NCBI GenBank assembly: GCA_019745975.1
Contig: JAIESQ010000059.1
Location: forward strand, 1-36,973
Direction of reading: 5' to 3'
DNA length: 36,973 nt
Source: Pirellulales bacterium
Lineage (GTDB): Bacteria; Planctomycetota; Planctomycetia; Pirellulales; JAEUIK01
Position 1 is the first letter of the stretch, and each line of letters starts with the position of its first letter. Position numbers and translations under genes: made by a program. Of this stretch, positions 1-36,973 are shown piece by piece. Below the pieces are notes generated by a model that was not told the DNA's origin, ran no database searches, and saw only the letters and a list, made by a program, of their open reading frames with translations.

Positions 1-1769
1 CACCGCACCGGCACTTCTCCGTGCGCGCCCACTGCGGACGCCACAAAACCCCGAGCCTTCGCTTGATTGAGGTCTAGTACAACACCGGTTAGGGTTGATT
101 CGCCCGGCCAGTTTGGCGGGTCGTGCATGGTGATCGCGCGGGCCTGGCTATCGGTGATTCGAAACCACTGCGGCTCTTGCCACGGTCGACCGAAGAACGC
201 GTACGTGCCAGGCCCAAGGCTATAGCGCAGCCTTCGCTCGGTCACATCTCTCGTAAAAAACGTCATTGTGGAGATTTGGGCGATGCTCCAATCATGGTCG
301 TTCCGCTCCGCATCGAATGTTCTCAGGGGCACAGTCTGGCAGTGGACCATCAGGCATTCCAGTCGGCCAACGCTCTGTCCGGGGTCATTAACCCGCTCAG
401 CGCCGACGATCGTGATCTCTGCCAGCGGGTTCACCACCAGGTCGATTCCCTCGACCGGAGTCTCAAACTCGACTCGCACCCCTTCGCGTGGCAGCGACGC
501 CACCGAATTCGAGGCGGCCGACAGCTTAAAGATGTGGTTGGGTTGGACGAGAACCTGGTAGCTGCCGTCGTCCCGAGCTATTGCCCAGCCGCTCGTTGTT
601 CTTGCCGTCGCCTCCACCCGGGCCTGGGGCACGGGCTTGCCTTCGCTGTCCAAAACCTGTCCGCGGATTGGGACCATACGCGCCACGCGGAGCGTCCGGG
701 CTTCCGGGTTCTTGGCCGCCTCCCAGCGAAGCGGTTCCAGTACGAAGAAACGCGGCAGGGCAGCGCGTGTGAAATATCCCGCGCCGACGGCAAATTCGAC
801 CGAAGCATTGCCGGGAACGAAGTCGACGACGATGCGACCCTCTTGATCCGTGACGCGGCTGAGCTCCGGCAGCGGAGTACTGCTGGCAGATCGAAAGAAG
901 CCGTCTTCGAACTTTCGCGACAAGCTCACCAAGGGAGCCACTAACAGTCCCGGTACCGCCCGATCCTGCTGATCGACCACACGCACCGGTACCGTGCGCG
1001 CCGCGAACAACGGCAAGGGCAGAGGGTCGGGTTGCCTTCCGAGCCACTCGTCGAGTTGCTTCTCGATAACTTCAAGCGGTTCCGATTTGAAACGAGGCGC
1101 TGAGTTCATAAGCTGCCGGATGCCGAAGCCGACGGCGGCGAGTCCGTAAGCTGGCTTGTACGCAAGAACTTCCCAGTATTCGCTGTCGCGGCGCACGGGC
1201 ACCATCGCGTGTCCCCGGTCGTCCGTCGTTCCCAGTTCGTCCAACCAGCCTTGTTGATGCAAAATCAATTTCGCGCCGGCAACTGGGGCGCCGCGCTCGT
1301 CCCGAACGTGCAGCTTGACAAGGCGCCGATGGCGCACGGCAAGTCGCAGCTCGATCGGGGGTTGAGTGGTTGACGCGCCCGCGGCCTCAAGGAAGATTGG
1401 CCACTGGGTACTCGCCTCAAGTCGACCGTCGCTCGATGCCGCGTACACGACCACCGATTCGCCTGCGTCCAGCTCAAATCGGCCCTTCTCGTCAGTCTGC
1501 ACCTCGACCAACGGTCGGGCGGCAAACCCGGCGGCGAGCCACACCTTCGCTCCAACCGAGGGCTTGCCGGCGACATCGACCACTCGGCCGGTGACTCGAC
1601 GTGTGCGGGGCGCGACATAGTCTTGCCACAAATCCTCCTTGATGACAGGAGCCATCGAGAATGAGCTGGTCGCGTCGTCAATCGGAGGTGCCCTGACGAC
1701 AGCTTGAGCCAGGCAAAGCGAGATGCCGATCGACACCGAAAACATCGGCTGGCGGCTGTGACGGACCAC
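1..1769 (-). CDS. Secreted protein of repeated carboxypeptidase-regulatory-like beta domains (3' end outside window)
   Basis: This frame stays open from the GTG at 1769 to the left edge, about 589 codons with no stop, so the gene is truncated by the window. The GTG is preferred because GAGGG lies about eight bases upstream; an ATG at 1745 is the alternative. The N-terminus is a signal peptide: a short charged stretch (VRHSRQP), then a hydrophobic run and an alanine-containing cleavage region. The mature part has several Ig-like or CarboxypepD_reg-like units, recognisable by RRVTGRVVDVAGKPSVGAKV, VRDERGAPVAGAKL and IRGQVLDSEGKPVPQARV, each followed by a TDEKGRFEL- or RDDGSYQV-type strand. Such units are non-catalytic beta sandwiches common in exported planctomycete proteins. 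The gene starts 28 bases after the VTT gene and is probably cotranscribed with it. The ligand or partner is unknown. Confidence 0.8.
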   Translation of the reverse strand, partial: MVRHSRQPMFSVSIGISLCLAQAVVRAPPIDDATSSFSMAPVIKEDLWQDYVAPRTRRVTGRVVDVAGKPSVGAKVWLAAGFAARPLVEVQTDEKGRFELDAGESVVVYAASSDGRLEASTQWPIFLEAAGASTTQPPIELRLAVRHRRLVKLHVRDERGAPVAGAKLILHQQGWLDELGTTDDRGHAMVPVRRDSEYWEVLAYKPAYGLAAVGFGIRQLMNSAPRFKSEPLEVIEKQLDEWLGRQPDPLPLPLFAARTVPVRVVDQQDRAVPGLLVAPLVSLSRKFEDGFFRSASSTPLPELSRVTDQEGRIVVDFVPGNASVEFAVGAGYFTRAALPRFFVLEPLRWEAAKNPEARTLRVARMVPIRGQVLDSEGKPVPQARVEATARTTSGWAIARDDGSYQVLVQPNHIFKLSAASNSVASLPREGVRVEFETPVEGIDLVVNPLAEITIVGAERVNDPGQSVGRLECLMVHCQTVPLRTFDAERNDHDWSIAQISTMTFFTRDVTERRLRYSLGPGTYAFFGRPWQEPQWFRITDSQARAITMHDPPNWPGESTLTGVVLDLNQAKARGFVASAVGAHGEVPVR

Positions 1770-1797
1770 AATCCGGCCCTCAATACTCGCAGTGGTT

Positions 1798-2508
1798 TCA
1801 GGCCGCCGTTTCACTCGGTTCGGATTGCTCGATGGCGGTCCGCTGGTTAGCCACCAGCATTTGCTGACGACTCGCGCGTTCCTGCCGACGCATCGCGATG
1901 CGTGCCTTGCGCAGCCGCGCGCGACGCCAGTAATAAACCACTACCGCCAAAATCGAGAGGGCCACCAGGCCAGTGACCCACACTTGCGTGCCGCGCACCA
2001 GGTCCCAAAGCTGGTACAGACTCTCGAGCCGCGGCGCGAACGCGTAGCTGGCTCCGAACACCACGCCGATCACTGTCGTCGCGCACAGCACATCGACCAA
2101 CACGAATCGGCGAAACGGGATGCGCAGCACGCCGGCCGCCAGGTAGACCGTCGATCGCAAGCCCATGACGAACCGTGCCGCAAACAACACCTTGAGCCCA
2201 TGCCGGGCGATCAGTCGCTCGACGCGTGCCTCGCGCTCGGGATGAACCCAGCGGCCGACCCAGCGGTTCTCGCGCAGAATGCTATGCCCAAAGTAATAGC
2301 CGACGGCATACATCAGGCAGTCGCCTGCCAGAGCCCCGGCTAAGCAGGAGAGAAACGCCAGCCAGGGGTTGAGAGGGCCGGCCTCATAGCTTGCCCAGGC
2401 GGCCGCCACGACGACCAGCTCTTCGGGAATCGGCAAGCCTGCGCCCGTCGCCAGCAAGACGGCGATGATGCCGAAGTACGAGACGTTGTTAAGAACCAGA
2501 TCAAGCAT
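1798..2508 (-). CDS. DedA/VTT-domain membrane protein
   Basis: A 236-residue polytopic inner-membrane protein of the DedA (VTT, formerly SNARE-associated) family, whose members act in membrane lipid homeostasis, with undecaprenyl-phosphate or phospholipid translocation proposed for several. Visible family marks are the early GAGLPIPEELVVVAAAWAS segment with its paired glutamates, GDCLMYAVGYYFGHSIL in the centre, and the R-H-G followed by FAARFVMGLRSTVYLAAG re-entrant region. A C-terminal membrane helix is followed by an arginine-rich tail (about residues 190-215). Length is typical. No good ribosome-binding site precedes the ATG. A TAGAAT hexamer at 2572-2567 (minus strand) could be a -10 element, but no -35 accompanies it. 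The beta-domain gene follows closely. The substrate cannot be told from sequence. Confidence 0.88.
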   Translation of the reverse strand: MLDLVLNNVSYFGIIAVLLATGAGLPIPEELVVVAAAWASYEAGPLNPWLAFLSCLAGALAGDCLMYAVGYYFGHSILRENRWVGRWVHPEREARVERLIARHGLKVLFAARFVMGLRSTVYLAAGVLRIPFRRFVLVDVLCATTVIGVVFGASYAFAPRLESLYQLWDLVRGTQVWVTGLVALSILAVVVYYWRRARLRKARIAMRRQERASRQQMLVANQRTAIEQSEPSETAA

Positions 2509-2672
2509 CGAGCGGGAGCACTACGATCGAGCGGCGGATCCAACTTAAGGGCGGTTGTGTTTAGCTATTCTACCCAGGTCGACCGTGGCTCGGGAGCCAG
2601 AAACGCGTCGCCCAGAGTGGTGCGAACGGCCAAACCGCGGGCTGGCCGATGGTCGCAATCGCTTTCGCTCGT

Positions 2673-3794
2673 TTAATCGTCAGCGTGTTGAGTCGTTTGG
2701 TTTGCGGCGTCATGCGACGCCAAACGCACTTGTGAATTTGCTAGCCCCAGGATGTGAACGTCGCGCTTTCCCCGCCCGCCGGCGGTCACTAGCACGGCTC
2801 CGATCTCGGCATGCGAGCGGCAGAACTCAGTCGCCCCGTCGACCCCCATGACAAAAAACGCGGTCGAAACGGCGTCGGCGATCGCTGCCGAAGGCGCGAT
2901 CACGGTCGCAGTTAAAACCCCCAGAGCCGGCTGGCCAGTCCGCGGGTCGAGAATGTGACCGTAGCGCTGGCCGCCTGCGCGAAACGACTGCATCCGCGAA
3001 CCCGAAGTGGCCAGTGACTGATTGACGAGGTCGATTCGCGCCAGTTGGCGGCCCGGCCGGGTCGGGTCGCCGAGGCCGATCGTCCAGGCTCCCGAGGCAT
3101 TCCCATCGCCGGCCTGCCCTCCCCGCGCGAGCACGCTGCTTTGCCCGCCGTGGAGTAGGTAGCTCGTCAATCCGGCGGCGTCGAGCAACTCAGCGGCGCG
3201 ATCGAGCGCATAACCTTTACCGATTGCGCCGAGATTGATATCCATGTCAGGCCGCTCGAACTGGATCGTCCGTTGTTGCGAGTCAAGCTTGAGGTATTGG
3301 CTGCCGACCGACGCCAGCGCCCGCTCAAGGTCGGCGGTTTCGGGAACGGCGCCGCGGCGCGAGAAGAAGCCCCACGCCTTGGTCAAGGGCCCCGCCGTGA
3401 CGTCAAATGCGCCCCCCGTCTCGGCGCTCAAACGAACGGCCAGTTCGAGCAACTCAAAGAGCCGCGCCTCCACTGCAACCGGCCCCTGGGTCGCCTGGCG
3501 ATTGATAGCCGCCAACTCGCTGGTATCGCGATAAACGGTAAGCTGGGCTTCGAGCTCGTCGATGCGATCGAGGGCGGCGACGGCCAGTTCCGCCGCGTCG
3601 GCATGCACGCCGGCGTTAAGGATGATTTCGAACTCGCAGGCCATTGCCCGCCGGGCCAGGTGCAAACGATACGGTGCGGTCGCCAGATCGGACTCGTGCT
3701 CGCGGTCCAGGGCCCGCTGGGCGAGCTCAGCCAGGCTATCAACGGCGGCACGCCCCTGGAGAAAATCGCGGCGGTTAGCACGGTGAGCGCACAT
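2673..3794 (-). CDS. apbE: FAD:protein FMN transferase (ApbE family)
   Basis: ApbE transfers FMN from FAD to a threonine or serine of exported redox proteins such as Rnf or Nqr subunits. The family pattern is complete: RRAMACEFEI, ELEAQLTVYRDTSEL, GGAFDVTAGPLTKAWGF, DMDINLGAIGKGYALDRAAE, the GGQSSVLARGG loop, GHILDPRTGQPA and the ADAVSTAFFVMG metal/flavin segment. The start is placed at the ATG at 3794 because a TATAAT lies exactly seven bases before it; an ATG at 3803 overlaps that hexamer. The N-terminus has a Tat-like RRDFLQG but no hydrophobic stretch after it, so export by that route is doubtful. No flavinylation substrate is encoded nearby. The protein is 373 residues, slightly longer than usual because of the N-terminal extension of about 50 residues. 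Confidence 0.92.
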   Translation of the reverse strand: MCAHRANRRDFLQGRAAVDSLAELAQRALDREHESDLATAPYRLHLARRAMACEFEIILNAGVHADAAELAVAALDRIDELEAQLTVYRDTSELAAINRQATQGPVAVEARLFELLELAVRLSAETGGAFDVTAGPLTKAWGFFSRRGAVPETADLERALASVGSQYLKLDSQQRTIQFERPDMDINLGAIGKGYALDRAAELLDAAGLTSYLLHGGQSSVLARGGQAGDGNASGAWTIGLGDPTRPGRQLARIDLVNQSLATSGSRMQSFRAGGQRYGHILDPRTGQPALGVLTATVIAPSAAIADAVSTAFFVMGVDGATEFCRSHAEIGAVLVTAGGRGKRDVHILGLANSQVRLASHDAANQTTQHADD

Positions 3795-3801
3795 CACGGC
3801 C

Positions 3802-3807
3802 ATTATA
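3802..3807 (-). promoter_or_regulatory. Candidate -10 element of apbE (leaderless configuration)
   Basis: A perfect TATAAT reads on the minus strand from 3807 to 3802. Seven bases separate it from the ATG at 3794, so transcription would start at or next to the start codon. I found no convincing -35 hexamer at 16-19 bases upstream, so this is weaker than the glpD and DUF1573 promoters. Confidence 0.4.
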
Positions 3808-4120
3808 GATGGCGGCGGCTACGCGGGCCGATGTTACGCCTTCCGCAGCCGGCGCCGCGGCGACCAGCCGGCACGTTCCGATTCGCCGGCCTAGTCTCCG
3901 CAGGTGTTCTGCACGGCCAGCGCGGGAGTTTCGCCGGCAGACGAGCAGGTCGTTGTTGGCGGCACGAAGCAAATCGGCGGCGCTTCCCTGCGGCGCAGAC
4001 TTATCGGCCGTCGCGGCATAGAACGTCCGGGTGCGCGCAGTGCGCGATGGCAGTCTATCCAATGTGCTGAAGGCTACGAAGTTAACGCCGAGTTTTCGCC
4101 GGACTTTTTGCAGCGGTTCT
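3808..4120. other. Intergenic region with no recognisable gene
   Basis: This is the divergent spacer between apbE and the S41 protease promoter. Both strands have open frames of about 100 codons, but their translations are alanine- and arginine-rich, resemble no family and lack ribosome-binding sites. I see nothing supportable here beyond the two promoters at its ends. Confidence 0.6.
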
Positions 4121-4149
4121 TTGACCACCTCTGGTCCGTGGCCTATACT
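4121..4149 (+). promoter_or_regulatory. Sigma70-type promoter of the S41 protease gene
   Basis: TTGACC at 4121-4126 and TATACT at 4144-4149 are separated by exactly 17 bases; each hexamer matches the sigma70 consensus at five of six positions. Transcription should begin near 4156, giving an untranslated leader of about 155 bases before the protease start. Confidence 0.65.
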
Positions 4150-4312
4150 CCAGTTGACCGATGTGCCGGACCCGCACGCCTCGGTTGCAGCGTTGACGAG
4201 CTACCCTCATGTCGCGAGTAATCGCACACGGAATCGGACCTGCCGGCCATTCCGCACGCCCCCGTGCACCGCGGCGGTGACACCCGCCGCTCCCGCGGCC
4301 AACGCACCTCTG

Positions 4313-5986
4313 ATGGATACAAGCATGCTTAGCTGGGTCTCCCGCGCTGCGCGGGTAACGTTGGTGGCGATTCTGGCCACCCTGTGCGCCCCGTCACTCG
4401 TACTCGCGCAAGTCGACGTGGGTCCTGCCGGGGCCTCACAAGTCGAACTCGAACAGATCCTCGAGCGAGGCCAGTCGCTGGAGCAGGAGCGCCGCTGGGG
4501 CGAAGCGCTGACCCATTACGAAGAGGCCCTGCGACAGCATCCCAACGAGCGCCGCCTTGAACAGCGCTTTACAACCACCAAGCTGCACTACGACCTGGCG
4601 CGCCGCTATAGCGACCAGAGTTTTGTTCGCTCGCTGGCCGGGCTTTCGGAGACCGATGCCCTCGCGCTCTATTCCGAAGTGCTCTTGAAGATTCATTCCC
4701 ACTATGTCGAGCAGCCGGGCTGGCGACATCTCGTAGATCGAGGCACGCAAGGAATCGAAATCGCGCTGACCGATCCGGTGTTTGTCGAGCGCTACTTACG
4801 CAATGTGAACCCGACGGCCGTGAAGCGATTCCGCGATGACCTGTACCGCACCCTGCGAGCGCTGCCAATCAATGATCGGCACCAGGCCCGTAGCGCCGTC
4901 GCCCAGGCGGGCGCGCTGGGCCGCCAGCGGCTGGGTGTGCCGCCCACGTGCATCATCCTCGAATACGTTTGCGGCGCGACCAATGCCCTCGATGATTTTT
5001 CCGCCTTCCTGACGGGCGACCAGCTCAACGAGACGTACTCGCAGATTGACGGCAACTTTGTTGGCCTTGGGATCGAACTCAAGTCGACCGACGGGGCCTT
5101 GTTGATCGTCAAGGTCATCCCTGGCAGCCCGGCCGAAAAGAGCGGGCTGGCGGGGGGCGACACCATCGTCGCCGTGGCCGGACGCTCGACCGCCGATATG
5201 TCGACCGACGAAGCCGCCAATCTGCTGCAAGGCGAAGAGGGTACGACCGTCGAATTGCAATTGCGCTCCCCTCAGGGACAAGATTACCGCGCCAGCGTGC
5301 GGCGAGCTCACGTCGAGATCCCAAGCATCACCGACGAAGCACTGTTGGATCGCGACCGTGGGATCGCCTACCTGAAGCTCACCTGCTTCCAAAAGACGAC
5401 GGCCAGAGACCTCGACGCCGCGCTGTGGCGCCTGCATCGTCAAGGGATGAAGCAGTTGATCATCGACCTGCGCGGCAACCCTGGCGGGCTGTTGACGTCG
5501 TCGGTCGAAGTTGCCGACAAGTTCGTCGACCAGGGAACCATCGTGGCCACGCGGGGCCGCAATCCGCATGAGGACTTCACCTATTCAGCACACCGCGCGG
5601 GGACTTGGAAACTGCCGCTGGTCGTGTTGATCGATGGCGACAGCGCCAGCGCGAGCGAGATTTTTGCTGGCGCGATTCGCGATCATCGCCGCGGCACGAT
5701 CGTCGGCATGCGGAGCTACGGCAAGGGCTCGGTGCAGGGGATCTTCCCGCTCAATCTGGCCCGCTCCGGACTGCGGCTGACGACCGCCAAGTTCTATTCG
5801 CCCAACGGGCATCCTTATAGCAAGGTGGGCGTCGAACCCGACGTGCAAGTGCATCGCGTCGCCAAGCCGGCTGAAGACACTAACTTTCAGCCGCCGGCTA
5901 GGGACCAAGATCTGGTCCTGTCAGAAGCGCTACGCGTGGCCCGTTCGCAACTCGCCAGCGATAGCAAAGCCAGTCGCCCTCGCTAA
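4313..5986 (+). CDS. S41-family C-terminal processing protease with PDZ domain
   Basis: An exported serine protease of the CtpA/Prc type, which trims or degrades proteins outside the cytoplasm. The protein is 557 residues from the ATG at 4313; an ATG at 4325 is a close alternative with a nearby GGA. It begins with a signal peptide ending at LVLAQ and then has a TPR-like helical stretch (about residues 45-100: LEQERRWGEALTHYEEALRQ). A PDZ domain follows (about residues 240-325; GIELKSTDGALLIVKVIPGS). The protease core has GIAYLKLTCF and DLRGNPGGLL. The catalytic pair is S446 in DSASASEIF and K471 in SYGKGSVQ, a 25-residue separation as in E. coli Prc. The gene has its own promoter at 4121-4149. 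Its stop overlaps the stop of the convergent radical SAM gene. The substrate is unknown. Confidence 0.93.
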   Translation: MDTSMLSWVSRAARVTLVAILATLCAPSLVLAQVDVGPAGASQVELEQILERGQSLEQERRWGEALTHYEEALRQHPNERRLEQRFTTTKLHYDLARRYSDQSFVRSLAGLSETDALALYSEVLLKIHSHYVEQPGWRHLVDRGTQGIEIALTDPVFVERYLRNVNPTAVKRFRDDLYRTLRALPINDRHQARSAVAQAGALGRQRLGVPPTCIILEYVCGATNALDDFSAFLTGDQLNETYSQIDGNFVGLGIELKSTDGALLIVKVIPGSPAEKSGLAGGDTIVAVAGRSTADMSTDEAANLLQGEEGTTVELQLRSPQGQDYRASVRRAHVEIPSITDEALLDRDRGIAYLKLTCFQKTTARDLDAALWRLHRQGMKQLIIDLRGNPGGLLTSSVEVADKFVDQGTIVATRGRNPHEDFTYSAHRAGTWKLPLVVLIDGDSASASEIFAGAIRDHRRGTIVGMRSYGKGSVQGIFPLNLARSGLRLTTAKFYSPNGHPYSKVGVEPDVQVHRVAKPAEDTNFQPPARDQDLVLSEALRVARSQLASDSKASRPR

Positions 5987-6981
5987 CTCGTCTGCGCCCA
6001 GCGGCAGCCTTGGTAACTGTCGCGGCGGCGGAACTCAGCGTCGATTGCCAAGCGCACGGCGGCTTTCTGCAGGCACCAGGCCGGCCCAACAAAGTAGTCC
6101 GGCGGCGCCTCGCCGCTGACGCGCTCCACGACGACGGTCGGTGGCAACCGCTCGATGAAGTCGACCGCGGTTTCAACGTACTCGGCCTGCGACTGCAGGA
6201 TCACCCGACCCGCAGCCACGTCATCGGCCAGCGGTGTTCCCTTGACGACGTACAAGTTGTGAAGCTTGACGCTGTCAACGCCAGCCCGCGCGAGCTCGTC
6301 GGCGGTGGCCAACATGTCGTCGCGTGATTCGCCCGGTAACCCCAAGATGACGTGCGCCCCAATCTCAAAGTGCCGCCCCCGGGCCCGCGCCATGGCATCG
6401 ACGAAGGCCGCGTGCGTGCAGCCGCGGTTCATCCAGGCTAGCGAGCGATCGTGAATCGTTTGCAAGCCAAGCTCCAGGCTCACATAGCGCTGCGCGGCCA
6501 ATTGGTCGACCAGGTCGAGCACGTCGTCGGGCACGCAGTCGGGGCGCGTGCCGATGGCTAGCCCCACGACATGGGAATGGGCAAGCGCCTCCTCGTACAG
6601 CGGCCGTAAGCGCTCGACGGGGGCATATGTGTTCGTGGCCGGCTGGAAATACGCCAGAAATCGCGCCACGCCGAACCGCTCGCGCACTTTCGCCATGCCG
6701 ATGGCGAGCTGCTCGCCGATTGTCGCGCGGGGCAGCCGCCGGCTGGGGCTGAAGCTGCGGTTATCGCAAAACACGCAGCCGCCTCGGGCGACCGTGCCAT
6801 CGACGTTCGGGCAAGTGAAGCCTGCATCGAGGCTGACTTTATGGACAGGTACTCCAAATCGCCCGCGCAGAAAAAAACCGTAGCCAAAATAGCGCAACCC
6901 GGCCGCGCGCCAGGGGGGCGCCGCGCCAGCAACCGTTGTCGCGGCCGAGTTTTCGGTTGTCGGCAACCTCTGGCCGGTCAT
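5983..6981 (-). CDS. YhcC-like radical SAM protein (TIGR01212 family)
   Basis: A 332-residue cytoplasmic radical SAM enzyme. The N-terminal core carries HKVSLDAGFTCPNVDGT followed by GGCVFCDN, giving the cluster-binding pattern C-x11-C-x2-C that sets YhcC-type proteins apart from the usual C-x3-C-x2-C. SAM-barrel segments follow, including FLAYFQPATNTYAP, VGLAIGTRPDCVPDDVLDLV, YVSLELGLQTIHDRSL, IGAHVILGLPGESRDDML and VDSVKLHNLYVVKGTPLADD. The family substrate is not established; YhcC relatives are usually annotated as possible radical oxidoreductases. The first 25 residues are a low-complexity extension. The gene converges on the S41 protease with a four-base overlap (5983-5986), where TAG on one strand and TAA on the other share bases. 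A weak GCGAGG lies upstream of the ATG. Confidence 0.9.
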   Translation of the reverse strand: MTGQRLPTTENSAATTVAGAAPPWRAAGLRYFGYGFFLRGRFGVPVHKVSLDAGFTCPNVDGTVARGGCVFCDNRSFSPSRRLPRATIGEQLAIGMAKVRERFGVARFLAYFQPATNTYAPVERLRPLYEEALAHSHVVGLAIGTRPDCVPDDVLDLVDQLAAQRYVSLELGLQTIHDRSLAWMNRGCTHAAFVDAMARARGRHFEIGAHVILGLPGESRDDMLATADELARAGVDSVKLHNLYVVKGTPLADDVAAGRVILQSQAEYVETAVDFIERLPPTVVVERVSGEAPPDYFVGPAWCLQKAAVRLAIDAEFRRRDSYQGCRWAQTS

Positions 6982-6985
6982 TTCG

Positions 6986-7015
6986 TTGACGCCTCGCGGG
7001 ATCGCTGCCTAGACT
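6986..7015 (+). promoter_or_regulatory. Candidate promoter of the FHA/amidohydrolase operon
   Basis: TTGACG at 6986-6991 and TAGACT at 7010-7015 are 18 bases apart. Six bases after the -10 is an ATG (7022) that opens a 20-codon ORF. The FHA gene would then have an untranslated leader of about 135 bases. The -35 begins five bases upstream of the divergent radical SAM start. Confidence 0.45.
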
Positions 7016-7021
7016 GGCGCG

Positions 7022-7084
7022 ATGGCCAGTCGCAGCGCGAGATTTCGCGCGATCTTAGGCGGCCACCACCGTGGCGGCAAGTGA
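7022..7084 (+). CDS. Possible 20-residue leader ORF ahead of the FHA gene
   Basis: An ATG at the predicted transcription start opens MASRSARFRAILGGHHRGGK and stops at TGA 7082-7084. There is no room for a ribosome-binding site, so it could only be read as a leaderless message. The peptide is basic and unlike anything I recognise. It may be chance; the only support is its position relative to the candidate promoter. Confidence 0.2.
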   Translation: MASRSARFRAILGGHHRGGK

Positions 7085-7155
7085 GCGGGGGCAGGAGTTG
7101 CAGGCAGCGCACCGCGTTGCCGGGACAGTACCACGGGTTTCCTGCGAGGTGAATT

Positions 7156-7650
7156 GTGAACAGTTATGGCGAACTGGTGCCGATCGGCGGCGGCGACCCA
7201 ATTCCACTCATCAAGAAAGACCTGCTGATCGGCCGCCGCGAAAGCTGCGATATCGTGCTGCGGTTCCCCAACGTCTCGGCCCATCATTGCCAGTTGTACG
7301 TCAACGGCGGCTATTGGTACGTCCGCGATCTCAAAAGCCGCAATGGCACCAAGGTCAACGGCGTGCCGGTCACTGAAAAACGCATGGACCCCGGCGACGA
7401 AGTCAGTGTCGCCAAGCACAAATACGAAGTCCGCTACACGCCGGTTGACTTGGGCGCCGTCGGCCCGCCGCCAAACGACGATCTCAAGTCGGGCATCTTC
7501 GGTCGGTCACTCCTGGAACGGGCCGGGCTGACCAAGAATGACAAAAAGACCGCGGTCGCCCCACCGCTGCCGCCGAAGGCGGTGCGCGAGCGTTACGACG
7601 TCATGAACGACGACGCCGGTCAGATCAAGGACCCGAATCGGCCCGTATGA
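7156..7650 (+). CDS. FHA-domain protein
   Basis: A 164-residue cytoplasmic protein whose first 95 residues form a forkhead-associated domain, a phosphothreonine-binding fold. The hallmarks are all present: IGRRESCDIVL (GR at 26-27), VSAHHC (S41, H44) and DLKSRNGTKVNG (R62, N63, G64), then a VTEKRMDPGDEVSVAKHKYEVRY end strand. The remaining 65 residues look disordered and rich in proline, lysine and aspartate. The GTG start at 7156 is supported by GAGG at 7146-7149. Its stop overlaps the amidohydrolase start in an ATGA, so the two are translationally coupled. Planctomycetes have many Ser/Thr kinases, so it presumably reads a kinase signal, but no kinase is encoded here. Confidence 0.92.
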   Translation: MNSYGELVPIGGGDPIPLIKKDLLIGRRESCDIVLRFPNVSAHHCQLYVNGGYWYVRDLKSRNGTKVNGVPVTEKRMDPGDEVSVAKHKYEVRYTPVDLGAVGPPPNDDLKSGIFGRSLLERAGLTKNDKKTAVAPPLPPKAVRERYDVMNDDAGQIKDPNRPV

Positions 7651-8900
7651 TGGCCTCCTCCGCCGGCGATCGGCTGCTGGCCTATCGTGCCCGCTGGGTG
7701 ATACCGGTGGCGCTTCCGCCGCTGGCAGGTGGCTGCGTCGCGATGCGCGGCGCGCGGATTGAGTATGTTGGTATATCGGTGCCTGACGGGGCCGAGCTCG
7801 TCGATCTTGGCGACGTCGCCCTGTTGCCGGGCCTGGTCAATCCGCACACGCATCTTGAGTTCAGCGATCTGGCCTGTCCGCTGGGCCGCGCCGGGATGAG
7901 CTTCACTGCTTGGATCGCGCTGGTCACCGCGTCGCGCGGTAATGCCGAGCAGCCGCGCCCCGCGCCTGCCGAATCGATCGCGCTGGGCCTGGCCGAATCG
8001 CGCGCGGCTGGAGTGACCACAGTGGGCGACATCGCCACGGCCGGCTGGCAGTTGAGTCATGCTGATGCGGCTGCGACGGATGTCACCGCGTTTGCCGAAG
8101 TCATTACCTTGTCGGCGCTGCGTTTCGCCGAAGCCCTCGATCGCGTGCGCAGGAATATGGACGACGCCGCGGCAATAGGTATGTGGCGTGGCGCGATCTG
8201 CCCACATGCACCCTATACGGTACACCCCGAGCTGTTCGCCAAGCTGGTCAATCTGGGAACCGAACGCGGCGTCGCCGTGGCGTTTCACCTCGCGGAGTCG
8301 GCCGACGAACTGGAAATGATGCGCGACAACGCCGGCCCGCTGATCGATTATCTTACATCGCGCGGGTTCTGGATTCCGGGTTCTATTCCGTGCGGCACCC
8401 GGCCGCTCGATTATCTGCGCGTGCTGGCCCGTGCCCCACGATCGCTGGTGATTCATGGCAATCTGCTCGACGACGAGGAGATCGCATTTGTTGCGGCGCA
8501 GCGTGAACGGATGTCAGTCGTCTACTGCCCACGCACGCACGCTTATTTCGATCATCCGCCGCATCCTTTGCCGAAGTTGCTCGCCGCTGGCGCGCGGGTG
8601 GCGCTAGGGACCGATGGCCGGGTGTCGAACCCCGACTTGAATCTGCTGGCCGAAGCCAGCTATGTCGACTGTGAATTCCAGTCGATTGCGCCGGCAGACG
8701 TGCTGGCGATGATCACGCTGCGCGCCGCCGAGGCGCTGGGGCTGGCCGCCGAAGTCGGTTCGCTCGAGCCCGGCAAACGGGCGGACCTGGCGGTGCTGGC
8801 ACTACCAACTGGCCGTTCGGAGAGCGCCGATCCATACGAGGCTATCCTCGGCAGTGATTGCCCGGTGGTGCGGACGATGCACGCAGGCGCGTGGGTTTGA
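7647..8900 (+). CDS. Metal-dependent amidohydrolase of the cytosine-deaminase-like group
   Basis: A 417-residue cytoplasmic hydrolase or deaminase of the COG0402 type. Metal and catalytic positions are easy to see: H67 and H69 in NPHTHLEF, H214 with E217 in AFHLAESADE, H270 in VIHGNLLDD and D323 in ALGTDGRVSNPD; CPHAPYTVHPEL and VVYCPRTHAYF are also typical. The C-terminal EPGKRADLAVL returns to the composite beta domain. Substrates in this group include aminofutalosine, S-adenosylhomocysteine, guanine and triazines. Sequence alone does not choose between them; aminofutalosine deaminase is one possibility if the organism uses the futalosine menaquinone route. The start overlaps the FHA stop by four bases (ATGA), so its expression follows the FHA protein. 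Confidence 0.88.
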   Translation: MMASSAGDRLLAYRARWVIPVALPPLAGGCVAMRGARIEYVGISVPDGAELVDLGDVALLPGLVNPHTHLEFSDLACPLGRAGMSFTAWIALVTASRGNAEQPRPAPAESIALGLAESRAAGVTTVGDIATAGWQLSHADAAATDVTAFAEVITLSALRFAEALDRVRRNMDDAAAIGMWRGAICPHAPYTVHPELFAKLVNLGTERGVAVAFHLAESADELEMMRDNAGPLIDYLTSRGFWIPGSIPCGTRPLDYLRVLARAPRSLVIHGNLLDDEEIAFVAAQRERMSVVYCPRTHAYFDHPPHPLPKLLAAGARVALGTDGRVSNPDLNLLAEASYVDCEFQSIAPADVLAMITLRAAEALGLAAEVGSLEPGKRADLAVLALPTGRSESADPYEAILGSDCPVVRTMHAGAWV

Positions 8901-8938
8901 TTCGCCTAAGGCCCTTATGTCCGTGGAACTCCCGCCCG

Positions 8939-8967
8939 TTGAGGCCCGGGGCCTGAATCCTTATATT
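8939..8967 (+). promoter_or_regulatory. Sigma70-type promoter of sat
   Basis: TTGAGG at 8939-8944 and TATATT at 8962-8967 are 17 bases apart. Transcription would start near 8974, which leaves a leader of about 148 bases before the sat ATG and includes the hairpin at 9028-9046. Confidence 0.55.
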
Positions 8968-9027
8968 GGGCGGACCACAAACACGGAGGTTTTGCCCAGT
9001 CCGCGCAGCATGTCTCGCAGGCCTTGC

Positions 9028-9046
9028 CTCTCCCGCAACGGGAGAG
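9028..9046 (+). promoter_or_regulatory. Strong hairpin in the sat leader
   Basis: CTCTCCCG (9028-9035) and CGGGAGAG (9039-9046) pair perfectly over eight bases around a CAA loop. The helix lies inside the predicted leader, 60 bases before the ribosome-binding site. It is not followed by a run of T, so it is not a standard intrinsic terminator. I do not recognise a known riboswitch fold around it. Confidence 0.5.
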
Positions 9047-9121
9047 CTGAAACCCGTCCTGCTACCCGCCCCCAATTTTCCGCATCGCGCCGCGGTTGGC
9101 GCCCCGAAGGAGCCTCGTTCG

Positions 9122-10396
9122 ATGAGCGATCTCGTTGCCCCGCATGGTGGTTTGTCTGAGCCCCTGGAATTGACCGTGCCGGCCGCCGAGCGGGCCGCGC
9201 TGGAGGCCGAAGCCGCCAAGCTGCCGAAGGTACCGGTTTCCGACGCCGATCTGTCGACTGTTTACCGCTTCGGCGATGGTGCCCTCAGTCCGCTGACCGG
9301 CCCGATGGATCGCGCGACCTACGAGCGAGTGCTCGACCGCGGCTCAATTGAGCACAACGGCAAGAGCTACGCTTGGACGATTCCCCTGTCGCTCCCGGTC
9401 ACCAAGGAATTAGCGGCCAAGCTCAGCAAGGGGCAGAAGGTCGCCCTGACCAACTCGGCCGGCAAAGTCGTCGCCACGCTCGATGTGACCGACGTATTCG
9501 AGTGGGACAAGCCACGCTATTTGAAGAGCGTCTACGGCACCGAGCGCACCGATCATCCGGGCGCCGACATGGTGCTCAAGGGAGACGCCGACAAGACACA
9601 CCTCATCGGCGGAAAGATCCGCGCGCTGCCGCAGCCCAAGCACTCGAAGTTTGGCAAGTACGTGCTCACGCCGCGCGAAGTGCGCAAGCTGCTCAAGGAA
9701 AAAGGGTGGAACCGCGTCGTCGCCTTCCAAACGCGCAACCCGCTGCACCGCGCCCACGAGTACGCCTTGGTCTACGGCCTTGAAACGCTCTTGCGCCAAG
9801 GGCACAACGCCGGCGCTTGCTTGAACCCTCTGATCGGCGAGACCAAGGGGGACGACGTGCACGCCGACGTGCGAATGCACACCTACGAAGCCTTGATCGA
9901 CACCCGGGCGCTGGGCGATGGCGACAGCGATACGGCGCTCTGGAAACCGCGCGGCGAGTCGGTCCCCGATCGCGTGATTTTGTTGGGGCTCGACATCAAG
10001 ATGTTCTACGGTGGCCCGCAGGAAGCGGTGATGCACGCCATCTACCGGCAGAACTACGGCTTCACGGACATCGTGATCGGCCGCAAGCACGCCGACGCTC
10101 CGTACCACGACGGCACGCCGATCTGGGGTGACTTCGACGCCCAGGAGATCTTCAAGAAGCTCGGCGGTGACTTGCAGATCAAGCCGCTGTGCGTGGGCTT
10201 TGCCGCGTACTATGAGTCGGCCGGCCGCGTCGACTTGATGGAGAACCACGCCGGCGAGAAGCCGGTGTCGATCTCCGGCAAGGAGGTCCGCAAGACGTTG
10301 CTCGAAGGGGGCGAGGTCGATCCGCGGATCATGCGCCCCACGACGTCGCGCATCTTATCCGAAGCGATGAGCGGCAAGCTGGCCCCAGCGAGCTAA
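9122..10396 (+). CDS. sat: Sulfate adenylyltransferase (ATP sulfurylase)
   Basis: The enzyme activates sulfate with ATP to adenosine 5'-phosphosulfate and pyrophosphate, the first step of sulfate assimilation; the homo-oligomeric type needs no CysN partner. The protein is 424 residues. An N-terminal PUA-like domain contains [14 protein letters not shown] and ends near residue 190. The catalytic domain has [14 protein letters not shown], carrying both the QxRN and HxxH ATP-binding signatures, [12 protein letters not shown], and [20 protein letters not shown]. The usual GRDHAG loop is GRKHAD here, a substitution to check. The start at 9122 is fixed by AAGGAG at 9107-9112. The frame continues upstream to 8966 but without support. 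No APS kinase or reductase is adjacent. Confidence 0.95.
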
Positions 10397-10445
10397 CGTC
10401 GACGGCGACGCATGACTACTCACGCAGACGCGCGGAGCGGCGAGG

Positions 10446-12176
10446 CTATTTCTTCCCCTTGTGCTCGACTTTGGGCCAGTACTTCTTGAAGTCGAAGTCG
10501 ACACTATTGTCGTCGTCGTGACACTTGATGCACGTCTGCTCGACGGTGGCGCTGGTGAGCTTCAGCGCGGCCCGCAGCGCCTCGCGCTGCGCCGGATTGC
10601 GGTTGACTCCCGTCGCTTTCTCCGCCGCGACGTGTGCGGCGGCCGGCCCGTGGCAGTTCTCGCAGCCGTTGCCGACCAAGAGCGGCGTCGAATCGAGCCC
10701 GAGAAAGCCCGTCTCGTACGGGTAGTACTCCTGCGCGTTCCAGCCAGTCGCGTGGCAACTGACACACTCCGGATCGTACTGCCGCGGTGGATCGAGCTTG
10801 GTCAGCGTTTCGGTCGCGTGGGCGTGAGGCGTCTTGCTCCAAATGCCGTGCGCCGTGGGGTGACACTCCTGGCAACTCGCGGCGCCGGCAAATACGGCCA
10901 GCGGATCGCCCGGGTGCCCCGCGCGCGGATGCGGTGCGGGGCGCAGCTCAAGCCCGGCGAAGCTTTCGGCCTGAAGCTGACCTTGGTAGGCCACCATCAA
11001 CTGGTGCATTTCGGGCGTGTTGGGAAAGCGACTGTCGAGCGGCACGCGCTGGTAGCGCCAGCGGGGCTCGGCGTCGCCAAAAAAGCCCAGCGCCGCTACG
11101 TACATCCCCTTGTGGCCGACATCGACCAGCAGGGCTTTGGTTCCTTCGACTGGCGTGGTCTCGCGTGGCGGTTCGTCGACGCCGGTGGCCGTAACCACCA
11201 CATCGAAATCGGGAAAGCGCTTGGCCAGCTCGCGCGCCTCGTCAAGTGACGTGTGGGCCAAGAGCACGCGGATGTCCGCGGCTTTGGTCAGTTCGGGCAT
11301 AATTTCCGCAATTGCCTCGGCAGCTGGCTTGGTCGCGATTTCGGCGTTATTGGCCAGGCCGGCGCGCAACGAGTCGCCGAGCACGGCCGTGATGACGATT
11401 TTGTGACCGGCGGCTTCAACGACTCGCCAGCGCGGCGTAATAGCCGAGTCGAGCCCGAGCAAGCCGACATTGGCCGACACGAAGCGACTTGTGCCCGCGT
11501 CGTCGGCCAGGTTGGTTACCGCGCCCAATAGCTCATTGGTCGACAGCCGCAGATCGTCGGGACCGAAGCCAACTGCCGCATAGTTCATTGTGCGCAGCGC
11601 CTCGACCGTGATATTGAACTGAATGTTCGCCTGACGGCCGAAACGGCGCACCTGGTCTCCCACGTCGAGCGTCACCAACGGCCAACCCTGGCCGGCCAGT
11701 TGCTGGATCAGCGCGTGACGGCGACTGAGTCCGCCTTTTTGATTGTCGATGCCGGTGCAGCCGCACGGTTCGAGATAGCCGTGCTGTAAACCCGAAATCA
11801 ACAGCGCGAACTCGGGCTTGGGCCAGCCTGCGAAGATCGGGCCGTTGCGCTTGACCGGATCGATCTTGGGCTTTTCGGACTTCGCGTAGGCGTCGGCCGC
11901 GCCATCGACAGCATGATCGTCGGCATTGCTGCCGGCCGTTGCGCCGGCAGCAGCGGCGAGGGCCTCGGGCCTTCCGGCCGTGGCATCGGCCATGGGGAGG
12001 TTCGCATCCGCGACGGCAATGTCTCCAGCAGATTCCGTCGCATCGGAGCGCGCGGCTCCGGTGGCCGCGTTAGCGGACGTCGGCGGTGGCGACGTGGCGC
12101 TTGGCCCGCAACCGACGAACGTCGTAGCGACCAGCCAACATCCATAGCCGAGAGTACGGGGAAGGTTCAGCGTCAT
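10446..12176 (-). CDS. Lipoprotein with UshA-like phosphoesterase domain and four c-type haem sites
   Basis: A 576-residue exported protein. The ATG at 12176 is chosen because GAAAGG precedes it by eight bases and the next residues form a lipoprotein signal with lipobox Cys at position 23; a longer start at 12239 lacks these. After an alanine-rich linker, residues of about 120-400 resemble a calcineurin/5'-nucleotidase fold (LVTLDVGDQVRRF, VRVLLAHTSLDEA), but the usual metal ligands DxHG, GNHE and GHxH are not intact. It has an EPCGC motif at C138 and C140, as in proteins called UshA-like (seleno)protein. The C-terminus resembles cytochrome c554, with four CxxCH sites: CQECH (C435), CVSCH, CENCH and CIKCH. 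It likely carries electrons at the membrane surface. The DUF1573 gene is 87 bases upstream. Confidence 0.85.
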   Translation of the reverse strand: MTLNLPRTLGYGCWLVATTFVGCGPSATSPPPTSANAATGAARSDATESAGDIAVADANLPMADATAGRPEALAAAAGATAGSNADDHAVDGAADAYAKSEKPKIDPVKRNGPIFAGWPKPEFALLISGLQHGYLEPCGCTGIDNQKGGLSRRHALIQQLAGQGWPLVTLDVGDQVRRFGRQANIQFNITVEALRTMNYAAVGFGPDDLRLSTNELLGAVTNLADDAGTSRFVSANVGLLGLDSAITPRWRVVEAAGHKIVITAVLGDSLRAGLANNAEIATKPAAEAIAEIMPELTKAADIRVLLAHTSLDEARELAKRFPDFDVVVTATGVDEPPRETTPVEGTKALLVDVGHKGMYVAALGFFGDAEPRWRYQRVPLDSRFPNTPEMHQLMVAYQGQLQAESFAGLELRPAPHPRAGHPGDPLAVFAGAASCQECHPTAHGIWSKTPHAHATETLTKLDPPRQYDPECVSCHATGWNAQEYYPYETGFLGLDSTPLLVGNGCENCHGPAAAHVAAEKATGVNRNPAQREALRAALKLTSATVEQTCIKCHDDDNSVDFDFKKYWPKVEHKGKK

Positions 12177-12263
12177 CCGTCTTGCCTTTCTCAATCGTCC
12201 GTGACGAGAAGCTCGCCGCTTGCCGGTTCGGCTATCCAAACAATCGAACTGGCTGCGTCGCGA

Positions 12264-13457
12264 TCACCGCGCTTCGATGGCGAACTCGACGAGAATCCGC
12301 AGTTGCGGCGCGTCGGGATGCGTCGATCGCAGCATGATCTCGCCGTAGCCTCCATGCCCTGCCCCGAGTTTGCTCAGTGGTCGCGTGCCGGCGGGCACAT
12401 CGACCGTCAGCGGAATCTGTCGCACGCGGCCGCGGTCGTCCGCCGTGCCCAGGCTGGCCTGCAACTCCGGCGGATCGGTACGCTCAATATCGATTGTCGA
12501 CTCTTGGCGGTGCGGGCCTCGAATCAAGAGAGTCAGCCGCCGGCTCGTTCCGTCCTTTGCCGAGACCGCCCCTAAGCGCAACAGGCCGCGGCGTTCGTCC
12601 CAGCCTGGGCCAACCAGGCTGATATCGCTGTTAACCTGGCCGCCGATTGGTACTTGCACTTCGGGGTACGCGGCCAGGCCGGTCGCGAGCAGGATTCTCT
12701 GGTGAACGGCCCCAACGGGCAAGCCGGGTTTTATCGTAATCCGCACGAGCTGGCCCGAGCGCGGCGACAGCGATGCTAGCGAGGGCTCGGCCAGTTCCGC
12801 GGGGGTCAGCGGGCGCCAACTCACATCAAACGAACTAGCAGTTTGAGGCTGTTCGCAACGCCATTCGGTGAACACGAGTTGGTCGTACACGCCAGACACG
12901 ACGCGAATTTCATATTGGTTCGTTTCCGTGGCAATCTTCTCGAAATACAGCCCCTCGGGGCGGACGGCGATCGACTCCACGACGCGCCCCACGATCTCAA
13001 AACGCAACTCACTGTGCTGCGGGTCGTTCGTGAAGATCGTGGCGGTCTGGCGGAAGTCCGCCCGCAGGCTGTCGGCTTTCCATTCGAGGCGGACCTCGGT
13101 CGATTGCCCGGGCGCGAGCTCTGTTTTTTCGAGGCCACTCACCGTGCACTTACAGGTGGTGTCTCCTTTCGAGAGCTTGAGCACGCCTTGCCCTGAGTTG
13201 GTGACGCGGAACACATGGTTGCGCGACGTGCCCCGCTCCATCTGACCGAAATCAAAGCGTGTCGATTCGACCACGACTTGCGGTTGCGGGCCGCCGGCGG
13301 GAGCCAACTCGGGACGCCGCGGATCGGTGGCATCATCCACGGGCGCGGCCAGCGCCAAATCGTCGAGCGCCAGCCGGCGCAGATCGCGCCAGCTCGTGGC
13401 TACCCCCACCGCCACCCCGCACAGCGCGGCAAACAGAATCGCCAGTAACGTTCGCAT
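12264..13457 (-). CDS. DUF1573-domain exported protein
   Basis: A 397-residue protein with an N-terminal membrane or signal segment (LLAILFAALCGVAVGVATS) and an extracytoplasmic part of beta-sandwich domains. Residues of about 60-155 match DUF1573/HYDIN-like domains: RFDFGQMERGTSRNHVFRVT, then LKLSKGDTTCKCTVSGL with the conserved cysteine pair, LAPGQSTEVRLEW and ATIFTNDPQHSELRFEIVG. A second domain of the same kind probably covers residues 240-390. Function is unknown; these domains are common in Planctomycetota and Bacteroidota and probably bind protein. The gene has its own compact promoter (13464-13492) and no ribosome-binding site, so its message should be leaderless. The following gene encodes the multihaem lipoprotein. 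Confidence 0.88.
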   Translation of the reverse strand: MRTLLAILFAALCGVAVGVATSWRDLRRLALDDLALAAPVDDATDPRRPELAPAGGPQPQVVVESTRFDFGQMERGTSRNHVFRVTNSGQGVLKLSKGDTTCKCTVSGLEKTELAPGQSTEVRLEWKADSLRADFRQTATIFTNDPQHSELRFEIVGRVVESIAVRPEGLYFEKIATETNQYEIRVVSGVYDQLVFTEWRCEQPQTASSFDVSWRPLTPAELAEPSLASLSPRSGQLVRITIKPGLPVGAVHQRILLATGLAAYPEVQVPIGGQVNSDISLVGPGWDERRGLLRLGAVSAKDGTSRRLTLLIRGPHRQESTIDIERTDPPELQASLGTADDRGRVRQIPLTVDVPAGTRPLSKLGAGHGGYGEIMLRSTHPDAPQLRILVEFAIEAR

Positions 13458-13463
13458 GCTTCG

Positions 13464-13492
13464 AGTATCGAGCGGGCAGGTTGGTTGGTCAA
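13464..13492 (-). promoter_or_regulatory. Compact leaderless promoter of the DUF1573 gene
   Basis: On the minus strand, TTGACC reads from 13492 to 13487, a 17-base spacer follows, and GATACT reads from 13469 to 13464. Only six bases then separate the -10 from the ATG at 13457. The TGA inside the -35 (13491-13489) is the stop codon of the O-antigen-ligase gene. Confidence 0.6.
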
Positions 13493-15915
13493 TCGGCCGC
13501 CGATGGTAGCCGCCGAGCGGCCGAATCAGGTCGCTGTTCCGGTGCCGAGGTTGATGACGCTGTTGTCGCGGGCCCTAACCCGGCGGCGGTCAATTCGTCG
13601 CGCAGACTCGGGTGTAACCGCTGATCGGCATGCGGCGTCAGGCGGTCGAACTCCCACGCCGCGGCCGCGGCGCGTCGCGCCTCGTCGCTGCGCCCAGCCG
13701 CTTTGTAAGCCAGCGCCAGCACGGCGCGCTCGCGGGCATGATTCGGATACAGCTCGACGGCGCGGCGGCAAGCTTCGACCGCTCGAGCAAAGTGCTCAGG
13801 GCGGTTGGTGCGTGCGCCGATCTGCCGATACCACTGGCCGACACGAAGCCAGACTGCGCTTTGGTGAGGACGCAATTCGATGGCTTTGGCCTGTGCCGCT
13901 TCGAACAGGGCCAGCGACTCTGGACGCTGGTCGTGCAGCCAGCGCTCGAAATGCCATTGCGCAAGATCGAGTTGCGGTTGCGCGGCGTAAGGATCGCTGG
14001 CGGCGGCGGCTTCGAGTCGCCGCTCGGCCTCGACGCCGGTCGACGCGCGCGCTGCGCTCGATTGGATCATGCTCAGCACCACGGGTTGATAACCGGTCCA
14101 ATAGCAGCCCACAGCACTCCCCAGCGCGGCGATCCCGATGACCGAGAGCGCGGCTCGCCCCAGTGAGAACTGCGCCGCGTTAGCGGCGGCGGACTGTTCA
14201 GGTGCGTGCTCGGGCGCGACGTTGAGCGCCAAAGCTATCAGCAGCCACAAACTGCCGGCAACAGCGGGAAAGGCAATTCCGCCGGCGGCCAACAAGTTGA
14301 ATGCCAACGCTAAGGCGGCGGCAGCCAGGATCGACGTCGGTAGGCGACCCCGTTCTACCCAGGGCCAGAGCAGCCATACGACCACGGCGCCGACCGCTGC
14401 AAAGCCCATGGTGGTCGACAGGCTCGGCGCAATGTCGATCAGTCCGCCGGTTAAACGTGGTCCTAACCAGGCCAGGACGAGTCCTGCTGCTGCGCCGATC
14501 AGAATCGACCTTTGCCCTGTCGTGACTTGCAGCAACGCAGTTTCAAAACCCTGTCTGGGCACCACTGCTGGCTTGCTCAACAGTGCAAGGTTCGACACCG
14601 CGCTGCTAGACGAGCTAGCGGTGGCGCACGAAGTCGGCTCCATGCTGGTTTCGAAACCGATGCTAGTTCGACGAAAACACAACCAGGTCGCGCCGACGAG
14701 CACGACGATTAGCGCCAGCGCCCCCGGCAAGCCGGCCGTGGCCGCCACTTCCAGAATCAGATTGTGCGGATCGTTGATTTCTTCGCTGGCGGTTGGCAGC
14801 TTGAAGCGTGTGTAGTGATCGCCGAAATTGCCAGGGCCGCAGCCGAGCCAGGGATGCTCGCGAACCATCTGAATCGTCGCCTGCCAGTATTGCCAGCGAA
14901 AGCCGAGCGACTTGGGCGCTTCGCTGAGCACTTCACGATCGAGCCCCCCGACCAGCACGCCGACCGCGACCATGAGCGCAATCGCGGCCGAGATCGTGGC
15001 AGCAATCGCGGCCGCGCGCTTCGGGTTAATCGTGCCGCGGCGTGCCAGGGCCACGAGCACGAGCCCGCCTCCTACGACGACTCCCGCCATTGCCGAGCGA
15101 CTCTTGGTGAGGACGAGCGCAAAGCCGCCGACCAGCGCGATCGCGGCGGCGCCTGCGAGCACTCGGACTAGTATCGTGGCATTCCCACGATAAAACTCGC
15201 GCCAACTCAGCCAACCGATGGCCGGCGCCACCAGCAGCCACGGCACGAGCCAGCCCGCCAGCGAGTTGGCCAAGGCAAATGTTCCAGGCGGCTCGGTGCT
15301 GAACAGCCGCTGCTCGAAAAGTTCGCGCTCGGTCGATCCAGGCGGAAAATCCAATCCCTCGGCGGCCAAAGCCGCATCGGGGTCATCCAGATACATCGCG
15401 CGATCGGCTGGCAGGCTGACAAAATACTGGTACAGCGCATAGCCGCTGATGCCAACTGCGATCGCCAGCATCACCGCGACGACGGTACGGGCCTCGCGAT
15501 CATCGGCCACCAGTTGGCGCCACAACCAAAACGCGGCGCCGACCGCCAGCCAGCTCCACAACATGTTGATCGCGGGGCGGGAAGCGTCGACCACCGCCGC
15601 GTGTCCCGCGGCGATGACCGACCAGGCCACGAGGAGCAGCATGCCCGCGTCGATCCAGCCGGTGCGTACGAATACCTGGCGATCGTGCCAGGCAGCAGTC
15701 GCCCAACCCAATAGCGTCAAGAGCCAGAACAAATCCAAGGGGAGCCCGTCGCCGCGCCAAGCGACTGATTCGCTGGGGGACAGCAGCCGGGCAATCGACA
15801 GCGCGGTACACACCCCAAGCAGCCAGGGTCGGCTCGCCGTCAGCCACGGCCTGCGCTGGGCGACGGCGGCACTTCGCGCTGTTGTCCGCCGCCGTTCGGT
15901 CGCCGCGCGCGCCAT
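13489..15915 (-). CDS. O-antigen-ligase-family membrane protein with C-terminal TPR domain
   Basis: An 808-residue polytopic membrane protein of the WaaL/Wzy_C superfamily, which joins or polymerises glycans from lipid-linked precursors at the outer face of the inner membrane. Many hydrophobic helices fill residues of about 25-440 and 500-610. The signature region is GCGPGNFGDHYTRF followed by NDPHNLILEVAATAGLPG, in the large periplasmic loop. After the last helices, residues of about 640-790 form TPR-like repeats (DPYAAQPQLDLAQWHFERWL, AIELRPHQSAVWLRVGQWYR, AVELYPNHARERAVLALAYK). The ATG at 15915 is chosen because it lies five bases after the stop of the preceding gene; the frame extends upstream to 16212 but would overlap that gene. 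It belongs to an operon with the sugar-phosphate transferase, so a role in surface polysaccharide assembly is likely. Confidence 0.87.
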   Translation of the reverse strand: MARAATERRRTTARSAAVAQRRPWLTASRPWLLGVCTALSIARLLSPSESVAWRGDGLPLDLFWLLTLLGWATAAWHDRQVFVRTGWIDAGMLLLVAWSVIAAGHAAVVDASRPAINMLWSWLAVGAAFWLWRQLVADDREARTVVAVMLAIAVGISGYALYQYFVSLPADRAMYLDDPDAALAAEGLDFPPGSTERELFEQRLFSTEPPGTFALANSLAGWLVPWLLVAPAIGWLSWREFYRGNATILVRVLAGAAAIALVGGFALVLTKSRSAMAGVVVGGGLVLVALARRGTINPKRAAAIAATISAAIALMVAVGVLVGGLDREVLSEAPKSLGFRWQYWQATIQMVREHPWLGCGPGNFGDHYTRFKLPTASEEINDPHNLILEVAATAGLPGALALIVVLVGATWLCFRRTSIGFETSMEPTSCATASSSSSAVSNLALLSKPAVVPRQGFETALLQVTTGQRSILIGAAAGLVLAWLGPRLTGGLIDIAPSLSTTMGFAAVGAVVVWLLWPWVERGRLPTSILAAAALALAFNLLAAGGIAFPAVAGSLWLLIALALNVAPEHAPEQSAAANAAQFSLGRAALSVIGIAALGSAVGCYWTGYQPVVLSMIQSSAARASTGVEAERRLEAAAASDPYAAQPQLDLAQWHFERWLHDQRPESLALFEAAQAKAIELRPHQSAVWLRVGQWYRQIGARTNRPEHFARAVEACRRAVELYPNHARERAVLALAYKAAGRSDEARRAAAAAWEFDRLTPHADQRLHPSLRDELTAAGLGPATTASSTSAPEQRPDSAARRLPSAAD

Positions 15916-15920
15916 GGAGA

Positions 15921-17045
15921 TCACCGTCGCCGCGCCGCGGTTTCGAGGATCGTCACCAGCAGGAGCACGCAGGCCACTAATAGCAGAATCACCGCGGCGC
16001 CGGCCAGATCGACCTGATACAACAACAGTGCGCCCAGGCCAGTCGTCGCGGTCGCCAGGTAGATCGTCAGCACCGCCTGACTCTTCGTCATCCCCAACTG
16101 CGCCAATCGGTGCGAAAAGTGGTTCTTGTCGGCCGCGAAGGGGCTTCGTCCTTCGCGCAGGCGAATGATCACCACGGTCAGCGTGTCGTAGAGCGGTATC
16201 GCCAGCACGCAAAGCGGCGCCAGGATCGCATGCCTGGGAACGTCACCACCGGCAAACGTGGCCGCCATGGTCGCCACGGCCAGCATGAAGCCGATGAAGT
16301 AACTGCCCGCGTCCCCCATGAACAGGCGCGCCGGCGGTCGGTTGTGCCACAAGAAACCCAACAACGAGCCGACCAGCACCAGCAGAAATCCGGCAACGAA
16401 CAATTGTGGCTGGTGCGTGAATGGATCGGGCGCTAAGAGCATCACCGTGGCCAACATCGCGGCCGCGATGGCGGCCACTCCCCCGGACAGTCCATCCATA
16501 TTGTCGAGAAAGTTGAACGAGTTCACCAGGCCGACGATCCACAGCACCGACAGCAAGTCAGTGAGCCACGGAATACTCAAGAAAATCGTCAACCGCCAGC
16601 CTTGCCAGACAATCAATCCCGCGACGAGAAACTCAATCGCCAGCCGAGGTCGCCAATCGAGGCCGCGCAAATCATCGGTGAGCCCCAACAGCATCAACAG
16701 CGTTCCGGCCGCCAGCAGCAGCCAAAGCTGGGGCGCTTGCTCCAAAAAACCGGTTACGTGCGGCGCGACAAAAGCCGGCAGCGGAATCGCCAGTCGCGCG
16801 GGATCGGTTGACGACGGTCGACCAAACCAAGCTGCGGCTGCCACCGCATGGGCCCCTGCGAGCGGCAGCACCACACCGAGCCAAATGGCGATGCCTCCCC
16901 CTAAGGGCGTCACGCGGGTGTGCACCTTGCGCGCGGCCGGATGATCGACCAGCCCGATGCGCGGCGCCGCGCGGCGGATGACAAATCCGGCCGACCAGCT
17001 CACCAGCAGGCTCGCGGCCACGGTGCCGACGACCACCCAGATCAA
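15921..17045 (-). CDS. WecA/MraY-family undecaprenyl-phosphate sugar-1-phosphate transferase
   Basis: A 374-residue integral membrane enzyme that starts lipid-linked glycan synthesis by moving a sugar 1-phosphate from a UDP-sugar to undecaprenyl phosphate. About ten membrane segments are visible. Family motifs are HPAARKVHTRVTPLGGG near the N-terminus, LGLTDDLRGLDWRPR with the paired aspartates, NSFNFLDNMDGLSGG, FMGDAGSYFIGF and the cytoplasmic DKNHFSHRLAQLGMTKSQAV histidine loop. The set points to WecA/TagO-like enzymes rather than true MraY. It starts with TTG at 17045, in a TTGA overlap with the stop of the DUF4416 gene, and GAGGAG lies eight bases ahead, so coupling is likely. The sugar cannot be named. 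Confidence 0.9.
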   Translation of the reverse strand: MIWVVVGTVAASLLVSWSAGFVIRRAAPRIGLVDHPAARKVHTRVTPLGGGIAIWLGVVLPLAGAHAVAAAAWFGRPSSTDPARLAIPLPAFVAPHVTGFLEQAPQLWLLLAAGTLLMLLGLTDDLRGLDWRPRLAIEFLVAGLIVWQGWRLTIFLSIPWLTDLLSVLWIVGLVNSFNFLDNMDGLSGGVAAIAAAMLATVMLLAPDPFTHQPQLFVAGFLLVLVGSLLGFLWHNRPPARLFMGDAGSYFIGFMLAVATMAATFAGGDVPRHAILAPLCVLAIPLYDTLTVVIIRLREGRSPFAADKNHFSHRLAQLGMTKSQAVLTIYLATATTGLGALLLYQVDLAGAAVILLLVACVLLLVTILETAARRR

Positions 17046-17590
17046 GCGTGTCGCTCCTCGCGCCCGAGGCGCAACCGCGCGCGGCAGGCGGAAAAGAATT
17101 CGTGGTAATCGCCGCGGCGATAGTCAGGAAACGTCCACTCCCAGGGCTGCCAGCGGCCGTGTTTCCAGGAGAGTGTCACTTCAGCGTAGATGCCGTCGGC
17201 CAAGTAGATGCGATGGGCATGGTCCTTAGTCGAGGCCAGCACCAGTTTGGCGAGCGTGAGATAGCCTGGATCGAGGTTCAATGGCCGCTGCTCCGGATGC
17301 TTTCCCAGGTTAGCATACGCTAGCTCCCAACTGTTGGTTTGCCGTTTGACAGCGGATAGCTGCTGCGGCCAGTTGGTCGACGGCGCGAACACGAGAAACT
17401 GCTTCCGCAATCCAGGGCCCATTTCGCCGGTGTAATAGTCGGTTTCCCAGAAGTCGAACCTGGGGCTGGCTGCCACGATCGGGCCCCAAGCCGCTTCAGC
17501 CTGGCTGCAGGCCCAATCGAGGGCTTCGCCATAGCGACTGAACGCGGCCAAGAGCGGGAGCACGGGAAGCGCAGGGTAAGGTTGGCCCAT
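17042..17590 (-). CDS. DUF4416-family protein
   Basis: A 182-residue soluble protein from the ATG at 17590; an in-frame ATG at 17623 would add eleven residues, but the family usually begins close to LLAAFSRYGEALDWA. The C-terminal half contains the characteristic NLDPGYLTLAKLVLASTKDH, then HRIYLADGIYAEVTL and PWEWTFPDYRRGDYHEFF. The biochemical function of DUF4416 is unknown. It is the first gene of the surface-polysaccharide operon, its stop overlapping the next start in TTGA, and it is divergent from the bestrophin gene. No strong promoter is visible in the 154-base divergent spacer for this direction. Confidence 0.85.
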   Translation of the reverse strand: MGQPYPALPVLPLLAAFSRYGEALDWACSQAEAAWGPIVAASPRFDFWETDYYTGEMGPGLRKQFLVFAPSTNWPQQLSAVKRQTNSWELAYANLGKHPEQRPLNLDPGYLTLAKLVLASTKDHAHRIYLADGIYAEVTLSWKHGRWQPWEWTFPDYRRGDYHEFFSACRARLRLGREERHA

Positions 17591-17744
17591 CGATCGAGTC
17601 GCCCGCCAGAGTCGAGGTGCCATCGAAGTTCCGTCGCCGTCGCCAAGTTCGCCGCTACAATCCTAGACCATTGCCCCCTCGCGCGTCAGGCCGCGGCAGA
17701 CCGGGCGCACGGCTTCGGTCCATTTCAGTTTGGCTGGCAATCGC

Positions 17745-18587
17745 ATGATGAATCGTTGGTTGGAGTTGATCTTTCGCTCGCATCGTTTGCAGGCCGTGCG
17801 CCAAGTTTGGCTGATGATGCCAGCCGTGGTGCTTTATGCCTTGGCCGTGGCCTTGATCGAGCTTGGCCTCATGAACGAGGCGCTACAAGTGCAATCGAAC
17901 ATCGCGGCCTTGCTGGGGGCCGTGCTCGGTCTACTGCTCGTGTTTCGCACCAACACCGCCTATGACCGCTGGTGGGAAGGCCGCAAGCTCTGGGGGCAGT
18001 TGGTTAACGACTCGCGCAATCTGGCCATCAAAGCGCGGAGCTTCGCCGCCGAAAACCAGGCCGACCTGCGCGATTTCGGCAACTTGATCATCAGCTTCGC
18101 GTTTGAGTTGAAAGCGCACTTGCGCGAGGCCCCCCCGACCGCCGAGATAGGCGACGCTGCACAGCAGCCGCTGCACATGCCCATGAGCGTCGCCAGCCGG
18201 ATCGTCAGCCGGATCATGCTCTGGAAGCGCGACGCCCGCATCGACGGTTTTGAAACCATGATGCTCGACACTCACGCGCGTTCGCTGATGGACATCTGCG
18301 GCGCCTGCGAGCGGATACGCAAGACGCCGATCGCGCGCGGTTACTTGGTATTCATCCGCAAGTGCATTTTGGTCTATTTGCTGGCGCTGCCTTGGGGGAT
18401 CGTGAATGATTTTGGGTTGTGGACCGTCGTGGTCACGGCGATCGTGGCTTACTTCATGATCGGCCTGGAGCTGGTGGCCGAGGACGTCGAAGAGCCGTTC
18501 GGCCTCGGCAGCGACGACCTGCAACTCGAAGAGTATTGCCGGACGATTCGCCGCAGTGTCGAAGAAGTAGTCGACGCGCCGGGGTGA
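17745..18587 (+). CDS. Bestrophin-family ion channel
   Basis: A 280-residue membrane protein of the bestrophin (RFP-TM, UPF0187) family. Bacterial members form pentameric channels, some selective for cations and others for anions. The signature FRTNTAYDRWWEGRKLWGQL lies near residues 65-85, followed by VNDSRNLAIKARSF. Hydrophobic helices occur at about 20-45, 48-65 and 195-250, and GIVNDFGLW and GLELVAEDVEEPFG close the conserved core. The ATG at 17745 is immediately followed by a second at 17748; a TTG at 17730 is less likely. A TACAAT at 17656-17661 may be a -10 element, though I cannot find a good -35. The sulfatase gene begins 11 bases after the stop. Confidence 0.9.
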   Translation: MMNRWLELIFRSHRLQAVRQVWLMMPAVVLYALAVALIELGLMNEALQVQSNIAALLGAVLGLLLVFRTNTAYDRWWEGRKLWGQLVNDSRNLAIKARSFAAENQADLRDFGNLIISFAFELKAHLREAPPTAEIGDAAQQPLHMPMSVASRIVSRIMLWKRDARIDGFETMMLDTHARSLMDICGACERIRKTPIARGYLVFIRKCILVYLLALPWGIVNDFGLWTVVVTAIVAYFMIGLELVAEDVEEPFGLGSDDLQLEEYCRTIRRSVEEVVDAPG

Positions 18588-18598
18588 GGTTGCAGGTT

Positions 18599-20059
18599 AT
18601 GCCCACTCGAGTAATTGCTGCTCTGCCAGGCCTGAAAGAAATGTTCGACCCGGCGCTGGCGCCGCTGATCGCTTTGGTGACCGTGGTAGCGGCAGCGCAC
18701 GCAGCCGCGGCGGAGGTCGATCGCCCGAATGTCGTGCTGATCCTCGCCGACGATCTGGGCTACGGCGATCTGGGCTGCTATGGCCATCCTAAGTTCCGCA
18801 CGCCGCACCTCGATCGCCTGGCCAGCCAAGGCGCGCGGTTCACGCAGTTCAACACGCCCGCGCCCTTTTGCGCGCCGACGCGAGCGTCGCTACTTACCGG
18901 GATGTATCCCGTGCACTGCGGCCTGACGATGAACCCCACGCCCGACGGTCGCCCCGCGGCTGACGCCCTGGCGCTGGCCGCCGATCAGGTGCTGCTGCCG
19001 GCCTATCTGAAACGCGCAGGTTACTCCACGGCAATGATCGGCAAATGGCACCTGGGCCATCGCCACGTCGAGCAGTGGCCAATCAGCCGCGGGTTCGACG
19101 AGTATCTTGGCATTCTCTACAGCAACGATATGCGCCCGGTGCAATTGGTCGATGGCCGGCAGGTCGTCGAATATCCGCTCGTGCAAGCGACGCTGACCGA
19201 GCGCTACACGAAGCGGGCGCTCGAGTTCATCGAGCGACGCCGCCAGCAGCCGTTCTTTCTCTACATCGCCCACGCGATGCCGCATAAGCCGCTGGCCTGC
19301 TCCGAGAAGTTTTATAAGCAGAGCGGCGCGGGTTTGTATGGCGATGCCTTGGCCGAGCTCGACGACAGCGTGGGCCAAGTGTTGGCGAAGCTCGTCGACG
19401 TGGGGATCGATGACCGTACCATGGTCATCTTCACTAGCGACAACGGCCCCTGGTGCGGTGGCAGCAGCGGCGGCTTGCGCGGCATGAAGGGGACGAGTTG
19501 GGAGGGTGGCTTCCGCGTGCCGTGCCTGGTGCGCTGGCCAGGCAAAGTTGCCGCCGGTCGTGTGGTCGATGAGCCAGCGGTGATGATGGACTTGTTCGAA
19601 ACGGTTTGGGAAGGGGCTGGCCTGACAGAACAACGCGCTCGCGCGACCGATGGCCGCAGCCTTTGGCCGTGGTTGGCCGTCAATGCTTCGGCCGAGACTC
19701 CCCCCTTGCATGAGTTCATTCTCGGCCAACACGGCGGCCAATTGGCAACAATTCGCGACCGCCGCTGGAAACTGCATGTTGTGGCGCAGGACGACCCGCC
19801 AGTACATTCGCCCGGCGAGCGTTGGATCGATCCGCGCGGTCCCGACGGAGTGACGATCCTCGCCCCATACGAGCAAGCCACGCGCGATCAATACCCGGGC
19901 TTGCGCACGGGCGACGCGACACCCGCCATGTCGCTATTCGACTTGACGAGCGACCCGGCCGAACAGCATAACGTGGCAGCGCAGCATCCCGACGAAGTAT
20001 CCCGGCTCAAAGCGCTCTTTGATCGAGCCTCGCGCGAGCTGGCGCGGGTTGAGCGGTAA
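18599..20059 (+). CDS. Type I sulfatase (arylsulfatase family, formylglycine-dependent)
   Basis: A 486-residue exported hydrolase that removes sulfate esters, most likely from sulfated polysaccharides, as with the many sulfatases of marine and freshwater planctomycetes. A hydrophobic export signal occupies residues of about 18-38. PNVVLILADDLGYGDLGCYG supplies the metal-binding aspartates. C91 in CAPTR is the cysteine converted to formylglycine by the C-x-P-x-R signature. Further core motifs are STAMIGKWHLGH, PFFLYIAHAMPHKPL and TMVIFTSDNGPW. The C-terminus ends with LFDLTSDPAEQHNVA, as in the family. The ATG at 18599 is 11 bases after the bestrophin stop; a downstream ATG (residue 15) gives a tidier signal peptide. 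Substrate specificity is not predictable here. Confidence 0.93.
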   Translation: MPTRVIAALPGLKEMFDPALAPLIALVTVVAAAHAAAAEVDRPNVVLILADDLGYGDLGCYGHPKFRTPHLDRLASQGARFTQFNTPAPFCAPTRASLLTGMYPVHCGLTMNPTPDGRPAADALALAADQVLLPAYLKRAGYSTAMIGKWHLGHRHVEQWPISRGFDEYLGILYSNDMRPVQLVDGRQVVEYPLVQATLTERYTKRALEFIERRRQQPFFLYIAHAMPHKPLACSEKFYKQSGAGLYGDALAELDDSVGQVLAKLVDVGIDDRTMVIFTSDNGPWCGGSSGGLRGMKGTSWEGGFRVPCLVRWPGKVAAGRVVDEPAVMMDLFETVWEGAGLTEQRARATDGRSLWPWLAVNASAETPPLHEFILGQHGGQLATIRDRRWKLHVVAQDDPPVHSPGERWIDPRGPDGVTILAPYEQATRDQYPGLRTGDATPAMSLFDLTSDPAEQHNVAAQHPDEVSRLKALFDRASRELARVER

Positions 20060-20085
20060 CGAGTCGCCGAACGCGCGATCGTGAT

Positions 20086-21537
20086 CTACTTGCCAGCGGC
20101 CGCCGTCTTGTCGTCGACTTTCAGCCGATGGCCAGCGAAGTCGATCTCCATCACGCGCCGAGTGTCGTTGCCGGTCAGCACCACGACGTGCCGCTTGGGC
20201 AAGTCGAATTCGCCGACGCGAACCCACTCCTCGTGATAGGTCTCATTCGACTTGAGGCGGCCGCTTTCGCGCTCCCAATAGCTCGCGCTGTAGTCGGCCG
20301 GCATGTACTTTCCTTCGGCATTGCGGGCCACTTCGAGCGTGCTGATCGTGAACCGCATCGCGCCTTGGTCGCGATTGACCTCGTGAATGACATCATCCTT
20401 GATGCGGTACGCGCTATGAGCCGAATCGCCTACGAACTTCACGAGGCGCCCCAGGGGATGATCCTGGGTGTCGTCGCCGAATACGACTTGCTGGTCGCCG
20501 AACGGCGCCGGCATCCGGTGCCGGATCAAGAGCGCCAGTTGCTGCCGCACCCAGCCGGCGTCGGCCGAGTCGACGCCGCTCAGTTTGACATCGCCGTCGG
20601 CCGATACTTCGACGCGCCCTTGTGCCAGCGTGCCGTCGATGTTGAGAGTGACATCGCTTTCAAAGCCTGGAAAGTCGCTCCAGACCGCGCGGGCTTCACG
20701 GGCCCGCGCCAAGAGCGCGTTGGCCGAATCGGGAGATTTATCGGCAGCTGCGGCCGCTTCGCCGGGCTCCGCGGTCGGGGTCGCTACCGAATCGGCCGCT
20801 GCGCTAGTCGGAAACACGAGTGTCAGCGTCGTGACATGCCAGGCCTCGGCGTAGGCATTGCCATCGTGCTCGCCGGCGCTATTGGGTTCAACGAACTTCG
20901 CGCGCAATGCATAGGAGCCTGCGCGCGTGGCATCGAAGTTGACTAGCCCTTTATCGTCGGTCATGAGTTCTTGCTCGCCCCCGCCCGGAAGATGCACGAC
21001 AACTTCGGCGCCGACGGCCGGCTTGCCCTTCCACAGCACGCTGAGCGTGGCTTGATCGCCGTTGAACTGGGGCACGATGTCGAGGTCGAGCTTTTCGGCG
21101 CGCGCCAGCGCGGCCAACTCGGCCGCGGTTCGCACTTCGAGATGCCGCGCGTAGTAGTTCAACAGTAGCGCGCGATCGCCGCGACTGAAGACACCGTATC
21201 GGCACACAGCCTCGACGGCCAAGGGTGGCTTGTCGCCGACGAGGCCAACCAGCGCGCCGCCGACGTCATCGGTGATCGGTTTTAGTGATAGCTTTTCAGC
21301 TTGGGGCGACGCAGGCGTGCGTGCCCAGGCCTCGGTGTGCGCGATCTTCGAGATCAGCCGCGCGCTCCCCGGTTCGGCGGTTTCGGAGAACCAAACGTGG
21401 GCTGCCAGGGCGTCTCCTTCGGCCGGCAGTGTCGTGATCCAGACGAAGTGAGCCGCAGCGGGCGCTGCGCCGGCCACGAGCGTTGCGATCAATCCCAGAG
21501 CCAGCACCGTCAATCGCCCGTTCACAAGACTCCGCAT
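20086..21537 (-). CDS. Exported DUF4198-DUF3386 fusion protein
   Basis: A 483-residue exported protein. The start at 21537 is supported by GAAGGAG seven bases upstream and a clean signal peptide ending AAAAHF; an ATG at 21567 would add ten residues. The mature N-terminus (AHFVWITT, HVWFSETAEPGSARL, SLKPITDDVGGALVGLVGDK) and the later SVLWKGKPAVGAEVVVHLPGG resemble DUF4198, a beta-rich domain seen in periplasmic metal-uptake-linked proteins. After an alanine-rich linker at about 260-280, the C-terminal 210 residues (ARAVWSDFPGFESDVTLNID, VKFVGDSAHSAYRIKDDVIH, VVVLTGNDTRRVMEIDFAGH) resemble DUF3386. Neither domain has a firm function. A metal-related role is only a guess from DUF4198, since no transporter gene is adjacent. 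Confidence 0.8.
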   Translation of the reverse strand: MRSLVNGRLTVLALGLIATLVAGAAPAAAHFVWITTLPAEGDALAAHVWFSETAEPGSARLISKIAHTEAWARTPASPQAEKLSLKPITDDVGGALVGLVGDKPPLAVEAVCRYGVFSRGDRALLLNYYARHLEVRTAAELAALARAEKLDLDIVPQFNGDQATLSVLWKGKPAVGAEVVVHLPGGGEQELMTDDKGLVNFDATRAGSYALRAKFVEPNSAGEHDGNAYAEAWHVTTLTLVFPTSAAADSVATPTAEPGEAAAAADKSPDSANALLARAREARAVWSDFPGFESDVTLNIDGTLAQGRVEVSADGDVKLSGVDSADAGWVRQQLALLIRHRMPAPFGDQQVVFGDDTQDHPLGRLVKFVGDSAHSAYRIKDDVIHEVNRDQGAMRFTISTLEVARNAEGKYMPADYSASYWERESGRLKSNETYHEEWVRVGEFDLPKRHVVVLTGNDTRRVMEIDFAGHRLKVDDKTAAAGK

Positions 21538-21628
21538 TCCGAAACTCCTTCGCACAAAGTACGGCAAACGTATTCAAATCAAGTTTAGGTCAAGCGTGTG
21601 TCAGGTTGCGGATCGCGGCGTCGCAGGG

Positions 21629-22558
21629 CTAGTCTCCCAGGCTCACGACCTCGCCGCCGTCGCGCGTCGACAGGGCATCGAGCGTGACTTCGGAAATCGA
21701 ATCGGCGATGAAGCGCACCGAGCCATCGCACATGGCGAAATTCGCGCCCCCGGGATGGTCGCTGCGAAATGTCAGGTATTCGCTAACATGGTCACGCATG
21801 CGCTGCGCGTTGAAGACGCCATAGGTCGAACCCAGCGTCACGCCGGGATAGCCCGACGCCCAGCGCGTCGCTCCGCCACGCATCTCGCCGGCGCGGCACG
21901 ACTCCCAGAGGTAGTTTTCGAGTCCGTAGTCCATCTCGCCGACAAGAAACGTGTTCGACGTGCCATCGGCGTTGCTGATCGTGGCCAGGTTCGTGCGACC
22001 CGAGTCGGGATGGATGATCGCGCCATTGTGGTTGGCCGTCAAGAACGTAAAGTCGGACCCCGTGCTCACGACGTAGCTGCTTGGCGCCCCGAATTCGCCG
22101 CAGGCCGGATCGGGATCAGGGACGGCGCGCGGCATGTACATGCTCGGACATAAGTAGAGATGAATTTCAGTGGCGATAATGGGGGCGTTCGTCCCCTGGT
22201 TGTATTGCAGCTTAAAGTTGTAGCGGTCGTACAGCGATTTCTGTTCGACGTACGGCAAGAGGAGCACAAACGCCGAGTGCAGCCCCCCCTGTCGCGCCGG
22301 CGGTAAGAAGCCCACTGAGCCGTTGTACATATGAATCCCCTGCGCGATCTGCCGCAGATGGCTGCTGCACTGCATGCGCCGCCCCGACTCGCGGGCCATC
22401 TGCACCGCCGGCAGCAGCATGGCCATCAGCACGCCAATGATCGCGATCACGACCAGCAGTTCAACTAGTGTGAAACCGCGCGCGCGCCGACAATTGCCTG
22501 CGGCGGTACTCCGCCGCCTCGCGTTGCCCCAGCGCTGATCTGGCGATGCGCGTGTCAC
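21629..22558 (-). CDS. DUF1559 prepilin-like protein (H-x9-DG type)
   Basis: A 309-residue protein of a family greatly expanded in Planctomycetota. The N-terminus has the type IV prepilin signal RGFTLVELLVVIAIIGVLMA, where a prepilin peptidase would cut after glycine and methylate the phenylalanine; the hydrophobic helix then forms the pseudopilin spine. AVQMARESGRRMQCSSHLRQ follows, as usual. The C-terminus has the defining H-x9-DG in HPGGANFAMCDGS. It is probably a pseudopilin-like surface or periplasmic component, but its role is not known. The start is GTG at 22558 without a convincing ribosome-binding site; no ATG lies between it and the prepilin signal. The PEP-CTERM gene is 91 bases upstream on the same strand. 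Confidence 0.93.
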   Translation of the reverse strand: MTRASPDQRWGNARRRSTAAGNCRRARGFTLVELLVVIAIIGVLMAMLLPAVQMARESGRRMQCSSHLRQIAQGIHMYNGSVGFLPPARQGGLHSAFVLLLPYVEQKSLYDRYNFKLQYNQGTNAPIIATEIHLYLCPSMYMPRAVPDPDPACGEFGAPSSYVVSTGSDFTFLTANHNGAIIHPDSGRTNLATISNADGTSNTFLVGEMDYGLENYLWESCRAGEMRGGATRWASGYPGVTLGSTYGVFNAQRMRDHVSEYLTFRSDHPGGANFAMCDGSVRFIADSISEVTLDALSTRDGGEVVSLGD

Positions 22559-22649
22559 GATCTACCGTCGTCTCCACGACACGCGGCCGGTCGCATACCG
22601 ACCGACCGCGTCTTGGGGTGTCTTGCCCAACTGCGGGACAGCCGCGCGG

Positions 22650-23411
22650 CTAACCTGCTAGCCGGCGCCGCTTGCTCCGTCGTCTTATGCCCAGGGCAAC
22701 CGCGCCGACTAATCCGCAGGTGGCCATCACGTAGCTCGCCGGCTCAGGAACCAACGTCAACTGCAGCGCTGGCTGCAAGCTGCCAAAGGCCGACGACGCG
22801 AAGACGGCGCCAAGTGCGGTGTTGTTGCCGTCGCGGACCTCGGCGGTTTGTTCGATCAGCAGGCCAAACTGCGAAGCAGGCGAATTGAGCCAGCCTTGCA
22901 CGGCACTGGTCACGTCGAGCGTCAACAACTGATTGGCGCCGGTGACCGAACCGCTTGCTACCAATGCGCCCACCGACGGGAGCGAGTTGTAGGTAACCAA
23001 AGTTTCACCCCACGACGAGGTAATCAGCGACGCCGCTACCGGCACGGGGAACGCCGGCGTGGGGTTGCCCACCGGGAAGCCGACGACCTTGGCATCGATC
23101 ACATTCAACAGCAGCTTGGCCGAGAGGACGTCGGTCCCCTTCGTGGCGCCAGAAGACGACAGATCAAAATCGATCAACGACTTCACGTGGTGGACGCTGG
23201 ACGGGCCAGGATTGGCGACGGCCAGGAGCGTACCGAAATTCAGCGGACCAAACAGGAAATTGTCGAAGTTCGAAGTTCCAAACGCTTCATAGACCAGCAC
23301 GTCCTTGCTGGCGGCTTCCAACGGTGCCAACGACACAACGGCGCCGCGCGATGCCTGGACGACCAGCGCCAGGCAGGCAACCGAAAAACCAGCGATGAAC
23401 GATCTACGCAT
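22650..23411 (-). CDS. PEP-CTERM protein with DNRLRE-like domain
   Basis: A 253-residue exported protein. A signal peptide (RRSFIAGFSVACLALVVQAS) is followed by one beta-rich domain resembling DNRLRE, marked by SLIDFDLSS, LLLNVIDAKVVG, SSWGETLVTYNSLP and LDVTSAVQGWLNSPASQFGL. The C-terminus is a PEP-CTERM sorting signal: VPEPASYV, a hydrophobic helix, then RRRSKRRR. An exosortase, encoded elsewhere, should process it and attach it to the cell surface or exopolysaccharide. The ATG is preceded by AAAGG at ten bases. The role is probably adhesive or structural. A 596-base spacer separates it from the divergent hemP gene; I found no convincing promoter for this gene in it. Confidence 0.9.
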   Translation of the reverse strand: MRRSFIAGFSVACLALVVQASRGAVVSLAPLEAASKDVLVYEAFGTSNFDNFLFGPLNFGTLLAVANPGPSSVHHVKSLIDFDLSSSGATKGTDVLSAKLLLNVIDAKVVGFPVGNPTPAFPVPVAASLITSSWGETLVTYNSLPSVGALVASGSVTGANQLLTLDVTSAVQGWLNSPASQFGLLIEQTAEVRDGNNTALGAVFASSAFGSLQPALQLTLVPEPASYVMATCGLVGAVALGIRRRSKRRRLAG

Positions 23412-23814
23412 GACGAATCAACCTTTCTGACAAATGCATGATGCGGCCAAGCCGCTTGTTTCTTTTAGCGCAAGCTCCTCCGGCGCAACACACCCTGGCA
23501 GCGCCGAACTCGTTTCGCGCACGGGACAACGCTCGGCGTCGCGGATCCGTCGACGGGCCTCTAGCGTGCCACGCGCGTCCGCTACCAGGTCAGCTCAAAA
23601 CCTGGAACGCTCGGGCGGAGTGCGGATCGAGTTGCGAAGAATTCACTAGCGAGGCAACAAGCGGGAACCAGCCAAATACTCCAAAGACGCAGCCGCCGGT
23701 TTTCGACGTGAGTCAACTTCGCGACCCGACGGCGCAAACGGCGGCGATGGCTGGCTGGCTGCAAGGCGACTGCCGGTCGAGCAATCCGGAATCGTGCAGG
23801 CGCTGGCTAGCGAC

Positions 23815-23841
23815 AGTTGTTGATATCAAGTTTCAACAACT
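23815..23841. repeat. Perfect 9-base inverted repeat upstream of hemP
   Basis: AGTTGTTGA (23815-23823) and TCAACAACT (23833-23841) are perfect inverted copies around a nine-base centre. A second, overlapping perfect palindrome, TTGATATCAA, occupies 23820-23829. The site could be an operator for a dimeric regulator or an RNA hairpin. It lies about 100 bases upstream of the hemP -35. Confidence 0.5.
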
Positions 23842-23937
23842 TAGAAAGCGAGCATATCACGGCCATCAAGGCTGTCAAGCATCTCTTGCGACGAATTTCC
23901 GTTGCCGACTGATTTCCGACAACTCACTGTTTTGTGA

Positions 23938-23966
23938 TTGACATTGAGACTCAGTCTCAGTAAATT
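23938..23966 (+). promoter_or_regulatory. Sigma70 promoter of hemP
   Basis: A perfect TTGACA (23938-23943), a 17-base spacer and TAAATT (23961-23966) form the clearest promoter in the window. The spacer is almost filled by the palindrome at 23945-23959. The predicted start near 23973 gives a leader of about 35 bases. Confidence 0.75.
23945..23959. promoter_or_regulatory. Fur-like palindromic operator in the hemP promoter
   Basis: TGAGACT-C-AGTCTCA is a perfect 7-1-7 palindrome, the geometry of Fur-family operators, and also fits the TGA-N9-TCA form of iron-responsive boxes. Lying between the -35 and -10, a bound repressor would block RNA polymerase. That hemP is a classic iron-repressed gene makes a Fur-type regulator the best guess. 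Confidence 0.7.
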
Positions 23967-24007
23967 TGCCCCAGTCGCCAGCTCCCGCGAATCGCGGTTT
24001 CACCACC

Positions 24008-24205
24008 ATGAGCAACCTCATGTCCGATCCACCTGTCGATCACTTCGACGCCGCTGGCCCGGAGGGCACGGGCCAACCAGCCGAAGCGCGGATCCTGCGC
24101 AGCGATGACCTTCTCAGCGGCCGTCGCGAGGTGATCATTGAACACGGCACCGAGATCTACCGCTTGCGGCTAACGCGTAACGGCAAGCTGATTCTCCAGA
24201 AATAG
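24008..24205 (+). CDS. hemP: Hemin uptake protein HemP
   Basis: A 65-residue protein. Its C-terminal 37 residues match the HemP family: [19 protein letters not shown] followed by [15 protein letters not shown], the usual small beta sheet and terminal lysine. HemP proteins are made under iron limitation; a role in haem uptake or in activating haem-receptor expression has been reported in proteobacteria. The N-terminal 28 residues look disordered. The start at 24008 is taken because it follows the promoter at a suitable distance; an ATG at 24020 is also possible and no strong ribosome-binding site helps choose. No TonB receptor or haem transporter lies nearby, so it stands alone. It converges on the beta-helix gene, 29 bases away. 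Confidence 0.88.
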
Positions 24206-24234
24206 CGCAAGGCAGAGTCGTTGCTTCGACGCGT

Positions 24235-25692
24235 TCAGCTTGCTTCCGCTTCGGCCTGCGACTTGGGACGCAAGTCGACGAGGTCTTCGGCAAAACCCGA
24301 CGGTCGATTGGCCACCAGTTCGACGCGCCCCACGGCCGGGCCAAGTTTGATCGCGATGCGCTCGGCCGGTGAGCGCGTCTCGCGAAGCGTGTTGCGCACC
24401 AACGTCACCAGGTCGACCTCGCCTTGCACGTCGATGGCAATCCCGTCGGGGGGACCCGAGTTTTCGATCTCGTTTTCCACGACCAAGGTGCGGTGCGGAG
24501 CGAAATCGCGCCCGCGTTCTGGCCGGAACAAGAGCCCCACTTCACCACTTCCCGTGATGCGGTTGCGGCGGATCACGTTGTCGGTATCGCGGTGCCCGAT
24601 CGAGATTCCCTGCTTGCGGCAATCGGCGATTGTGTTGTCCTCGGCCAGCCCGAATTTCACGCCCCAACAGAAGAAGATGCCGATGTCGTTCCGCTCGATG
24701 CGATTGCGTCGCAGGATCGGCCGCTGGGAGCCCGACCCGGGATGCATGCCCAGCCCCGTGTTGTCGTGGCTGTGGCAACCCTCGACGTGCACGTCGTGTG
24801 CAACCTGGAAGCTGATGCCGTCGCCGTTGTAATTGCGCGCCGTCACGCCGCGGATTGTCGCGCGGCTGATGTCTTGTAGAAAAATGCAGCCGGCAAAGTT
24901 ACCGTCGAGCAAGTCGTTGTGTTGCTTGTTGCCGTCGAGAATCAGATTCTCGATGACAAAGTCGCAGACTTCTTCGCCGCTCACCAGCGGAAACAAGCTC
25001 GAGCAGGTCGTCTCGCTGGCCTTCCAGAAGTTCTCCCGCAGGGGGCGATCGAGTTTGAACCGCGCGCCGCTGCGGGCCACCAGCGTGCGTTTGGCGATAT
25101 CGGTTCCGCCGTGGTGGGGATTTTTCGTGCGCAGGCAGATGCCGTCGCCAACGCGGAAGTCGCTGGCGTCGGTCAGAGTAATCTCCTGGTCGTACCAGTC
25201 TGAATCCGCCGCCAACGTCGTAGTCTTCGACGGCTCCTTGAACAAAATCGAGTCGTCGCCGGCCCCGATCAACCGCACGCCTGTCCGCATATATACCGCG
25301 TTGCGCAGCCGGTACATGCCCGGTCGAATCTGCACGGTGCCGCCGCCGAGCTGCGCGACGTAGTCGACGGCCGCTTGCAACGCCCGCTGATCGGTGCCGA
25401 CGATGTCGGCATCGCGCGGGCCCACCGAAATCGTCAGCAGTTCCTGCCAGTCAGGCGCTTGCGCAGTATCGCCTGAGGTTGCCCGCGGATCGCTCACCAT
25501 AGGCGGGTCACCGGCGCGCAATTGGCGAAATCCGGCGGGAAAGGCCGCAAACGCGGCCAGTGCTCCGGCGGCCCCGCGCAGGAATTGCCGGCGACCGAGG
25601 CGGCAGTTCACCTGCTGGATCAATTCAGGCGCGACATCCCTGGCGCGCCCCTCGCGCGACAGGTCGCTAGCGGAAGTCGATCGAGTGCTCAC
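24235..25692 (-). CDS. Tat-exported right-handed beta-helix protein
   Basis: A 485-residue exported protein. The N-terminus has a full Tat signal: RRQFLRG (R34, R35), then a hydrophobic GALAAFAAFPAG run. The mature protein opens with a pectate-lyase-like start (DQRALQAAVDYVAQLGGGTV, IRPGMYRL, VRLIGAGDDSILFKE) and continues as repeating beta-helix rungs with asparagine ladders (NLILDGNKQHND, ATIRGVTARNYNGDGISFQV, HSHDNTGLGMHPGSGSQ, NRIERNDIGIFF, NTIADCRKQGISIGH, NRITGSGEVG). It may be a polysaccharide lyase, epimerase or hydrolase, but I cannot identify catalytic residues. The GTG at 25692 overlaps the stop of the hydrolase gene (GTGA), with GGGAG six bases ahead. The same frame runs further upstream, but that part overlaps the hydrolase gene and reads as a shadow. 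Confidence 0.85.
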   Translation of the reverse strand: MSTRSTSASDLSREGRARDVAPELIQQVNCRLGRRQFLRGAAGALAAFAAFPAGFRQLRAGDPPMVSDPRATSGDTAQAPDWQELLTISVGPRDADIVGTDQRALQAAVDYVAQLGGGTVQIRPGMYRLRNAVYMRTGVRLIGAGDDSILFKEPSKTTTLAADSDWYDQEITLTDASDFRVGDGICLRTKNPHHGGTDIAKRTLVARSGARFKLDRPLRENFWKASETTCSSLFPLVSGEEVCDFVIENLILDGNKQHNDLLDGNFAGCIFLQDISRATIRGVTARNYNGDGISFQVAHDVHVEGCHSHDNTGLGMHPGSGSQRPILRRNRIERNDIGIFFCWGVKFGLAEDNTIADCRKQGISIGHRDTDNVIRRNRITGSGEVGLLFRPERGRDFAPHRTLVVENEIENSGPPDGIAIDVQGEVDLVTLVRNTLRETRSPAERIAIKLGPAVGRVELVANRPSGFAEDLVDLRPKSQAEAEAS

Positions 25693-26354
25693 GAGAATCT
25701 CCCGGTTTTCAAAAATCGGATGGCGCGCTGGGCCGTACTGGATTGCCATACCAAGGGAGTATGAAATCCGTTCAACACCAGGTGATCGCGTTGGCCTGCC
25801 AGGTGCGTGCTCTCGCGCTGTACCAAAACGTCCCAGCGTGCCGCGATCACGGCGAATTCGACTCCCTCGAGCCCGGGGGCGCGGCGTACATATGAGCCTT
25901 CGCCCGATGAGAGCTCGCGAAACGGACGCACGATGCTGCCCAGCAGCGGCGCCAACCAGCGGGCCACATCCGAACCATGATTCGGCGGCGCCAGCATTAC
26001 GATCCGACCGAGCTTCGCAGGCTTGCCGCGCGCGAGCGCGGCGCGCGTGACAATTCCCCCCATACTGTGCGTCAGTAGGTGGATGCTCGACACGATCGGA
26101 TCGGCGTCGAGGTCCAACAGCGTGCGGTGCAGCCGCTGGCCGTGAATCTCGATATTGTCGCGAGTCGTCCAATAGTTCCAATTGATCACGCCAAACCCGG
26201 CGCGCCTCAGCCGCCATTCCAGCGGCTTCATCACCGGGCCCACCATCAGCAGCCCGTGCACGAGCACGACGACCTCGCGGCCACGAGGCGCCTGCGCGGG
26301 CTCGACGGCCGCTTGCTCGGCAGTGGTGGCTATGGCGTGCATATCACAACCCAT
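25689..26354 (-). CDS. Alpha/beta-hydrolase (lipase-like)
   Basis: A soluble serine hydrolase of about 221 residues. EVVVLVHGLLM gives the oxyanion region, and LLTHSMGGIV has the nucleophile elbow with the catalytic serine (S97 from this start). IVMLAPPNHGSDVARWL is typical of triacylglycerol-lipase and PGAP1-like proteins. The likely catalytic histidine is in NGFHTPLVW near the C-terminus. There is no convincing signal peptide. The start is uncertain: ATGs at 26342 and 26354 and one at 26411 are in frame, and none has a good ribosome-binding site. It overlaps the end of the SpoU methyltransferase gene and its stop overlaps the beta-helix start, so all three appear to form an operon. The substrate, lipid or another ester, is unknown. 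Confidence 0.82.
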   Translation of the reverse strand: MGCDMHAIATTAEQAAVEPAQAPRGREVVVLVHGLLMVGPVMKPLEWRLRRAGFGVINWNYWTTRDNIEIHGQRLHRTLLDLDADPIVSSIHLLTHSMGGIVTRAALARGKPAKLGRIVMLAPPNHGSDVARWLAPLLGSIVRPFRELSSGEGSYVRRAPGLEGVEFAVIAARWDVLVQRESTHLAGQRDHLVLNGFHTPLVWQSSTAQRAIRFLKTGRFS

Positions 26355-27327
26355 GACGTGCAATAGAAGCAGCTTCAAGACCTGGATTGGGTTCCACGGT
26401 TGGCTTGCCAAGCGGATCCTGCGGCGCGAGGTGCGAGGCGCAGAGATGATACAACAGAATCCCGCCTGCGACCGCCACGTTCAACGAATCGGTTCCGGCC
26501 TGCATGGGGATGCGCACCGCGCGGTCGCAGGCGGCCAGCCAGCGCGGGTCGAGCCCCGGCCCTTCGCTCCCCAGAACTAATGCGATTCGCACCCCTGTTT
26601 CGATCGCCGGCAGGAATTCGGCCCCCGAATCAGGCACCGCCGCCAGCCGCTCGAAGCTCCAGCGCTCGCGCAATTCCGCCAGTGCGTGCTCAAGGTTGTC
26701 GGTGCGCCAAATTGGCAAGGAAAGCGAAGCTCCCATCGATACGCGCAACACGCGGCGCGAAAGCGGATCGGCCGATTGCTCGCCCGCCAACATCGCCGTG
26801 GCGCCGAACGCGGCGCTCGTGCGCAGCAGGCTTCCCAAATTCTCAGGATCGTGCACCGCCGGGCAAACCACGACAACTGCCGGTCGCCCCGTTGCTGGCG
26901 CACAGGCGGCATCCAGGGCTTGCAGATACTGCCAGCGGCCATCCAGTTCGGCGCGGAAGGCGCATGCCAACGCGCCGCGATGAAAGTTGAAGCCGACCAG
27001 TTCCTCGATCTGCTTGTCGTCGACGAGATAGACGGGAATCTGGCCAGGAATCGCCAGCGAGATGCGCTGCCAGTAGCGGCGGCCAAACAAGAGCGAGTGG
27101 AGGCGGAACCGGCTGGCCAACAGACGTTCGACCAGCTTATCCCCCTCGACCACGAACAGCCTCGAGCGGTGCGTATCGTTGTTGCGCTTCAGGTGGCGGT
27201 AAGGCCCAAGCCGCGGATCATCGATCGAGTCGATGGCGATCGTCGTCAGCGAATCGTCGACAACGGGCTCGGCGGGGTTCGACCCATCGCGACAGCCGGC
27301 CGGCGTTTCTGGCATCGAATTAGGCAT
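26344..27327 (-). CDS. TrmH/SpoU-family RNA 2'-O-methyltransferase
   Basis: A 327-residue SPOUT enzyme that transfers methyl from S-adenosylmethionine to a ribose 2'-OH in rRNA or tRNA. An N-terminal RNA-binding substrate domain is visible (about residues 30-130: HRSRLFVVEGDKLVERLLAS). The knotted catalytic domain follows with motif 1 in PAVHDPENLGSLLRTSAAFG, motif 2 in IALVLGSEGPGLDP and motif 3 in IPMQAGTDSLNVAVAGGILL. Specificity is not clear, though domain order resembles RlmB-type enzymes. The ATG at 27327 is preferred; an ATG at 27363 adds twelve residues. It is divergent from scpB and the first gene of the run into the hydrolase and beta-helix genes; why these are together is unclear. 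Confidence 0.9.
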   Translation of the reverse strand: MPNSMPETPAGCRDGSNPAEPVVDDSLTTIAIDSIDDPRLGPYRHLKRNNDTHRSRLFVVEGDKLVERLLASRFRLHSLLFGRRYWQRISLAIPGQIPVYLVDDKQIEELVGFNFHRGALACAFRAELDGRWQYLQALDAACAPATGRPAVVVVCPAVHDPENLGSLLRTSAAFGATAMLAGEQSADPLSRRVLRVSMGASLSLPIWRTDNLEHALAELRERWSFERLAAVPDSGAEFLPAIETGVRIALVLGSEGPGLDPRWLAACDRAVRIPMQAGTDSLNVAVAGGILLYHLCASHLAPQDPLGKPTVEPNPGLEAASIARHGL

Positions 27328-27453
27328 CGTTCCAAGCTGGCTATGGCTGCCGGCGGGCGGCATTCTCTTTTGACGGGCTTCCCGCCTATGATACGTGCTG
27401 GGGCCGTGGCTCTGACAAGATTCGGCGGAAAACGCTGCGAACCGGACGATTCT

Positions 27454-28290
27454 ATGGCCGATCGGACGCAAAACCGCCCGCAGCGTCTCCCGCGGGCCGA
27501 CGGCGCTCCGGACTTCATCGCCGAGCCCACGGACTTCCGGCCCGGCGAGGATCCAGGCGGGTTGTCGCTCGATCAGCTCGGCGCCGCCTTCGCGCAAATG
27601 CTCGACCACGGGCACGATCCATACACAGGGAAGACCGACGCCAACGAATCCTCGGCCTACCGCTCCAGGGCCGAGGCTGAACTCGAAGCCGCACTCGACC
27701 CCCAGCAGGCAGCCGGCGTTGGGGACGGGCTGTGCCAGGTCACGCCCCGCAGCATCGTCGAGGCCATGTTGTTCGTCGGCAGCCCCACGAACGAGCCGCT
27801 AACGGCTCAACGCATTGCCGGCTTGATGCGCGGCGTCCGCCCGGTGGAGATCGAAGAAGTGGTGCGCGAACTCAACGAAACCTACGCGGCGAACCGCTGT
27901 CCGTATGAAATCGTGAGTACGGGCGCTGGCTACCGCCTCGCGCTGCCAGGTGAGTTTGATGCGCTACGAACGCGCGTGGTGCATCGCGGCCGGCAGGTGC
28001 GGCTGAGTGAGTCGGCGACCGAGGTGCTGGCGGTTGTTGCTTACAACGAGCCGCTCACCGCCGAAGAGGTCGACAAATTGCGCGGTCGACCAAGCGGCGC
28101 ACTGTTGCGGCAATTGCTCCGCAGGCAATTGCTGATCCTGGAGCGGCCGGATGAAGAATCGGCAGGTCGCGGCGCGGGTGCCCAGCCGCGGACGACGCCG
28201 CGGTACCGCACAACGCCTCGATTTCTCGAGCTCGTCGGTATTGAGTCGCTTGCCGATCTTCCCCGCGTGCAGGAGATTGAAAAGCGATAA
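27454..28290 (+). CDS. scpB: Segregation and condensation protein ScpB-like
   Basis: A 278-residue protein. Residues of about 100-225 match ScpB, a tandem winged-helix kleisin partner that bridges ScpA and the SMC ATPase in chromosome condensation: IVEAMLFVGSPTNEPLTAQR, YEIVSTGAGYRLAL, VRLSESATEVLAVVAYNEPL and LRGRPSGALLRQLLRRQLL. It is longer than typical ScpB (around 180-200 residues) because of an acidic, probably disordered N-terminal extension of about 95 residues. The final segment YRTTPRFLELVGIESLADLP is the usual ScpB end. No scpA is adjacent. The ATG at 27454 has no strong ribosome-binding site; the frame is open far upstream, but that part overlaps the divergent methyltransferase gene. 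Confidence 0.86.
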   Translation: MADRTQNRPQRLPRADGAPDFIAEPTDFRPGEDPGGLSLDQLGAAFAQMLDHGHDPYTGKTDANESSAYRSRAEAELEAALDPQQAAGVGDGLCQVTPRSIVEAMLFVGSPTNEPLTAQRIAGLMRGVRPVEIEEVVRELNETYAANRCPYEIVSTGAGYRLALPGEFDALRTRVVHRGRQVRLSESATEVLAVVAYNEPLTAEEVDKLRGRPSGALLRQLLRRQLLILERPDEESAGRGAGAQPRTTPRYRTTPRFLELVGIESLADLPRVQEIEKR

Positions 28291-28329
28291 CGCAATCGTT
28301 GGGTTCTGGCGATTTCAGGCGAAGTTGTC

Positions 28330-30858
28330 GTGCTGGTGGCAACCTACTCACTATTGGCTGCACTCGCCCTGGGCGCTCCCTCGGCGGACGAGACATTTGT
28401 CGAGTCGCTGCGCGCGATGCGGCTCTATCGCCTGGCCGAAGTGCACTGCGAGCAATCGATCCAACGCGCCAATTTGCCTGCGGAGCGACAAGCCACCTTG
28501 CTCGTTGAATGGTCGCGCACGTTGGCGGCTTCCGCCCGCGAAGCGCCCTCCACGGAGGCCGAGCCGCTCTGGCAGCGTGCCAGCGGCGTCATCGCCGATT
28601 TCTGCCAGCGCAATCCGCAGCATCCGCGCCTCGCCTTGCTCGAAGCTCAAGGGGCGTTGCTCAAAATCGACCGCGCGCTCTGGCTCGCGGATGATGTCGA
28701 GCTTTTGGCGCGCAGCGACGAGCGTGTGTTGGCCGCCCGCACAGAGTTGGCCGCCGACGCCCGTCGCCTGGCAGAAGTACAAGACGCGGTCGAGCGAGCC
28801 GGCCGCAAGGCGCCTGCTTCCGCCCTTCGCGACCCCGCACCGCTAACAGCGCCCGAGCTGCAGAATCTCGGCAAGCGGCTACGATTTGAGCGCGCTCGTG
28901 CCTACTTGCGGCTGGCCCAAATCTCCGCGGAAGGGAGCCCCGATCGGGCTGATGCCTTCTCGCAAGCTAAACAACTGCTCGAGCCGCTGGCCGATCTCCC
29001 TGTCGAACACCCGTTGGCCTGGCCGGCGCGCGTGGCCCAAGTTTCCTGCTTGCGTGGCACCGGCGATCGGGCTGGCGCTCAGCAACGCTTGACTACTTTG
29101 GAAAAAGCCGATCCGCCCCCCGAGGTTACCAGGCAACTTCGGGCCGAGCGCGCTAGACTACTCGCGCTCGAAGGCCGCTTTGATGAAGCCCTGGCTTTGC
29201 TCAAGCCCCCCGATGCGCAGGCGACCATGAATGATCCTGCCGCCGACGAGTTGCGGCTCGAGTTGTCGCTGGCCGCCCGGCGTACGGCTCAGCACGACGC
29301 TGCCCAGGTCCTCGCCTGGCAGGACCGCATCAAGGCGCTTGCCAGCGCGATCGAGCAAACGCACGGGCCGTATTGGTCGCGGCGCGCCGATCGGCTGCTG
29401 ACGGAACTGAACCTGCCAGCGGACAACGCTCCGCCGCTCGACGCCGAGTTGTTGGCCCGCACCGCCGCCACGCACTGGCGCGATGGCCGGGCAGACGAAG
29501 CCTTGGTAGCGTACGACCGTGCCGCCGCGGCGGCGATTGCCGCCGACTTGCCGGAGCGGGCCTTCGATTTGGCATTCCTGGCCGCAACGATCGAACACAG
29601 CCGGCAGCATTGGGACGCGGCGGCCGCGCGCTATCAAGCGCTGGCCGAGCGATGGCCGGACCATGTCCGGGCCGCGGTAGCCCATCTGCTGAGCGCGCAC
29701 GATCGATTGCAGGCGATTCAAGCCAATTCGCCCGACGACGCCGGTGCGCTGGGCCCGTACATCGAATTACTCTTGGCGCATCTCGAGCGCTGGCCTGACG
29801 CGACGAGCGCCGCCGAGGCGCACTGGCGCCTCGGGCGAGCCTACGAGAGCCAGAGCCAGTTCCGTGAAGCGGTCGATCAGTTCCGCGCGATCCCGCTATC
29901 GTCGCGGCGCGCTACCGAAGCGATTGAAGCTGCTTCGTGCGGCTATCATCGCTTGATCGCCGAACAACAGGCAGTTGCCGCCGCACAGCGCGTGGCGCGC
30001 GAAGCCGGCGAGTTTTTCGACAGCCTGTTGCAGGCCTTGCGCGACAAACCGCTAACCAACAGTCAGCGGCAAGCAGAGATCGTGCGAGCCGTCAGGATGG
30101 CGTCGGCGCGCGCCTGGCTCGCATGCCCGCCCGAAGGCTATCGTCGCGCAGTTCAATCGCTCGAACCGCTGGTTTCGGAGCGCGCGGCGCCTGGCGCGTC
30201 GTGGCAACCTGCTGCACAGGCGTTGTTCATCACCGCGCTGGTAGGCGATGGGCGCATCGCCCAAGCGCGCCAATTGCTGGGCGAACTTAGCGGATTGACT
30301 CCCTCGTCCGCACAGGTGCTGTTGCCCGCACTCGCCGAAATCTCGGGTCCAGCCGCGTCGAATGCCGATCACCGACAGCAATTGTCCGAGCTCAAACTCT
30401 TGGTCTTCGAGAAACTCGGCTCACCGATCACAGGAGCTACGCCCCAGGAGCGCCGGGATCTGGAGCTCCTCGAGGCGCGCACGCTAGCCGAGGCCGGCCG
30501 CGCCGACGAAGCCGCCCGCCGCTTTGCAACTTTACGTTCGGCATACCCTAACGACGCCCAAATACTCGAGGCGCAGGCCGAAAGCTTAAGCGCGCTGCCT
30601 GGAAACAGCAGCGCCGCGGCGGCCCTGGCCGCCTGGCGCGACGTGGAACGGGTCGCCAAACCGGGATCTTCCCGCTGGCTGCGGGCGAAGCTCGAGTTGT
30701 CGCGTTGGCACCTGCGTGCCGGCGATCGCGCGCAAGCGGCCAAGATCATCGACCTCACGGAGCTACTCCATCCAGAACTCGGCGGCGCGGAGCTCAAAGC
30801 GCAGTTCGCAGCCTTGCGACGCGAGATCGCCGCGGCGCCGGCCGCAAGCAGCCGCTGA
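28330..30858 (+). CDS. Large exported TPR-repeat protein
   Basis: An 842-residue protein made almost entirely of helical repeats of tetratricopeptide type, rich in alanine, leucine and arginine. A short hydrophobic start (LVATYSLLAALALGAPSA) looks like a signal peptide, so it is probably periplasmic. Repeat-like segments include LLALEGRFDEALALLKPPDA, HWRDGRADEALVAYDRAAAA, HWRLGRAYESQSQFREAVDQ, ARTLAEAGRADEAARRFATL and LSRWHLRAGDRAQAAKIIDL. No catalytic domain is visible. The start is a GTG 39 bases after the scpB stop; GAAG precedes it. Its TGA stop (30856-30858) is part of the -35 hexamer of glpD. It likely scaffolds a protein complex; the partner is unknown. Confidence 0.85.
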   Translation: MLVATYSLLAALALGAPSADETFVESLRAMRLYRLAEVHCEQSIQRANLPAERQATLLVEWSRTLAASAREAPSTEAEPLWQRASGVIADFCQRNPQHPRLALLEAQGALLKIDRALWLADDVELLARSDERVLAARTELAADARRLAEVQDAVERAGRKAPASALRDPAPLTAPELQNLGKRLRFERARAYLRLAQISAEGSPDRADAFSQAKQLLEPLADLPVEHPLAWPARVAQVSCLRGTGDRAGAQQRLTTLEKADPPPEVTRQLRAERARLLALEGRFDEALALLKPPDAQATMNDPAADELRLELSLAARRTAQHDAAQVLAWQDRIKALASAIEQTHGPYWSRRADRLLTELNLPADNAPPLDAELLARTAATHWRDGRADEALVAYDRAAAAAIAADLPERAFDLAFLAATIEHSRQHWDAAAARYQALAERWPDHVRAAVAHLLSAHDRLQAIQANSPDDAGALGPYIELLLAHLERWPDATSAAEAHWRLGRAYESQSQFREAVDQFRAIPLSSRRATEAIEAASCGYHRLIAEQQAVAAAQRVAREAGEFFDSLLQALRDKPLTNSQRQAEIVRAVRMASARAWLACPPEGYRRAVQSLEPLVSERAAPGASWQPAAQALFITALVGDGRIAQARQLLGELSGLTPSSAQVLLPALAEISGPAASNADHRQQLSELKLLVFEKLGSPITGATPQERRDLELLEARTLAEAGRADEAARRFATLRSAYPNDAQILEAQAESLSALPGNSSAAAALAAWRDVERVAKPGSSRWLRAKLELSRWHLRAGDRAQAAKIIDLTELLHPELGGAELKAQFAALRREIAAAPAASSR

Positions 30859-30883
30859 CGGCGCAGCACGCCAGGCGTATACT
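30855..30883 (+). promoter_or_regulatory. Compact leaderless promoter of glpD
   Basis: CTGACG (30855-30860) and TATACT (30878-30883) are 17 bases apart, and seven bases separate the -10 from the ATG at 30891. The TGA inside the -35 is the stop codon of the TPR gene. No ribosome-binding site is present, which agrees with a leaderless message. Confidence 0.5.
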
Positions 30884-30890
30884 GCGGCGT

Positions 30891-32591
30891 ATGTCGAGCG
30901 GGCCTGCCAACGTGCTGGTGCTGGGAGCGGGCATCAATGGCTGCGCGCTGGCTCGCGAACTGGTACTCAACGGCGTCGGCGTCACCTTGGTCGACACGGC
31001 CGACATTGCTTCGGGGGCCACGGCCTACTCGTCGCGGCTGATCCACGGTGGACTGCGCTACCTGGAATACGGCGAGTTCGCCCTTGTCCGCGAATCGCTG
31101 GAGGAGCGCACGCGACTGTTGCGGTTGGCACCGCAATTCGTGCGGCCGCTGCAGTTGTTCATTCCGGTCGAGAACCGCTTCGGCGGCGTGCTCGCGTCCG
31201 CGGCGCGGTTCTTGGGGCTCGAACGCTGGCTGCGCCCCAGCGCCGAACACCAGCCGCGCGGCGCGTGGTTGGTCCGCGCCGGCCTGTGGTTTTACGACAC
31301 CTATGCCCGCGATCCGACACTGCCGCGTCGCGCCGCGCACCAGCTCGGCGCACCGTCGACGCCGCCCGTCAACGAGGCGAAGTACATCGGGCTCTGCTCG
31401 TATTTCGACGCCCAGGTGCGCTACCCCGAGCGCTTTACGGTAGCGCTCGTGGAGGACGCGCGGGCATTGGCGGCCGAGCAGGGCGTGCCATTCGACGTGC
31501 TGTGTCATCACGAGGCGCGGCTCGATGGCCGATGCGTGGCGATCGACCTTGTCGGCGATGGACCGGCCACCACGACGCGCTCTTTCGAGCCGGCCGTCGT
31601 CGTCAATGCCACGGGCGCTTGGGTCGATCTGACTTTGCGGCGGTTGCATGTGCAGGCGCCGACCTTGATGGGCGGCACCAAGGGGAGCCACTTCGTTACT
31701 CACCACGAAGGACTGCGACGCACGCTGGCCGGTCGCGGCATCTACGCCGAAGCGCCCGACGGCCGCCCCGTGTTCGTCTTGCCGCTGCGGGATGCGGTGC
31801 TCGTCGGCACGACTGACGAGCCCTACGCGGGCGATCCGGCCGACGCCGTGTGCTCATCGCGCGAGCTCGATTACCTGCTGGCCACAGTCAACGAGATCTT
31901 TCCGCAGTTTGCGCTCACTGAAGATGACGTTGAACTTGAGTACAGCGGCGTGCGGCCGCTGCCCGCCAGCGGCGACGCCGCCCCCGCTTCGATCACGCGC
32001 CGGCATTGGATGGAGGAGCATCACGGTGCGGCGCTGCCGATCTACTCGATCATTGGCGGGAAGCTGACGACCTGTCGCTCGCTGGCCGAATCGAGCGCGG
32101 CCAAGATTCTCAAGCGATTGGGGTTGCCCGTGCGCGCCACGTCGCGCGAGCGGCCGCTGCCGGGGGGCGAGCCCGACGCCGGTGGTGCACGGTGCGACGA
32201 ACTTGCCAGCCGCTTTGGCGTGCCACTCGACACCGTAAACCGTTTGTGGGATTTGTGCGGTTCGCGCGTCGAAGCGGTTTTTGACGAACTATCGCAAAAC
32301 GGCGACGAAGATTGGCGCACTCCTCTCTCGGGGACGTGGCTGCCGCGGGGGTTTGCCAGTTGGGTCATCGAACACGAATGGGTCTCGCGACTCGACGATC
32401 TCGTCGAGCGGCGACTGATGTTGTTGTACGAGCCGAAGTTGAACGAAGCTTGCCTGCGCGAGCTGGCGTCGCTGCTCGTGGCCAGCGGCAAGCTCTCGGC
32501 CGATCGGCTCGACGACGAGGTACAGCGCACGATCGCGCGGCTTGCCGAACATTTCGACAAACGCGTATGGGCCCAATCGCCCGCCAATTGA
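30891..32591 (+). CDS. glpD: Glycerol-3-phosphate dehydrogenase, FAD-dependent
   Basis: A 566-residue membrane-associated flavoenzyme that oxidises sn-glycerol 3-phosphate to dihydroxyacetone phosphate and passes electrons to quinone. The Rossmann FAD site is VLVLGAGINGCALARELVLN near the N-terminus, followed by the family signature SSRLIHGGLRYLEYGEFALV. Substrate-domain segments include GTKGSHFVTHHEGL and VFVLPLRDAVLVGTTDEPY, then EYSGVRPL and IYSIIGGKLTTCRSLAE. The C-terminal helical DAO_C domain covers about residues 440-550. The ATG at 30891 is chosen over the open frame upstream, which overlaps the TPR gene. It begins a glycerol gene set completed by glpF and glpK about 1 kb downstream. 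Confidence 0.93.
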   Translation: MSSGPANVLVLGAGINGCALARELVLNGVGVTLVDTADIASGATAYSSRLIHGGLRYLEYGEFALVRESLEERTRLLRLAPQFVRPLQLFIPVENRFGGVLASAARFLGLERWLRPSAEHQPRGAWLVRAGLWFYDTYARDPTLPRRAAHQLGAPSTPPVNEAKYIGLCSYFDAQVRYPERFTVALVEDARALAAEQGVPFDVLCHHEARLDGRCVAIDLVGDGPATTTRSFEPAVVVNATGAWVDLTLRRLHVQAPTLMGGTKGSHFVTHHEGLRRTLAGRGIYAEAPDGRPVFVLPLRDAVLVGTTDEPYAGDPADAVCSSRELDYLLATVNEIFPQFALTEDDVELEYSGVRPLPASGDAAPASITRRHWMEEHHGAALPIYSIIGGKLTTCRSLAESSAAKILKRLGLPVRATSRERPLPGGEPDAGGARCDELASRFGVPLDTVNRLWDLCGSRVEAVFDELSQNGDEDWRTPLSGTWLPRGFASWVIEHEWVSRLDDLVERRLMLLYEPKLNEACLRELASLLVASGKLSADRLDDEVQRTIARLAEHFDKRVWAQSPAN

Positions 32592-32618
32592 CCACCGAGA
32601 AGCGAGGGAGAAAGCGAC

Positions 32619-33362
32619 ATGAACAACCAAGCAATCGTTGCCGCTGACACGCTCTTTGCCCGGGCCTATCGCGTCTTCGCCTACTTTGGGCTGATGACGG
32701 TTTTCGCGTCGCAGTTGCACGGCTTTCGCTACGACGACGGCGCGCCGGCCAGCAACTATCTGTTTAACATTGCTCTGTACGCGGTTTACATGAGCGTGCA
32801 TCTGCTGATGACGCGCGGTTGGTTTAAGCGCACCATCTGGGGAAACCCCGCCGGCACGCCCGCCGAGCGCCGAGTTTACATCACGATCGCCGTATTGGGC
32901 TGGTTGGCAGTGCTGGTACTGCATCGCCCCGTGCCCGGGCCGACGGTGTGGTTCCGGCAGGATTGGAAGCTGGTGTCGGCCGCGGTCGACTTCGCGGCGC
33001 TAGTCGGCTTTCTCTGGTGCCTGCTGTTGTTCTTTCAGGGTGCCACGCGCGAAGGGCTTGACGGCTTGGTCGGGGTGCCAGGCGCATTGCAAAGGTACTC
33101 GCATGGACCGGAGACCCCGTTATTTGTCGAAGGCCCCTACGCCAAAGTTCGGCATCCGATGTATCGCGCGGCGATCCTGGCCGGATCATGCAGCCTGCTG
33201 ATGCACCCGCACGCCGGACAACTGCTTTGGATCGCCATGCTAGGAGGCACCTTCCTGGCGTTCATTCCCGTCGAAGAAGCACAATTGCTGGCTGCCCGAG
33301 GCGACGACTACCGCCGGTATTGCGAAGTCACGCAGTATCGGCTGTTCCGCGGCGTGTGGTGA
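32619..33362 (+). CDS. Membrane methyltransferase-like protein (ICMT/PEMT superfamily)
   Basis: A 247-residue protein with about six membrane helices. Its C-terminal third has the isoprenylcysteine/phospholipid methyltransferase pattern: LFVEGPYAKVRHPMYRAAIL, then a hydrophobic stretch and the acidic FIPVEEAQLLAARGDDYRRY with CEVTQYRLF at the end. Members bind S-adenosylmethionine and methylate lipids or prenyl cysteines, but many bacterial ones (including NnrU-like proteins) have no known substrate. GAGGGAG at 32604-32610 fixes the ATG start at eight bases. It lies 27 bases after glpD and 141 before glpF, within the glycerol gene set, so a link to glycerolipid metabolism is tempting but unproven. 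Confidence 0.82.
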   Translation: MNNQAIVAADTLFARAYRVFAYFGLMTVFASQLHGFRYDDGAPASNYLFNIALYAVYMSVHLLMTRGWFKRTIWGNPAGTPAERRVYITIAVLGWLAVLVLHRPVPGPTVWFRQDWKLVSAAVDFAALVGFLWCLLLFFQGATREGLDGLVGVPGALQRYSHGPETPLFVEGPYAKVRHPMYRAAILAGSCSLLMHPHAGQLLWIAMLGGTFLAFIPVEEAQLLAARGDDYRRYCEVTQYRLFRGVW

Positions 33363-33503
33363 CGCAACACCTCGCGCGACCCATAGCCGGGCCATATGCC
33401 GGCAACGCCCACACCTGCGCTGTTGCTCTTGTCGCGCCGTGGTTGCACAATCGGGGCCTTCCGTGGGCTGCAGAACTAGTGCCATTGCGGGGAAGTGATC
33501 AAC

Positions 33504-34292
33504 ATGCGGGAACTTACGCGCGAGCTGGCGGCCGAATTCCTGGGAACGCTCGTTTTGGTCACGTTCGGCGTGGCCGTCGTGGCGCAAGTGACGTTCGGCG
33601 ATCAGAAGTCTGGCGAATACCTGTCGATTAACCTCGGCTGGGGGCTGGCAGTCACGATGGGCGTGTTTGTCGCCGGCGGCGTGACCGGCGCGCACCTCAA
33701 TCCGGCCGTCACGCTCGCGCTGGCTTGTTGGCGCGGATTCTCCTGGTCGAAAGTGCTCCCCTATGTCGCCGCGCAATTGGCCGGCGCATTCGTCGCGTCG
33801 GCACTGGTGTATGTCACGTACCACGAAGCCCTCACTCATTTCGATGGCGGGGTCAGGCAGGTCGCGGGCGAACAAGGAACGGCCGGCATCTGGGCGACTT
33901 ATCCCAATGCGGCCGGCTTCCTGTCAAACCTCCCCGGCGGACTTGTCGATCAAATCGTCGGCACGGCGCTTCTCGTCGGAGTGATCTTCGCGATCGGCGA
34001 CCCGCGCAATCTCGGCCCGCCCGCCTGGCTCGGTCCGCTGGCGGTCGGCGGTCTCGTGGTCCTGATCGGAATGACCTTTGGCTACAACTGCGGCTACGCG
34101 ATCAATCCGGCGCGCGACCTCGGCCCGCGGCTGTTCACGGCACTAGCAGGCTGGGGGAGCGAAGTCTTCACGGCCCACGACAACTGGTGGTGGGTCCCAG
34201 TTGTGGGGCCGCTCGTCGGTGGCGTGCTGGGCGGCCTTGTCTACGAATCGTTCATCGGCTGGCAGCACGGCCGGCAGGGAGAGCCGTCATGA
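33504..34292 (+). CDS. glpF: MIP-family glycerol facilitator / aquaporin
   Basis: A 262-residue six-helix channel. Both pore half-helices are intact: [12 protein letters not shown] (first NPA box) and [14 protein letters not shown] (second). The aspartate after the second NPAR, in NPARDLGPR, is the mark of glycerol-conducting members rather than water-only aquaporins. The long loop around [20 protein letters not shown] is also GlpF-like. The ATG at 33504 is chosen over the GTG at 33495 because GGGGAAG lies eight bases ahead of it. Its stop overlaps the glpK start in ATGA, so the pair is translationally coupled, which fits uptake followed by trapping of glycerol as glycerol 3-phosphate. Confidence 0.93.
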
Positions 34293-35788
34293 GCCGGTAC
34301 GTCTTGGCCCTCGATCAAGGCACGACGTCGAGCCGGGCAATCGTGTTCCGTCGTGACGGCTCGGTGGCGGCCATGGCGCAGCAGGAATTCCCCCAGTTGC
34401 TGCCGCAGCCGGGGCACGTCGAGCACGATCCCGAAGCGATCTGGACGACACAACTTCAAACGGCGCGCGATGCGTTGGCCAAGGCTGGCGCCACAAGCGC
34501 CGATATCGCCGCCATCGGCATCACCAACCAACGTGAGACGACCGTCATCTGGGACCGCGCGACGGGCAAGCCGATCGCCAACGCCATCGTGTGGCAGAGC
34601 CGCATCAGCGCCCCGATCTGCGAGCAGTTGAAGGAAGCTGGCCTGGAGCCGGTCTTCCGTGCCAAGACTGGCCTGGTGGTCGACGCGTATTTCTCCGGCA
34701 CCAAGATCAAGCATCTGCTCGATACCGTGTCCGGCGCCCGCGCGGCTGCCGAAGCCGGCAAGCTGCTCTTCGGCACGATCGACACCTACCTCATTTGGCG
34801 GCTGACCGGCGGCAAAGTGCATGTGACCGATTACAGCAACGCCAGCCGCACGCTCTTGTTCAACATTCACACGCTCGACTGGGACGACGAGCTGCTGACG
34901 GCTCTCAAGATTCCCCGCGCGATTCTGCCCACCGTGCGCTCGTCGAGCGAAGTGTATGGCGAGACCACGCCCGAGTTGTTCGGTGGTCCGATCCGCATCG
35001 CCGGCGACGCCGGGGATCAGCAGGCCGCCACCTTCGGTCAGGCCTGCCATCGCCCCGGCATGGTCAAAAACACCTATGGCACTGGCTGCTTCCTGCTGAT
35101 GAACATCGGCACCAAGCCTGTCGCCAGCGAGAATCGCTTGCTGACGACTGTCGGCTGGGGACTCGGCGGCGAGGTGACTTACTGTCTCGAAGGCTCGATC
35201 TTCATCGCCGGCGCCGTTGTGCAGTGGCTGCGCGATGGGCTGGGGCTCATCCGCACATCAGCCGAAGTCGAACAACTCACTGCTAACCTCACCGATACCG
35301 ATGGCGTGTACCTTGTGCCGGCGTTTGTCGGGCTGGGCGCGCCCTACTGGGATCCCTACGCCCGCGGCACAATCGTCGGCCTGACGCGCGGCACCACGGC
35401 GGCCCATGTGGCGCGGGCCGCCCTCGATTCCATGGCATACCAGACATGCGATGTCGTCGAGGCGATGCGCCGCGACTCGGGTTTGCCGCTCGATAGCTTG
35501 CGCGTCGACGGCGGCGCCAGCGCCAATAACGCGATGATGCAGTTTCAGGCCGACATTCTCCATGTGCCGGTCGCGCGGCCGCAAGTTCGCGAGACAACCG
35601 CCTTAGGCGCCGCGTATCTGGCTGGCCTGGCGGTCGGCTACTGGAGCGACCTGGCCGACATCGACCACAACTGGGTGCTCGATCGGCGGTTCGAGCCCCA
35701 GATGCCCGAGCACGAGCGAACGACGCGCTATGCCGGCTGGCTGCGGGCGGTGGAGCGTTCGCGCGATTGGGCGCTGCGCGACGGGTAG
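34289..35788 (+). CDS. glpK: Glycerol kinase
   Basis: A 499-residue FGGY-family kinase converting glycerol and ATP to sn-glycerol 3-phosphate. The N-terminal ATPase fold begins [37 protein letters not shown] and [10 protein letters not shown] supply the glycerol pocket, and [20 protein letters not shown] with [13 protein letters not shown] follow. [14 protein letters not shown] is the second FGGY phosphate region, and [18 protein letters not shown] the C-terminal adenosine motif. The length is normal for GlpK and no key motif is missing. The start overlaps the glpF stop (ATGA, 34289-34292). No glpR-type regulator is encoded in the window. GlpK, GlpF and GlpD together form a complete route into glycolysis. 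Confidence 0.96.
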
Positions 35789-35884
35789 CTGCTATCGCGG
35801 CACGTGATGCACATCAGACTTTGCGGCGTGAAGTAATGATGTTTCTAGGCCGACACGCAGAATAGCGCGTTAAGAAGCTCGCAC

Positions 35885-36739
35885 ATGTCCAACGACATGC
35901 AGCCCTATATCTTTGATGTCGACTTCTGGAAGTCGGAGATCGGTTCAAGTAAGCGGAGCCATGAACCGGAAATAGCGGGAAGCGCGATCGTGGGCCCTCG
36001 CGACATTTTTCGAGTCGAACGCACGCGCGATTCCATCGCGGAGCGGAGCGATCTGGGGCAATCGCTACCAACCGACGTCTTCGTGATGTCGCTGGGCGAA
36101 CCACGGCGGCCCGATGTGACCAAGATTGGCGGAGTGCCCTATCGACCCGCAGGTATGCCCTGGCCCAGGTGTCCAACTGGCGAGCCCATGACGTTCGTCG
36201 CGCAGTTCCGGTTCACGGAGTCGCACGATCTTATCGGCGCGACTCCAGGCGAGATTCTGTTGGCCTTTGCCCCGGATTCGTATCCGGCAAAAGACCCCAG
36301 CGACCAGAAGTTCTTTCACCTCGAATGGTATCCGCTTGGCATCCGAGACCTGCTTCAACCAGCAGAGATACCTGATTCAGGGTGGGAATTGATCACCTGT
36401 TATGGACAGAGATATCGCACATTCGACTATCCAGACGCGTTCGATGCATTTGCCGACCGTGATCAGGGATGTTATGTGCCGGTTTTCGTAGGCACGAAGA
36501 TCGGCGGCGCGAAGTACCCGATGGAAGACTCGACTGGGCTTGCCGGCGAACTGCTTTGTTCGATCGGCTCCATCAACCCCGATCCCATGATGTCGTACAG
36601 CTTTGCAAATACGCCAAAGGCTCTTGGTCTGACGAAGTGCATGGAAGATCGATACAAACTCAATTGGGCGGACGCCGGACTCGTGTCGTTTGTCCGATTG
36701 CCCGACGGCACCGTCGATTGGGAAGTGCCGTTCTATTGA
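35885..36739 (+). CDS. DUF1963 (YwqG-like) protein
   Basis: A 284-residue soluble protein. It matches DUF1963, a family including Bacillus YwqG, by VTKIGGVPYRPAGMPWPRCP, GEPMTFVAQFRFTES, FHLEWYPLG and VFVGTKIGGAKYPM; the two KIGG repeats frame the fold. The function of DUF1963 is unknown; members are often found as immunity-like or accessory proteins. The gene has lower GC than its neighbours: the 60 bases from 36361 hold 28 G or C against 39 in the 60 bases from 35401 in glpK. This, and its position after the glycerol set, suggests later arrival. AAGAAG lies ahead of the ATG at about seven bases. Confidence 0.85.
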   Translation: MSNDMQPYIFDVDFWKSEIGSSKRSHEPEIAGSAIVGPRDIFRVERTRDSIAERSDLGQSLPTDVFVMSLGEPRRPDVTKIGGVPYRPAGMPWPRCPTGEPMTFVAQFRFTESHDLIGATPGEILLAFAPDSYPAKDPSDQKFFHLEWYPLGIRDLLQPAEIPDSGWELITCYGQRYRTFDYPDAFDAFADRDQGCYVPVFVGTKIGGAKYPMEDSTGLAGELLCSIGSINPDPMMSYSFANTPKALGLTKCMEDRYKLNWADAGLVSFVRLPDGTVDWEVPFY

Positions 36740-36973
36740 TTCCGCGGCGCTGCGTGAGCTTCTGGTTAGATAGTTGCGGGCACTGTTCCGCACGCGGTTG
36801 CCTAGTTCGAACCTAGCGGGCACACTGATAACCCAGATTGGCGGGTGGCCAAGCCGCTCGCGGCTGGGTCGCGCCAGCGACAAGAAGCCCTCTGAAACTG
36901 CACTTTCTGAGAAATCGTCGGTAACTGGTATTCCATGAAAAACGGCTCTTCCCTCAAGCTGCGGTTGCAAGAC
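36740..36973. other. Right-edge region with no certain gene
   Basis: The last 234 bases hold no complete gene. An ATG at 36935 opens MKNGSSLKLRLQD and runs off the window on the plus strand; with 13 codons and no clear ribosome-binding site it cannot be judged. A T-arm-like sequence at 36802-36816 is not part of a tRNA. Confidence 0.4.

What the first reader, a model, noticed from the sequence alone, without database searches (positions are those of the whole stretch)
10446..12176. Lipoprotein joining a degenerate UshA-like phosphoesterase domain to a tetrahaem module
The phosphoesterase-like part has lost the usual metal-ligand motifs but carries a C-G-C motif at residues 138-140, and it is fused to four CxxCH sites. 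This suggests a redox protein that reused the nucleotidase fold, perhaps a thiol-redox or electron-transfer unit at the cell surface.
Basis: partly seen in the sequence, partly recalled or inferred. Interest (0 to 1): 0.5.

Follow-up and report, generated by a model that had tools for sequence, protein, structure and literature searches.

The report
Haem-linked thiol/selenol protein, ex-nucleotidase fold
A planctomycete lipoprotein joins a nucleotidase-like domain whose metal site has decayed to a four-haem electron carrier; a cysteine pair (selenocysteine in many relatives) has become its most conserved feature, which points to a widespread but uncharacterised thiol-redox enzyme.

Summary
ORF 10446-12176 (-) encodes a 576-residue probable lipoprotein: a 5'-nucleotidase/UshA-fold domain without a conserved two-metal site, C138-G-C140, and a cytochrome c554-type module with four CxxCH. 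It is not a new family. NCBIfam already has NF041198, "UshA-like (seleno)protein", tabulated in the literature as a CxU selenoprotein. The window protein is a Cys relative below that model's cut-off (198.7 against 275 bits).

New here: C138, G139 and C140 are invariant in 79 aligned relatives, like the haem cysteines. In 18 of 80 loci found by a haem-motif scan an in-frame TGA replaces Cys140. A SECIS-like hairpin follows 30 of 35 such TGAs, against 2 of 131 Cys copies. In the window's order a DUF1573 gene (a family with Sec members at its CxC) lies directly upstream in 34 of 40 loci; elsewhere thioredoxin-like genes are neighbours. Removing the phosphoesterase domain degrades the model only around haem 2.

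Best reading: a haem-wired periplasmic dithiol/selenothiol oxidoreductase. Substrate, electron direction and Cys-haem distance are not shown.

The parts
10446..12176 (-). CDS of the UshA-like/tetrahaem lipoprotein (576 aa, ATG start; a TTG start at 12239 would add 21 aa)
   Evidence: match to NF041198, 198.7 bits
12108..12176 (-). Signal peptide with lipobox-like F-V-G-C23 (residues 1-23)
   Evidence: read from sequence; comparable sites in many but not all homologues
11841..12107 (-). Ala/Thr/Ser/Pro-rich linker, residues 24-112, low complexity
   Evidence: read from sequence
10977..11825 (-). Degenerate 5'-nucleotidase/UshA-fold domain, about residues 118-400
   Evidence: AF2 model; Z 28.6 to CD73; hmmsearch of A2 against PDB chains, 5'-nucleotidases E about 1e-26 to 1e-17
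11757..11765 (-). C138-G139-C140; second position is Sec (in-frame TGA) in many relatives
   Evidence: 79/79 invariant in A2, U counted as C; TGA in 18/80 loci
10449..10898 (-). Cytochrome c554-type tetrahaem module, residues 427-576
   Evidence: PF13435 E 2.5e-13; 1bvb cytochrome c554 E 1.6e-9; VIA-align Z 6.2 to 1ft6
10860..10874 (-). Haem site 1 CQECH (435-439)
   Evidence: invariant
10752..10766 (-). Haem site 2 CVSCH (471-475), inside the segment that needs the phosphoesterase domain to be modelled well
   Evidence: searches compared
10650..10664 (-). Haem site 3 CENCH (505-509)
   Evidence: invariant
10518..10532 (-). Haem site 4 CIKCH (549-553)
   Evidence: invariant
12264..13457 (-). 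Upstream DUF1573 protein, 87 bp before the ATG; probable partner
   Evidence: PF07610 E 2.2e-17; NF041425 OS_HP2 54.6 bits, cut-off 100; same order and strand in 34 of 40 loci of the window's order
13146..13154 (-). CxC (C-K-C, residues 102-104) of the DUF1573 protein
   Evidence: both Cys columns 46 of 47 in the aligned neighbours

Best explanation
A membrane-anchored periplasmic oxidoreductase. The 5'-nucleotidase fold is kept as a scaffold, its two-metal site has decayed, and a C-x-C (in relatives C-x-Sec) pair in the loop that follows the old DxH metal motif is the new reactive site. This pair exchanges two electrons with a dithiol or another oxidised sulfur or peroxide substrate, and the fused tetrahaem module passes those electrons one at a time to or from the periplasmic cytochrome pool. 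In the window's order the upstream DUF1573 protein, with its own CxC, is the likeliest protein partner. Shown: architecture, motif conservation, Sec/Cys exchange, decay of metal-ligand columns, gene pairing. Inferred: that the pair is the redox site, that it lies near haem 2, and that the partner is DUF1573. Not decided: direction of flow and final substrate.
For: C138/G139/C140 invariant in 79/79 aligned relatives while all six former metal-ligand columns vary. The 80 loci were seeded on a haem motif only, and all 80 carry C-G-[C/U] (L224 read). Sec replaces Cys140 in 18/80, and a SECIS-like apical hairpin follows 30/35 TGAs against 2/131 Cys copies. Sec/Cys switches at least 6 (well supported) to 9 times on a 134-row tree. 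Two intact planctomycete nucleotidases met by chance, L136 and L142, keep the metal motifs and have neither CxC nor haem sites. Thiol-redox neighbours: DUF1573 with CxC in 34/40, 4/4 and 9/9 planctomycete loci; a DsbA-like CGHC gene in 4/4 Nitrospinota-type loci; a cluster with a thioredoxin-domain member downstream in 8 planctomycete/verrucomicrobial loci, CxxC seen in 6 of 8. Haem-2 segment (residues about 464-503) has pLDDT 96-97 with the phosphoesterase domain and 59-72 without it.
Against: No activity, haem content or Cys-haem distance was measured. DsbA itself is rare in the window's order (9 of 57 genomes, none in the own genome), so a plain Dsb-type role has no obvious client there. 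DUF1573 pairing is confined to some planctomycetes: 0 of 18 Sec-type loci and 0 of 7 others. The two models differ in alignment depth (79 against 49 rows), so the pLDDT drop is indirect. A CxC pair can also bind Cu(I) or another soft metal.
Confidence: 0.62

Rival explanations
1. The CxC/CxSec pair holds Cu(I) (or another soft metal) next to an open haem, giving a haem-metal site for sulfite or another sulfur oxyanion, as recalled for the octahaem sulfite reductase MccA.
For: The c554 part matches MccA (E 2.9e-5) and a solved multihaem selenoprotein named MccSep (E 4e-4). Only two non-CxxCH histidines are invariant and a third is 71/79, so one of four haems lacks a conserved sixth ligand. SoxB shares the fold (Z 27.7).
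Against: The matches cover only generic multihaem stretches. No further metal ligand is invariant around the pair. Thiol-redox neighbours fit a dithiol better.
Confidence: 0.15
2. Still a hydrolase: a phosphoesterase or thiosulfohydrolase like SoxB, with the haems only as a redox sensor or docking unit.
For: Clear 5'-nucleotidase/SoxB fold; the window itself keeps H132, D174 and H308.
Against: The six ligand columns vary freely, e.g. position 174 is G in 43, D in 14 and N in 14 of 79. No 5'-nucleotidase C-terminal domain found. SoxB model score 21.1 against cut-off 550.
Confidence: 0.06
3. Plain electron carrier: the phosphoesterase fold is a structural cap, and the CxC is a structural disulfide or a haem ligand.
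For: Tetrahaem module with three likely distal His; invariant cysteines can be structural.
Against: Repeated exchange of exactly the second Cys for Sec, with SECIS-like hairpins, is unusual for a purely structural cysteine.
Confidence: 0.12

Closest known systems
NCBIfam NF041198, UshA-like (seleno)protein (PCGU)
   Same: Same two-part architecture along the 519-position model; P-C-G-[C/U] motif; c554 C-terminus.
   Different: Window protein scores 198.7 against a cut-off of 275 and has Cys, not Sec; 0 of 57 relatives reach the cut-off. It is paired with DUF1573.
5'-nucleotidase/UshA (CD73, E. coli UshA)
   Same: Fold of the metallophosphatase domain, Z 27-28.6; GGxxRR motif shared.
   Different: No conserved metal pair, no C-terminal substrate domain, haem module instead.
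Thiosulfohydrolase SoxB
   Same: Same fold, Z 27.7; weak model match.
   Different: Far below the SoxB cut-off; no conserved metal site.
Cytochrome c554 (Nitrosomonas CycA)
   Same: Four CxxCH, PF13435, E 1.6e-9 to 1bvb.
   Different: Here a C-terminal module of a larger protein; CycA model 40.1 against cut-off 400; structural Z only 6.2.
DUF1573 / OS_HP2 (seleno)protein NF041425
   Same: The upstream neighbour belongs to PF07610; literature tables list Sec members with UGC.
   Different: Window neighbour has C-K-C and scores 54.6 against cut-off 100 of NF041425.

Membership tests
NCBIfam NF041198 UshA-like (seleno)protein | Whole-protein score at or above the curated cut-off (275 bits) | tested here: not met
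   198.7 bits, two stretches
NCBIfam NF041198 UshA-like (seleno)protein | C-x-[C/U] motif in the first loop, fused c554 module | tested here: met
NCBIfam NF041198 UshA-like (seleno)protein | Selenocysteine at the second motif position | tested here: not met
   TGC in the window; the '(seleno)' name allows Cys
5'-nucleotidase / UshA | Two-metal ligand set (DxH, GD, GNHEFD, H, GHSH; recalled) | tested here: not met
   three of six places filled in the window, none conserved in 79 relatives; intact in L136 and L142
5'-nucleotidase / UshA | Metallophosphatase fold | tested here: met
   Z 28.6, rmsd 2.5 over 278 residues
5'-nucleotidase / UshA | C-terminal substrate-binding domain | tested here: not met
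   no Pfam match, c554 module instead
Thiosulfohydrolase SoxB | TIGR04486 cut-off 550 | tested here: not met
   21.1 bits
Cytochrome c554 family (PF13435) | Pfam gathering score and four CxxCH | tested here: met
   51.2 against 20.8 bits; sites at 435, 471, 505, 549
Cytochrome c554 family (PF13435) | Covalent haem in the protein | not testable with these tools
   needs haem staining or spectra
Haem-copper sulfite reductase MccA type | Cu(I) bound by two Cys beside the catalytic haem (recalled) | not testable with these tools
   no coordinates or metal data
DUF1573 / OS_HP2 NF041425 (neighbour) | PF07610 gathering score | tested here: met
   63.3 against 26.1 bits
DUF1573 / OS_HP2 NF041425 (neighbour) | NF041425 cut-off 100 | tested here: not met
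   54.6 bits

The most novel reading that the evidence does not exclude
The CxC/CxSec loop and the open haem 2 form one joint active site: a class of haem-wired thiol/selenol enzymes, found in many phyla, that links periplasmic protein dithiols (DUF1573 in planctomycetes, DsbA- or thioredoxin-like proteins elsewhere) directly to the cytochrome pool. It would do the work of DsbB/VKOR in genomes that lack both, as do 36 of 57 relatives here, including the window's own genome.
Probability: 0.22. Interest if true: 0.82.

Novelty: new variant of a known kind. Interest (0 to 1): 0.55.

Why it matters
A protein family present in many bacterial phyla and tabulated for years as an unexplained CxU selenoprotein gets a concrete, testable role. 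Its probable active site can be named (C138/C140), its electron path (the fused tetrahaem module), a candidate partner in planctomycetes (DUF1573), and a natural Sec/Cys comparison, including genomes with tandem CxU and CxC copies. If right, a two-metal hydrolase fold has been turned into a selenol/thiol oxidoreductase wired to haems, and a periplasmic thiol-electron route exists in bacteria without DsbB or VKOR.

Tried and rejected
A link to the neighbouring ATP sulfurylase (8966-10396, +) was considered and dropped: it is convergent, and the window genes that recur on the same strand in other loci are the Wzy_C ligase, a WecA/MraY-like gene (so named by eye), DUF4416 and DUF1573. A classical DsbB-like role for DsbA was weakened: DsbA is in 9 of 57 relatives and in 0 of 7 genomes of the own family. 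The ECF sigma/anti-sigma pair upstream of Sec-type tandem copies and the Gammaproteobacterial neighbours (MiaB-like, PhoH, YbeY, coproporphyrinogen oxidase) gave no functional lead. A scan of viral contigs found nothing. Minimum-free-energy z-scores separate Sec from Cys copies only weakly (means -0.57 and -0.09, p 0.013); the loop-motif test is the clear one, but its loop pattern was chosen after seeing the Sec sequences. Foldseek alone found no significant match for the isolated haem module (0 with E <= 0.001); VIA-align listed only cytochrome c554, Z 6.2. Distances between C138/C140 and the haems could not be measured because no coordinates are released. Paper searches: 'UshA' + 'multiheme cytochrome' + 'selenocysteine' (0 papers), 'cytochrome c554' + 'nucleotidase' (0), 'multiheme' + 'metallophosphoesterase' (0), 'MccSep' (one unrelated paper), 'multiheme cytochrome' + 'selenoprotein' since 2015 (one paper, not opened), 'DUF1573' + 'cytochrome' (3; one of them, PMC10434189, not opened); the broad searches gave listings from which nothing new was opened. 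NF041198 hits alone are not specific: 9 of 14 control genomes ring below the cut-off, and the 57/57 tally there includes cytochrome-only matches (e.g. G001).

Full report
What is there. The frame 10446-12176 (-) encodes 576 residues: a lipoprotein-like start (C23), a low-complexity linker, a phosphoesterase-fold domain (about 118-400) and a c554-type module with CxxCH at 435, 471, 505 and 549. Pfam sees only the haem part (PF13435, E 2.5e-13). The whole is recognised by NCBIfam NF041198, "UshA-like (seleno)protein", whose 519 positions also include the c554 end; the score is 198.7 against a cut-off of 275. An AlphaFold2 model of residues 105-576 built on 79 relatives has mean pLDDT 95.1 and pTM 0.93. 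Its first domain matches 5'-nucleotidases at Z up to 28.6, rmsd 2.5 over 278 residues, and SoxB at Z 27.7.

The metal site is gone and CxC stands beside it. Against solved 5'-nucleotidases and two intact planctomycete enzymes (L136, L142), the six ligand places (identities recalled, placed by eye) read L130, H132, D174, P206, H308 and no GHSH in the window. In 79 relatives the columns vary: 130 E/D/R/N and others; 132 D/H/L/N and others; 174 G 43, D 14, N 14; 206 P 26, A 13, E 9; 308 H 33, Y 15. C138, G139 and C140 are 79/79, like the haem cysteines. R152/R153 (74 and 70 of 79) belong to a GGxxRR motif also seen in the aligned snake venom enzyme, so they are probably inherited. A few planctomycete members have another middle residue (PCAC in L124, PCDC in L125), so the constant is C-x-C/U.

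Spread and selenocysteine. By record title they come from Desulfobulbaceae and other Deltaproteobacteria, Myxococcales/Myxococcota, Planctomycetes, Verrucomicrobia, Acidobacteria, Nitrospinota, Gemmatimonadota, Latescibacterota, Gammaproteobacteria and others. All 80 carry C-G-[C/U] (L224), and 18 of 80 have an in-frame TGA at the Cys140 codon. In the phylum scan (261 of 392 genomes with a match, 29 over the cut-off) I fetched 18 loci because one TGA inside the match was reported; all 18 have it at the same codon, and at least 11 carry tandem copies, one C-G-Sec and one C-G-C. A hairpin with an apical [AG]GTYT loop follows 30 of 35 TGAs and 2 of 131 Cys codons. The loop pattern was chosen after seeing the Sec sequences. 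On a 134-row tree the label changes at least 6 times on well-supported branches, 9 in all. SelB is over its cut-off in 17 of 25 genomes searched; four Sec-type genomes are not over it (G401, G333, G366, G390; 55-90% complete). The window's own genome has SelB and tRNA-Sec, yet codes Cys here.

Window's order. 47 full-length copies from 46 genomes were read; with the window, 48 of 48 keep C-G-C, four CxxCH and H451, H515 and H572. Across phyla H451 and H515 are 79/79 and H572 is 71/79. With three candidate distal His for four haems, one haem probably lacks a protein sixth ligand, as recalled for cytochrome c554.

Partner gene. A DUF1573 gene lies on the same strand directly upstream (87 bp in the window). 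It is found in 34 of 40 loci of the window's order, 4 of 4 loci from elsewhere in the class, and 9 of 9 loci of one other-class group (one of these has it downstream), but in 0 of 18 Sec-type loci and 0 of 7 others. In the named set it is in 8 of 80, all titled as planctomycetes, one of them Scalindua. DUF1573 copies are few per genome (1 to 6 in 53 of 57 relatives, 8 to 15 in the other four), so the pairing is not chance. Its CxC columns are 46 of 47, and literature tables list Sec members of DUF1573 with UGC (PMC9312934, PMC13188914; passages only). In Nitrospinota-type loci a DsbA-like CGHC gene follows in 4 of 4 (one member scanned with Pfam). In a second planctomycete/verrucomicrobial operon a cluster whose scanned member has a thioredoxin domain follows in 8 loci, with CxxC seen in 6 of 8.

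Domain contact. Modelled alone, the haem module drops to pLDDT 82.3, and residues about 464-503 (haem 2 and what follows it) fall to 59-72. The same residues are at 96-97 in the two-domain model. This is indirect evidence that the phosphoesterase domain packs on the haem-2 segment; alignment depth also differs (49 against 79 rows). No coordinates were available.

Mechanism. I read this as a haem-wired dithiol/selenothiol oxidoreductase. Thiol partners among the neighbours and the lack of DsbB (8 of 57) and VKOR (14 of 57; union 21 of 57, none in the own family's 7 genomes) lean slightly towards oxidation of protein thiols with the haems as electron acceptor. But DsbA is also rare (9 of 57), so reduction of a sulfur or peroxide substrate is nearly as likely.

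Known or new. The family is named (NF041198) and was tabulated as COG0737 UshA-like, CxU, with 76 sequences in ocean data in 2008 (PMC2398784, passages) and in reviews (PMC9312934, PMC13188914, passages). The passages I read give no function and do not mention the haem fusion or the DUF1573 pairing. My searches found no paper that does, in an open-licence library only.

Noticed in passing
G000:C111:21846-25419 (own genome, outside the window): tRNA-Sec (66.5 bits) and SelB (349 bits) lie together, so the window's organism probably decodes selenocysteine although its UshA-like protein has Cys.
   Followed up: partly
L105-L117: In several planctomycete families tandem UshA-like genes occur, one with in-frame TGA (C-G-Sec) and one with C-G-C; in L105 an ECF sigma factor and a zf-HC2 anti-sigma gene lie just upstream.
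   Followed up: partly
L162, L172, L182, L184, L188, L190, L196, L200, L213, L215, L217: A second operon type in Verrucomicrobia and planctomycetes: long genes without Pfam match (tested in L217), a DUF4159 gene with a C-C-C-C run near its end, the UshA-like gene, then in several of these loci a thioredoxin-like gene.
   Followed up: partly
window 13489-17623 (-): Wzy_C ligase with TPR, a WecA/MraY-like transferase (named by eye) and DUF4416 genes recur upstream of the DUF1573 gene in about a third to half of the loci of the order.
   Followed up: no
PDB 9wt8/9wt9 (seen only as molecule names): A solved multihaem cytochrome selenoprotein, MccSep, with a U325A mutant, matches the c554 part weakly; a possible precedent for Sec near haem.
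   Followed up: partly
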